A stretch of DNA of 64,000 nt. Source: Lenzites betulinus (lineage: Eukaryota; Basidiomycota; Agaricomycetes; Polyporales; Polyporaceae). This document shows positions 1 to 64,000 of the stretch, piece by piece. The stretch spans positions 101,376 to 165,375 of the forward strand of contig JABYQU010000067.1 of assembly GCA_022264855.1 (NCBI GenBank), read 5' to 3'. The translations under genes and the position numbers were made by a program. How positions within the stretch are numbered: the first letter of the stretch is position 1; each line of letters begins with the position of its first letter. A model generated the notes under the pieces. It saw only the letters and a list, made by a program, of their open reading frames with translations. It did no database searches and was not told where the DNA came from.

Positions 1-558
1 AGGTGTTCGTTGCTTGAGGAGGGGAGGGCCCAGTGGACCTCGGCAGCTCAAGCGTGCATTGCGCTGGTGTCGTGCAGTAGTCGTTGTTGTCGTCGTGAGG
101 GTCAAAGAACAAACAGAGTCATCCGCACTCAGATCCCAGGCCACTCGCCTCGCGCTACGACATGAGGGGATCCTATGTCACGTGCAAGGGACTTTGCCGC
201 CGCGTTTTGTGGTCCGCACCCGCTTTGGGTTAAAGAGACTCGGCTAGGTGGCTTTCTGTTTCTTTTGTCTCCTTCTATCATCACGCTTCATGCGCGCGGA
301 GATCCGTTGATGATCACGAAATCGCGTATGCGTATTCAGGCGTACCCTGAGTACGAGGACGGGGACATCGTAATTCACCGATGCACCCACAACTCAGAAG
401 AACCAGTCAAACTCGATGAGTGTGGCCGAGCATCCACCAGAACTACCATAGCTAACTCCTACCTCACCGCAGTGTCCAGGACAGTAATACCAAACCTATT
501 GACTTGACATTCACGCCGACGTCATACCAGGGTAAACAAAAATACCAGGAACCGTGCC
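1..558. other. No gene recognised
   Basis: This stretch lies downstream of the amidohydrolase gene. The open frames in it are short, overlap in several frames and show no domain. I see no RNA gene or repeat. Confidence 0.4.
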
Positions 559-3500
559 TTATAGAATATCTACAACGCCACGCCGCGAAGAGACGATAGC
601 CACGACCTTGCTAAAGTCGAGCAGGTCCCCACCGCGAGTCGCGACCAAATCCCCGTTTGCGCCGTTAGCCTTCACGCCGAGGAGCGTCTCAACGTTGGTC
701 GATGCAAGCGCGAGTGCCTCTGCCTTCGATATAGACCCGTTCGCCTCGAGGGCCGCCTGGGCGAGATGAGCGACATATGGTGAGCATTTGGCAGGAGGAC
801 TCACCCATGCAATGTCGAGCCGGGTGTTACGGGCCATCCAGACTTCGTTCACGCCGATCGCGACCGTCACGTTGTGCGCGCGCAGCTCGGCCAGTGTGTT
901 CCTCTCCGAGAGCGGCGGCCCAGGGAGGCTATACCACGTAAATGAACAGTCAGAACACACTTCTGGCGTATACCCGCACAGCCCACTTACAATCGTCTTT
1001 TCTCCCAGTGGTGCGGGAAGGGCCTCGTGGGGGAGACGATGACGCCAATGCGGGCCTCGCCGAGCTCTTTTGCGAGGAGGTGGGCCTCCACGGCGCCGAT
1101 GAGTGTGACCTTGATTGGTCTTTCCAGCTTCTCCTCCACTTCATACTTCAGACTGATGATAGACGCGATAGCGTCCGCGCTTTGAATGTGGATGGCTAAT
1201 GGGATTGCTCCCTAGGCAGAAAATACTACGTGAGCACAGAAGCCTTTCACTCAAAAGGGAGGTCATACGTCCTGACCTGCTTGATACCGTCAACTACGCG
1301 CTTCAGGTCTCCTTTCGTCTCTCCGAGCAGTATGTTCCTGAGTGCAGCGATCTGCGTGCTCACACTGGGCACGCCTTGGGGTCGGATCGTCACTTGAAGA
1401 GCCGCAATCTCCTGGAGCAATGCGCCATCTTCGAGCTTGTGACTAGCGCCAGTGGAGAACGCGACACTCAGCCCGGCGAGGAAGCCATTCGATGTCGGAG
1501 CGGTTATGGCTGCGGTGACTCCAGAGCGATACGCGAGCCTGTCTCAACACGGTCAGCTAGTTAACCCAAAGACGAAGACAGGATCTCAGACACGCACAAC
1601 GCATCGCGCGTCCCGAACTGCAGACCGTCTGCAGCGCGAATGACAGCACCGCTGCCCCCAGCGATCTCGGGTACTACCTGCGTCAGGGGATCCAAAACAT
1701 AGCCATCTTGTGTAGACGGCTCTTGGTGAATCGCCTCCAGGCCGAGGGGCGACCCGGTAGACACCAGCCCCGGGGATATAGCACCACCCTCAAGGTCGAC
1801 GAACTCCGCATCATCCTCGTTACCCGCCGCGGACGCACAAGCACTTAAACGCCCACCCGTGCAGCTCAGCTTGCCGTCGCGCACCGCGACGGTCCCAGGT
1901 CCGTCACGCGCAGAGTACGCTTCCAGGACGGCACCATCTTCCCTCAGGTAGACAGAGCTGACGTTTGTGAAGATGACGGTGCGCGCCTTCGCGGGCTTCG
2001 GCTCGAGCGGCGGCAAGCCGTCATACTCGACCGCCTCTTTTGCCTCCTTGTCGAAGTTCGGTGTGACTGGGGGTTTCTGGAACGCTGCGGGCTTAAAAAG
2101 CAAGTGGGGGGCTTCGAGCTGCGCGATACCGTCGATCCAGACTTGCTGGGGTGTCGCGCCGAGTGCGAGGGGGTGGCTGTCCCACAGTACCAGGTCTGGG
2201 CAAGGTCAGTGATTAAAAGAATCGAATAGAGCTAGCAACTGTCAGAGCTTGCCTGCGTCATATCCTATGCATTCATGTCAACACCGGCCAACTACGTCAA
2301 AATGCGAAGATGCTCACCTTCTTTCATATAGCCAATTCTGTGGTCCTGCCCCATGACGATCGCAGGCGCCGTCGTAACCGCCGCGAGTGCCAAGTTGTGC
2401 GGCAGCCCGAAGAAATGCGCCTGCTGCGCTTCATGCACCAAATAGCGCGAGTTCAGCACAGGGTGGTCCGACTATACAGCAATACTATCAGTCTCCAACC
2501 CCGGATGCCGTGATGTTTTGGCGGTACCTTCAAGACCACCTGCAGGCCGTTCTCGGCAAGGATCTTCGGCGCGAACTCTGAGCCACGGTAGGACTCGCGC
2601 TTGTACCGCGCATTCGTCGCGAAGATTGCAACAGCAGGTGGGTGGTCTATGCTGTTCCGTAAGCCGGAATAGAGCGCAATGATAGTGTTTGCCACGCACC
2701 ATAAGCGGACTTCAAGGTGTCGGGAACAAGATACGTCTCGTGCGCATGATGGAACGCGGCAATAGGGAACTTGAACTCGTTCGTGATCTGAAGCCCTCGG
2801 CATCAGCATGTCGCCCCCAGCCGAGAACAGTGAAGGCACATCCGTACCCTGACGAGGTCGTCCAGATCGACCGTCTCATAGCAGTGCGTCTGGACCTTCA
2901 CGCGTCCCCGCAGGACGTCGACCAGCGCCTCCCACTGCAGCTCTTCCGGGAACGCCCCCAGGCCCGCCCACTCGCCGCGCGTCGCCTTCGCGCAGAAGTC
3001 GTCCTGCGCCTGCTTGATCTGCCGTGCCTTGTCGTACGCCTGGCGGAACGCCCATGCAGTGTCCATGCGCGTGCCCTGGTACACGCGGTCTAATAGGGAG
3101 CGTCAGCTTTCACGTTAGACAGGATTCGCGTGCCGGGATGTACCTGGGTTTTCGCCGCACGCGTGTCTGCCGAGTAGCATATCAGCATACAAAGCGTATG
3201 AATGGCTGACGCAGACGCACTTCATCTGGCGGTAGCGGAAGAACGCCCGCGGGTCGTACACCGACCCGTTTGTCTCGTACGGGCTCTCCAAAAGCATACC
3301 CGTCGGAGAGCGATCCGTCGGCGGACGCAGCTTGATCACGATGCCCTGACCCCCGATCGCGTTTGCGGACCCGGGAAGAACAAGAGACGTCTAGTACCAG
3401 TTGTCAATACTACTGCCGAGATGAACTGGACAGTTGACCTACGGTGACGCCGCCTGCGATGCTGAGCTTGTACGCGTCGTCGTGTGTGTTGAGGCCATCC

Positions 3501-4351
3501 AGGGCGCGGAGCCACTATGCGCACTGTGAGTAAGCAGGCCCGAAGACTGTTCAAGGATGGACCTACAGCAAGCACCGGGCCTTTCCTAGAGTTCACATCG
3601 AACGCGCCTTGCAGCTGCGGGCTGTTGTACACCCCCCTGCATGCCAAATTGTCAGCTCTCGTCCCTCACAGCATCTGCAGTGCGCTCACAGATGACTGTG
3701 CAAGTCAATGATGCTGTAATGCCAGTCCCCGTCAGCGTCGACGTCCCAAATCGTTTGGCCGGAGACATAGCTACCCAGGCGACACCCATTTCCCCTGCGC
3801 GTTCACCCGCACCACATCCGTAAACTCCTCCAAATCCGCGCTCCCAACGCGCCCAATGCGTTTCACAATCCCCCCATTCAACAAGATATCCCCATGCAAC
3901 ACCTCGAGCCCATCGACACGCCCCGTCCAGATCGTCGCGTTCTGCACGTATTCCCCCGTACCGTCAGCGACCCTCGTCTATCCTCATACCTGCGCAGAAC
4001 GCCACGCACCTGGATCAACGTCGCCGGCGTCCCAGGGACGAACCGGTCTGAACGCGTGCGCGCAGCAAAGTCCGGGGGCGGCCCCGGCTTCGCGTCCAGC
4101 AGCCTGCACTTGTCGAGGTACTCCTCCGCGCGCAGGGGCACCGCGACCGCGCGCCGCGCGCCGTGACTGACTACCGCCGCGTACGCACGGATGTACTGCA
4201 CGGCGACGAGCGTGAGCGTCGCGGCCGCGAGGACGCGCAGGGCGCGTGCGAGGCGGGTGGGGGCGCGCCTGGTCGTGACGAGGCTTGCTGGGGTTGATAG
4301 TGCTGGGTCCCCGACATACGAGGGCAGCTTCGCGTCCTGTTCGAGAGGCAT
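559..4351 (-). CDS. Membrane-anchored amidohydrolase (CE9-like)
   Basis: A multi-exon gene for a metal-dependent hydrolase of the amidohydrolase superfamily, close to the fungal proteins filed as carbohydrate esterase family 9 or amidohydrolase-related. I start it at MPLEQDAKLPSYVG because a TATATATA-like box lies about 105 bp upstream (4,456-4,466); the longer in-frame start lies upstream of that box. A hydrophobic segment (ALRVLAAATLTLVAVQYI) suggests an N-terminal membrane anchor. A clean 48 nt intron (3,942-3,989) joins it to a strand-rich start (ATIWTGRVDGLEVLHGDIL), and further introns lead to DLHSHLG, the HxH metal-binding motif. A later exon has NEVWMARNTRLDIAWV, and the end (ASTNVETLLGV) resembles the usual closing sandwich. 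The natural substrate cannot be read from the sequence; some middle exon borders are not fixed. Confidence 0.72.
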
Positions 4352-5235
4352 CTCGTCGTGCGCTGCGCTGTAAACCTTGCCCTCCACGTTCCGCCGCGGA
4401 TCGTCGTGGTCGCGGGCAACTCGAGAGCGGGTCGAGTGCGCGCTGTCCCACAGCGTCGGTATATATAGCGACGGCTTTATCAGAGTGAGCATGGGTCCCA
4501 TGGTGGCGCAATATGGTGTGTGTTCCCTTCTATCTCCATATGCGGACGAGTGCTCTCATCATAATCCTGCTAAGCAGCAGCTGTTTGTTATGATCCATGT
4601 GAGGCCTGTAGCTTTTTATGAAGGCGTTTGGTAGAACGTTGCAAGTTGCAACGACGTCAGCATCCGCCGAATCATCCCGATCTTGGCGGAGATTTTCTTA
4701 GCGCCGTTATGTTATGCATCAGTGGTGCATGATGCATGGGGCCGGGGATTCGAAGTGGCCCACGCCCACCATGCGGTGTGTATGATGTAAGTTCCAGTTG
4801 GAGACGTCGCATTACGACTATACCGATGTATGAGGGATATACAGGCCATGTATCGTACGTCTATGCCCATGCCAATGCCTATGCGAACAGCCGAGCGGAG
4901 ACGGAGACGAGTGACAGGAATAGAAGATGTGCGAGGAGCGGAGAAGAAAAGAAAAAGATAAGAGGAAAAACAATGATACAGCTGGGGACGAGGCAGAGAC
5001 GGATGGGCGGGAAAGAAGAGACGGGAAGAGAACAAGGATGTGGGGTCCGTGATGTCTACCGAGGCGGAGGCGCTGCTGACCAGGCTCCTGTATGCGAGAA
5101 GAGAAAAGAGGCAATGCAATAAGTTAAGCAGAGAGATGGCTGGGGTGATCGTCGCGGTCGTGATCCTAGCAGTCTGCGATATCAGACAAGAGACTCGGCG
5201 GAGAGGACAGGGCGAGCTCACCGACGATCCGCCGC
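4352..5235. other. Promoter of the amidohydrolase and 3' region of the phosphatase
   Basis: Holds the TATA-like box at 4,456-4,466 (minus strand). The rest, about 4,700-5,230, is pyrimidine-rich on the minus strand and is best read as the 3' untranslated part of the phosphatase gene. A 169-codon minus frame here is low complexity and I do not call it. Confidence 0.4.
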
Positions 5236-5952
5236 TCAGAGCACCTCGTGCTTCTCGTCGATCCAGGCTGCACGCTCGAACGTGCGCACGTAGTCATGCT
5301 GGGGCCCGGTCTCGGGGCTGAGGGGGTAGCGCTTGCACTTCTCCACCGTCTTCCACTCCTCCGCGATCATGCGGAGCGCATCGTCGCCGTCGCGGGCAAT
5401 GCCGCACTCAACGAGCCAGCAGCCGACGATGAGGCCGGTGCGGCCGATGCCACCCCTGCAGTGCACGGCGCAGACACGGCTGCGCTGCTCGTTATCGCGG
5501 AGGACCTCCATGATGTTGCGGACGAAGTCCGTGGACTCGGGTAGGGACCTGTCCCGGATGGGGAAGTTGTGGTACTCGACCTCGCGCGGGTCGATGCCGA
5601 GGTCGTAGCAGCGCTGAGAAAGGTGGGGCGAGTACGGGAAAAGCTCGTGTGGTTCGGTGAGGTCGATGAAAGTCCGGACGCCGGCCAGAAGCAGAGCGTC
5701 GAGCTTCTGCTTGGTGTGCTTGCGGGCCATCTGGGCGGGGGTCAGGGGGCAGTAGGGGAACTCGCAGGCGAGGAGATACGGGGTAGCCCAGTACGAGTTG
5801 GGGAGTGGCCGCGGTTTGTGACGGAGCGAGCGAGTGGTAGCCGGAGCTGACTGTGGTCGTGTGAGCGTCATCGAGACGCGGTCGTTCAGGCGGCGAACGG
5901 AGGAGGGCATGGCAGAGACGGGGTGGGAGCGTTCGCAGGTAGCGAGAGCCAT
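5236..5952 (-). CDS. Protein tyrosine / dual-specificity phosphatase
   Basis: A single-exon 238-residue cysteine phosphatase. The P-loop is visible as HCRGGIGRTG (CX5R), with the nucleophile near residue 165 and the arginine six residues on. The upstream FPIRDRSLP supplies the general-acid aspartate near residue 134. The fold matches small dual-specificity or atypical tyrosine phosphatases that strip phosphate from proteins or small phosphorylated molecules in the cytosol. The N-terminal 45 residues are basic and look disordered; no membrane or signal segment is seen. A minus-strand TATA box (CTTATAAG, about 6,027-6,034) lies about 76 bp before the chosen ATG, which supports this start. The substrate is unknown. 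Confidence 0.85.
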   Translation of the reverse strand: MALATCERSHPVSAMPSSVRRLNDRVSMTLTRPQSAPATTRSLRHKPRPLPNSYWATPYLLACEFPYCPLTPAQMARKHTKQKLDALLLAGVRTFIDLTEPHELFPYSPHLSQRCYDLGIDPREVEYHNFPIRDRSLPESTDFVRNIMEVLRDNEQRSRVCAVHCRGGIGRTGLIVGCWLVECGIARDGDDALRMIAEEWKTVEKCKRYPLSPETGPQHDYVRTFERAAWIDEKHEVL

Positions 5953-8385
5953 CGCGGTCTGTGTCGTTGGCGTTGTCGTGAGCGGTGGGGGGTGTAGCGG
6001 GGTCGTGAAGGTCGTGAACCAGCTCGCTTATAAGAGAGCGAGAGCGACAAAGAGGGAGGAGGAGAAGAGCATGCGAGCGGTCGCGACCATGCCGGTGCGG
6101 ACCCCCGACCACGTGGCTCACGTAACCGCCGCCCCGCCACTCGCTCGCTTGGCCTTTCATTTCATCCACTCCGTCCTCTCCGCCTCGCTTACACCCGCCC
6201 CAATAATACACAACTCCGTTTGTTTCTCCTGCGTCCATCTCCGCCCCTGCAATGCTCGCAGCGTCCTTGCCAGCGCGCCCCAAAGCACCTGGTTAGGCAC
6301 CCGCAATTCTTGGAGCGTTGTCGAGCGCGAGCCACACCGTTCTAGGCCCGCCGCACAGGCTAGCTCCACCGCCTAATCCCAGGGCCCTCATCGTCGCGGA
6401 CACAAACGGGAGAATCTGTCACCCTCTGCACGTTCGCGCTGTGCTATTCTGATTCTATGTCTCGCTGAACGTTCGAGGTGGACCGCCGAAGACCCTCGGG
6501 GCGCTTCGTCGAGAGCAGCGCGCGACCCGGTGACTATCTGCGCAGCCTCCATGTCAGTCGACCGACGACGCCGCACCTCGCCGCACGCTCAGCGCGAGGC
6601 TGGAGGCCTGTCCGCTAGCCTCGTGAGCGCATAGTTATCTACGCGACCCCTTGGCGTGCTTGCCTTGTGGTGGCCTGTAGTGAGTTGCTACCTCCAAGAC
6701 ACCTGCCAAAACAGCACCTTCCAGCAAGGTATCTACCTCCAAGCAACATTTCGGGCCCGGGTCTCCATGTCAGATCTTCCAGACTTCCATAACATGCCAC
6801 TTGCGTTCTTGTGGTTGTCCTTGGGTGCGGTGAGCAAGGATTAGAAGTCTAGCCTGTTGTGCTCATCGGCTGCCATATTCGGAAGCCCTCCCAGAGTAAA
6901 TTCACTCTTACAGGCGACGCCGTGCCGCCGTATCCTACTGGTTGTCCTCCTACAACGCCTGGCGGAGATGTGCGTCTTGGCCGATCGTAATCACTGCCCA
7001 TCGTAGCGCAATACATTCACTCACCATGCACGTTCCTCCCACATTGCCAGGTCATATGCAGATTACCCACTGGTCGGCGGAACAGCCCATGCATCGCATC
7101 TCCACACGCTATCAGCATCGTCGCTGCCTGCATGAGGATGCGCCCGGCGACTTCCCCGTTCACGCTGGCGGATCCATCCCAGACATATCTTCGGCGCCGC
7201 GCTTTGTCCACCCGCATACACAAGGCCCGACATCACCCTAGACGCTCGGGCATGCTCCGACTCTTCTCCTCGCTAAATCTACAGCAGTGGCCGGGAGGTC
7301 GGGCGGCTGCCCCGGACAGGCCTCCTGCTCTCTCCGATGCTGTATGCACGCGTCGGCTAAAGCAGGGTGGAACACGCGGAACCGAATCTTGGCTCGTGTT
7401 CTTCGTGCGTGCTCTTGTGTTTTCTCGGCGGACTTGCTATCTGGTCCTATCGCCTTGCGGCCGCGGATCCCCCGCCGGCAAGGCGAGCCCCGCCTCCACG
7501 GACTGTTGTACAAGCTTTCAGCTTCCACTACGCTGCGCTTAATGCCATGAACTTCTGTGATACAGCCGCGGGTCCGCACCCTCGACTTTTCGGCGGCGCA
7601 TCGCAGGAACCTCATGGCCTTTATGTCAATCACAAGCGTTCGATATGTGGTATTGCACCCCCTCCACATAGTAGACAACCGTAAGTTCGCCTCGGTCCAT
7701 TCCCGCTGTCGAAAGTGGACTGCACAGTCTTCGAGCGCGATGCCGTGCCCTGGTTCGAACCGGTGCCCGCCACTTCTGTGTACTAAGCTTCTGCCTTTGT
7801 ATTGGTGAGCATGTCGCTGTGGACGGAAACCTTCGTCCTCGGCGTCTTCAATAGCATACCTACGCAACGCTGTTTCCTTGTTGAGCGGGCGAGGAAGGAG
7901 GCTGACATCGCTTCGGTCCGGATTCCGCGCCGTGGGCTGGCGCAGATGCACGAAGCAACCGGAGCCGGACAGTGTATCCTCTCACAAGGGAAAGGACAGA
8001 GTAGGAACGGAACATCTCACGGCTTGCTAACGAGTCCGAAAAGCATCACGATGGCATTGTCCAGGGAGGGTGGTACGAGTGTACGATACATGCGCTGCGA
8101 GAGAACACAACGATTACACGGCCATGAACGGGAGTCGCCAGGACAGTACTGGAACCTACGCGGAACGCGAGTGCGAAGAGCAAGAAAGCAACGACAGCTA
8201 TATAAGGACAGAGCGACGGAACGAGCGGACGAGTAGACGGGGTTACGGCGGACGCGTTTGTGCGGCATTTGGTGATACAACGGCAGGAACGGACTTTTAG
8301 TCTGGGCGGCGAGCAGGGGCTGTCTGGAGGCTCGATTTAGGTCGAGTTCGGACGTATGGTAGAGCGGAAGGAGCGCGGCGCGGTG
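5953..8385. other. Intergenic stretch, no gene supported
   Basis: The first 100 bp hold the phosphatase promoter. A minus-strand TATATAG lies near 8,197 and a 237-codon minus frame spans 7,238-7,951, but that frame has no domain and its residue use looks random. If a real gene is here it is multi-exon and I could not resolve it. Confidence 0.3.
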
Positions 8386-10000
8386 TTAGACCGCCTCAGA
8401 GTGCTCCGACGCAGTACTTGGACTTGGGGTCTCCGACTCCGCGCTCGCTTTGTCGTCCAACCGGACATCAGCGTCCATGACCATACGCGAGTCTATCGCT
8501 CTGTATTCGCAAGAATCCACGTCAGCTACGTGCGGTGAAACAACATACAGAGAGACAGAGAGACCGAACGCACGCTGTGTCCATCGAGATATGTGTGGTG
8601 AGGCTTCCCTGGATCTGGCCAGTGACGAGCTCCCCCGCATGCGACGCGGTCGAGGGTTGGGTAGACATCCCCTTCGTGTTGTGATCGTCAAACGCGAAGA
8701 GCGTGAGCGAGGATGCGATAACGCTGCACGCCGAAGCCATGTCAGCGTACGAATACTCGCAGACATAAGCAATGTTCCTTGCCTGATAGTCACCGCAGGG
8801 AGGGAGAGCAGGACGTTCATTCCAGCTGCATTCCAAGGTCAATATCAGTCTATTTCCGTGAAAGAGAGGAGGCGTACGGTTCAGGTTCAGGAACGCGAGC
8901 GTGGTGACCGGGATGTTGACCGCACACGTTGCCGCGACGTACCATATGCCCTGCACGCACAACGCATCTCCGACGCGCCAGCGCCGGTTGCTGTACCCCT
9001 TGCGCGTGTGCACGCGGTGCACCGCGAAAAGCGTCATCGCGAGGATCACAACGTCGTAGCAGAACGCTGGAAAGATCCCCAACACAGTCAGCAAATGTTC
9101 TCCGGAACATCAGAGGAATCACTCACTGTAGAGGTAGAAGGCGGCAAGGACGTCGTTATCCGAGCTGAACACCTGACACGATGTGGTCTGCGTGTTCCAA
9201 TGCGCCCGGACGGTCCAGATTCCCTCTGAGTCAGCATAGGTGAGTAGTGGACGGGCCGAGGACAGCGAAGTAGCGACATACGGACGGTGGCGAAGAAACA
9301 CTGTCCGATACCTAGAACAACGAGTATCGAGAAGGGAATGAACTGCTTCAAAGTCCACAGAATAGTCGCACTAAACGAGAAGATGATCTTGTTTCAATAT
9401 GTTTTGGGACATGGTAGTACGTTGACGACGGTACTGACGGTCTTGAGCACAGCGTGAAACTCGCAAGCATGGCCGCGCCGCTCCCGAGGCTCTGCAATAG
9501 GCAACATGAGACGAACATCCAGATGATCCGTCAGGCGAGATGTACGCACAGCGAATATCCGATATGCGACTGTTCATTTAAAGGTCTCATGAGTATATAC
9601 GGTCCGTTCTCGAGCTCATGGCACAAACGCACCATCGCAAGCGATCCGGTCCCTGGACCTTCCGGTGATCACACTGTCGAAGCCAAAGGTTCAGCTCGCG
9701 CAAGACGTCAAGCACGAGTATGGAACGCGTACAAGAATAGTAGAGCAACGAGCATAGTATACCGCGCAAGCAGCCACGGGATGTGCACCGCACGGAATGC
9801 GCGTCTCTTGGTGATGAGCTCCCACTCAATGTACGTGCTCCAGACGAACTGCGTCCTGCACCCAGATCCCGTCAAACACCCGGAATGATAGGGAGCTCAA
9901 AACTGTGGACCCACCCATAGAAGCCGAGGAGGAATACTGCGATCTGCTCATACAGAAAGAAGACATACTCGATCACACCGGGGTCCTCCCAGTGAACCAT
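8386..10000 (-). CDS. Polytopic membrane protein (DUF6533-like)
   Basis: A multi-exon gene for a protein with several membrane-spanning helices. From the ATG at 10,000 it reads MVHWEDPGVIEYVFFLYEQI, then a helix AVFLLGFYG, an intron, an amphipathic part (YIEWELITKRRAFR) and a helix LLARYTMLVALLFLYAF. Later exons give GIFPAFCYDVVILAMTLFAV and GIWYVAATCAVNIPVTTLAF, and a Ser-rich tail follows. Layout and the N-terminal YEW/EWELI-type segment recall the large basidiomycete family annotated DUF6533, whose role is unknown. I infer a plasma- or endomembrane protein; no catalytic motif is visible. The last exon is uncertain: two frames end near 8,386 and 8,522. Confidence 0.6.
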
Positions 10001-11036
10001 CGCAAGACCTAGGAGGGAGCGTCAAGAGGGCGATCGCTATGGACCGAGACGAAAGAGGGGGGGAGAGACCGTGCCCCTCCTGGCGACGCCTAGGTCCATA
10101 ATGTAAGATTGGAATGCTCGCGGACTGCGTAAAAGGAGGCTCGCGAAAGTGCCGTACGCGCGGAGACGCTGTCCCGGGTAAATTTGGCTGAGTGCGGCAG
10201 GTGCGACTCGCCAGCCAGGGGCGGTGTGCGACGGTGAGTGATTGAGCTTTAGACTGTGGCGTGGGATACTGTCGTTGGATCCCATGCTAGTGACGGGTAT
10301 TTGCCGTTGTCTGCGGCAGTGGGACGTTGGAATGAGCGGAGGATTCGAGGAGGATTGGGCGTTTGGTTGATGTACGTACATCTCCAAGGATCACAGGCCG
10401 TAGGAAGCGGATCCGCTATCAAAAAACCATGCGTATGGGCGGCATATTGAGCGACCCGTTCAAGATGTGCGCCTGTGGACCTGCGCATGCAATCTACCTG
10501 AACTGCCAGTGTATAAGATGGTGGTGTGGTCAATGACCGCCACCCGGACCCCACTAGTCGTTAGTGTGAGATGTCATAGATTACCGTGCTCAAGTGTATC
10601 ATTGATTGGCGAAGAAGTATATGTTGCCGTGGTCCCCAACGGTGAATGGTGCTGTCTTCGCTTCGCACAATACCTGTCAATGAAATAGCCTGACTGGCAA
10701 CAGTGTAATAAATTCCGCCGGTATAGCCTGTACGCGTTGTCGACCATCGCCGCTACCTCTGAGTAGCAACACGGATGACCCTTGAACGATTGAATATGAC
10801 ACAGATACGCGAAAAGGACTTACGGATCCAAGAGATCGCAGCCATCACCGTACGCGTTCCGCCGCCGGTCGCCACAAAGCGCGTCCGAGTCAGCGGAGAA
10901 AGTGCGAGGCACACGGCGCGTCGTTCACGTGATGGTGACCGACGCGAAGCGCGTGACACTGACAACTCAAAGTTGCGACGCGTGTTGCACGCGTCGTGCC
11001 ACTGCCACCCTTCTTTCTTCCGCCTCTCCGCCAGCT
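10001..11036. promoter_or_regulatory. Divergent promoter region with four ACGCGT boxes
   Basis: This region separates the membrane-protein gene from chk1. It contains perfect ACGCGT hexamers at 10,732-10,737, 10,852-10,857, 10,978-10,983 and 10,989-10,994, the last two only 43-59 bp before the chk1 ATG. ACGCGT is the MluI cell-cycle box bound by fungal MBF (Mbp1/Swi6). A CACGTG-type site lies near 10,926. Binding is inferred from the motif. Confidence 0.6.
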
Positions 11037-13275
11037 ATGGAGGAACAAACGAAACTCAAACTCCCAAGCGTTGCAGGTAGCTTCCACCAATGTTATGTGG
11101 AGGAACAATTGAGTTCATATCTGTCTTTCATAGGGTACAAGCTGGTCAAGCAAATCGGTGGCGGCGGCTTCTCTGTGTAAGTCCGGATTTCCAGCGCTTG
11201 CATATGTTATGACTATCGGAAGTCCGTCATGCTGTGATACCATCCATTTTGTGTCGGTGATACCACAGTATGACAGCGCTGTTGAACTGTACGTATATCG
11301 CCAGCCCTGGCATCCATCCACGCACTTTGAGTCTATTGCGGCGCTGGTACACATATTTGATGCACTAGTGGCGTAGCCACTCGCCGTTGTTACCCAGTAA
11401 GCTACCACCGACGACAGTACCTGATAGTATGATACAGCGTGTATCAAGCAGTCAATGTGGATAAGGGCCGCGTCGCCGCATGCAAAGTCATTGCCATCAC
11501 CCCCGAATCGAATGAAGCACAGCTCAAGGCCATCGAGAAGGAGATCCGCGTGCACAGCGCCCTCAAGCACAGACACATCCTTGAGCTAATCGGTGCTGCG
11601 AAGCTTCTACCAGACCGCGCCGCTTTATCTGGTCACTTCCCGGGCATGTACCTGCTCATGGAGATGGCTGCGGGCGGCGATCTATTCGACAAGATCGGTA
11701 TGTAGCATCCTTGTCAGCGTCTCCTTCTGCCCACACTCAATCCCTACAGCTCCGGACGAGGGTATCGGGCCGGACGTTGCGCACTTTTACTTTTGTCAGA
11801 TGCTCAACGGACTGGTTTGTCGCCACAGTTGTTTGTGTCCCACTTCCAGTGTCGCTCATTATAACGATCGCAGCAATACATCCATGCCGAGGGTGTCTGC
11901 CATCGAGACCTCAAGCCTGAAAATCTGTTGCTCGACGCAACGGGGACCCTCAAGATATCTGATTTCGGGTTGTCTGCAGTGTACAAGCTCAAGGAGACCG
12001 GCAAGACCCGTATGCTGAATGAACGATGTGGAAGCCTGCCATACCTCGCTCCGGAGGTTAGTAGAGACTTCCACATATCATCCTATAGCTTCTGAGACGG
12101 AAAGCCCAGATGCGCGGGGACCAGCCATATGCGGCCGAGCCCATAGACGTATGGGGTAGTGGCGTGATCCTCTTCACGCTGCTTGTAGGCAGTCAGTGTT
12201 CAGCATCTCGAGATTTGATGCTCTTGTCTTATCTGCATCTTGAACAGACACACCATGGGACGAGCCCACGCGGGGTAGTCAGGAGTTTGTTCAGTATCTT
12301 ACTGGTGAAAGCTTCAATTTCGAGCCTTGGCGCCGCTTCCACGAAGACCTTCTCTGTGCGTACGATACCTTCGCCTGATGACCGTAGCATCTCACATTCT
12401 ATCCAGCACTCATCACTGGTATGTTGGATGTCGACCCCGCTCATCGGATGACACTTGTGGAGGTCGCGGCGCACCCATGGGTAACTCGGTATGCCCGTTT
12501 CGTCATCCGCTGAATCTCATTCATGCTCACCGCGCCTCTCAGCCCAAGTCAAATTGCAGGCCGTGGCCCACGCGCGATCGCGCAGAGCCTCACCGCAGGC
12601 CTTCGCGCGAACGGCGACATGGGCATCGCCGAGCCGCAAATCGGCGGCGACAACGACGACTCGATGGATACAGACCAGGACGGAGACTACGTCATGCACA
12701 ACGCACGCTCGCAGTTCACGCAGTCGCTCATGCTTTTCGTGGGTGTCTCCTTTTCTTCTTCTATCTAGACGCCAACCTGATGGCTCACGTTTCATCCTCG
12801 CTGCCTCCGCCCGCCCCGAACAGTCGCAAACCCAGCGCGGGACGCGCTACCGTTACGCACCGTCCCTCACGCGGTTCTTCGCCGCCCTCGCGCCGCACGC
12901 ACTCCTCCCACTTATCCAGGAGGCACTCACCGAGCTCGGCGCGAAGTACAACCCGCCGCGTGAGGCCCAGCGCGAGACCGCGGAGGGCCCCTCTGGCGTG
13001 CCGATGATCAGGATGCGCGTGGGCGCGAAGGACAGGCGGAAGCTGCACATGAAGGGGTACGTCGAGATCGAGCCGTTCCAGATCGGAGACTACGAGGGCA
13101 GCTTTGTCGTCTTCGCGCGCGACGTGGTGAGTCTGTTTTTGTGGTTTGCTCGTGCGCGGGTGCGGGGTGCTGATGGAGGTGTGCGCAGGGGAACCCGCTG
13201 GAGTGGCGCGCGATGTGGAAGGAGCTCGTCCGGCATTCGCTTATTAACCCGCATGTGTACAAGAAGTCGCGGTAG
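11037..13275 (+). CDS. chk1: Checkpoint kinase Chk1
   Basis: Serine/threonine kinase that arrests the cell cycle after DNA damage or replication stress, acting in the nucleus below ATR. My model has eleven exons: 11037-11076, 11134-11176, 11438-11697, 11750-11814, 11874-12056, 12089-12191, 12248-12355, 12407-12488, 12543-12738, 12824-13126, 13189-13275. The total is 1,470 nt or 489 residues, usual for the family. Visible motifs are the glycine loop GGGGFSV, catalytic Lys44 (AACKVIAI), [13 protein letters not shown], the activation-segment [10 protein letters not shown] and [19 protein letters not shown]. After the kinase come an acidic linker, FSQTQ, and a C-terminal KA1-like domain ([10 protein letters not shown] ... 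[15 protein letters not shown]). Intron 2 is unusually long (261 nt). Upstream ACGCGT boxes suggest G1/S expression. Confidence 0.93.
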
Positions 13276-13597
13276 GGAATTTGCGAATTTCTTGACATCT
13301 GGGGGCGGGCGCACGGAAGAGACAGGCTGCCCGTACCTCGCTAATAGCTCTCAGGATCAGACCTCGCGGGGGCACACAGAGGGCCCGGGATTTGTAGAAT
13401 TACATTCATTGGTTCCGAATCTTGTATGATAATAGTACGCACAACGAGACACACATGGCTATGGAAAACAGGTAGTACAGGCGAGAAGAAGGCATGTGGG
13501 AGATACATAGGACTTAAAAGCATACAACAGTCCGACGTTCGAAAAATGAAACAGTCCGAGATGGTTACGACATTGGTCGCATATTGAGACGCGGTGC

Positions 13598-15977
13598 TCA
13601 AAATATGAACTCGAGGTTCGTGTCCTAGAGTAACGGATGAGCGACGCCCATGCGATTGTACCAAGTAAGTGGTGTATATACGCACGATGTGATGCGAGCT
13701 CGAGAGCTGCGGTTTCTGACTGTACTTCTTCCTCAAGATGACGCGAATCGAGCGCAAGAGCTCCTGGTATGTCTGTTTGGGGTTCTGGTCTGCGAGTGCA
13801 CAGAATCAAGGAACGTCAAATGTTAGCGATATTTTGAGAAAACGCGCGCTTTCGTGTAGTATGGCATGGGACGTACGGAGAGAGGTCATGAACGCCTGCG
13901 ACATCGTCAGACATGCCAAGTAGAGGGGATAGTGAGGAGCTTACATAGCTCATCGCGCCAGTGGCGACGCCTTGTTCCCACGTATCCGCGCTCGTCTGCG
14001 AGTCCTTGCAGCCGCTCCATGAGATCTACGGCAGGCGAGCAGTATAGCAATCGGTTATTGGCGAACCAATGTAAGAGAGCGAAAGGGGCAACTGACCACG
14101 TCTGCGGACGTTGACTTGTAGTCGATCCACTTGCTCCTCACCTGGCTGCCCTTTGCGCGGCCGTCGGACGAGTACTGCGAACACGTCATGAACACGACGC
14201 CATACGCCGAGATGGTGTAAGGAGAGCATACCAAGTATGGGAGATCTGGAGGTTGCAGGGGTTAATGTTACCGGGCGGACGATGGAGATGTAACGCTTAC
14301 CGAGCACAGAGCCTGAGTGGCATGACTATACGTGGTGTTAGTGGTGTCAGCCCTGCAGATGTGGATATATTACGGACGGGCGGTACGTACATCGAAGACG
14401 GCCTAATGGGGTTCCGGGTCAGTATGAATAGCGTTTGTGAGCGAGATTACGTACCGTAAGCCTGCAGCCGGTGGGCAGCGGCTTGACCATAATTGTGTGC
14501 ATCAGCTAGATGAGTACCAGTGAGCGGCGTGTTGATGCTCCAGGTCAGAAGAAACATACGTCGTCTACGATGTATGAAGTACTCTTGTAGTCCATAGGGA
14601 ATATGACTTTTGCACAAATATGGGGTCAACAACTGGCCACCGGTCAATACGACCATGACTCGAGGACGCGCACCTTCATCATAGCCGTCGATCTCGTCTC
14701 CGTTCCTATCCTTGACTTGCGCGCCATGACCGGAGTCTGCGAAATACGAGTGAGCATGACACAGTCCAGAGGTGTGATTGACCTTGCATACAGTGGAAGA
14801 AGAGCGAGTCGTGGGTTTGCGCGCCCCTGACGAGCTCGCGCATCCTCTCGATGATATTGGCGCGAGTGGGAAGAAGTCGCGGGTCCTTCGCGTCATCTGT
14901 TAGGAGCACGATGTCGCGCGCCTTATACCCATGTTCTGAAAGACCACGGATAAGATATGCAAATCGACGGGTATAACCGGATGAGTGCCTCACTGATGAG
15001 GAAGCGCTGCACGTTCCGCGCGTCGTTCACACAGCCGAAGAGCTGGTTAGGCTGGCCGCGATAATTTATGCCAATCTGTAATATGTGAAGTTCAGTCTCA
15101 TCGTGGGTCGAGACAACCGGAGAAAGCATACGCAGAGCGCCTTCTTCTTGCCTGTACACTTCGAGTACATAAAGTGATGATGATCATGGCTCGAGGAAGG
15201 ATTGGGTCCGAGTCTGAGGTATTGTACCGGATCCGGCTGGGGACGGTGTTCTTTTTCGAAATCGCATCAACTATCAGTATGGGCCGGCCAGGATGGGGTA
15301 CTTACTGCTGAGCTTCGGAGGCGTGCTACTATGTTGAACAGTAACCTGGGGAGGCCGCGGGGAATGGCTGTGGCTATGACTATGGCTGTGACTATGACGA
15401 TGGGAGTGTGAGTGTGAATGAGACTGGTGGCTCGAGTGGTGTGTCTGGACGTGGATCATGGCGACTGGGGAACGCGGGATCGGCGCTGACGAAGGTCCTC
15501 CTGGAACAACCCATGGTCTGTTGTGCGCACTGTCAGCAGCTGTCGTTGAAAAAGTATGGATATACATATACCCCCGAGAGTTTGGGCTATATCTGTCTAC
15601 CATGATGTTGTCTAGGCTTATGTCAGGCGACTACGAAATTAAGTTCACGAGACAAGGACTGACCCGATCCCGGAGCGCCGATGGGCATGAAGGGCGCTGG
15701 GGCCGATCCTGAAGGGTATGCACCGAATCCTCCTGGACTATGAACGAGTTCAGGACTAAGTTTAACTTTGGTTGGAGATAACGTACGCGGTGGGGAAGCT
15801 GTGACAGGGTGTTAATTAACATGTTCCGCATCGCCACACAGAATAGACTACTCACTGAGGTCCGGGGGCTAGACCGCGGGAATGCTGAACTTGCTGCTGC
15901 TGCGGCTGTTGCTGCTGAGCGTAATACGGAGGCGAGCCCTGTCCGCTGCTCGCGCCTCCACTAAAATCCCACATCAT
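13598..15977 (-). CDS. Type I metacaspase
   Basis: Caspase-fold cysteine protease cutting after Arg/Lys, implicated in fungal cell death and protein quality control. The prodomain is Gln/Pro/Gly-rich from the ATG at 15,977 (MMWDFSGGASSGQGSPPYY) and includes a His-Ser dipeptide run. The protease part reads CTGKKKALCIGINYRGQ, then GCVNDARNVQRFL, HGYKARDIVLLTDD, the catalytic-His block SGHGAQVKDRNGDEIDGYDE, and the catalytic-Cys block DSCHSGSVL created by splicing near 14,320-14,395. The last exons give TYQELLRSIRVILRKKYSQK and end in DTNLEFIF with the stop at 13,598. About eight short introns are present. Both catalytic residues are intact, so I expect an active enzyme. Confidence 0.9.
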
Positions 15978-16610
15978 CTTGGCTTGTTCGCGGTAGAGAT
16001 GATAGTACGAAAGAGAGAGAGAGAGGGGTTATATGGAATGCACAGCCGTGGCAGTTGATGACAAGCAGCTTATAAGGCAACCTCCGGGCGCCTCTGCTAG
16101 GCGTGAGTAGAATGCGGTTCTTGGCAGAGCAGCGGTTATGGAGAGCAGCCTGCCGAAGGCTCCGGCGCCGTGTCCGATGCTGTCTAGGCGGTGACTCGTC
16201 CTCCTGAAGCACTCGTCCCCGGTGTCCAGTCCTGAGGCTGTTCAGCCGAATCGCCCTGAAATGGACGACTTCGCACTGCACGTGGGCATTGAGTGTGAGT
16301 ACACGTCGGCTGACAGTTTGCGAAGACGCCTCTTACAGGTAGTGGTGGGGTGAGTTCGCTTGCTTCTAAGTGACCTTTGAGCACCTGGAGGTACAGAACA
16401 TGAGTCGCGCAGGTTGCCAGTTCCCATTTTTCGTGGAGAACTATGTCAGTGGCGGGGGCAAGGCACTTGCAGGCACAGAACTTGATCGCTCGCCCAATTG
16501 GGACGGATACACCTGTATTGACGCCGAAAAGTACTACGAGATTTTGAAGCGCCATCCACTTTTGCTGCCTATCCCTGCTTTAAACTTTCAACGAGTCTTG
16601 CTTGTACAAA
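15978..16610. other. Divergent intergenic region
   Basis: Lies between the metacaspase (-) and the nucleolar-type gene (+). A short open frame at 16,370-16,642 overlaps the next start and has no recognisable domain, so I treat the stretch as shared promoter. Confidence 0.35.
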
Positions 16611-17753
16611 ATGGCCAAGAGGAAGCACACAGAAGACGCTAACTCGAGCGAAGATGACGCCCCGGAGACTTTCTCCTTCGGCTCGTCGAAGAAGGCCGCA
16701 AAGGGGGACGAGGAGGCCGTGCGCCAGTTCCAGGCCGCGGAGCAGCACAAGCAAAAGGAGCGCAACCGCGCCATCGACCGCAAGCTGAAGGCGCGTGCAG
16801 CCGAGGTCAAGGGGAAGTCGAAGTCGAAATCGGACGACGCGAGCGCGACACATTGGGCAAAGGCAACACGGGGGAAGGGCGTTGCGGAGGACCCTTCGGA
16901 GGACGACGATGCTGGCGAGGGAGAAGCTGATGACACGGGACGGAGTGCGCTGGAGGAACGCATGGCGCGGGCTATGAGGGAAGCGGATGAGGAAGACTCG
17001 GACGAGGATGGGGAAGCCTCTGCGTTCGAGGGGTTTTCCAAGGAGGGCGCGGATCTCGATGAGGACACAGAAGAGGACGAGACCGAAGCAGACACTTCTG
17101 GGGAGGATAGCGAAGCAGGCACTGATGAGAGCGGAGAAGACGGCAGTGAGGACGAGGACGAAGATGGAGACATGGGCTCAGAGAGCGAAGGGGACGAGGA
17201 GGAGGATGAGGACGAAGCAACTCCCGGCCCTTCATCTTCAAAACCTACATTTCAGAAACGAAATTACCTCCCAGACCACCTATTCAAGTCCGCACTCTCC
17301 AGCGCGCACAACACGAAAATCAAGTTTGACGACGAAGGTTCCCTCCCATCGCGCGCACATGCATCTCCGCCCAGGAAAAGGAGGCGAGCATCGCGTTCTA
17401 CAAAGGACATCATGCTTGGGTGGGTATAGCACCATCATGTCATGCACATACGAGCTCACCCGCTATCATGTACAGTTCGCGTACTATCCGCACACTGTCG
17501 AAACCCTCGCAAGCCATTTCTCCTGCGGCAGCGAAAGGCCTTCCCCCTCCGCGGAGAGTGAACAAGTTCATGAAGCGTAGTTTAAACATGAAGGGCGATG
17601 CTCGTCAATCTAAGACCAAGGGATGGTCACGACAAGCAGGTAAATATCTTAACGTCATGGTTTGTGTAACACTTCTGACCTTGAGCTTCTGCAGCCAATC
17701 TCGGTGTCATGAAACGGAACGGGCCTGCGGCGCACTTTGTTCGTAGTTCATAG
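16611..17753 (+). CDS. Acidic nucleolar protein, Bud21/Utp16-like
   Basis: Three exons (16611-17419, 17476-17639, 17695-17753) give 343 residues. The first exon begins MAKRKHTEDANSSEDDAPET, carries a Lys/Ala-rich helical stretch and then a very long Asp/Glu/Ser-rich block, typical of nucleolar factors. After a basic patch (PPRKRRR) the C-terminus reads SRTIRTLSKPS, RRVNKFMKRSLNMKG, KGWSRQAANLGVMKRNGPAA and HFVRSS. This tail resembles what I recall of the U3 snoRNA-associated Bud21/Utp16 family of the small-subunit processome, which works in 18S rRNA processing. The gene itself is clear; the family name is a moderate-confidence recollection. Confidence 0.6.
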
Positions 17754-17976
17754 GTGTGCGTATGCCCGGCGCGCAATACCATACTTGTATCTTCGCGCGG
17801 AACAACATGGCTATCCTAAGAGCATTTCCTTCTGGTTCGTGCGCGCACTGACAGCCCCCGTCAGGATACACTCAATACTACTGCTCATACATCCAAAACA
17901 ACGAGATCAATAGCATTGGGTGGTCATCGAGCACCCTTTTGATGAGGTTCATTTTCACCCCAGGTGCGTCCTCCAC

Positions 17977-19654
17977 TCATGGGAACGAAAGCTTGTTCGC
18001 CTTCGCCGCAATCTCTGCAAAGTATATCGCCGTCTCGGCCATGATGACCAGCCTCTTGTCTCCTGCAAAGACGAGGTTCGCAGAGGTCGTGCCGAGGAAG
18101 AACTTCCCGAGCAGCGTTCCCTTGGAGTTCCAAACGTGTACGCCATCGCCGCACCCCGCGTACAGATTGTCCTCCGCATCGAGCTGCATGCCGTCCGGAA
18201 TACCGGTGTCGACATACGCGAACACGCGCCGGTTGTTGAATGCCTCCGTTTTGGGATCAACGTCGAACGCGTACCTGGGCGGGGTTGAGCGCTGAACTCG
18301 CAACGCCTCCAGATGCAGTGGCAACTTACACTGTCGCAGGCTGCGTCTGGTTATTTCCGAGGAACCCAGCGTTTGCGCCTGTGTCAGATCTGCTCTTCAG
18401 GTTAGTCAATGTTCTCATGGGGGTATACGGCACTTACACGAAGGCGGTCTTCCCGTCCCGACTGAACGCGATCCCGTTGCATCTGTCGAACCCATCCGCG
18501 ACCACGCGCACCGTTCTCGTCTCAGGATCCAGCCGGTACACCTGGTTCGGCATAAGGGGCTCCGGGCGAAAGTGGTTGAGGAACCCGTATCTGCATGCTC
18601 CCTCAGTTGACCATCCACAAGCAAAGGAAGCGGGATCGGACATACGTTACGTCCGTGAAAAACAGCGTACTCGTTCCCGGGCGGATCTTCGCGTCATTGA
18701 GCGAGTTGAACTGCCTCCCGAAGAAGTTGTCCAGGAGGATGGTGGTGTTATGCGGGGCTGCGGGATTTACGAGCGCGATAGATGGTGGCAGTGGCCCCCG
18801 CCCAGAGTTCACAAGGATGAGGTTGCCGAAGAAAGGTCCCGTTCCGCCATTCGTCATCTGGATCGTATCTGGGAGGTCGAGCTGGGGAATCGCGTTAGTC
18901 CATCATGTATTGCATCCACGCCCAACCGCATGTCACCTTGGCCAGTACTCACCTTGGTGACCGACACGTTCACAGCAGTTGGGTTACGTCCGGCGGCATT
19001 GATCGCAGCCTGTACTTCCTTCAGACTGATCCGCGACACCTGGTTGTTGTGGTCGATATCGCTCATGCCGAACTCGCCGCCATCGTTGCTCGCAAAGAAG
19101 ACTTCGTCGGTGCTAGGCACCCAGATCGGCGCCTCATGGGCGAACGCAAAGGTGGGGTTTGCCGCGACCGCGCGAATCGTAGCGCTCGGGCCTAAGATCT
19201 GCAAGAATGCGGGGTCGAAGACCTGGAAGAACGGAGGGCTGGTGTTTGTCGGGTTGAGGAACTCCGTGAACGCGGACTGGCGGAACGCGCCGTTGTTCCC
19301 CAGCACTGCGAATGAGCGTGGCTCGACCACCTGGGCGCATCATATAGGCGCAGCAGAAGCGATGCAAACAGGGGCAAGTGCGAACACTGAGCATGATGGA
19401 CGTGGCTTCGACTGGAGATGAGATGCACTCACCACAGCTTGTGGCGGTAAGCTCGTCGCATTCACGATCCCGAACTCTGGCTGCGGTTGCGACTTCGTTG
19501 TGGCATATGCCCAAGCGGCAAAGCCTACAGTGACGGCGGCGATGCTAGATACTGCGATCATCCTGCGTGCGGGGGCACCAGATGGGCCGTTGTGCACTGC
19601 TCGCCGGCCCACGGTGGGTTTTTGTACCGCGTAACCCGGGTGTGGTGGCGTCAT
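17977..19654 (-). CDS. SMP-30/gluconolactonase-like beta-propeller protein
   Basis: A multi-exon gene for a six-bladed propeller hydrolase of the SMP-30/gluconolactonase/LRE group; members open sugar lactones or related esters. The ATG at 19,654 starts MTPPHPGYAVQKPTVGRR, followed by a hydrophobic segment (MIAVSSIAAVTVGFAAWAYA), probably a signal anchor. Propeller segments include APIWVPSTDEVFFASNDGGE, LNDAKIRPGTSTLFFTDVTY, VYRLDPETRTVRVVADGF, RCNGIAFSRDGKTAFV and DTGIPDGMQLDAEDNLYAGC. The NG/PDG/E pattern fits the family's metal site, which I have not mapped residue by residue. It converges with the upstream nucleolar-type gene, 224 bp apart. Substrate unknown. Confidence 0.8.
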
Positions 19655-20581
19655 CAAGCTGTCTTCTCCGCTTAAGAAGTGGGAGCGGGGCAGCGACGGG
19701 AGCAGCGAGGTCGCCTGACACCTACATGTGAAGTTCAGTGGGATGGCTTGCGTTCTACGGGAACAAATTAGCGTCAAGGACGATTCCATGTGTGCGACTC
19801 GAGGCAATTGAATCGGTGGGTTATGTACGAACGGGTCTGCATCGCGATCGTCCCCGAACCATGAACAGGACAGGCGATGAATGGTGCTGTAACGAGAGGC
19901 CTGCTCACCCCGACACCACCTTATTCGACGGCCGGGAGCTCGAACTACAGGAGTTGACTTATTAGGCGAGGTCGCTACCGCGCGCTTACCTGCTTGGATG
20001 TACTATAGACCGATGGGCAGGCGAACAAACCCTTTTGCAATCGCGCACGCTTGCCAATATGCCGCCCGTACATATCTCTCGACGCTCGACGACAGGTCAT
20101 GCTGCGGCAACCCAGAAGAGGAATCCTGAAGCAAAGTGCTGCATTGGGCGTCGCTGCCGCAGGAGCATGTGAACACGATGAGAACGAGATCGGTGATACG
20201 CGGGCCGACCGGTTCGTGCCGGGACAATAAAGCTTCCGATGGGATCTCTCCAGCCGAGGCCACCTTTGCAATCCCTTTTGTTCTGCCATCGCGGAAAGCC
20301 CGCCATCATGCATCAGGGCTCGTTGACAAAAGAGCAGACAGTGCAAAGAAACACCGACGGGAGCAAAATCACTCATAACATGATGTCGATGGACGATCTG
20401 TCGTTGCACTGTCGCCCCCGACATCCAAGGCTGTCCGTGAAGTATGCGTCGGTCGCTCACCGCTACAGTCCCCACGCAACGCGACGCTACCACAGCGGCA
20501 AACACGAATGTGGAGTCGCCACTTAAACATCTCACTCTTTGGCTGGACTCCTCTCAGAAGCAATACTCTCAGCCAAGGCAA
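19655..20581. other. Divergent intergenic region
   Basis: Lies between the propeller gene (-) and the F-box gene (+). Only scattered short frames without domains are seen. No TATA box or repeat stands out. Confidence 0.35.
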
Positions 20582-22246
20582 ATGGTAGAGACGGCGCACC
20601 AGGCGCCTATCGCAAGACTCCCCGTCGAGCTGCTCTCCTATATCTTCATCCTCGGGGCGCATACGCCGGACGTGCCAGACGAAGAGGATGGCGGAATGGA
20701 AGGGTATGACGAGGGAGGACACGAGGTGGCGAGGCCCGACGAGAGGGGAGACATCTCTCCTTGCGTATCTTCCTCTTCCACTCCACCGGATGTCTTCGCA
20801 GCAGTGAACAGGCACTGGCGTGAAGTGGCCCTTGGCACCCCGCAGCTCTGGACTCGAGTCGTGGTCACTATCGGGGACCTCATCTACGGCGGCGACAGCT
20901 TGTTCCCTGCGATGAGCCGATATCTGTCAAGGTCAGCAAAATGTTCGCTGGATGTCTACATCGACGCACGAGACCCTGAGTGGGACTTCTCGGAGACCGA
21001 GTACGTTCCTCCATCGCCGGCATATAATATCTATGCTGACGCCATAGGTCTCATTAGCTCTATGGGCGCTGTCATCAACTTTCCCTATATCGAGGAAAGT
21101 CACGACTACACGCACCCGTTCAGCGTCGAACACATGCATTGCGTCTTTGACCTTCTACTCCCGCATATCGCCCGCACCCGTTCCCTCGCCATCCTGACGG
21201 ACAGGTGGGCGCCCATGGAGACTGCGCTCGAGCGCCTGAGTTTCGAGAAACCTGATTTCGCGTCGCGCTCAAGAACTTTGCCTCCAAATCTGCCCTTGTT
21301 AGAAAGCCTGGTGTTGATGCGCTGCAACGAATTCGTCAGCTACAATCCCCGCTTCACCCCGCTCGAGCGAAAGGACGCTGCGTACCTTCCTTTCAGAGGT
21401 CTTCTGAATGCCCGCGACCGCACGCAAGCGCAGGCACCTCTGCTCCCCCGTATCCGACACCTAACACTGTCCGGCGTCCACCTGGATTGGTTTTCCCTCC
21501 CTTCCATCCTGCCCCCGTCGCTGTCCTCTTCGGGGTCGGGTCTTCAGCATCTTGCGCTCTCCTACCACTCTCCAGATGTCCGACCTACGGAGATGGAGTT
21601 TCGAGAGATCATGCGTGCTTGTCCAAAGCTGGAATCGTTAACGGTCCGCGTATCCGGCCTCAGAGTCCCCGAGACTCCTTCAGCGTGCTCCTTCAGGCCC
21701 ACGGCGTTACCGATTGCGCTCCCGCGACTCACGATGCTCGACCTAGGCTACGATGACGTCTACGCCGCCACGATGCTGCTCGGTGTTATCGACGCCAGCG
21801 CGATCACGGAAGTGATTCTCGAAGATGCCTCGTCCCCTTCCCGGGAGGACTCCTTGGACGCCGAACCCCTCCTTCGCGCGTGCAGTAGTGAGCCGCGCAG
21901 ACATCCTGGCCCTGATCAGCCCCTCTTCCCCCGCGCGGAATCTGTCACTCTCCGAAGAGTGGAGGCGTCTGCGGAAGCGTTCGAGTCGTTCTTCCACGCG
22001 CTTCCCCATTTGCGACGATTGGACATCGCTCAGATGTTTCTATTGGGGGCAGGCGCACTGGCCAACCGGAACGTGGAGTTGGCGTTCACGCCCCCTGACA
22101 TGCCGACACCCGCGCTAGATGATGGGGTTTCCCCCGCGGAGCATGATCAGTCGCGGGCGAAGTCGGTGTCGGACCGGCCTTGCCACAGTTCTGGACCTCC
22201 CACACGGGGCATCGGGACCGTTGGTGGGGAGAGGTATGTGTACTAG
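20582..22246 (+). CDS. F-box protein
   Basis: A single long open frame. The F-box is near the N-terminus (PIARLPVELLSYIFILGAH), then an acidic insert, then VNRHWREVALGTPQLWTRVV, the usual ending of basidiomycete F-boxes. The rest holds irregular leucine-rich repeats (LPLLESLVLMRCNEF, IRHLTLSGVHLDW, LQHLALSYHS, CPKLESLTVRVSGL, LPRLTMLDLGYDD, LPHLRRLDIAQMF). F-box proteins link substrates to SCF ubiquitin ligases through Skp1; the target here is unknown. I chose the Met at 20,582, 13 residues before the F-box; an in-frame start at 20,444 adds 46 residues without a domain. Such genes are heavily expanded in mushrooms. Confidence 0.75.
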   Translation: MVETAHQAPIARLPVELLSYIFILGAHTPDVPDEEDGGMEGYDEGGHEVARPDERGDISPCVSSSSTPPDVFAAVNRHWREVALGTPQLWTRVVVTIGDLIYGGDSLFPAMSRYLSRSAKCSLDVYIDARDPEWDFSETEYVPPSPAYNIYADAIGLISSMGAVINFPYIEESHDYTHPFSVEHMHCVFDLLLPHIARTRSLAILTDRWAPMETALERLSFEKPDFASRSRTLPPNLPLLESLVLMRCNEFVSYNPRFTPLERKDAAYLPFRGLLNARDRTQAQAPLLPRIRHLTLSGVHLDWFSLPSILPPSLSSSGSGLQHLALSYHSPDVRPTEMEFREIMRACPKLESLTVRVSGLRVPETPSACSFRPTALPIALPRLTMLDLGYDDVYAATMLLGVIDASAITEVILEDASSPSREDSLDAEPLLRACSSEPRRHPGPDQPLFPRAESVTLRRVEASAEAFESFFHALPHLRRLDIAQMFLLGAGALANRNVELAFTPPDMPTPALDDGVSPAEHDQSRAKSVSDRPCHSSGPPTRGIGTVGGERYVY

Positions 22247-25200
22247 AGGGAGGAAGATATGTGGCGTTGCGGTTGACTTGTACTGTTTTGTGTACTTGAG
22301 CCATTTTCGCCAGCCTGGCGTAGGCAGCATGGTTATGAAGACACGGACACTAGTGATGGTGTATATCAGATGTATAACGTTGATGTACTATAGCGTTGAT
22401 GTACAAAACTTACGTGGGCTTTGGCGTCATACGCACATATGTACTTACCGTTCCCATGCAGCCCCTTCGATGTCGATTCTTGGCGTCCGGAAGTCCAATG
22501 GGTTGTGTTTCAAGAAGGACCAGCCGGCATCCGGGTGCTCTCGATGCCGTTACCTGTCTCGTGACGGCGGGTTGAGTAGAATTGCCAATGTGAATGATCC
22601 TGGGTACACGGGTATGAACGTGGATTTTGAGTAGTGCTGTCAGTCATCAACGTTCATCAACGTCCACCCAGTGGTACATTCGACGTGACATCGTTTCAGC
22701 TGCTGGCCGAGGGCCACATGGTCATGGCGTGGGGTAGTAAGCCTTCTTTGTAAAAATAGCAAAGACATCGGCCAAGCGACGTACCGTTGAAGTGCTATGT
22801 GCTTACACCACCTGGAGTAGTAGTATAATAAGCGGCTCAGCGCTCAGCAATGATGTGGAGCACGCCCAGCGCATACAGAGTGTCTTGTCAGAAATTTCCT
22901 GAGACGCAACGCCCGGTGGATCGGCTTTACCGACCAAGCGAGTGCAACGCAGAAAACAGCCACCACCGGAGCGCCAGAGTGTTCTCATTCCTGAGAATGG
23001 CGTCCCTTTCTGGACGATCCATGGAACATCCGTCAACAAGACCGGGCGATAGACTGAAACGATCTGAGAAGTGGCAGTGCGGTACGCGATACGTTGAGAT
23101 GGCGCAAAGGGGCGAGCCTCCTTCGGCCATTCCGGCCTCTGATCGGTCCATGATGCATGACGGAGTGTGATCGTCCAAAGAGAAGCATCGTGGACCATGT
23201 TCGCAAACGTAAAGCCGAGCTGCGTGTTTCTCCCCCTGTGTCGCGATTCTCATGCGAAGTGTTCAGATCGATACAATGCCCGCGTAGAGGCCAACTGCGA
23301 ATTTTCATTTTTGAACTACTGACAATACGCTGAGCGCGGAGATTTTTTATGACGTACAAAAATCTTCCACTCACCTTCACCCGCCTAAGCAATGTATGCT
23401 GCTCTAAAAGCTGTCAACCCTTGTTGTTCTACACCATCTACCACAGGGATTAGACCTCTAAGATAGCAATCAGAGAAGTATACTGATGGGCGATGTGGAT
23501 AATAGGAGTAAAGAATAAACAGGCGTGGGAACGTTTGGTAGGACTGGACCTGATTAATGATTGAGCGATCTGAGATTCAGTACAGTGCCATACAGCTGAC
23601 TATAGTACTAGTTCAAGTTGCAGCGCCAGCACTTCTGGACTATCCTACCCTATTTCAAGGCTTTACCTCCATCATGCTCGGCTGAGCTTTCACGTTCATT
23701 CTACTCCGATTATTCGTGAGGACAGCCGGTAGCGCACTATTTCAAGTGAGCACCAATATGTCTTCCATATATGCCGTTAATTCCAGCGGCGTTTCAAGGA
23801 ATAATACCTATCCTCCTCCGAGGAAGGTCAGCATTCTCCCGCGAACCAGACCGGATACATCTATACGCGTAAAGACTGGAACTACGGTCGCTCTTCTGAG
23901 TCGTGCATTGTTGCGTAAATGGTGTAATTATTCTTGGATACTGAGTACCTTCCATTCAAGCGATGCCAACTGGCAACATGCTCATTGCTCGATGTCGTAT
24001 ACTAGCTGATCAAACAAAGAATCGAAACGACGATTTATTTCCCAGGACAATATCTCAATGTCGTATAGGACGTGATGATACCTTCAAGCACCCTAGGCCC
24101 TATGGACGAGATTCGAGCTTCTGTTGCCATGGATCGTGAGAGGTGCGCCGAAGATCCATCACTGTTGACACGGCCCCAACGCTCTACGTTACAGCGTTCC
24201 GCGTCCATATGCGAATGCCGATATACTGTATAAGGACCGTTCTAGCCACGCATCCGACGAAGCACGGGGAATGGCAGATACAAACCTTACGCGCAAGTGT
24301 CATCTACCCCATGGCCTCGGGACCGGCGGCTGCGTGCAGACCCATACTGTGAGTTCTCCTTGAGCGGCAGTTTGAATAGGGACCCAGACCCATTTGGAAT
24401 CTCTCGCATTCTGTTTCAAATGAGAATATGAGACGAGACAATAGAAACCCTCATAACGTGCCAGTTATCTACGAATAACGAGCGAGCCGGAAACGGCAGC
24501 GCTAGACGCTATGGCCTGACGGCGAAGGGAATGCCTCAGGCGTGCCTTGACGTCTCACATCTGTTCAGAACTACATGCGGCGCCTGGCACACATTCTGAG
24601 TCTTGTCCCGTTCGTCCGTCCTCGGCTTCCTTAGCTCTCATCCCCCATTACGCGATCATGAGTTGCTACTGAACGTAACTTGCATTCGCTCGGCAAGGAC
24701 GATCAAGTTACTGGAACGACGTTCAACGGGAAGAGGCCGCGGCGCACCAGCGCGCCGACGGTACTTCGGATCCGGTGCTCGCTGTAATGATCATCACACC
24801 GTGAAGGTGTCCTCAGGAACTCTCATGTCATTCTAGGCGTCGTTATGGTCGCTCATTCACAGCCATTTTCACATTGATACAGTTGGCGCCGTGCAGAGAG
24901 TTGGAGCTTCGCAAGGCGCATACGCTAATTGTTTCCTCCTTGGGCCTTGGGCTCCGGAAAGGTACGAGGGCTGTGCGCTCCGTGCAAGCGTTTTGCATGC
25001 AGCTCATCCCATCCACGGAAGTCAGAAAATTCACAGATCGTTTTGGCACAACATTGAAGCATTAGGGAAGATGAGGGTCCAAACATACACGTACCACATG
25101 ATCGAGATGTGGGTACAATCGCTCACTTTAGCAGGAACCACTGCCAGCTCTCGGGCAACTCTGCGGCGCCTCGCGCTGCCGCCTGGGCGAACACAGCATG

Positions 25201-25459
25201 CGCTCCTATCGTTTTCACCTCTGTCGTGGAAGGCAGGGCAGGGAACAGGATGAGGAAGCAGTCGTTTACACACGCAGAATTCCGGCTACTTTGAGGATCC
25301 GTCGTTCCGTTGCAAGTCATCATCAAGCTTCCGCTGAGTATGGCTGCGAGGATATAAGATGACGGCCGTCCTTGCGGCTGATGCAACTCCTCACAACCGA
25401 TCTGGCCTCATTTTCAACACGCATCGCTGCACTCACGAATAACTCAATTCACCAATCCG
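22247..25459. other. Gene-poor stretch
   Basis: About 3.2 kb with lower GC than the flanks, only short frames and many stops in all frames. I found no transposon motif, RNA gene or plausible exon chain. It may be old decayed repeat DNA or a long regulatory region. Confidence 0.4.
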
Positions 25460-26135
25460 ATGCCACGAGAGCCAGCATGTCGGAATTGCGCAGAGAAGAA
25501 AGGTCAGTGGTCATATTAGTTCATGGTGCTGTAGTTCACAAGAGGGTCGCCGATACCACTGGCACAGTCGGCTGTAGAACATCCCTCGGACAATCATCCT
25601 GTCAGCGCTGCGTTAATAGGAATTTGTTCTGCGAATGGCCCAACGCTTCCTGCCCCCCCATCGCAGGCTTGGGGTCACAGAAGACCTCATGTGAGCGCTG
25701 GTATGTCTACTTTTTGAAGCCCATTGAGTCATGTCTTAAATGACGGCTCGGGACATATAGTCGGACCAAACGTATCAAGTGTGAACGCTCGACCACAAAA
25801 GCCTCTATAGCATGCATTGCGTGCTCCAGTAGGGGAGAACCGTGTAGCCTGAATATATCTGGTACGTCCAGGCCAGATTCTCCGTATCACTTCCAACTCT
25901 GAGCTACGGGCACTGCCCAAATATTGCATTGACAACAGCTGGCACGGATGTACCACAAGGTCCCCCAGGCGGGTCGAAGGACGCTCCTACTCTTGATGCA
26001 GCCAACGGACCTGCCGCTTTCTCCACAGATTCGGCCCAATTGAACGGTGGCAACAATGTGACGACGAGCGCGCCGACACTGATACCAGGCCGCTCGGCCT
26101 GGTGGGACACCGTGTTGGCACCTTCCCCGCGGTAG
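25460..26135 (+). CDS. Small protein with two tandem Zn2Cys6 clusters
   Basis: No single reading frame shows this gene; it appears only when spliced. Exons 25460-25502, 25568-25700, 25761-25861 and 25939-26135 (introns 65, 60 and 77 nt, all GT..AG) give 474 nt, 157 residues. The first cluster is CRNCAEKKVGC joined by eight residues to CQRCVNRNLFC, i.e. C-x2-C-x6-C-x8-C-x2-C-x6-C. The second is CERCRTKRIKC, ten residues, then CIACSSRGEPC. Each cluster is itself split by an intron. The tail is Pro/Gly/Ser-rich and ends in WWDTVLAPSPR. Zn2Cys6 clusters are fungal DNA-binding domains; two in one tiny protein without the usual regulatory domain is odd. Extra exons further downstream cannot be excluded. 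Confidence 0.72.
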
Positions 26136-28229
26136 TAGACGTTGATTTCATGTTCAAGTTGTGACGTTGTACCTAGTACCTTTCTTGATGCACTTTCCAC
26201 GGCATGTAGACTAGCTGTTGCGGTCAGGAACGCGCCCTTGACGTAACAATGGTCTTTCGAGTCCTTCATGGTGCCCCTGGCTTGATTTCGTGATATTGAT
26301 GCTCCTGTCACATATAGTAGTGTCGGTGGTTTGGCGAACTTGAAAATCATTTGGTATGCTCTAAGTGCAGGAAATCAGCTGTATGAGGAAAGCCGGTATG
26401 TCCAACTGCTGCTGTCCAGGTTGCAACGCCCTTGGCTTTGAAAGTCAGTATTGTGAGAGATGACAGCCGGTGGATCACGAATAGAAGCACATAATACGTA
26501 CTACATGCTAAGTCATCGCGGAGTTGGCGTCTCGTAGATTGATTAAAATGGACCTGTGTGCCGGTCTGCAAGAGCCAGCCCTTGCTTTCCCACCAGTCTT
26601 GTGCCGTACGCTTGAGTACGACGGGAGAACATTCATCTGTGGGGCAGAAGAGAGTCCACATGTTGACGGCAAAAATCGTTCTGCGGCCCTGGGGTTCGTT
26701 TCGGTGTGAAGAAGAGCATTTAACCACTACTATCTGGCACCGATGGGACTCGGGGTAACAGCCGCTTTTACGTCTTCGCCACGTCCGTCAGACGCGAATG
26801 TTTGGCAGATGGTTCAGCGTGCTGCGGATCTGGCATAGATGACGCACCTGTAGAAGCAGTCGACCCTCCCTCGCGGCGTCCTGGAGATCTAGAAGGAAAT
26901 ACCAAAGCTCCCAGACTAAAAAGACCTGCCGTCGTATGACCGCTCACACATGCGCGACGCACCTAAAAATGAAGCATGGTCTCATCGAGCGTGTGTATCG
27001 GTGACAATTGTCAGCACTCTCACCAAAGAATTGACTTATGCACCTTTCTGTGACTCGTGCGTAACCCAGGACGCCCGTGATTTGCGACAGCGATCGGACC
27101 GCTCGTTAGCGTATGCATCTTGTCTAACGCGCGCGGTAGCGCGGGGCGATCCCCGCCCTAGTCTTCACGTTGGCTCCTGGGTGGTGTTGTTCCGTTGATC
27201 ACGGCCTACTTGTCCTACCCAGCAGATGGCGGTGGCATCGACGACCTTCAAGTCGAGGCTCAGCAGAAGCTTGTGCGGAGGTTCGGGAGATTGGTCCGAA
27301 TTTTGCTGCATCGCTCATTTCTTTGTGTCTACCTATTGAGCTCACGGTCAAGACAGACCTCATCTCATAAATGAATTTGCTAATATGTCAACGCTGTACA
27401 TATTGTCGTCACTTTGTAGCCGTTAGCTGAAAGCCTGGCCATGACGGTACGCTTCAAGCGTGCATCATCGGACGATAATTTAAACACCGGCTTGAACTTT
27501 CTTTCAGCACGATGCGGCGTACGTGCTGCCTCATTGAGTTCCAGAGCGTAACTTTCGGCTAGTAGACTGACCAATTAGTACTCACTAGACTGCTAAAATC
27601 TTTCGGTTTGAGCGGTTGTGTCCTCTCACGGCGGAGCATGCTGCAGTACGCAGACCGGACCTTCACCCAGTTGCGTTTGGATTGCCCGTCTCCCCGTACT
27701 TAAAGTTACAGTCGGAACGGACCACTGTCTGCGGAGTCAATCAGCCCAGCATTCACCGGGATCAGGGTTTCGGAGTTCAGGCATCTCAGCATTGCACCGC
27801 ACTTAGCCTTTCTTGACCGCCAAATGGTCGACCACCAGACACCTGGTCCTGTAGATCGTGCTTTATTCAGGAAAGTCGCGAAGAGTAGCTATCTCGGCCA
27901 CCGCAAATTCCGAGAGCAATCTGGGTGTATGGTCATGAAGCAAGACAGTATTCCGAGTCGGCCGTTGTTTGTAAGTCGGAGGGTTACGCGGCGCCGCGAT
28001 GGGACGGCCGGCCAACGCTGGGCGCTGATGATTCCTCCGAGGAGTTCCGGGGTCCCTTCTCAGCACAGGCGGCCTTGGCTGCGCCGCCGCCAGCGTCGAC
28101 CTCCCCACCGCCACGGCCCTCCCGGGCATCTTCACCTCTCTCCAACATCTGCGAAGTCTGCATCCATATTCTTTCCCTTAACCTCTTTGCGGGCTACCGA
28201 GCTGGCTCTGGGTCTCTGCGCTCGACCTA
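26136..28229. other. Intergenic stretch with possible unresolved exons
   Basis: Short frames at 26,570-26,709, 26,811-26,939 and 27,197-27,370 (+) look somewhat protein-like (for example SGIDDAPVEAVDPPSRRPGD), but I could not join them. The last 300 bp are probably promoter and 5' leader of the flippase gene. Confidence 0.3.
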
Positions 28230-31200
28230 ATGTCTTTCTTCCGGCGACGAACCTTTCCTGAGGACGCTGACACTGACGACGAACTGAATGATGCCGTCGA
28301 CCCCGAACTGCGCCTCCGCACGGTGCGGACGGCCGCCTCGACGCTGGCAGAGTCGGTGCGGACAGAACAGCGGGTTGAGCGCAGGAAATCGATGAGGAAG
28401 AAGGGCTCCCGTTTCTTCCGGAGAGGGACAGAGAAACGGACCACTGAAGCCACCGAATCTGGTGCTCCCCCGACCGCTCACATCCCCGGTGCTCGACGCA
28501 ACGTCTACGTCAACTACACTCTTCCTCTAGACGAGGTGGATCATAATGGAGACCCAGTTGTGCGCTATGTGCGCAACAAAGTGCAGACGAGCAGTGCGTA
28601 CTTCACGAGCACTGTGCGGACACCTCTTGATCGTCCTTTAGAATACACCATTGTCACATTCCTGCCCAAGAATCTTTACGAGCAGTTCCGTCGGTAAGTG
28701 CTCTATCTGAACTTGCGTGATGTCAGCTCGGCCGCAATAATGCTGTCGGGTGTGCCTGGACGATGAGTAGGCACAATCCCCATGAGCGTTATGTGTTGCC
28801 ATAGTGCTCTCAGCACAGTTTCACGGCCTATCGAGCATCTTCAGTCTATGAGAAGCTTCCTGTTGCGCCCTAGAACCTCCTATTGGCTGTGGTAATGTTC
28901 GCCGAGCTAATATGCCCAATCACAGTGTCGCCAACCTCTATTTCCTCGCCCTAGTCATCGTGCAAGGTACGGACGTCGCCATCGCACCGTTTATAGATTA
29001 CTCATATTGCTATGCGCAGTCTTCCCTATATTTGGCGCGCCGTCGCCTCAGACCTCTGCTTTGCCGCTCCTCTTCATTCTCGCTGTGACTGCCATCAAGG
29101 ACGGTATCGAAGACTATCGCCGGGCTATTCTTGATGAAGAGGTCAACAACTCAGCGGTGACGAAACTGGGCAACTGGACCAATGTCAACCAGCCGAAGGA
29201 CCCTCGATCATGGTTCGAGAGAATGCTGGGTCTTAACCCGCCTGGCAAGGTCTCGCGCGGCGTGAAGAAGCTCCGTGAGCGTGAGGCAGGAGAGGGAATG
29301 GAGTTTGTTCTTAGCAAGGCTGGCGACGACTCGCGCGTTAGCCTTAGCACGCTCCCTGCCAACGACAGTAGATCGGAGATGAACTACTACGGTGCCGGCC
29401 GGAAACTAGAAGACATCCAAAGTGTCGACTCACACAGCTATCCCCCGCAGGAAAGCAACCCTACGGCCGTACCGTCGTGGGCGGGCTCCGGGACCCTCGA
29501 TGCGTATCAGCAATCGATACATGGGCGTTCCTCAATAGGCGTCGTGGATTACAACAAACGCGTTACTGCTCTGGCGCGCTGGGAGCGGACGTTGTGGAAG
29601 AAGCTCGAGGTCGGTGATGTTGTCCTTCTCCGCGAGAACGAACAGGTACCAGCGGATATCGTCGTGCTCTCGACTTCGGACGCGGACAACATGTGCTATC
29701 TCGAGACGAAGAACTTGGACGGGGAGACGAACTTGAAGCCTCGCAAGGCTGTCAAGGCTACTGCGTCAATCATGTCCGAGGAGGACATCGAACGCACCTC
29801 CTTCATCCTGGACTCCGAACCTCCACATGCCAACCTCTATCTCTACCACGCTGTTCTTCGTTACAAAGACGCGGCCTCTGGTGAGCAGAGGCAGGAGTCC
29901 GTCACCATCAACGAACTCTTGCTTCGTGGATGCACTCTTCGGAACACAGCATGGGTCATCGGCTTGGTCGTGTTTACAGGCGCGGACTCCAAGATCATGC
30001 TCAACGGTGGAGATACACCGTCGAAGCGGTCAAAGATCGAGAAGGAGACGAACTTCAACGTCGTAGTCAACTTCGTCTTCCTCATCCTCATGTGTCTTAC
30101 GTCCGGCATCCTATCTGGCTACCTCGATTCTAAAGCCAATACCAGCGCACGAGAATACGAGCAGGGTGCGGATCCTACCTCTTCGTTCATTCTCAATGGG
30201 GTTATCACCTTCGTGTAAGTGCTCAACGTAGTGCTATCGGCACATTTAGCTCACTAGCATTGTACACTATAGGTCCTGTCTCATCGCCTTCCAGAACATC
30301 GTCCCTGTCTCCCTGTACATCTCTATCGAGATCGTCAAGACCATCCAGGCATTCTTCATCGCCCAAGACATCGACATGTACTACAAGCCATTCGACGCAG
30401 CTTGTACGCCGAAGACGTGGAACCTTTCCGACGATCTCGGGCAGATCGAGTACATATTCTCGGACAAGACCGGTACGCTCACCCAGAACGTCATGGAGTT
30501 ACAGAAGTGCTCTATCCACGGCGTGGCCTACGGAGAAGGTATCACGGAGGCACAACGAGGCGCCGCGAAGAGGGAGGGCAGAGTAGACGCGTTGGAACCC
30601 GAAGAGCAGGACGTCCAGCTGCACATGCTCAAACAGCGCATGCTCGACAAGATGGCGCAGACGTTCAAGAACCGCTACGCACAGCCGGACCACCTCACCC
30701 TCATCTCTCCCAGGCTTGCTGATGATCTCGCCGACCGCAGCTCCCCCCAACGCCAGCATCTCATCGAGTTCTTCCGAGCTCTCGCTATATGCCACAGCGT
30801 CCTGTCTGAGCGCCCCGACGCGAACCGGGAGCCGTACCTTCTCGAGTACAAGGCGGAGTCCCCCGATGAGGCCGCCCTTGTCGCCGCGGCGCGTGACGTC
30901 GGCTTCCCCTTCGTGCACCGGGCCAAGGATTCGGTCAACATTGAGGTGATGGGACAGCCCGAACGCTACATACCACTCCAGCTGCTTGAGTTCAATAGTA
31001 CGCGGAAGCGGATGAGTGTCGTCGTGCGCAACCCGCAAGGCCAGATTGTCCTGTACTGCAAGGGCGCGGACAGCGTCATCTACGAGCGTCTCGCTGCCAA
31101 CCACGACCCAGAGCTGAAGGCGGCGACGGCACGCGACATGGAGGCTTTCGCGAACGGCGGTCTTCGCACGCTGTGCATCGCGTATCGGTATCTCACTGAG

Positions 31201-33817
31201 CAGGAGTATATTGACTGGTCCCGGGCGTACGAGGCTGCGACGAACGCGATTGACGACCGCGATGAGGAGATCGACAAGGCCAATGATTTAGTCGAGCACT
31301 CACTGCAGATCCTGGGGGCGACCGCGCTGGAGGACAAGCTGCAGGAAGGGGTGCCAGAGGCAATCGAAACCCTTCATAAGGCCGGCATCAAGCTCTGGAT
31401 CCTGACAGGTACGTGGATCATCTCTGCCGCGATGTCGTAAAGGCTTTAATATACGGTCGACCAGGTGACAAGGTCCAGACGGCTATTGAGATCGGTGAGT
31501 CCGCATGTCTGCAGCGTATTACCGGTCACTGAGCAGCATCTTGACGTCGCGTAGGTTTCAGCTGCAACCTTCTCAAGAACGACATGGAGATCATGATCCT
31601 GTCTGCGGATTCCCACGAGTCGACCCGGCTGCAGATCGAGGGGGGCCTGAACAAGATAGCCTCGGTGCACGGCCCTCCCTCGATGGCCACGAAGCAACGT
31701 GGATTCGTTCCTGGAGCACAGGCTGCGTTTGCCGTAGTCATTGACGGCGATACCCTTCGGCATGCGCTCAACCCCAATCTGAAGCAGCTTTTCTTGACGC
31801 TCTCGACACAATGTGAAACGGTTGTCTGCTGTCGAGTCTCTCCCGCACAGAAGGCTATGGTTGTCAACCTTGTACGTCATTCACGACTGTCTCGCACCCT
31901 TCAACGCTAAGGCTGTGTGTTCTAGGTCAAGGAGGGTCGTAATGCCATGACCCTGTCGATCGGCGATGGCGCAAACGACGTGGCGATGATCCAGGAGGCA
32001 AACATTGGTTGTGGTCTCCTCGGCCACGAGGGTTCTCAGGCTGCCATGTCGGCGGACTATGCTTTCGGACAGTTCCGGTTCCTCACGAAGCTTCTTCTCG
32101 TCCATGGTCGGTGGTCGTACCAACGCGTGGCAGACATGCACGCGAACTTCTTTTACAAGGTACGTCTTGAGTCTGCTTGGCGACAGTGTGTGCTCTGCTA
32201 AACGAATGTCTGCAGAATGTGATCTGGACCTTTGCTATGTTTTGGTTTATGATCTACAACAGCTTCGATGCGACATACTTGTATCAGTACACGTTCATTC
32301 TGCTCTACAACCTCGTCTTTACGTCGTTGCCTGTCATCGCCCTCGGAGGTAAGAATATTCTTCCTCTACATCGCCCATGTCGCTCATGAATTTGCACAGC
32401 CTTTGACCAGGATATTAACGCCAAAGCGGCCCTAGCGTTCCCTCAACTCTACATCCGAGGCATCCGAGGGCTGGAATACACCCGGTGGAAGTTCTGGATG
32501 TACATGCTCGATGGCTTGTACCAATCGGTCATCGTGTTCTTCATCCCGTACCTCATCTGGACGCTCGGCATCGCTGTTTCGTGGAACGGCAAGACCATCG
32601 AATCCTTGTCCGATTTTGGTACGACGGTGTCGGTGGCTGCCATCATTGCGGCGAACACCTACGTCGGGATCAACACCCATTAGTGAGTAGTATTTTGTCT
32701 GCTCGGCATGCAGTAGCTTAACGCATCCTTCTCTAGTTGGACTGTCATCACTTGGTGCATCGTCATTGGCTCCTCTGTCATCATGATGGTTTGGATTGCG
32801 ATATATTCGGCGTTCGAAAGCATAGATTTTGTCGACGAAGTGGTCGTACTCTTCGGTGAGGTGACCTTCTGGGCGACAGTCCTGATGTCAGTCGTCATCG
32901 CGCTCGGTAAGTGATCGATGTCCTCTTCCCGGACGGCTATCCTGACATCCGTTCCAGGTCCGCGGTTCCTGGTCAAGTTCATCAAGTCAACATACATGCC
33001 TCTCGACAAGGATATTGTGCGAGAAATGTGGGTTCTCGGAGATCTGAAAGACCGTCTCGGCATTCAGCACAGGCGCGAGCGCAAGAAGGGTGAGCTCGAG
33101 CAAACGCCTATCTACCATCAACCTCATTGTCGGTCAGAGTCGGAGATCAGCCACCAGGAAGAAGGCTACTCCACTCCATCAATACCCCGGACTCCTGGTA
33201 GTGACGGGTCGCCTCGTCCGACTGCGCCTCTCATGAAAGGAGAGTCTCCCCGACCCGAGAAGCTAGACGAGGGTTTGTACGACAACAGAGCCTCGCCCAC
33301 TCCCTCCCTCCGGGCGCAGCTGTCGTCTAGCCCGTCGCAACGGATGTCCTACTACTCGGTCTCTGGTATTCCTGCGCCATCGCCGCTACCAGAGCCCAAT
33401 CGATACCACGCCTATACCCGGGATTCCACCAGGACGTCCGCGTACCAAACGGAACCGCCAATGTCCGCCGTCTCCCATTCCTCCGTCACCCATGTACCAC
33501 CGTCGCCGTCGTACTCCACGCCTTCGTCCGCGACGCTGCAAGTCCCCGGGGTGCGTTCGCCCCGGTCATTGTCGCCGTCGACACCACCAGCAGAACAGTT
33601 CGAGATGCGCGTGCGGACGCCAAGCGAACAGCAGTGGGCCGGTCACCTTCCACAAGAAGCCGTGCACACACCAATGGCGACCGAAGACTCGTTCTCGACC
33701 GCGTACGAGGGGTACGACCCCGGCGAAGTCACGCCCACCGCGGCGGCGCCCAGCCACCAGCAAGAGGAGTCATGGCGAAGTAGCACGTACTCGTACTCGG
33801 GTCCGCATGCGCTGTAG
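28230..33817 (+). CDS. P4-type ATPase phospholipid flippase (Dnf1/Dnf2-like)
   Basis: Moves aminophospholipids from the outer to the cytosolic leaflet, using ATP, at plasma membrane and trans-Golgi/endosomes. Eleven exons: 28230-28693, 28926-28966, 29020-30214, 30273-31408, 31465-31494, 31555-31871, 31926-32159, 32216-32348, 32400-32682, 32737-32906, 32958-33817; 1,620 residues, normal for Dnf-type proteins. Motifs: actuator [21 protein letters not shown] in the M4 region where P4 pumps lack the ion-binding glutamate pattern, phosphorylation site DKTGTLTQN (Asp codon 30,463), [20 protein letters not shown] in the nucleotide domain, [13 protein letters not shown] across an intron, and [16 protein letters not shown]. 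Long Ser/Pro-rich N- and C-tails are likely regulatory. It should pair with a Cdc50 subunit, not seen here. Confidence 0.95.
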
Positions 33818-34294
33818 CAGGCCGAGGCCCCTCGCGCCTGCCTTTGTGACATTACCTGTGTTTGCTATCACTAGCGTGGATGATATGTACGGCTTTCCCG
33901 GAGGACGGCTTTGGGCTTTGGTGGACGGACACTTCCCTCGTTCGTTTTATTTATGTTGCTTGTATCGCGCGCTGCTTTCGTTCCTTTCTCTCCTCCATCC
34001 ATCCCCTCCCTCTCTCGGCCACAGTCAGCGTCAACTTGCGGTCCTGAGCTCGGCCAGCATGCGTTACATTTCGCTTCGCTCCTTTCTGCCCTTCTGCCCT
34101 TCCCCGCGGATGTTGGTTCTCTCAGGAAACTACACGTAGAACATCGTTAACTTGACTTATTGTGCATAATGATAACAATGACCCACCATGCAACGTGCAA
34201 TAACTAGTGCAACCCTTGGCTTCATGTATGTCGCGCTGGTTTAGGTTATTGGACGTCGGGGGTATAAGATCGCTTGGTTACTGTCGCAAAAAGC
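33818..34294. other. 3' region of the flippase gene
   Basis: T- and pyrimidine-rich untranslated-type sequence follows the stop. The final bases before the tRNA include AAAAA at 34,288-34,292, read as TTTTT on the minus strand, a fitting Pol III terminator. Confidence 0.45.
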
Positions 34295-34381
34295 TGCCCC
34301 AGTGAGGCTCGAACTCACGACCTTCCGATGACAACCCAGAGGATAACAGTCGGACGCTGTAACCAACTCAGCCATGGGGCA
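34295..34381 (-). tRNA. tRNA-Asn (GTT) with a 14 nt intron
   Basis: Full cloverleaf on the minus strand. Acceptor stem TGCCCCA pairs perfectly with TGGGGCA; D arm GCTG-AGTTGGTTA-CAGC; anticodon stem TCCGA/TCGGA with loop CTGTTA...A, anticodon GTT; variable AGGTC; T arm GTGAG-TTCGAGC-CTCAC. A 14 nt intron (34,330-34,343) sits after position 37, the canonical place for tRNA splicing endonuclease. The mature length is 73 nt before CCA addition. A T-run follows the 3' end. Confidence 0.93.
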
Positions 34382-35152
34382 CTTGCATTATTTATTTTTT
34401 ATGCATACTGATTCAGCAACATGTCAACTACGGGCCAGGGCTGCCCAGTCTTGTGTGTAACACGCACCTGAGGGCGCAGCTGGGCGTGCCGTAGAAATCG
34501 TATACGGCATGGGGGTATAACATGGAGAGCTGTTGTGCTTATTACCGCCACCCAGGTTAAGATTGGTGAACTTGTAGGCATTGGAAGAGGTGACACGCGT
34601 GGTGGTAGAAGAGACTGCCACTGGCAAGGAGTCTAGAACCACCTTGTCGATATCGGAGAGGGTTCTTGAGACGCTGGAGAGCCAACGGTCAGCGACGAGA
34701 AGGGACCAGACTCGAATGGTGAAAGAGGCCTGCTTACTGGCTGCGGGACTTGCGAGTAAGTTATGGCGAGAATTAGGAGGCGGACATTGCGTCATTCGTA
34801 GACGACAAAATAAATAGACGAGATGGGGAGGAGGCGTCAAGGTGAGCATACGACGAGATGGGAAAGAGGCAAAGACGCACCCGAACATAGAAGGTACGTA
34901 GAGAGCAAAAGGACAGGAGACAGAAGCAGACAGAAGCAGAGTTGTGGTGTCGGAGACGAGAAAGGAAGGAGAGCGCGGCGAACTTGAGCATCATATGATT
35001 GAGTTCGCGCCGCCCAGACATGGTATATTAGTTACCAATACCGCCAATCCGGCGCCACAACCCATACCACTTCGACCAGGGTTTCCAACCTAGACATGTA
35101 TTTAGCCTGCGTCGACAGCACATAGCCTGCCAGTGACATGGAAGTGGAGTGA
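34382..35152. other. Intergenic; possible small minus-strand gene
   Basis: A minus frame from about 34,877 to 34,424 contains a protein-like part (DKVVLDSLPVAVSSTTTRV, SSNAYKFTNLNLGGGNK), preceded by pyrimidine-rich sequence typical of fungal leaders. No domain is recognised and splicing is unclear. The last 120 bp are the left flank of the Ngaro element. Confidence 0.28.
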
Positions 35153-35309
35153 GTGCTGTTAGGCCCAAAAGGGAGGAACGACCTGTGAGCCTAACGAGTG
35201 CTTACTAAGAGTGCGGCCGAATGAGGAAGAGAGCGAATCGGGCGCTTGAGCGCCAGTCGCCTTCGCTCTCTTCCACCACGTCTCCCACTCGGTCGACGTT
35301 GTTTTTTGA
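35153..35309 (+). repeat. Ngaro A1 repeat
   Basis: 157 bp starting GTGCTGTTAGGCCC, identical base for base to A2 at 51,523-51,679. It forms the left end of the element, 43 bp before the gag ATG. Confidence 0.85.
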
Positions 35310-35352
35310 TCTCTACCGCTAAGTAAAAGCATTCCTCTCACGCCAAACACTT

Positions 35353-36828
35353 ATGTCTGGAGTAGAAAACACGGGAGGACCCCCTGCGGGCATTAACAGG
35401 GTCGAAGGGGGCGCATATAGTCAGGCCTCAGGCACCGGCGGCAATGAAGCACAGCATGATCTCACCACCACGGTGGGCCGCGTGGCCGAAAACGAGGCTC
35501 GCGCCGCCAGGAACGTGTTGCGCGTCTTCCGAAGGGAGGCGGGAGAAGAGGGTGTCGACGCGGACGAGGTATTGTTAGAACTGGAAGGGGCAGACCCGTC
35601 CGGCGGAGAGAACGAGTTCCTCGAGCCAATCACCCAGACGTCGGCGACGATGTCGTCACAGAGCGAACCCCTTGCGGGGGTCGCAGGTACAGCACAGGCG
35701 GGGAACATCACTCACTTCGAGGCGTTCATGTTGGCGATGAGGCAGGAGGGCGACCTCAAGGACAAGGCGTTGGCCTATCTGCAGTCGCTGGCCCCGGGGG
35801 CCAAAAAGGACGCGGAGGAGAAGGACACGGGGGTTCTGAAGGAATCCGCGGCTATGGCCGCCGAGCAGAGGGCCGCCAGACGTAATCGCATCGACCGGAG
35901 GCTAATCAACCTGGTTAAACTAGGCTTCCACCTGCCCTTGACCCTGTGCACCAACGAGGCTCTGGAGATCGTGCGGCAGTCTCCGGCGAGGCTCACGTGC
36001 AAGAACCAGACGGACTTCTCGGGCGCCAAGGTCTCGGTGGTCGATGTCACCGTCGGGTGGCCGGAGGAGTCGTCCCTCACTTCGGAACAGTGGCGCGATG
36101 CCTGGACGAACTATCTGACTATCCTACCGGAGGTGCTAGAGCCAGAGGGAGTAGAGCGATTCAAGAGACACCACAACTTTCTGGTCAGGCAGCAGAATTT
36201 CAGTACTCGCTTCCCGGCTATCCTCCGCTTTGACATCGGCATCAGACACGACTACTTCTGGGGCAAAGAATGCGTACCATTCTTCCCGGCCTCTTACGAG
36301 TACGTTGCGGAGCTCGCGCAAATTCAAAGCGACATTTCGATGGAACACTTGGTCGGAACGAACAGCGGATCGGGGGGATTGAACAGCGGGCGCTTCCAGC
36401 CTTACCCCTCTCAGTCCGATCGCGGGGGTTCCGCGAACAAGCGTGGCGGCGGCGCGGGCTACAACACGGGCGGTGGCGGCGGCGCGGGGAACAATGGCGG
36501 CGGAGGCTACCGAAACGACGGCCAACGATCATTTCGGAGAGGCAGGTCGCCCACGTCCGGCGGGCCCCTCTGCCTTATCTGCGGCCAGAACGGACATCGC
36601 GCGGACGGGTGCACGCGAAACAGACTTCCAAACAACTCCCCGGCCTTCTCCACTTACTCAAACGGCCAACTCGTCGCAGTCGCTTCCGGAAACTTCATCT
36701 GCATGTCTTGGAACGCCAGCGGCAAGTCCCCCTGCACCAACTATCGCTGTCCTGGAGGGAGCGGAGTCCACGCTTGCTCTTTCTGTGGGTCCACCGCGCA
36801 TTACGCCGGTAGTCGGAGGTGCATCTGA
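35353..36828 (+). CDS. Ngaro Gag-like protein with zinc knuckle
   Basis: 491 residues. The N-terminal half is charged and helical, the middle has a capsid-like part (FHLPLTLCTNEALEIVRQSP, DAWTNYLTILPEVLEPEG), then a Gly-rich stretch (GGGAGYNTGGGGGAGNNGG) and a CCHC knuckle CLICGQNGHRADGC. A second Cys/His set follows at the end (CSFCGSTAHYAGSRRC). It should package element RNA in a cytoplasmic particle. The start follows A1 directly. Its last 386 bp overlap the next frame, which lies in +1 relative to it, so RT could be made by frameshift or reinitiation. Confidence 0.8.
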   Translation: MSGVENTGGPPAGINRVEGGAYSQASGTGGNEAQHDLTTTVGRVAENEARAARNVLRVFRREAGEEGVDADEVLLELEGADPSGGENEFLEPITQTSATMSSQSEPLAGVAGTAQAGNITHFEAFMLAMRQEGDLKDKALAYLQSLAPGAKKDAEEKDTGVLKESAAMAAEQRAARRNRIDRRLINLVKLGFHLPLTLCTNEALEIVRQSPARLTCKNQTDFSGAKVSVVDVTVGWPEESSLTSEQWRDAWTNYLTILPEVLEPEGVERFKRHHNFLVRQQNFSTRFPAILRFDIGIRHDYFWGKECVPFFPASYEYVAELAQIQSDISMEHLVGTNSGSGGLNSGRFQPYPSQSDRGGSANKRGGGAGYNTGGGGGAGNNGGGGYRNDGQRSFRRGRSPTSGGPLCLICGQNGHRADGCTRNRLPNNSPAFSTYSNGQLVAVASGNFICMSWNASGKSPCTNYRCPGGSGVHACSFCGSTAHYAGSRRCI

Positions 36829-38699
36829 GAGGGATCGGGTGATCACCACCTATCGCGCGGACGTCTTCGAGGAGGAGTTGCGCAGGTGGGGCCTCTGGGG
36901 GGAGTTCGGCTACTTGCCGACGAGGTTGCGATCGGGTTTCCCGATTGGGGACATGGTACCGCTGGAGCGGACCTTCACACCGGAAAATCACAAGGGGGGG
37001 AAAGATAACATGGCCTTCATCGAGGAGTATGTGGCGGAGCAGGTAGCGCTGGGGCACATGACGGGACCTTACACGCGCGGGCGCGTCGAGGAGATCCTCG
37101 GATCGCATTTCCGATCGTCGCCTTTATCGGTGGTCGAGAAGGCGGGGTCGAAGGGGAAGTGGCGGCTCATCCAGAACTGCTCCTTCCCGGACGAGTTTGG
37201 AAACTCAGTCAATGACATGATCGACTCGGACGATTTTCCTACGAAGTGGGGCACAGCAGCCGAGGTTGGCGAAATAGTGAGTTTTTTCATTCATTTCAGT
37301 GCGGGGCACAGGGATTCCGCGCGGGGCGCGAGTGCTAGAAGGCACAGAGTTGCGCAGTGCGCTTGGCACGGAGATAGCGCGGGGAATCAATGGGGTCGCG
37401 CAGATGCGGACCGGTGCAGATGCACGAGCGCGGGGCGCGGGAGAGAACAAGTCGCGCTGGGGTCGCGCGAGCAGAGGCTCATGTTTTTCGCAGGTAGCGA
37501 ACGCGCCGCCGGGCGCACAGATGGCGACGCTGGACATCGATGCCGCGTTTCGGAGGATCCCGATATGGCCGCCGCACAAACCGTACCTCGTCGTACAGGC
37601 AAAACCGGATCAATTCTTGATCGACCACGTTTGCGGCTTCGGAGTAGCCTCGGGGACCGGACTTCAGGGGGCCGTGATGGACCCGTTCGTCGCGCTGTTG
37701 GACGCGCGTGGCTGGGGGCCGAACCGGAAGTGGGTCGACGACCTAAACAACATGCGGTTTCCGATCGCCGAGGGGGCGAAACCGGGCGAGTGGATCTACA
37801 AGCATTCGGTGCTCGACATCTTCGAGCTCGCGGGGAGACTAGGGGTGCCCCTTCACCAAGAGAAGTGGACTCTGCACCAGGACACGGGCGAGTACGCCGG
37901 ATTTCTGTGGGACCTCCCAAACAAGACGGTGGCGCTGGCAGACAAGAAGCGCGAAAAGTATCTTGCAAGGCTGGACGCGACGCTGGGCGACGCGAAGAAC
38001 GGCGCGGGGCGCGTGGACTTAAAATCGATGCAGATCATCAACGGTACGCTATCACATTGCACGTTCGTCTATGTCTCGGGCAGATCGTACCTGGCGGGTC
38101 TGAGTTCGTTCATCGCGTCGTTCACGAACGAGCACGCGGGCCGCTATCCCCCGAAGTCGGTCATCTCAGATCTGAAGTGGTGGCGCGCCATCTTGGCGCA
38201 ACCGAGCATCCGGCGGGCGCTGGTGCCCAGAGGGGAGCTTCGTGACCTCGACATGTGGGTCGATGCATCATCGTCGTGGGGTATCGGGCTAGTGATCGGC
38301 GATGGATGGGACGCTTGGAAATGGGCGGTGCCATATGAGGTTTGGCACGCACAGGGCAGGGACATCGGGTGGGCCGAGATGGTTGCCATCGAACTCCTCA
38401 TGAGGAGAGTCAAGGAGCTGGGCTGGAGGAACGCAGATCTCCGTATCCGGAGCGATAACGAGGGCGTCATCAAAGCCTTTCTGAGGGGGAGGAGCAGGAA
38501 TTGGCAGGTCAACTTATCGATTCGTCGAACAGAGCACCTCTGCCTCACAAACAACCTCGTGGCCAGGCCCGAGTACGTCAATACCAAGATCAACAGATCC
38601 GATCCGGTGTCTCGCGGCATACCGGACCACACGCTGAAGCGCTTCCACTCGAACTTCGAACTCCCAAAGGAGTTAGGCGCATTTCTTTGCCATGTCTAG
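36443..38699 (+). CDS. Ngaro reverse transcriptase / RNase H
   Basis: Exons up to 37276 and 37494-38699, with a 217 nt GTGAGT...TTCGCAG intron in between. Splicing joins AAEVGEI to VANAPPGAQMATLDIDAAF, restoring the RT palm. Visible are the fingers (WRLIQNCSFPDEFGNSVNDM), motif A DIDAAFRRIPI, motif C WVDDLNN, thumb, and an RNase H domain (DMWVDASSSWGIGLVIGDG, GWAEMVAIELL, RIRSDNEGVIKAF). The true start may lie near 36,835 after Gag or inside Gag; I give the frame's first Met. The stop overlaps the recombinase ATG in ATGTCTAG at 38,692-38,699, suggesting coupled translation. Confidence 0.85.
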
Positions 38700-40037
38700 T
38701 ACGACCACGCCAACTCCAATGCCCGTCGTTTCGGGCGCGCTGTCTAGCGGATCGGTGGGAACGGTAGCCCGGGTCGGGACTACCACGACACATCGTTCGT
38801 CGCGAACGCTTACGCAGCGCAAACCTCGTCGACCACAATCACAAAACGCGGTGGCAGCATCCTCGCTGCGACCGTTCGTTCTAGCAGATGAGCGCATCAC
38901 GCGCTGGTCAACCCCGCATTCAATTCAGTTCCAGAATCGTCTTGAAACATTCCTTTCTCCCTCGGCTTCTTCTCAGCTCTTCACGGTCATGGCGCATGCT
39001 CTCGAGTTACGAACTAGAAAAAACTACGGCGCCGGTCTCTTGCGATTCACCCAGTTCTGTGATAGTCTCTCCATTCCCGAAGAAGCTCGCATGCCGGCCG
39101 GGGACGTTCTGATCGCGGCCTTTGTGGCCCATCACGCGGGACGCGTTCGATTTGACACGATCGCGGGCTGGCTATCAGGACTAGCAGTCTGGCACGCGCT
39201 AAACGGGGCGCGGTGGGTGGGAGGAAACATCCTCATTTACGCGAAAAAAGGCGCCAAGAAACTGGAGCCACCGCCGCTGGCAAAGCGCCCGCCGGTCACC
39301 CTCGAGCACATGCACGCTCTCTTCGCGAGGTTGGACCTCAAAAACACTTTTGACGCAGCAGTGTTCGCGGTAGCGTGCTCCGCTTTCTGGGGTTGTAGGA
39401 GGTACGAACTCGTTGCGAGTATCGCAAGGGACAATGCTAATCTGTCAACATCAGGCTCGGCGAGCTAGTGATCCCCTCTCGCTTCGGGTTCGAAGCGGAG
39501 AAGCACGTTGGCGCAGGCGTTGACGTGGGAGTCCGAACATTGCCCAGCGGCGTCAGATACGCTGTATTCCACATACCCTGGACGAAAACGACCAAGAACG
39601 ACGGCGCCGACATCATTCTGACAGCGAACACAGACCCGACGGACCCAGTCACCGCGCTTATGCATCACCGATCGGTCAATCACGCACTGCCCGACGACGC
39701 GCCGATGTTCGCGTTCGAGACCTCGGAGGGTCCGGGTTGGGCCCCGATGACTCGCGACTGGTTCCTCAATCGTTGCAACACGATCTGGATCGGAGCGGAC
39801 CTGGGTGTTCTCACGGGACACTGTTTCCGTATTGGAGGAGCCACTGAGCTTCTGCTGCGGGGTACGCACCCGGACATTGTCGCCACGCAGGGCGGCTGGA
39901 AGTCGAAGGCCTTTCTGGAGTATTGGAGGAAAATAGAGGCAATCCTGCCGCTGTTCATTTCGAAGTCTTTTGATCAGTCACGGGCGATTTCGTTATCGAA
40001 CTCGATAGAAGAGTTCAGGATTAGGCACAATCATTGA
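38692..40037 (+). CDS. Ngaro tyrosine recombinase
   Basis: Exons 38692-39401 and 39455-40037 (53 nt intron) give 430 residues. Splicing turns the genomic reading after GCRR into GCRRLGELVIPSR, restoring the first catalytic arginine with its Arg-x-x-Glu context. The C-terminal box GHCFRIGGATELLLRGTH supplies the H-x-x-R pair, followed by GGWKSKAFLEYWRK with the Trp and the tyrosine nucleophile candidate. The N-terminal part holds a SAM-like core-binding domain (TRKNYGAGLLRFTQFC). It integrates the circular cDNA without target duplication, in place of a DDE integrase. Confidence 0.87.
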
Positions 40038-40110
40038 TCGTTTGTAATTCGGACAGTTAGATTCATTGTTCACATTCAGAGCTCGCTTTGTGTGGGGGAG
40101 TCGGGCGCGC

Positions 40111-41366
40111 TGTCGGATGAATATCCGGGAATCGATTGATTAATAAAATGGTGAGGGGTTTAATGTGATGGATGATTCCGGATTCTGCCGCAAAGCTTGT
40201 GGGGTTTCTTCTTTTTCCAACAGAGGCCTTGCCGAGTTCGTGACTAAGCCGGGCTGGCTGTGATCCTGTATGACAGTCCGCGGTGTGTGGTATGGTGTGA
40301 TATAGAAACTATAACGGTGTCTGTGTGTCGTAGGTGTGTGCGAGGGTGTCCTGATTCTGCGAGTGGTCGTGGCCGTGAAATATCTTGCGTGTGTCTTCTG
40401 TGTTCTGGGTCGTCTGAGTCTCTCTGTCTCCTGAGGTTAGTGGTTGTCGTAAGGCTCCGGTGAACCCCAACCAATCTAACAAATCCGTGTTCTGTCGTGC
40501 AATGTCATATGCTAGTAGTTGTCGTAAGATTCACGGCGAATCCCAACTAATCTAGCTCAATCTGTGGGCTACTAAGGGTAATGACTGTGTGTAGTTGGCT
40601 GATGTGACTGCTAAGCTGAGTGTGCTACTGGTGCTACTGCTTATGCCACTGCAAGCTGGCTTGCATGGCAGGCAAGGGGAAATAGCTGAGAAAATGTGTG
40701 TTATTCCCTCCCTGCCTTGCTCACCCCGGTATTTATACCTGAGGACGAGGGGCGTGGGAGCTGATTGGTAATACATATGTAAGCAAAATCTACGCTGACG
40801 AATCCATGTCCAGCACTTTCTCCATCCTTCTACCTCTTTCCTACTCCTTCCAGAATATTCCAGAATATTCCACACTCTTCCAGGCACTTCCATAGATCCT
40901 TCCAGACAGTTCTTGGTATGTTGAGAAGCTTCCGGCGCCTTCTCTCGGAATGTTCCTTGTCTTTCCCATACTTTCTAGAATGTTCCGCCGTGTTCTGGCT
41001 CATTCTCTCTGGTTCCAGTCTGTTCTTGTGGTTACTCCTTTATTCCTGCTTGTTCTGTGTTGATGCTAGCGTTTTCTAGATGGTTCTGGGATGTTCTCTG
41101 ACTACTCCAGGTGTTTCCGGGGGTTTCTGGAATGTTCCGTACTGTTCTAGTGGGTTCCGTACTGTTCTAGTGGGTTCCGTACTGTTCCGCTAGGTTCCGT
41201 ACTATTCTGCGAGGTTCCGTACTGTTCTACTATTCTCTGGTGGTTGCTAGAACCTTCTGGTGCATGCTTGGGATGATGGTATGTCTGTGTTCATGACCTT
41301 TGGTTCACACACTGTCTGTACCGCTAGCCGTCAGGCTCAAGTACCAAACTGGTTTGGTGCGTGACA
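40111..41366 (-). repeat. 3' LTR of the 11 kb element
   Basis: 1,256 bp bounded by TGTCGG and GTGACA on the plus strand, so it runs TGTCAC...CCGACA in the element's sense. It contains the U3 TTC array (40,818-41,235), a TATA box (GGTATAAATA, 40,730-40,738), and in the R/U5 part two diverged copies of a 41 bp unit beginning TTGTCGTAAG (about 40,440-40,550). Translated stretches are identical to the other LTR. Confidence 0.92.
40818..41235 (-). promoter_or_regulatory. U3 array of 10 bp-phased TTC triplets / heat-shock elements
   Basis: About 38 TTC triplets on the plus strand (GAA on the coding strand) fall at nearly exact 10 bp steps through 418 bp, ending 80 bp upstream of the TATA box. Perfect alternating pentamers occur, e.g. 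TTCcaGAAtaTTCcaGAAtaTTC in phase at 40,848-40,870 and TTC-GAA-TTC at 40,973 and 41,125. Positions 41,131-41,230 form five 20 bp tandem units (GTTCCGTACTGTTCTAGTGG). Triplets repeated every 10 bp match the step-type heat-shock element of yeast Hsf1. Heat control is inferred. Confidence 0.75.
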
Positions 41367-41562
41367 TCCGCCCCACAGTCATACGGCCGTCCTCGGTCGT
41401 CCCAACCTATTTCCGACTTCAACTGACTTGTTCTGAGTCCTCTCCATGTCTCCGGGGTATGCGGGGTACAGAGATCGTGGCATAAATACAATCGCGCGTA
41501 TCGACAACATGTGGGGCACGGGTACTAGCAAGCTTGGGTACGTGCGTAGCTACTTCCGGTGA
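41367..41562. other. 3' end of the LTR element interior, polypurine side
   Basis: Short non-coding stretch between the accessory frame and the 3' LTR. On the minus strand TGTGGGGCGGA next to the LTR is the likely polypurine tract. Confidence 0.4.
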
Positions 41563-42276
41563 CTATGGGTGTCTTGAGCAGGCGGTAATAGAGCAAAGGC
41601 GGGGAACGTACGGCACTCTGACCCACAGAGTCGGCATTGTTGCTGGTATCCGGGGGTACCAGCGGGCTTGCAATGCGGAGCTCAGCGGCGGGAGCACGTC
41701 GGGGATGGGCGTCGTACGTGTGCTGTTCGGGTGGAGGTGGCCAGTGATGCTAAGAAGCGCGGCGACAATGGGTGCGACGTAACCAAGAAGTCCACCTAGC
41801 TTGCGGTACCGGACCGCAAGAAGAACGTGGCTGTCGGGGACGTTTCGGGGGGTGATGGCGAGAACCACAAAGTCTGTCTGATACTCGACGATACGCTCGA
41901 CATGCGCAACGAAGCCGATAGCTTGCTCGGCGGGGAACAATTTGAACAGGCGGATGTGAGAGTTGATGTATACCATGTGATCTTCCTCTCCTCCATCGTA
42001 AACGAGCATCGTGTAGTTCTCCATGGCGAAGACATTGTATGCGGGGAGCTCGGCAGCGGGGAAGCGCGGGGAGGACATGCTGGGTGTGCGGAGAGATGAA
42101 CGGGGAGAGTGATGCGTCGGGGACTGGGGTGATGCGCTGGGGGGGCCTTGCGGTATGCATGTGTTTTGAGCGAGGCCTTCCCAGTACTGTCTATTCGGTA
42201 ATCGGACGGATAACATCAGATCTCGGGGATCGGCAGTCAATCTCGCAGAATTCCGATATTCTCTGGTGGGAAGCAT
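41563..42276 (-). CDS. Accessory frame of the LTR element, 237 codons
   Basis: No known family. From an internal Met (42,077) it reads MSSPRFPAAELPAYNVFAME, then a compact alternating region (NYTMLVYDGGEEDHMVYINS, IRLFKLFPAEQAIGFVAHVE, QTDFVVLAITPRNVPDSHVL) and a hydrophobic segment GLLGYVAPIVAALLSITG. The composition looks like a folded domain followed by a membrane-type helix. It lies on the same strand as Gag, nearest the 3' LTR, where other retroelements keep extra genes. A TATAAATA-like box on the minus strand near 42,744-42,751 could serve it. Function unknown. Confidence 0.45.
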   Translation of the reverse strand: MLPTREYRNSARLTADPRDLMLSVRLPNRQYWEGLAQNTCIPQGPPSASPQSPTHHSPRSSLRTPSMSSPRFPAAELPAYNVFAMENYTMLVYDGGEEDHMVYINSHIRLFKLFPAEQAIGFVAHVERIVEYQTDFVVLAITPRNVPDSHVLLAVRYRKLGGLLGYVAPIVAALLSITGHLHPNSTRTTPIPDVLPPLSSALQARWYPRIPATMPTLWVRVPYVPRLCSITACSRHP

Positions 42277-43230
42277 GTTTCTTGTACGATCTGATCTGTC
42301 TTCAGGCGCCCCGCAGTCATGGCTTCTTTCCTCGGCGGTGTGAACTGCGGTCTCCGGCTGCTCCTTATCTCTCGGCGGTGCATGCTATTAATTCCGACGA
42401 CTTCTATCCACGTGGCATCCTCGTGTCTGGCCTCGTGCTGATCGGGGTGGATGACCGTGTGGGAATTCCTTGCTGTAACTGACGCTTGGCTTGTTCAAAG
42501 TCTTGCTGGCTGTCTGGCGGTGAATTCCCATCCTCCTTTCTCCTTCCTCGAGGGTCGTTTCCTCCGCTACGTGGACCTCGTCCTTAGCTTTGTCCTGGGG
42601 CAGCTGTTCTGTGGTCCAGTCGGTCTCGTGCGTAGTTCTCCGGGTTGTGCATTCATTCAACGTAGGTGTGAGTATTAATGTTCATCTTTGCAGATGGCTT
42701 GTACAATGCCAATCCCGTCTCGAACGGCTGACTGGGGCGGTGATATTTATACCATTTCTTTGGTGCGTCGTGTGTTCTCTTTTGGCTACCTCAACGTCTG
42801 ACGTGTCCTACATAGTTCCTCTTCTTCATTCAACTCTACGTGGCACCACTATCCATAGGCAGAGGACCGGTGTCCGCGTATGTGTTGTGATCCTTTTGCT
42901 CCTTTTGCTGTTCTCTCGCTTTTGTGGTGCATGTGTCCATGCTATCATTTCTATATCCTTGTTCGCTGATTGGGTATACAGCTTTCGTTCTAGAGTGCTT
43001 GATTGGTAGGTAGCCAGGCAGGCAGTGGTACTCGCTGTATTTCTATAGAGACAAGACATGTGTGTGACAGAAAAGCGGTAGACTGTGCGTGTGTCCAGGT
43101 TGAGTGTGATTATGTTTCCATTTCTCCGTTTCATATGCAATACATGGCAGGGTACGGTTCCGGCCGCCCCGCAGTCATGCTGCTATCCTATTGGTGGTGC
43201 TACATTGCCCAGCGGCTATGTCCCTAATTC
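42277..43230. other. LTR element interior, no clear frame
   Basis: Pyrimidine-rich on the plus strand with a minus-strand TATA-like TATAAATA near 42,744. A GTGTGT-rich patch lies near 43,060-43,110. No domain seen. Confidence 0.35.
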
Positions 43231-43461
43231 TCATCTCCGTCGTGCTCGCCGTGATGGTGCAATCCCAAAGGTTGGACGGCGTGCTTCCCGGTCCTGTGTG
43301 TGCTTCATCGTCTTTGCGTGCTTGATCATTCTCTGAATGACTTTCTTGCGGGTACTCGTCTCCTTCATCTTCTTCTTCCCAAACCAGGCGCCTCGCCTAC
43401 GCCTCTGTTTCTCTTCCTTCTCAAGCTCCCGTAAAGTATTGTCGAGTACTTTGTTCTTCAT
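43231..43461 (-). CDS. Small highly basic frame of the LTR element
   Basis: 76 codons, starting MKNKVLDNTLRELEKEEKQR and rich in Lys/Arg throughout (RRRRGAW, FGKKKMKE, RKKVIQRMIKHAKTMKH). It begins about 120 bp downstream of a minus-strand TATATAA box (43,581-43,590) that is itself preceded by a short TTC-phased array. It could be a nucleic-acid-binding peptide. Short length and lack of homologues known to me keep confidence low. Confidence 0.35.
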   Translation of the reverse strand: MKNKVLDNTLRELEKEEKQRRRRGAWFGKKKMKETSTRKKVIQRMIKHAKTMKHTQDREARRPTFGIAPSRRARRR

Positions 43462-43580
43462 ATAGAGCAGTCAACTGTGATAGATGGGTACTAAAAGGGT
43501 GTATGTGGGGTACAAGTGATGGTTGGGAGTCCTGATACTGTGGGGGGGGTGTCCTTGTGCTGTCCTGGGTCAGGCGGGGC

Positions 43581-43708
43581 TTTTATATAATTTTCTGGTA
43601 ATTTTCTACAATTATCTGGCATTTTATAGACATTTCTAGATGTTTCTGGATATTTCTCGGGGCTTCTCGGGGTGTCTCGGGCTCTTAGGGAATTTATCTA
43701 GAATTTTC
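43581..43708 (-). promoter_or_regulatory. Internal TATA box with TTC-phased array
   Basis: TTTTATATAA at 43,581-43,590 on the plus strand reads as a TATA box for minus transcription. Upstream of it TTC occurs at 43,593, 43,604, 43,634, 43,644, 43,654, 43,664 and 43,706, mostly at 10 bp steps as in the LTR U3. It may drive the 76-codon basic frame and the frames beyond. Confidence 0.5.
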
Positions 43709-45210
43709 TTGGACCGTCGCGGGGTGTGGAGCCGTGTGCGTGATGGTGCGCGGTCGTTCGATGGCGTTCTTTGGTCGGGATATCCAAATCGAGCCGGGCG
43801 GGGCGTATGGCAGGCTGGCGCTGGCGCGGGGCGTCGGGAGTTGCTTGTACGGGCCGTTAAGCGCCGGTCTGCGTGTCTGCGTACATAATCTTGCTGTTTT
43901 CGGCCGTGCGTGGCTGTCGCGTGGGTTCCGTGTGGCCTGTAAGCGCCATAGTGACGTCCAAATCGAGCTGGTGGGCCTAATCGGGAATCTTGCATAAGCT
44001 TTGCCATTCTGGGAATTCGCGTGCGCGTCGCGTGCGCGTCGCGTGGGCCGGAAGCGCTCGGGTTCGGTGGCCGGTCTCCGGGGCACGTGCTTGTGCTGCG
44101 GTAGGCTGCGGTAAGTACATCTGCGCGCTTGTCACTTTTCTTGCTTTCTCCTCGCCCTGCTTGCGTGTCGTCCTCCTCGTCCTCCCTCGTGCTTGCTGGT
44201 GGTGCTCGACCGCCGGACCTCGTGTCCGAGCGCGTCTCTCATACGTCCTTCACTGTGTTTGGTCTCGTTTTGGTCGTGCTTCCTCCTCTCGTCCCTCTTG
44301 TTCTTGCTCGTCGGCTACTTTTCTTCGTTCTTGCTTCCTCGGACACGGCTGCCTGCGGCTTGAAGCTCGAACGCGACCCTTTCCGAGTAGGATGGCGTGT
44401 GGGCGGCGTGGGATCGAGAGTTGCGCGGGTTAGGGTGGATTGTGGGCAGGGCGACGGGGTATGCGGGCATGCGGCCGCGGTGGCGGGGTATCAGGTATGT
44501 ACTAACCGTCATTTCTTGTGTGTGTGGGCGTGTGCGGGCGGCGCGAGGCGCTTCAAGAGGCCCGTATGCGTTCTGGGACGAGCGCGAGCGGCTGGGCAAC
44601 GTTCAAGAAGCCTACGCGCACGTCCTTCATGCACGGCCCGCGTCCGTCTCGTACGCCTTGTGCGTGAGCGAGCTCGGGCGCGGTGCTAGGGAGTGTGCGC
44701 ATGTGCGTACGTCTGTGTGCTAACATTTTGTCTTCTGCAGATTTGTTTCCGAGTCTTCATAGCCGTTAGGCTCGTTTCTTCCAGACCTCGCTCTTCTCTT
44801 TTCGTTTTCCGGCCTTCCCATCCCTTGCTCCTCTGTCTGGTCATTCCATGCTCGTTTCTTATAAGGGCATCAGGTACGTGCTCTGCCGATTTTGCTAACT
44901 CTACGCGTCCGCGCACATCGTATGCCGGGCGGTGGAGCTCGGGCGTGGATCGGGCGTGGGTCACTTGGCCCACGCTTGCCCGTTCGGGCTCTGTCGTCCG
45001 TGCTGCCTGTGGCGTTCATCAACAATTCAAGAAGCATGGCTATAGTAGTACAGGGGTAGGTAGGGCCTGCTACGTAACGGTACAATCGGCCATCCAGGCC
45101 GTGCTACGAAACGAATCAAAGGGACTCAGGCGGGTGGGGCATCAAGCCGACGGGGTGGTGATGACATGAGAACTCGGGCCTGCGCTCCGGGCGCGGTGCT
45201 ATACAACTAA
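43709..45210. other. LTR element interior, GC-rich, unresolved
   Basis: Several overlapping frames on both strands, none with a motif or a credible exon chain. A repeated GTGCGCGTCGC patch lies near 44,020-44,045, and a T/C-rich stretch at 44,130-44,330. I see no polymerase signature here. Confidence 0.4.
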
Positions 45211-46332
45211 TCAGAACGTGTCGGTTTCCATCGCAGAATCGTGATTCCAAAGCCCAAGAGTCGACGCGGGCTCGCCATGGCCTAGCCCTCCGGTGGCCGC
45301 ACGATGAAGCGAACGTGTTACAGTACGAACGAAACGGCGCTCGGGCCTGCTCCAGAGGTGCACGGGAACGTTGAGCAAGCCGGTGAGGTTCGAGAGCTCC
45401 ATTTCGTGGAGTGCGAGGTCCGGGCGATGGGGAGTACGGCGAGGCGATGGACGGCGGTGTGACTGGCGAGCGGCACGGCGGCGCTTGACTGACGCGGGCG
45501 CGGACAGCGGGAGTGCGAGCTGGGTCCGTCGTGTCGGTCGCGGGCGGAGATTGTACGGGGGCGGGCTGGAGAGGTCGATCGAGGACGTGTCGGAGTCGTC
45601 GTGTAAGAATAGCGGGTCCGAGCCGAGAGGGGATACTACAGGTGATGGACTGGACGGTGTGGACGGCGGGCTCGAGTGAGGGCTGAGAGGTTGGAGTTCG
45701 TCGGTTTCTTCGTCATACGGGTATCCAAGGTCTTCGATATTGGGTTCTTCAGCGTCTGTGAGGTGCTCGATGCACGGGTGCTCGAATGGGATAGGCGTTG
45801 GCGGGCGCGACGTCTCCTCCGCTTGCGCTGCGACTTGGTTAAGAACGGCTGCGAGCTGCCCTGCGTAGTCGGGCTCCGGGTGATGCAAGAAGTTGAGGCC
45901 GGGTTGGAGGGCGGGCAAGGGAGCGGGGTGGTTGATGGGTGCGGAAGGGGGAAGCCGGATGATGGAGGGGGTGGTGGCAACGGAGGCCACTTGGGCAATA
46001 GCCGGGGAGGGGGCAGGGGGAGGGCCATCAGAATTGGACTCGAAAGAGTTGATGAAAGGGGTAGACTCCTCGAAGAGGAGGACACAGGTGCCTGATCGGG
46101 TCCGGCCCGCTTGGGTAAATCTGACATTACGAAGGAGGAAGAATTCGACATAGACCGTGGGATCCCAAGGGGCCCGGATGTGAGGGACGGAAAAGGCAAG
46201 GTCACAGAGAATAATCGGAGTAGGAACCTGAGGCAGGTGACTGTCACGCGCTGCGTCACAGTGAAAATCATGAATATAACCAAAACGGTCAGGGTGACCT
46301 GGGTGAGGGATAGGGATGCAGACCGGGGGCAT
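45211..46332 (-). CDS. Accessory frame of the LTR element, 373 codons
   Basis: No known family. The first 90 residues look folded (PDRFGYIHDFHCDAARDSHL, PTPIILCDLAFSVPHIRAPW, DPTVYVEFFLLRNVRFTQ, GTCVLLFEE), followed by a long Pro/Ser-rich disordered part with an acidic patch and the motif PPPYNLRPRPTRR; the tail is basic (KRRRAARQSHRRPSPRR). YNLRPR-like motifs also occur in retroelement polyproteins, but no protease, RT, RNase H or integrase site is present. The frame starts about 80 bp after a minus-strand TATA box (46,411-46,420), so it may have its own transcript. It lies 532 bp downstream of gag. Confidence 0.55.
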   Translation of the reverse strand: MPPVCIPIPHPGHPDRFGYIHDFHCDAARDSHLPQVPTPIILCDLAFSVPHIRAPWDPTVYVEFFLLRNVRFTQAGRTRSGTCVLLFEESTPFINSFESNSDGPPPAPSPAIAQVASVATTPSIIRLPPSAPINHPAPLPALQPGLNFLHHPEPDYAGQLAAVLNQVAAQAEETSRPPTPIPFEHPCIEHLTDAEEPNIEDLGYPYDEETDELQPLSPHSSPPSTPSSPSPVVSPLGSDPLFLHDDSDTSSIDLSSPPPYNLRPRPTRRTQLALPLSAPASVKRRRAARQSHRRPSPRRTPHRPDLALHEMELSNLTGLLNVPVHLWSRPERRFVRTVTRSLHRAATGGLGHGEPASTLGLWNHDSAMETDTF

Positions 46333-46410
46333 GGAGTGATGGCTGAGGTAATGATTTCCGTGGTGAATAACTGGTGGGTGGTGATGGGCTATAGGCTTTC
46401 AGCAGGGGGT

Positions 46411-46776
46411 TTTTATATTAATTTTCTGTTCCCTTTGTGGAATGACCTGGTGATTTCTTCGCATTTTCTGGCCACTTCTGCCCTGCTCCAGATGTGTAGA
46501 ATATTTCTGGACCTCCTCTGGATGATTCTGGGATGCTCTGGGATGAATCAAGACTTGTCTAGAATATTCTGAGCCATAATTCATTATGTCAGAGGGATGT
46601 GAAGTTCGGATTTTTCCCCATCAGGTATAGTCTCCCAAGGCTTTCCTGCTTATCCAAATATTCTGACTACGTTATTGATGCGTGCCCTCGGTATGCAGAG
46701 GCTTCTGGGAATTTTCGGCGCTTTTCTGGAATTTTCCGGTGCCTTCTACTGGACTTCTTGTCTGGCTGTCCTTCTC
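46411..46776 (-). promoter_or_regulatory. Internal TATA box with two TTC-rich arrays
   Basis: TTTTATATTA at 46,411-46,420 is a minus-strand TATA box. Upstream, TTC or CTC triplets fall near 46,456, 46,466, 46,476, 46,486, 46,505, 46,516, 46,526 and 46,536, with GAAtaTTC at 46,562. A second set lies at 46,703, 46,714, 46,724, 46,734, 46,744 and 46,755 and includes a perfect TTCtgGAAttTTC. Confidence 0.5.
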
Positions 46777-46863
46777 CACATTATATTCGTTTCTGGCCTG
46801 TTTAAATCCCTCCAAAATATTCCCTTCAGTGGTATTGCCCAAGGTAACAACTTGTAAATTCAA

Positions 46864-49785
46864 TCAGGTACTATCTGGACCTCTGATATTATTTTCGGGG
46901 TTTCTAGAGGTGTTCAAAAGCGGAAAATGTTGCAAATCCTGCTGCCATGGAGTGGGTGTCCCTTCAAGTTTTCTCTTCTGTCCTTCCCTGCTAAGGCTTT
47001 CCCAGTGACTCTTCCGTTTATTCTTCTGACCAGACACTGTTGACTGAGGTGTAAAGAGCTCAATAGCCTGTGCTGCAAATCGATCTTTCGTAGGGTTGGA
47101 TTTGATATAGTTACACTTGTGGGTGCTGGTGGTGGCCTGCTGTGCTGATGCATGTAACTGTAAATAAGATGTCCGGGGTTTGCGATTGACACGTTGCTTG
47201 CGCTTTTGAAGCCGTTGAAGTTGTTGTCTGATCTTTCTGGTTTCCTGTAGCTCTGCTAATCTCTTCGCATTTGTGCTTATTCTCCAGGCGCGTGCAATCA
47301 AGTCCATAACATGACTTTGTTCAGCGGCTATTGGCTTCCTCGCAGTGTCCTCTGTCTGGTGACTTCCTGGTGGCTCATTCTCTTCTCCACTAACAGGCCC
47401 ATTATCTTCTGTCTCCAAGTTCTCCTTTGGGTTGTCTTCTTCGGCTAAGTGTTCTTCATCCTGATTGCTCTCTCTCTCCTTGGGTGTTGATCCAGGTGGC
47501 TTCGTACTTTGAGTTCCAATAATTGCAGTGTAGACATCCGGGCGTAGGTCTGTTGTTGACTGTGGCGTGACAAGCATCTCTGTCTTTGGATAATTCTGGG
47601 TGGCAGGGAATGTCAGATAGGTTCCATCGTCTCTTTCCTCTATCCCAATCTTGTGCGCTTGTTGCCATGGGCGACCAAGTAATCCGTCAAATGGTGGGCT
47701 CTCTGCTACATAGGCACTGATGGGTGTTGCTACATGTCCTAGCTTGAGTGGTATGTCCTCGACCAATCCTAATAGACGTCCAGTTCCTCCATTTGCGTCA
47801 TTCATCGTGATTGACTCGCCAGTGTTGATTGGCCTGCGGACAATATTCTTGCAGACTTTCTCACTGATAATATTGAGCTGGGACCCAGTATCAACAATAA
47901 ATGTGACAGGCTTGAGGTTACACTCCATTTGTAGGCGGATAAGTGATCCCGTGCGTGATGTGACTAAGTGCAATGTTGGTGGAAGTGATGCAGTGGATAC
48001 GGTGTCAACTTTCTTGAGTTTCAGCATGTCGATAAGGTTGCTTGCAATTTCTCGTGAGCTCCCGGCTATCTCTCTGACCGGTAAGGTGATGGGAAGGTCT
48101 AGAAGCTTCTCGGCAATTCTGGCGGGGTCTACGGTCCGGGCTACATCAGAGATCCGAGCTGTGCTGCGAGTCCTCTCAGTCATATCCACATCTATGTCCA
48201 TCCTTGTCATGATTGGCTGGGCTTCTACTGAGGCTTTACGTTGGACAGGCATTGGCAGAATTCCTGGCTCTCTCTGTCTTGCCTTCCGGGTGGGTACTTC
48301 AACTCCGTCAAAGGTCTGTTTCTGATAGGCAGAAGCATTGCGCTGGGTGTTATCCACTGGGTAGATCATAATGTCTGCTTTCGGCTCGCTGGAGGCTTCT
48401 GTTGGTCCACCATAGGCTATGTAGTTGACTTCTGGTAGGATACGCTCAATTGCCTGACAGACGGTCTCTCCCTCATTCCATCGAATAACCATGCCAGTCT
48501 TGTCTGTGATCCGTCCTCGATAATCTCGCAGGACTCGTCCCTTTGAGAGGTACTTCTGCAGTTCTGGACAGCTGTTCATGATATGCCCGGATTGGCCACA
48601 CCCGTAGCAGTTTGGGCGAGGTACTGGCAAGGTTGCTGGACTCGGTTGATGCTGTTCCATACGTGGCAGCAGTTTCTGTGTGACATTCTGGTTGAAGCGG
48701 GGTGGGGGCCTAAGGACTGGTTGACAGAAGCATTGTTGGGTCGTAGGGTCAATGCGGCATGCTTTCAGATATGCAACAGCATACTGTGGGTCGTCCAATT
48801 GGAGTGAACGGAGCTGCTCTACCAGCGTGTCTAGTTCTTTGTCTTCTGTCTTGCGTTCAGAGGGTGCGAGAGTCTGGTGCTGCTCTTGTCGTAGCTTCTC
48901 CTGCTGGTCTTGTGCATACTTGCGTATTTGTTTCTTCCGTGTTTCTTGCTCGTCCTCTTCATCTGATAGGTCATCATCTTCTTCGTCATCATCTTCATCC
49001 CATTGTCTTGGTCTTGGTGAGCTCCTCTTCTGCAGTCGCAAATCTTCATCGTCATCTTCCAAGTATCTCTCCTCTGATTGGTCCTTGTATTTCCGGCGTG
49101 AGCCAAGACGTTCCATGTCAAATCTGTCCACACTCAGAATAGACTTTGCTGCTCTGTCCATAGCCTGGGGACTAAAGGGTACAGACATGTCATGGGCGGG
49201 ATCCTCAAGTAGAATGCGCGGCTCTAGTTGTCTCCGGAATGGCTTTGGCAATCCAATCCACATGTAGTATGCGTAGTCGGCTTCAGAGATCTTCTGCTTT
49301 CCCTGTAACCATCCGGCAATCCGAACATAGTTACGGAGGTATTGTCTCCAATCTCTCAACTCCTTGACTGGCTCCTGCTTGGACTCGCTGACAAATCTCT
49401 GGAGATCCTTGATGCGGAAGCGCTTTGACTCCAAGTCGGCATTCCAGAATACTCTGATGTCTTCTTTCAACTGTGTCCAATTGCCTTGCTGATAAGATGG
49501 GAAGCCCTCGATGGTCTCCCTGACTACTCGTCCACAGTAGTCTGTAACAGTCTCACATTTCTCCTGGTTGCTAAGGTGGTATGAGAGCGCCAGTCTTTCG
49601 TACTTGCGAAGGAATGGTTCCACATCAGATGCTTCTCCACGGAACTGCTTTGGGGCTCGGCGAGATCCTTCTACTGGCATGTCGAGTACGGAGTAAGAGG
49701 TTGCAATGCTGAAGTCGGAACCAATGGTTGGGGTTGGTGATCGATGGGCCCTGTCGTATGGTTGGCTATGGTGTTGTGTTGTCAT
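46864..49785 (-). CDS. Gag-protease polyprotein of the LTR element
   Basis: 973 residues in one frame, starting 55 bp inside the primer-binding site. Residues 40-200 match Ty3/Gypsy Gag (PKQFRGEASDVEPFLRKYER, IEGFPSYQ, FWNADLESKRFRIKDLQRF). A strongly acidic stretch follows, then the CCHC knuckle CYGCGQSGHIMNSC near residue 393. Around residue 630 the aspartic protease active site VTFIVDTGSQLNIIS appears, with a plausible flap and LLGRPWQQAHKIGI ending the domain. The last 200 residues are charged and end at a normal stop. An RT would be expected next; none follows in any frame, so this is not a simple frameshift of pol. Confidence 0.85.
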   Translation of the reverse strand: MTTQHHSQPYDRAHRSPTPTIGSDFSIATSYSVLDMPVEGSRRAPKQFRGEASDVEPFLRKYERLALSYHLSNQEKCETVTDYCGRVVRETIEGFPSYQQGNWTQLKEDIRVFWNADLESKRFRIKDLQRFVSESKQEPVKELRDWRQYLRNYVRIAGWLQGKQKISEADYAYYMWIGLPKPFRRQLEPRILLEDPAHDMSVPFSPQAMDRAAKSILSVDRFDMERLGSRRKYKDQSEERYLEDDDEDLRLQKRSSPRPRQWDEDDDEEDDDLSDEEDEQETRKKQIRKYAQDQQEKLRQEQHQTLAPSERKTEDKELDTLVEQLRSLQLDDPQYAVAYLKACRIDPTTQQCFCQPVLRPPPRFNQNVTQKLLPRMEQHQPSPATLPVPRPNCYGCGQSGHIMNSCPELQKYLSKGRVLRDYRGRITDKTGMVIRWNEGETVCQAIERILPEVNYIAYGGPTEASSEPKADIMIYPVDNTQRNASAYQKQTFDGVEVPTRKARQREPGILPMPVQRKASVEAQPIMTRMDIDVDMTERTRSTARISDVARTVDPARIAEKLLDLPITLPVREIAGSSREIASNLIDMLKLKKVDTVSTASLPPTLHLVTSRTGSLIRLQMECNLKPVTFIVDTGSQLNIISEKVCKNIVRRPINTGESITMNDANGGTGRLLGLVEDIPLKLGHVATPISAYVAESPPFDGLLGRPWQQAHKIGIEERDDGTYLTFPATQNYPKTEMLVTPQSTTDLRPDVYTAIIGTQSTKPPGSTPKERESNQDEEHLAEEDNPKENLETEDNGPVSGEENEPPGSHQTEDTARKPIAAEQSHVMDLIARAWRISTNAKRLAELQETRKIRQQLQRLQKRKQRVNRKPRTSYLQLHASAQQATTSTHKCNYIKSNPTKDRFAAQAIELFTPQSTVSGQKNKRKSHWESLSREGQKRKLEGTPTPWQQDLQHFPLLNTSRNPENNIRGPDST

Positions 49786-49839
49786 ACTGATGATGTGCGG
49801 TTGTCTAGGATAGTCTTTAGATGGTGGGAATCAATCACT

Positions 49840-49858
49840 CCCCTCGCGGTGGGCTCCA
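49840..49858 (-). other. Primer-binding site of the 11 kb element
   Basis: TGGAGCCCACCGCGAGGGG, four bases from the 5' LTR. It would pair with the 3' end of a tRNA ending GGGCTCCA. The same 19 bases occur at 52,463-52,481 in the second LTR element. Confidence 0.6.
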
Positions 49859-49862
49859 GTGA

Positions 49863-51118
49863 TGTCGGATGAATATCCGGGAATCGATTGATTAATAAAA
49901 TGGTGAGGGGTTTAATGTGATGGATGATTCCGGATTCTGCCGCAAAGCTTGTGGGGTTTCTTCTTTTTCCAACAGAGGCCTTGCCGAGTTCGTGACTAAG
50001 CCGGGCTGGCTGTGATCCTGTATGACAGTCCGCGGTGTGTGGTATGGTGTGATATAGAAACTATAACGGTGTCTGTGTGTCGTAGGTGTGTGCGAGGGTG
50101 TCCTGATTCTGCGAGTGGTCGTGGCCGTGAAATATCTTGCGTGTGTCTTCTGTGTTCTGGGTCGTCTGAGTCTCTCTGTCTCCTGAGGTTAGTGGTTGTC
50201 GTAAGGCTCCGGTGAACCCCAACCAATCTAACAAATCCGTGTTCTGTCGTGCAATGTCATATGCTAGTAGTTGTCGTAAGATTCACGGCGAATCCCAACT
50301 AATCTAGCTCAATCTGTGGGCTACTAAGGGTAATGACTGTGTGTAGTTGGCTGATGTGACTGCTAAGCTGAGTGTGCTACTGGTGCTACTGCTTATGCCA
50401 CTGCAAGCTGGCTTGCATGGCAGGCAAGGGGAAATAGCTGAGAAAATGTGTGTTATTCCCTCCCTGCCTTGCTCACCCCGGTATTTATACCTGAGGACGA
50501 GGGGCGTGGGAGCTGATTGGTAATACATATGTAAGCAAAATCTACGCTGACGAATCCATGTCCAGCACTTTCTCCATCCTTCTACCTCTTTCCTACTCCT
50601 TCCAGAATATTCCAGAATATTCCACACTCTTCCAGGCACTTCCATAGATCCTTCCAGACAGTTCTTGGTATGTTGAGAAGCTTCCGGCGCCTTCTCTCGG
50701 AATGTTCCTTGTCTTTCCCATACTTTCTAGAATGTTCCGCCGTGTTCTGGCTCATTCTCTCTGGTTCCAGTCTGTTCTTGTGGTTACTCCTTTATTCCTG
50801 CTTGTTCTGTGTTGATGCTAGCGTTTTCTAGATGGTTCTGGGATGTTCTCTGACTACTCCAGGTGTTTCCGGGGGTTTCTGGAATGTTCCGTACTGTTCT
50901 AGTGGGTTCCGTACTGTTCTAGTGGGTTCCGTACTGTTCCGCTAGGTTCCGTACTATTCTGCGAGGTTCCGTACTGTTCTACTATTCTCTGGTGGTTGCT
51001 AGAACCTTCTGGTGCATGCTTGGGATGATGGTATGTCTGTGTTCATGACCTTTGGTTCACACACTGTCTGTACCGCTAGCCGTCAGGCTCAAGTACCAAA
51101 CTGGTTTGGTGCGTGACA
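49863..51118 (-). repeat. 5' LTR of the 11 kb element
   Basis: 1,256 bp, offset 9,752 bp from the other copy and apparently identical. Holds the TTC array at 50,570-50,987 and the TATA box at 50,482-50,490; this is the copy that should drive gag transcription towards lower coordinates. Confidence 0.92.
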
Positions 51119-51175
51119 GCGCGGCAGCGCGTTTTGGGGACGCGCGTTTTTGGAGCCCGACTGTGGTGCTTCGCT

Positions 51176-51292
51176 TTTGGGGGCGAGTCGGTCTCGCATC
51201 CTCGCGCTTGAGCGAGAGTTTTCCGGCATCAGCGTTTGCTCGCAGCGAAACGCCTGGGATTCGCGGCACGCGGCCAGTCTCATCACGGAGAG
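51176..51292 (+). repeat. Ngaro B1 repeat
   Basis: 117 bp beginning TTTGGGGGCGAGTCGG and ending ACGGAGAG. It matches B2 at 51,702-51,818 with one substitution (T/C) and lies at the end of the Ngaro coding part once the inserted LTR element is removed. Confidence 0.8.
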
Positions 51293-51522
51293 TGGCCGAG
51301 CGCGACCAGGTAGCAGCGAGACGCGTCCGAGAGGCGCGACGCGACGATCACGTGCAGCCACAGGTCACGTGACCAGCCCGGAAGACTTTCGTCTCCCCCC
51401 ACCCCCGGAAACTAGCACTTAGCTTGAAGCTGGAAAGCTCGGAGTTCAAATCCGACTAGGGAGTTCAACTAAGTGCGGAAGACTAACGTACTCGTACTAT
51501 CGAGAGCACGTTATTAGGAAGC

Positions 51523-51679
51523 GTGCTGTTAGGCCCAAAAGGGAGGAACGACCTGTGAGCCTAACGAGTGCTTACTAAGAGTGCGGCCGAATGAGGAAGA
51601 GAGCGAATCGGGCGCTTGAGCGCCAGTCGCCTTCGCTCTCTTCCACCACGTCTCCCACTCGGTCGACGTTGTTTTTTGA
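51523..51679 (+). repeat. Ngaro A2 repeat
   Basis: 157 bp identical to A1 at 35,153-35,309. It is preceded by a 230 bp spacer that holds the dyad CACTTAG...CTAAGTG (about 51,416-51,476). Confidence 0.85.
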
Positions 51680-51701
51680 CCCACCCACCATCCCCTAGCG
51701 C

Positions 51702-51818
51702 TTTGGGGGCGAGTCGGTCTCGCATCCTCGCGCTCGAGCGAGAGTTTTCCGGCATCAGCGTTTGCTCGCAGCGAAACGCCTGGGATTCGCGGCACGCGGC
51801 CAGTCTCATCACGGAGAG
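51702..51818 (+). repeat. Ngaro B2 repeat
   Basis: 117 bp copy of B1, 22 bp after A2; forms the right end of the element. Confidence 0.8.
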
Positions 51819-52540
51819 CGGTGATGCGACCTGCGGCCCGCTGAGACCGGAAGGGTACAGCTAGGCGCGGGCGTAGCAGGCTGAGGCGCAGCCGTCGCAA
51901 GCCGTCAAGCCGTCGCACGCCCGGCTGAGTCGCGGGCGCCTGAGGGCGGTAGTCGCAGCAGGAGGAGTCTGGCCGTGCGACCGGCTGATCTCGGACTTTG
52001 GGAGAGCGACCCGGTATTGTCCATGTATATATTCCGTAGTCCGTAGTTTTCAGAACCCAAGCAATCCCCACCCCTCAGATCTCATAGACCGGCCCTGGTA
52101 TCGACTGCGACTGCGACTGCGACGGCGACTGCGAACTGCGAACTGCGACCGCGAGCTGCGACGTGAACTTGTGACCGCGATCGCGGCTTCCTCTGACCAT
52201 CGCGACCGCCCCGTCCACGCCTCTTTACCAATTTGCTGGCACTGCGACCGGTTGCGATAGAACCGGCGGACCGCGTACCCACCTTCCCTCTGCGATAGCA
52301 GGACGACTGCGACCTGCGACGCTTCGTGGAAGCCCAGTGAAGGGAAACCGGCCCTTACTCGCAGGCATTATCCTTCCCTCCCCGCACTACGTCCGGCCTC
52401 GCCCCCTAGGCTCTCGGCCGCGCCCTCTATCCTGCTGTTATAGCAGGTTCAGTGCATCATTTTGGAGCCCACCGCGAGGGGGATATAGCAAGCAGTAGTC
52501 CGCATTCCTCCTTCCCCGGGCCAAACGGCAGTCGTCGCAG

Positions 52541-55500
52541 CAGCCATTGAGCCGGGACAACGCACACAACAGGCGCCGAAGCGCAAGACAAGAGCAGCAA
52601 CCAAGGATCCCGATCTCGGTTCCGAGCTACTCGTCGCAAGATTCAAGCTGCTCATCACCCAGTTCAGCCACCACCTAGACGACGAGAGGCTCTCTGCGAT
52701 CATAGAACCGGTCTTTGTTCTCCTCGACCGCGGCTGCGAACTTCTGCGACGCGACCCCGCAGCCTGCGACTGGTTCCGCGACGCGGCCCTAGCCATCGCA
52801 AACCTCTCCCCGACCAGCCTCTCACCCGCTAGTCCCACACCACGCGACTCGGAAGGCCGCGAACCGACTGAATACCAAGCGCCAGCCTTTCATTCCCCCC
52901 TGTCCCCCTTAGAGGACCTCTTCGAGAACCCATCGTGGACGTTATGCCAGAACCACAGGAAGCGCCACCACCAGCGCCGCAGTTGCGACCGGCCATGCCA
53001 GCGCGAGGTCACTCGACCGCGCCCACCTTCACTCCGGAACAGCCGCGTACGCTGCGACGCTTCTTTCAAGATATCGAAGCGCTCTTCGAGCGCAGCGGAG
53101 TAGAGGAGGACCGACAGCGCAAGCAGTGGGTAGTGCGGTACCTACCGATCGACGTATCCGAGCTCTGCGAGAGCCTCCCGGCCTATGAGCTGGAGTCGCG
53201 TATCGCGAGTTCGTCAAAGCGGTTACAGACCTATACCCTGGCGCGGAAGAGTCGCGCAAATATTCGGTCGCAGATGTCGAGGCACTCGTCGCAAGACGAG
53301 CGGCCGTCGCAATCACTAGCATCACCGAGCTATCCAGCTACTATCGCGACTTCTTCGCGATGACCACCTACCTCATATCGCAAGCGCGACTGTCAACGTC
53401 CGAGCAGTCGCGTCTCTTCGTCAAAGGAATCCGCGCTCCCCTATGGGACCAAGTGTCGCAGAGGCTGCAGCTCAAAGACCCGGACCACTATCCGGACGAC
53501 CCTTACGAGCTAAACAAAGTGTACGAGGCCGCGAAGTTTGTCCTCCACGGAACGCTCGCGACCGCCCCCCTCCCATCTAGCGCCAACGCGACCGCAAATG
53601 TCGCGAACCCGTCAGTAAAGGTGGAAGACCTCGCCCCTCTGTTGCGATTGCTCGCACAGTCCGTGAACGAGCGAGGAAACGCCCCTGGTCCGCCACACAG
53701 TCGCAACAGAATCGCTTATCGGGAAGCTACGCGACGCAGGACCAGAACGACGGCTTCTGCCACTATTGCGGGAACGCCGGCTGCATGCTACGGAATTGCC
53801 CCTTTGTCCAGGAAGATGTCGACGCAGGGCGGTGTATCCGGAACCACGAAGGACGGGTCTGTCTACCCAACGGGATGTATGTGCCCAGGTTCATGCATGG
53901 CTTCAATCACTTGTGGTTGCCACCATAATAATATAATCCCCCACCAGACTGGTGCACACCTCGTGTATTTTGTGATCACCACTTGTAATTGTTTAACGCT
54001 ACCCCAGCCATTGTATTATAAGTGTCAAGTATTATATTATAAGGACCACCTATTGTACAATCCCTGGGCAGTTTGTTTTTGATACTGTGGGCGCGTATTT
54101 GGGATTGTACAATCCCTGGGCAGTTTGTTTTATATTCTGGCAGCTGTGCCTGGTTTGCGTTTATCCATTATACAATCAGTGCCTGCTTGTAGGTCCCTGT
54201 TTACCGCTTAATGGGCGCTTTTTTGGCTTCCTAATAGGGTAGGCATACCAAATGACCGCATTTGGGCGCTTTTTTGGCTTCCAAATGGGGCAGGGGCCTA
54301 CTACCACCCCCTGGGGGCTCCCTTTTGGCCCCCCTGGGTGCATTATTGCCCCACTTTGTGCCCTATGTATATGTGGTGATCATGATACATATCAGGGTGT
54401 TCTGTGGGGGCTAAAAACCGACCAAAAGCAGTCAAAAAAGCGAACCCAGGGCAGGGGTCAGCAGGTCCTGGTAGGTGCATGCAGCATATTATTGGTTCCT
54501 CTGGGCCCATTATGTTGATCAATATATCATTTGAAAGCTATAGCACAGGGCTTTCTGGGACAGCTATTTGCATAGCCCCCGATGCTGTACTGATGAAGAT
54601 ATGGCCTTTCGCATTTTCGCAAAAAGCAGCCGTTTTGTTTGCTCAATAGCTCCTGATCCAGGGCACATATAAATCCACCCTATACACCGTTAGATTTGTA
54701 TTTAGCAGACCTTTGAAACAGGCCTACTCTCAGGATATTCCATCCACATGTATTCTGCCCCTCCTCCTGCCTCCCTGCCAATAGATCACCCTCCAGGGCC
54801 CTCAGTTCCTAATGGATTCCCTTGAAAGCCTTTGTAGTGTGTACTGGCAATATATCCATACATATTGCCAGCTTGGCATGGTTTAAAATGGCCTACCCCT
54901 TACGTGCCCTCTTGCTGTACATTTGGGGCACTTCCAGCTTGTTTGCTCCATAATATTATATCCTGTACAGATATGGCCTGCTCTCTTTTGCATGTTGTCT
55001 GTGTATACTATAGCTACCAATAAATGTGCTCAAAAGTGTTATCATACATCTAGATCTCTTATAGGCTCCTTATCAGTAGCCCACAGTGTAGCCCAATCTA
55101 TCGCGTTTTGGGGCATATTATTTAGATCAGACAGCACAGCTGTACTGGCATAGTGTTCAGGATTACATTGCACCAAACATCATGAGATTTGGTGGAGAAG
55201 TGACGGAGGTATGGAGGGAACACCTCAGAACAGCCCTCTGATGCAGTTGGTGAAGAATACATGAATGCACTGCTGTAAGCTGTGCTTAAGCATGTAGACC
55301 ACCATTTGGGATATTCTGCCCATACCTCCGTCACTTCTCCACCAAATCTCATGATGTTTGGTGCAATGTAATCCTGAACACTATGCCAGTACAGCTGTGC
55401 TGTCTGATCTAAATAATATGCCCCCAAAACGCGATAGATTGGGCTACACTGTGGCTACTGATAAGGAGCCTATAAGAGATCTAGATGTATGATAACACTT

Positions 55501-56940
55501 TTGAGCACATTTATTGGTAGCTATAGTATACACAGACAACATGCAAAAGAGAGCAGGGCCATATCTGTACAGGATATAATATTATGGAGCAAACAAGCTG
55601 GAAGTGCCCCAAATGTACAGCAAGAGGGCACGTAAGGGGTAGGCCATTTTAAACCATGCCAAGCTGGCAATATGTATGGATATATTGCCAGTACACACTA
55701 CAAAGGCTTTCAAGGGAATCCATTAGGAACTGAGGGCCTGGAGGGTGATCTATTGGCAGGGAGGCAGGAGGAGGGGCAGAATACATGTGGATGGAATATC
55801 CTGAGAGTAGGCCTGTTTCAAAGGTCTGCTAAATACAAATCTAACGGTGTATAGGGTGGATTTATATGTGCCCTGGATCAGGAGCTATTGAGCAAACAAA
55901 ACGGCTGCTTTTGCGAAAATGCGAAAGGCCATATCTTCATCAGTACAGCATCGGGGGCTATGCAAATAGCTGTCCAGAAAGCCCTGTGCTATAGCTTCAA
56001 ATGATATATTGATCAACATAATGGGCCCAGAGGAACCAATAATATGCTGCATGCACCTACCAGGACCTGCTGACCCTGCCCTGGGTTCGCTTTTTTGACT
56101 GCTTTTGGTCGGTTTTTAGCCCCCACAGAACACCCTGATATGTATCATGATCACATATACATAGGGCACAAAGTGGGCAATAATGCGCCCAGGGGGGCCA
56201 AAAGGGAGCCCCAGGGGGTGGTAGTAGGCCCTGCCCCATTTGGAAGCCAAAAAAGCGCCCAAATGCGGTCATTTGGTATGCCTACCCTATTAGGAAGCCA
56301 AAAAAGCGCCCATTAAGCGGTAAACAGGGACCTACAAGCAGGCACTGATTGTATAATGGATAACGCAAACCAGGCACAGCTGCCAGAATATAAAACAAAC
56401 TGCCCAGGGATTGTACAATCCCAAATACGCGCCCACAGTATCAAAAACAAACTGCCCAGGGATTGTACAATAGGTGGTCCTTATAATATAATACTTGACA
56501 CTTATAATACAATGGCTGGGGTAGCGTTAAACAATTACAAGTGGTGATCACAAAATACACGAGGTGTGCACCAGTCTGGTGGGGGATTATATTATTATGG
56601 TGGCAACCACAAGTGCTTCAATGGCCTCACTATGCGCGATCGAGTCTACGAGTGGCATCGTCGCAATCCCAATCAGCTCGCGTCGCGGCCGGCGTCGCAG
56701 ATGGTGTTCGAGATCGCAGAGGACCCGTACACGGCGAGTGGCTTTGCGCTTGCGACGGAGGACCGGATCGCACAGCTGGAGTACGAGCTTTACGCTCTGC
56801 GACGGACCAAAGAACGCTTCGACGGAGTAGAGGTACCTTCCTATCGGCGACCTACCCAACGGCCACGACCGGGACTCCGCCCAGCTGCTGTTGTAGCGAT
56901 GATGCATCAGAGGCCGTACAGCGCCCACCCCCCGTGATGC
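52541..56940 (+). pseudogene. Broken gag of the second LTR element
   Basis: Gag pieces occur in different frames: SELLVARFKLLITQFSHHLD (52.6 kb), TLRRFFQDIEALFERSGVEE (53.05 kb), GIRAPLWDQVSQRLQLKDP (53.43 kb) and a knuckle CHYCGNAGCMLRNC (53.76 kb). At least two frameshifts lie between them. At 53,908 the frame is cut by the fold-back and resumes after 56,615 with TMRDRVYEWHRRNPNQLASR and a helical end. It is a clear pseudogene. Confidence 0.7.
53908..56615. mobile_element. 2.7 kb fold-back element
   Basis: Left arm 53,908-55,214 is repeated in reverse complement at 55,320-56,615, with few differences and a 105 bp loop. Ends read CACTTGTGG...CCACAAGTG. The target GCTTCAAT (8 bp; 7 bp if the terminal G belongs to the element) stands on both sides (53,900-53,907 and 56,615-56,622). 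Subterminal motifs repeat within each arm (TGGGCGCTTTTTTGGCTTCC twice; TTGTACAATCCCTGGGCAG twice), as transposase-binding sites often do. It has no convincing coding frame. An 8 bp duplication fits hAT or Kyakuja-Dileera-Zisupton transposons; which one cannot be told. Confidence 0.85.
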
Positions 56941-57107
56941 ACCAAAGACCGTACGTTTAGGCGCCCCCTTGGCGAGGCGCGGGGTTACTACTGGGCCCTC
57001 TCGGCACCTCGGCACATGTCCTAAAGCGGTAATTCGTGTGTAATATGTCGCGCGCACCGCGTAAACGCCTCCCGGACGTATTATTCAGCTTCGCGTAGTG
57101 TATACAG

Positions 57108-57335
57108 AGCGCCCGGGCGCCCCTTCCTCCTCCCGGGCACCTCGGGGATGCCCTTGGAGAGCGCCCGGCCACCTACCAGCCTCCCGGGCACCTCGGGGAT
57201 GTCCTGGGAGAGCGCCCGGCCACCTACCAGCCTCCGGGCACCTCGGGGATGTCCTGGGAGAGCGCCCGGCCACCTACCAGCCTCTCGGGCACCTCGGGGA
57301 TGATCTACCATGGGGTTTATACCCTTGGAGAGCGC
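57108..57335. repeat. About four tandem copies of a 50-51 bp unit
   Basis: Units begin GAGCGCCCGG at about 57,108, 57,159, 57,210 and 57,260, with a partial copy near 57,330. Each contains CACCTCGGGGATG. Spacing is 50-51 bp and small differences separate the copies. Confidence 0.75.
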
Positions 57336-57478
57336 CTGGTTACATGTAGATTGCACAACTACAGAAGTAAATGTATACAAGGGGGCTAGGCGGAGAGTTA
57401 TAAAGGATCATCATGGGGAACGAGGTACAGGGAAGTGCACAGATACAAGGGCGGTGAAGGATGTTGTCATGTAATCCA

Positions 57479-60400
57479 CTAGCGGCGACGCTTAGCAGAC
57501 CGTGAGGACGACGTGCCATCGTTTCCTCGTCCACGCTTGATGCTACGACTTGTTGAGTATGAGCAATAATACTATACGGCCGCGCCACTCACCCGGAGAC
57601 TCGACCACTAGCTCCCATCTGAGTGACAACCCAGCAAACATCGGTCACCGCCTGATGCCAGTCTTGAAGCGTCGCCGGACTGATCACGTCCTTCCACCAT
57701 GCCAGAGTGAGAAGTACCAGCATGATTCCGTTCTTACCAGGCCTGACAAGTTCCCCCCACTCGCCTTGAGCGCCATGAAGTGGAAGAGGACGGCCGTCTT
57801 CGCCGAATGTGCGCCACCCTGGCTGGAGAGATCTCCACCATGCCCACCAGGACTTGGCGAAGTTGACGTCCTGAGGCATGGATGGGAGGCGGTTGAGCTT
57901 GCGCCCCCACTTCATCCACTCGCTGACCTCCTTTGGCCGGTTTGCAGTGGGTAGCCCTTGAGTCTTTAAAGATGTTAGTCAACGTCCAATGCGAGAGATT
58001 GGTGGCAAGGAAGCTCACCGGAGTCTCCCACTTGTAAGTCCCTTCCAAGACAACCCAGCCTTCCAGCGCCCCTTGGTATTCGTCACCATACCCACGCGCT
58101 GCAAGGTGTTCATACACCTCGCTGACCCATACAGGCCACTCCACTCTCGGGGGGCGAGAAATTGCGCTTGTTGTTGGCGCAATTGTTGCCGTTGTGAGCG
58201 CGCTAGAGGATACGATTGCAGATGCGCTTTCCTGCGTGGTCGCCACTGCCTCTGCTGGCATTGGGGGCGTAGTGCAAGCTGCCGGAGTGGGCGTGGCCGC
58301 TGTGAGCAACGTCGGAGTTGTCGCGGCTGCTGGAGCCGTCGCGGCTCCGGTAGCTGTTGTCGAGCCTGAGGTGGCGGCGGCGGTGGTCGTCGCGCCCGCG
58401 GCGGTCGTGCCCGCGGCGGTCGTGGTCGCGCCCGCGGCGGTCGTGCCGCGGCGGCGGTCGTCGTGCCCGCGTCGGTCGTGGTCGCGCCCGCGGCGGTCGT
58501 GGTCGCGCCCGCGGCGGTCGTGGTCGCGCCCGCGGCGGTCGTGGTCGTGCCCGCGGCCGTGGTCGTGCCCGCGGCGGTCGTGGTCGTGCCCGCGGCGGTC
58601 GTGGTCGTGCCCGCGCGGTCGTGGTCGTGCCCGCGGCGCTCATCGTGCCCGCGTCGGTCGTCGTGCCCGCGTCGGTCGTCGTGCCCGCGGCGGTCGTGCC
58701 CGCGGCGTCGGTCGTCGTGCCCGCGGCGGCGGTCGTCGCGCCCGCGGCGGCGGTCGTCGTGCCCGCGGTGGTGGCCGTCGTGCCCGCGGTGGTGGCCGTC
58801 GCGCCCGCGGTGGTTGTTGTGGTTGCTGATGTTGTCCCACCGTTGGACGTTGCGGCCTTACGCAGGCGCGAAGATTGGCGAGTGGCGACTGCAGATTTTG
58901 CAGCAGGCGGGGTGGGTTTTTTCGATGGCTTCATCAGAAACCCGACCTCCTCGCGGATACGGCGCATATTGGCGGTGTGCTCTTTCCTGTTGATATAGGC
59001 GACCCGCTCAAACGTGGGCAAATCCCCGGCCTCGACGAGCCACCGGCGCCGGGCAGCTTCAGTCATAGCATCGAGCTCGACTGCCATCACTGGGCCTACG
59101 CCAAGCTCCTCCATAGTAGGTATGTCGTCTTCGTCCAGGCCAAGCCAGTAGTAGTCGTCGTCCTCGTCATCGTTCTCGTTGTCCTCGTCCTCGTCGTCCG
59201 CGCCAAGGTCGTCGTCTTCCTCGAGTTCGTCCTCATCGTCATCACCGAGTAGCTCATCCACCTCGTCGTCATTGTCCCGAGAGTCACTCTCCCATTCTTC
59301 CGCCGAAGACTCGTCTGAGTCACGCGCACGGGCTTTCCCTTTTCCCTGTCTCTTCTTCCCAGACTGCCCTGCCTTGCCTTTACGTCTCTGAGCCACCGAC
59401 GCACCGGCAGGTACAGTCGATAATTGTGTCGTAGCTACCGGAGGGGTGGGTGTTGTACTCGGAGGAGCTGCGAGGTTGAGGCCAAGGGAGGAGAGTGTCG
59501 TAGGAGTTGAGAGCGTGGATGGTGTCGATGAGGTTTGGAGAGTAGCTTGCCGTTGTGCATATTCTATAACATCAATCAGCCATGCAGGACGTTAGGTAAC
59601 AAGGGGATACATACCAGGGGTTGCCATGAGGAATCGTGTGAAGGACTGCATGACGTCGTCGCTGAAGCGTTGACCCTCGTATTGGTACCAATGAAGACGA
59701 CTGGCCCCGCAGTCTTACCGGCGTTGATACTGAGGATGAAGGTTAGTGTAATTCATGTCTGCTGCGACTGAGTGTAACTTACATCTTCAAGCAAAATTCC
59801 TTCTGGTCCGTGATGTTGGGACACCGGCAATGAGAGTGAAGTACATTCCCGTGTAGGCCCGGAGCATCTCAAGCAGAGGTTGCACGACGACTGCAAGCTG
59901 ATCGCGAGCCCTATACAAGACTGTAAGTTGCGCGTCATCTAGAGGTAGCACGGCACTCACGCTATTTGCTGCTCCGCATCTGAGGGACCGTCAGGAGGGA
60001 TGTACTCCGCCATCCGTTCCAAGTCCTCATTGTGACGACGGTCGCATTCGTCCCGGAGCTCTTTCTTGTAGTCATCCGATTCTGCGCGTAACAACTCGCG
60101 CGCAATAGCTGCGCGGAAGCTAAGCCCCTCAGAGTCCCTGAGCCCTGCTGCCGGCCATCGCTCGTCGAAGACTTCCGATACTTCAGTCGCCTTCAGAGTC
60201 ATATAGAGCTGCCAAGGCGGGAGTTTGCGCGGTGGAGCAATGGTGGCATGATGGCGCAAGGAGTCGAGGACGCCTGCCCACGGGTTTTGTTCCTTACGCG
60301 AGCGGGCATTCCTGCGGTAGCGCATGTGGTTCTTAATTTGCTAAAGAGAATGCATCATGCACCAATCACAATAGGCATTATGCAGCGAACGTACCTGCTG

Positions 60401-60728
60401 TATCTTGCCAATGACTCCCCGTTTTTGCTCCTGCATGTCCTCCGACATCTCCTCCGGTTCATCCAGTCGCCCTCTTCATCGGCTCCTTATCGAGAGGAAG
60501 AAGCCACGGGAATGTAGCCCAGTATTCTTCGAAGAGATCTTGCCAGAACTCGTTGACGGTGGCATTAGGTTGGTCGATGACATCCACGAAGCGCGAGAAC
60601 CAGCGGTCCATGAACTCCTTGCGCTGGCCGTGGAAGAGCCCCTGGTTCCCGGCCTTTCCGCCCTTCTTCTTCCGCTTTGACGTCCTCTTCTTCCGGACAG
60701 CTGCAGATGAGCGATATCTGACGGGCAT
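57479..60728 (-). CDS. W-rich Agaricomycete-type protein of unknown function, frameshifted
   Basis: Starts MPVRYRSSAAVRKKRTSKRK. First part: KGGKAGNQGLFHGQRKEF and FWQDLFEEYWATFPWLLPLD, then EPEEMSEDMQEQKRGVIGKI, PPWQLYMTLKATEVSEVFDE and LEMLRAYTGMYFTLIAG. A Ser/Thr-rich linker and a long acidic block follow (from 59,396), then a 21 bp coding minisatellite. The C-terminus has PVWVSEVYEHLAARGYGDEY, FAKSWWAWWRSLQPGWRTFG and NGIMLVLLTLAWWKDV, ending in a basic nuclear-type tail (RGRGNDG...KRRR). I recall this architecture from many unnamed mushroom proteins often found near transposons. The frame breaks near 60,480 and 59,800 with no usable intron, so this copy may be a pseudogene. Confidence 0.55.
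58380..58820. repeat. 21 bp GC-rich minisatellite within the coding linker
   Basis: Tandem copies of a unit like GTGGTCGCGCCCGCGGCGGTC (one base longer than 20 when complete). Length slips between units let the minus frame pass through AGTTTA, RPRPPRA and HDRRGRD types of peptide repeat in turn. Confidence 0.8.
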
Positions 60729-60957
60729 AGCTAGGCAGAGCGCAGCGAGCAGCAGACCGGAGTGGGCGAGCAGAGTGTTAAGCGCGCAAGACTCGGCACT
60801 CAACGCGCACACGTGCTGACCGCAAGGCACTCGTTACGGTCACGTTATTTAAATCCATACGCGAGGAACCCGCTCCCAGGCAACTTGTTCTCAAACTGCC
60901 ATCTGTTCTCATCCCCCCTCGTATGGCCTCCAGAATCAATCCAGAAACCATCCGGCA

Positions 60958-62032
60958 ATGGGATGCGGTGGCCGTTCAGCTGGGGCCCACCCCATCTACG
61001 ATGAATCCGGGGAAATCGTCCCCATCGGCGAGTATCATAAGGGAGAGATTATCTACGTCGTTTGGCATGGGAGGGCGATGGGGATAGTGTTCGGCTGGTA
61101 CGTTGTAGCCTCATCTTCCTTTGAATACAGCTCACCGGCGGTCTTGAAATACAGGGGCATATGTGGAGCACTCACCTCTGGGTTCCCGGGCACCCTCTTC
61201 AAAGGATTCAAGAATCTCCAGCGGGCTCGTCAGGCGTGGCTTGAGGGGCCGGACTGGGGACCTTTGCGCGGCGTCTGGACCCCGCCTGTCCATCCTCGCC
61301 CCGCCCTCCCCACACCAGGCTACGGACCCGCCGCGTTGCCTGGCCTCGGGCCTGATGTCGCCACGCCAACCCCTCCTCCATCCCCTACAATCGCGGCTTC
61401 CACACCGGAGGGACCGACCAAGGCTTCCGGTGCTTCGAAGAAACAGGGACCGAGCTCTGGGACAGATGAGACCTACTTCTCCTGCGAGGAACTCGCCAAT
61501 GCTTTACCCACTCCCGCCCCCGCCGTGCGTTCAACTCCTCTTCGACCTCGGCCCTCTCCCATCATGGTCTCCTCACGGGTGTCGCCTCAGCCTGGCACCA
61601 AAGCATCGGCCAAGCCGCCCACCCTCCACGCGGCGTCAAACTTGCAGCCGCCGAACAACTCTCAGGGTGCCTCGGCTAAGCCTGAGAGCGTCGCCAAGGC
61701 GCACACCCCCGCCGGGCTTATTGCATCCCCCGCGGTCACTCTGTCTTCGCTGGCTTCAACTGCCACGTCGTCGATCGTTGTGCCCGAAGGCAGGGCGTAC
61801 GTCGTCGTGAGAGGGGACACCCTGGAGTGTACACTGACAAGTAGGTGTACAATTGTCTCTGCGCGCTCGGGTAACTAACATACTTTCGCCCAGGGAGACG
61901 GCTGCGATCATGATGGGGAACCTGCCTGGCCGTAAGATGTCCGCCTTCCGTTCCCGTAGGAAGGCGGCTAGATTCTATGAACAGGAGCTGGCCGCCGGCC
62001 GTGTTGGTCAGCCAATCATGGAGAATGCCTGA
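60958..62032 (+). CDS. RNase H1 N-terminal (hybrid-binding) domain protein
   Basis: Exons 60958-61097, 61155-61844 and 61894-62032 give 322 residues. Residues 25-75 form the RNase H1 N-terminal/caulimovirus-VI type domain: IYVVWHGRAMGIVFGW joined across intron 1 to GICGALTSGFPGTLFKGFKN, keeping the W-x2-C spacing and the GFPG...FKGF core. In RNase H1 this small domain binds RNA:DNA hybrid or dsRNA. No catalytic RNase H domain follows; the rest is Pro/Ala/Ser-rich with a C-terminal helix (FRSRRKAARFYEQELAAG). The start is uncertain: a Met at 60,923 in another frame gives a natural-looking N-terminus, so a small indel may exist. Likely nuclear or cytosolic nucleic-acid binder. Confidence 0.65.
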
Positions 62033-62161
62033 GCGCGGACATTTTATTAGTCCCCCATCTATGTCTGCTTTGATGTATGATGTGTGCTTCAGTATCGCTA
62101 CAATTCAGATGCCTTGTGTCCTCCCCCCAAACTTAGAGTGGTGCATCAATTATATGGAGAA

Positions 62162-62897
62162 TCAACGACATCCATCTAAGTAAACCTCAACAGCGCTCAC
62201 AGCCCACTGCACCTTGAATAGGACAGAGGAGATGCTTCGCCAGAGCGCGCGTAATTCGTCCTTGCATACATCCTGGCTGGCAAGCTCGACGATGGCGTCT
62301 TCGAGGTCATCTAACAGGTGGTCTCCGGCGATTACCCAATCCTCCTGCTGGCTGATCCATTGAACACGCTGGGTTTCGTTGAGACGTGCCTCAACGGCGG
62401 CGGCCTGGAGTGCAGGTATAAGGGCGCGAGGGTCGTTGGGAACACCATATCCGAAGCTTGCGATTGAGGTGAGCGAGCGAGCGAGCAAACGCTGGTGTGA
62501 GCAACTGGGCTCTGTACGAGATTATGTCCTCGTCTGCAGGCCTGATAATGTATATGATATGTTTACACAACAGTCTTGCATCTGAACAGATGATCGGGAC
62601 TCACCGCGGCGCTGGCTCTGCGTCGTGCATGCCGACCTCAAGCTCTGCGCTGGCTGCTGTATTGAGAGCTATGTTGGATTCTACGGCGGAACTTGGGCCG
62701 GGAGCTGCGCCACAGGAGTGCTGCATCCGGCATGCCTCCTTCCTGAGCCTTTCGCGTTCACTTATTAGGACATAGTCAGTTCAGTGCGCCGAGGCGAACA
62801 CCATCAATACTCACAGTGCCTGTTTTTCCCTGAAACGCCTATTGCGAGCACGACGTAGAGCTTGCTGCCTTGTGATGGGACCGATGATGTGGTACAT
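62162..62897 (-). CDS. Small basic/helical protein of unknown function
   Basis: Three exons on the minus strand (62897-62815, 62760-62605, 62456-62162) total 534 nt, 177 residues. The N-terminus is strongly basic and helical (TRQQALRRARNRRFREKQAL, ERERLRKEACRMQ), bZIP-like in look but without a convincing leucine zipper. After a linker the C-terminal half is all-helical (ALIPALQAAAVEARLNETQR, DHLLDDLEDAIVELASQD, ELRALWRSISSVLFKVQWAV). It converges with the RNase H1-N gene, 130 bp apart. I know no family for it. Confidence 0.6.
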
Positions 62898-63054
62898 ATT
62901 GGCCAGAGAGAGATGGTTGAAGTGCGAAGTGACGCCGATTGAGCCCAACAGCCTGGCGTCTCTAGAGTAGACGCTGCGAACTCAACTGCAGCTCAGCACA
63001 GGAGCGTCTTAAGACGCTTTTAGGCGCCCTCACTGAGACGAGCCATCAGAGTGT

Positions 63055-64000
63055 CTATTCGTCAACACAAAGTTCTGCCCAAGTACTGTACATGCTTATA
63101 CCCTGATTCCACCTGTCCTGTCCAGAAGGCAATACCCCTCCAGCTTGCTCATATTGGTACTGACTCCTGAAATCGCACTCTACCCATCTGAACAGACCAC
63201 CGGCGGAGAACTGAGTGAGCGAGAACCTGGTTTCGCCCGGCTGTATAGCGATGTTGGAGTGCAAAAGGAGAGCAGAGGGGATGAGGATGGTCGAGCCGGG
63301 GGGAAATTCAATCATCATGTTCAGGTCCCACAGGACAATATGGGCCAAGGGAGGGGTTGAAGTCGCCCATCGCCGTGACGCTGCACCAGCCCCACGCGAG
63401 GTTCTGGAAGTCCTTGTGGCGGAGCGTGACCACGCGCGGGCCGAGGTTGAAATAAGCAGCACCGAAGACGTTGTTCTGGAAGTTCGGCTTCATCGAGGGC
63501 GAGGACGCTACAAGGGCGTCCAGTGTACGGCTGTAGTGTGCATACAGCCGTGGGGCGTACGCCTGCATCGCAGCTGGAAGAACGGGATTTGTTAGCAGAG
63601 CGATCGCAGAGATAAATAATGCCGTTGCAAGCTTACCACTAGCGAAATTGGCTATGCGCCGAACTGCGGTGCTTCGAAGTAGAGTATTGGCGATGTCTCT
63701 CTCTACGCCTGTAATCTTGAGGTTCTTGGGGAACTGGGCACGGTGAACGCCGATAGCAACAGGCTAGGAACGCGACATACCTGCTGCCCTCCACCGTATG
63801 AGAGCCCTGCACCCACTGCTGGGTAGTAACCTCGGCGATGCTTGTAGTCCTCGTCGTTGGTACCGAACTGCCGCCGCGCATCTTCATAAAGACCTTGGGC
63901 CTCGCGCACGACGTTTTTCCAATCGTCGTGATACGGGCTTCCGGCGAGTACCGCAAAGATTCTTCCGTGTTTGTCGAGAAGGGGCCGCGGTTCCTGAAAG
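63055..64000 (-). CDS. TET/JBP-like 2OG-Fe(II) dioxygenase, C-terminal part, frameshifted
   Basis: The gene runs in from beyond the window. Exons seen: 64000-63781 (GRIFAVLAGSPYHDDW, HRRGYYPAVGAGLSYGGGQQ), 63733 to about 63637 (FPKNLKITGVERDIANTLLR), and 63573-63055. The last carries NFQNNVFGAAYFNLGPRVVT, the iron motif H-x-D in RHKDFQN, GWCSVTAMGDF, then after a frame change HIVLWDL, PPGSTILIPSALLLHSN with the distal His, and GETRFSLTQFSAGGLFRWVE with the 2-oxoglutarate Arg. This matches the fungal TET/JBP type that oxidises 5-methylcytosine, as shown for Coprinopsis CcTET. A shift near 63,343 (the gap looks like two lost bases) separates the H-x-D from the distal His, with no usable intron. 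Confidence 0.7.

Follow-up and report, generated by a model that had tools for sequence, protein, structure and literature searches.

A dense, mostly step-type ladder of putative heat-shock half-sites in the LTRs of a Lenzites betulinus retrotransposon family

ONSEN, a copia element of Arabidopsis, is ATCOPIA78. Heat-shock elements (HSEs) in its LTR are recognised by HSFA2, and the element is activated under heat (PMC8376061). Among fungi, heat shock, copper and oxidative stress are reported to activate the MAGGY element of Magnaporthe (Ikeda 2001, cited in PMC3978060), and neither 'heat shock element' nor 'HSE' occurs in the text of PMC3978060. A search of the open-licence literature brought up Magnaporthe work on heat-activated fungal LTR elements and, as the close match for HSEs in fungal LTRs, a Cryptococcus paper with its preprint; none of the reports listed deals with Lenzites betulinus LTRs. 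In Cryptococcus, the LTR retrotransposons TCN12 and TCN3 are described as carrying putative HSEs and as mobilised at 37 C (PMC12810828). The same paper, from 2026, states that heat-shock activation of transposable elements via host machinery 'remains undescribed in fungi'. Caenorhabditis Helitrons carry HSE clusters, and several genomes are reported to have a 1-kb window with more than 50 of them (PMC6927752).

We analysed a 64,000-nucleotide stretch of L. betulinus contig JABYQU010000067.1 (the window), in which an LTR holds 38 TTC triplets, mostly 10 bp apart. This ladder is best read as a very dense, mostly step-type HSF enhancer among HSE-bearing LTRs. As in ONSEN, HSEs lie inside the LTR and upstream of a TATA box, so the comparison drawn by the initial annotation holds. 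ONSEN is a plant copia element for which induction was shown, whereas the present element is fungal, has an ORF for gag-aspartyl-protease, bears a long ladder of mostly step-type sites, and is known here from sequence; by analogy, it may work like ONSEN. It shares with TCN12 and TCN3 a basidiomycete LTR with putative HSEs, but one and two such sites, respectively, are reported for those elements against 38 half-sites in the Lenzites LTR. MAGGY is likewise a fungal LTR element; its stress activation is on record through the work cited above, whereas for the Lenzites element we infer it. The Caenorhabditis clusters are similarly transposon-borne, repetitive and dense, but Helitrons are DNA transposons and the role reported for them concerns host genes rather than the element's own promoter. 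Human satellite III, with its GGAAT unit, is satellite DNA, in contrast to the LTR promoter described here. Its head-to-tail repeats have been crystallised with HSF domains (PMC8379338). With this LTR, fungal heat-shock activation of transposable elements via host machinery becomes directly testable: two insertions have identical LTR pairs, several copies bear the array, and sister families that lack a TTC ladder provide a natural control. The array is also a natural dense step-type substrate for the study of HSF cooperativity.

The LTR element spans window positions 40111-51118. Its reading direction is leftward, because the internal 988-aa ORF with a gag-type aspartyl protease domain is on the minus strand. 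Tentatively, GCGC may be its 4-bp target duplication.

40111..41366, minus strand: 3' LTR, TG...CA, 1256 bp, identical to the other LTR
49863..51118, minus strand: 5' LTR, TG...CA, identical partner at offset 9752; would drive the element's own transcript leftward
46864..49830, minus strand: gag-protease ORF, 988 aa; gag-asp_proteas at 31.6 bits, cut-off 28.2

The best protein relative of the gag-protease ORF is from L. betulinus (99% identity over 73% of the query), and further relatives are named as other Trametes, among them T. versicolor, T. maxima and T. cubensis, and as Ganoderma; a viral_contigs scan with this ORF confirmed no relative. Searching the three minus frames of 41367-46863, with stops as X, gave no Pfam match at E up to 0.1. 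Among minus-strand ORFs of the element (five, then 20 including 16 new) the gag-protease alone passed a Pfam cut-off, the three DUF matches of the 20-ORF set being weak (E 0.013-0.095), and none of the 150 RVT_1 genome matches scored, from 168 candidates, lies inside the element. Reverse transcriptase and integrase, which an autonomous Ty3-type element would have in its internal region, were not recognised in the minus-strand scans; as for Copia-type pol proteins and their order, the gag-protease is the sole protein recognised. Because no reverse transcriptase or integrase was recognised internally, the element may depend on partners, and it is possibly a large non-autonomous element, which we do not assign to a named family. 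The 5.5-kb segment that separates the gag-protease ORF from the 3' LTR (41367-46863), without recognisable reverse transcriptase or integrase on the minus strand, sits in an element whose LTRs are identical. Outside the LTRs, an identical 157 bp direct repeat occurs at 35153-35309 and 51523-51679, 16.4 kb apart, and the window also has tandem repeats of 21 bp (22 copies, 58377-58814) and 51 bp (3.9 copies, 57106-57302).

The ladder and its surroundings are as follows.

40818..41235, minus strand: HSE ladder, 3' LTR copy: 38 half-sites, GAA in the sense direction and TTC on plus, mostly 10 bp apart
50570..50987, minus strand: HSE ladder of the 5' LTR (LTRs identical, offset 9752), with tandem-repeat rows there
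40818..41112, minus strand: block A of the ladder, 25 TTC, spacers mostly unrepeated
41113..41235, minus strand: block B of the ladder, 13 TTC, with a 20-bp tandem repeat at 41125-41228
40848..40870, no strand: perfect HSE of five alternating units, TTCCAGAATATTCCAGAATATTC, by sequence
40973..40985, no strand: perfect HSE, TTCTAGAATGTTC, by sequence
41125..41137, no strand: perfect HSE, TTCTGGAATGTTC, by sequence
40764..40768, minus strand: CCAAT box between ladder and TATA, a sequence match
40730..40737, minus strand: TATA box, TATAAATA, present in all copies listed
43634..43666, minus strand: isolated four-unit step site inside the element, by sequence
46714..46746, minus strand: isolated internal step site of four units, shared with the C87 copy

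The initial annotation had noted about 38 TTC in 418 bp, nearly all exactly 10 bp apart. We counted 38, with 30 of the 37 successive intervals exactly 10 bp, and the run at 41115-41225 is indeed unbroken (12 TTC without a miss). Its chance expectation of 6-7 TTC was too low, since the stretch is T-rich and shuffles average 17.8. The 30 TTC pairs at +10 bp nevertheless far exceed shuffled sequence, the check that it had proposed: 2000 dinucleotide shuffles of the ladder gave a mean of 0.72 pairs and a maximum of 4. GTT, the next most 10-periodic trinucleotide in the ladder, makes 11 pairs from 24 copies, and when a 418-bp frame was slid over the window at least 6 such TTC pairs were reached at the two LTRs only. 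Two corrections apply. The half-sites are GAA on the sense (minus) strand, and 40818-41235 belongs to the 3' LTR, so that the copy driving the element's own RNA would be the one at 50570-50987.

Step triples (at least three nGAAn in one orientation, 10 bp apart) number 23, in agreement with the step-type arrangement first proposed. The perfect HSEs announced for several blocks were located in three, one of them of five units: perfect TTCnnGAAnnTTC starts at 40848 and 40858 (overlapping), 40973 and 41125. The ladder is nonetheless mostly step-type, with GAA at +5 after only 4 of the 38 TTC. In each LTR the leftward order is ladder, CCAAT (40768-40764) and TATAAATA (40737-40730), placing the HSEs upstream of the TATA box; the LTR promoter setting, in an identical 1256-bp LTR pair, holds up, and TATAAATA on the minus strand confirms that the ladder ends 80 bp upstream of TATA. 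The sites were also said to share one face of the helix, which is true within each run and fails overall: the ladder has phase slips of 2, 3, 1 and 1 bp and a mean spacing of 10.1 bp, and its best-fitting period is ~10.2 bp (vector strength 0.80), 10.5 bp fitting poorly (0.28).

In HSF-DNA work, TTC and the downstream GAA often have pyrimidine-purine (YR) between them, and the base before GAA is contacted by a conserved Asn (PMC8379338). A pyrimidine follows every ladder TTC (38/38), against 54% of the 1054 other TTC in the window, and YR follows 27/38 against 25% of the same 1054 (P = 2.6e-9, sites treated as independent). After the ladder's other C the frequencies are 45/73 for Y and 18/73 for YR (Fisher versus TTC, 1e-6 and 4e-6). 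Block A alone gives Y at 25/25 (P 1.8e-7) and YR at 15/25 (P 1.9e-4). Part of this flank bias may be LTR composition, because the LTR's 15 TTC outside the ladder lean likewise (11 Y, 8 YR; ladder versus these, p 0.005 for Y and p 0.33 for YR). The ladder has the HSF-type flank, a purine before GAA and often YR, with YR not above the LTR's other TTC, and its TTCYR fits HSF1/HSF2 recognition.

We consider it likely that the stretch serves an LTR retrotransposon family as its U3 enhancer, an HSF half-site array through which stress-activated host HSF would induce element RNA. The half-sites would be RGAA on the sense strand (mostly YRGAA) each 10 bp, mainly step-type with the three perfect HSE blocks. 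Heat or other proteotoxic stress, perhaps copper, would activate host HSF, whose trimers would bind the ladder cooperatively upstream of CCAAT and TATA, with room for perhaps up to ~12, and element RNA would be induced; from the 3' LTR, stress-induced RNA would run leftward past 40111 as well. We infer HSF binding, induction and a benefit to the element, and the fungus's stress response probably switches the element on via the ladder. TTCn7TTC is reported in 55 of 104 Hsf1 peaks of Candida (PMC4894976). HSF1 of Trametes hirsuta is copper-responsive and binds to promoters of laccase genes; the bound laccase sites described are CTTGAA or gap-type rather than step-type, which counts against the step reading (PMC12772356).

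Five other insertions align with the window LTR at 83-98% identity. Counting the window first, the ladders of the six insertions hold 38, 36, 35, 34, 34 and 27 TTC; same-motif pairs at +10/+20 in the six, window included, number 56, 52, 50, 42, 39 and 23, with shuffle maxima of 7-8. Ladder length changes among insertions are of 10, 20, 30 and 40 bp, the lone exception being 2 bp at an existing phase break (L006); a 3-bp insertion in L005 is outside the ladder. The identical LTR pairs are those of the window (1256 bp) and of L003/L004 (1237 bp). With CpG columns excluded and dependent pairs pooled, a base within TTC is substituted at about half the rate of the same base outside TTC (C, 44/623 versus 129/1022; T, 42/1246 versus 95/1521). 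The substitution and column counts were made without L003, since only a 20-bp gap separates its array from the window's; the other LTR of the L003 insertion is L004. Four window-versus-copy constraint tests gave p 0.33, 0.20, 0.004 (L007) and 0.34, one being significant. With sites defined by any single row there is no difference between TTC and outside (20/128 versus 41/234), and with two or three rows, definitions that favour conserved sites, a difference appears (11/108 versus 50/254; 10/105 versus 51/257). We read the constraint on ladder TTC as weak to moderate.

A more distant relative, L009 (C80:64500-68500), aligns at 76% and only to about the first third of the ladder. Past the alignable part, 9 pairs at +10/+20 remain where 1000 shuffles reach 4 at most, some of them with GAA on the other strand, and over its whole U3 a purine precedes GAA in 14/14 and a pyrimidine follows TTC in 17/19. 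Another relative, L010, has 3 pairs only (shuffle maximum 3) and a purine before GAA in 5/8. Genome-wide, the four-unit TTC ladder has 144 matches versus 35 for the reversed control. Most rows listed are in the element's family and 22 are outside both the family and the C80:66-kb relative (L009); these matches listed (n=22) show no general excess, and one of them lies upstream of an HSP70 match, at a distance of ~390 bp. For the three-unit TTCYR ladder the count is 109 against 8 for the control, overlapping family matches being counted many times.

The regularity could instead be that of a minisatellite, made by slippage of a 10- or 20-bp LTR unit and without regulatory role. Block B fits this: its spacer identity at lag 20 is 0.70, whole units are alike head to tail, and the HSE regularity at 41125-41228, about a quarter of the stretch, is partly due to the 20-bp tandem duplication there. 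The array length changes of 10-40 bp, the weak constraint on TTC and another 20-bp tandem repeat in sister LTRs point the same way. Block A does not have units alike head to tail. Its spacers (positions 5-9) share few letters (identity 0.291 over all pairs; 26/65 letters for neighbours; 10/50 at lag 20), and lag identities of 0.357 (lag 10) and 0.295 (lag 20) stand against 0.255 expected, while TTC and the next pyrimidine persist. TTC is also by far the most 10-periodic trinucleotide, and L009 retains motif and spacing without alignable sequence. We therefore judge slippage alone an unlikely account of the ladder and prefer the HSF enhancer.

HSE chains also occur beside the host's own heat-shock genes. 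We scanned 14 HSP loci (HSP70, 7; HSP90, 2; HSP20, 5), found by family matches, 'upstream' meaning upstream of the first family match rather than of a mapped start codon, and therefore partly coding at C93 (from profile position 104), C29 (66), C12 (42), C16 (14) and C50 (12). Nine HSE chains were found, in 6 of the 14 upstreams (16.8 kb), and none in 16.8 kb of control flank, taken as the final 1200 bp on the opposite side of each locus and partly coding; the remaining 8 upstreams scanned have no HSE chain. The window predicts 1.37 chains (P = 1.4e-5), an expectation resting on 5 window chains outside the LTRs, 3 of them inside the element. A first scan covered 13 genes and allowed gaps up to 3 units; the second, reported here, covered 14, allowed gaps up to 2 and included the control flank, its settings being chosen after the first result was seen. 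Spacing is step-type in 4 of the 9 chains; the C1 HSP70 match has a four-unit ladder upstream and the C43 HSP70 match two three-unit ladders. Together with the flanking letters and the other copies, these upstreams lend partial support to the HSF interpretation of the initial annotation.

The genome has five Pfam matches to HSF domains, one fragment matching PDB entries of HSF1, HSF2 and HSF4, which favours the HSF reading. Another reading is that the sites serve a different HSF-domain factor (Skn7- or Sfl1-like), possibly a repressor silencing the element. One of the five matches has the helix FVRQLNKYDFHKV, which we take to be Skn7-like. The HSP gene upstreams of the same genome hold the same site types, however, and TTCYR fits HSF1/HSF2 recognition, so we give this reading little credence beside host HSF. 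A rotational signal of 10-bp period that places nucleosomes or bends the DNA, suggested by the regular spacing near the helical repeat, is very improbable, since TTC stands alone among trinucleotides (30 pairs; next GTT, 11), the best period is ~10.2 with phase slips where 10.5 fits poorly, and the pyrimidine after every TTC is left unexplained. A TTCTG pentamer repeat at C43:965348-965387 (G000) is ~1.3 kb from the HSF-domain match at C43:966725.

Sister LTRs (L011-L016, on contigs C80, C19, C57 and C98) have in common a U5 end of ~150 bp, at 83-87%, and a TATTTATA box. Upstream of TATTTATA, at the position where the window family has its HSE ladder, is a tandem repeat of the kind TGCGAGGCTACGTTGACCTG, of 20 bp in L014 and L015 and 21 bp in L016.

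L014:1525-1691: TGCGAGGCTACGTTGACCTG-type ladder of a sister LTR, also in L011-L013, L015 and L016

L011-L013 have a 20-bp signal like that of L014/L015, and in L014 and L016, the sister LTRs tested, a 10-bp recurrence is seen for GGC and GCT; none of the sister loci L011-L016 has a TTC ladder. In the LTR periodicity table, which is restricted to loci matching TATTTATA and thus lacks L010 and L019, L016 has the 21-bp signal and L017 is without a 10-bp signal (z 0.5). LTRs of this group thus habitually carry ladders of 10 or 20 bp, non-HSE ones in the sister LTRs, so that the argument for HSF rests on the letters and not on the period.

The letters differ by lineage, being HSF half-sites in the window family and the C80:66-kb relative and GGCTAYG-type in the sister families. 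A speculative extension, which we hold to be possible though doubtful, is that this LTR superfamily evolves 'ladder enhancers', in which one half-site at 10/20 bp is placed upstream of a common TATA/U5 module and the factor is exchanged between lineages. The HSF version would be a steep step-type stress switch, step-type being favoured over the perfect form because TTC fills nearly every slot and GAA at +5 follows only 4/38.

The pair L083/L084 on C51 (~309448-309985 and partner), absent among DNA matches of the window LTR, consists of identical 538-bp repeats ~5.8 kb apart and is probably an LTR pair. Upstream of a TATA box, TATATAAGG, these repeats carry four HSE units, TTCCAGAACCCTATGGAAGTCTCTAGAAT, of which three are spaced at 10 bp, and this too favours the HSF reading. 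On C52, two matches have a core as in the TTCCAGAACCCTATGGAAGTCTCTAGAAT of this pair.
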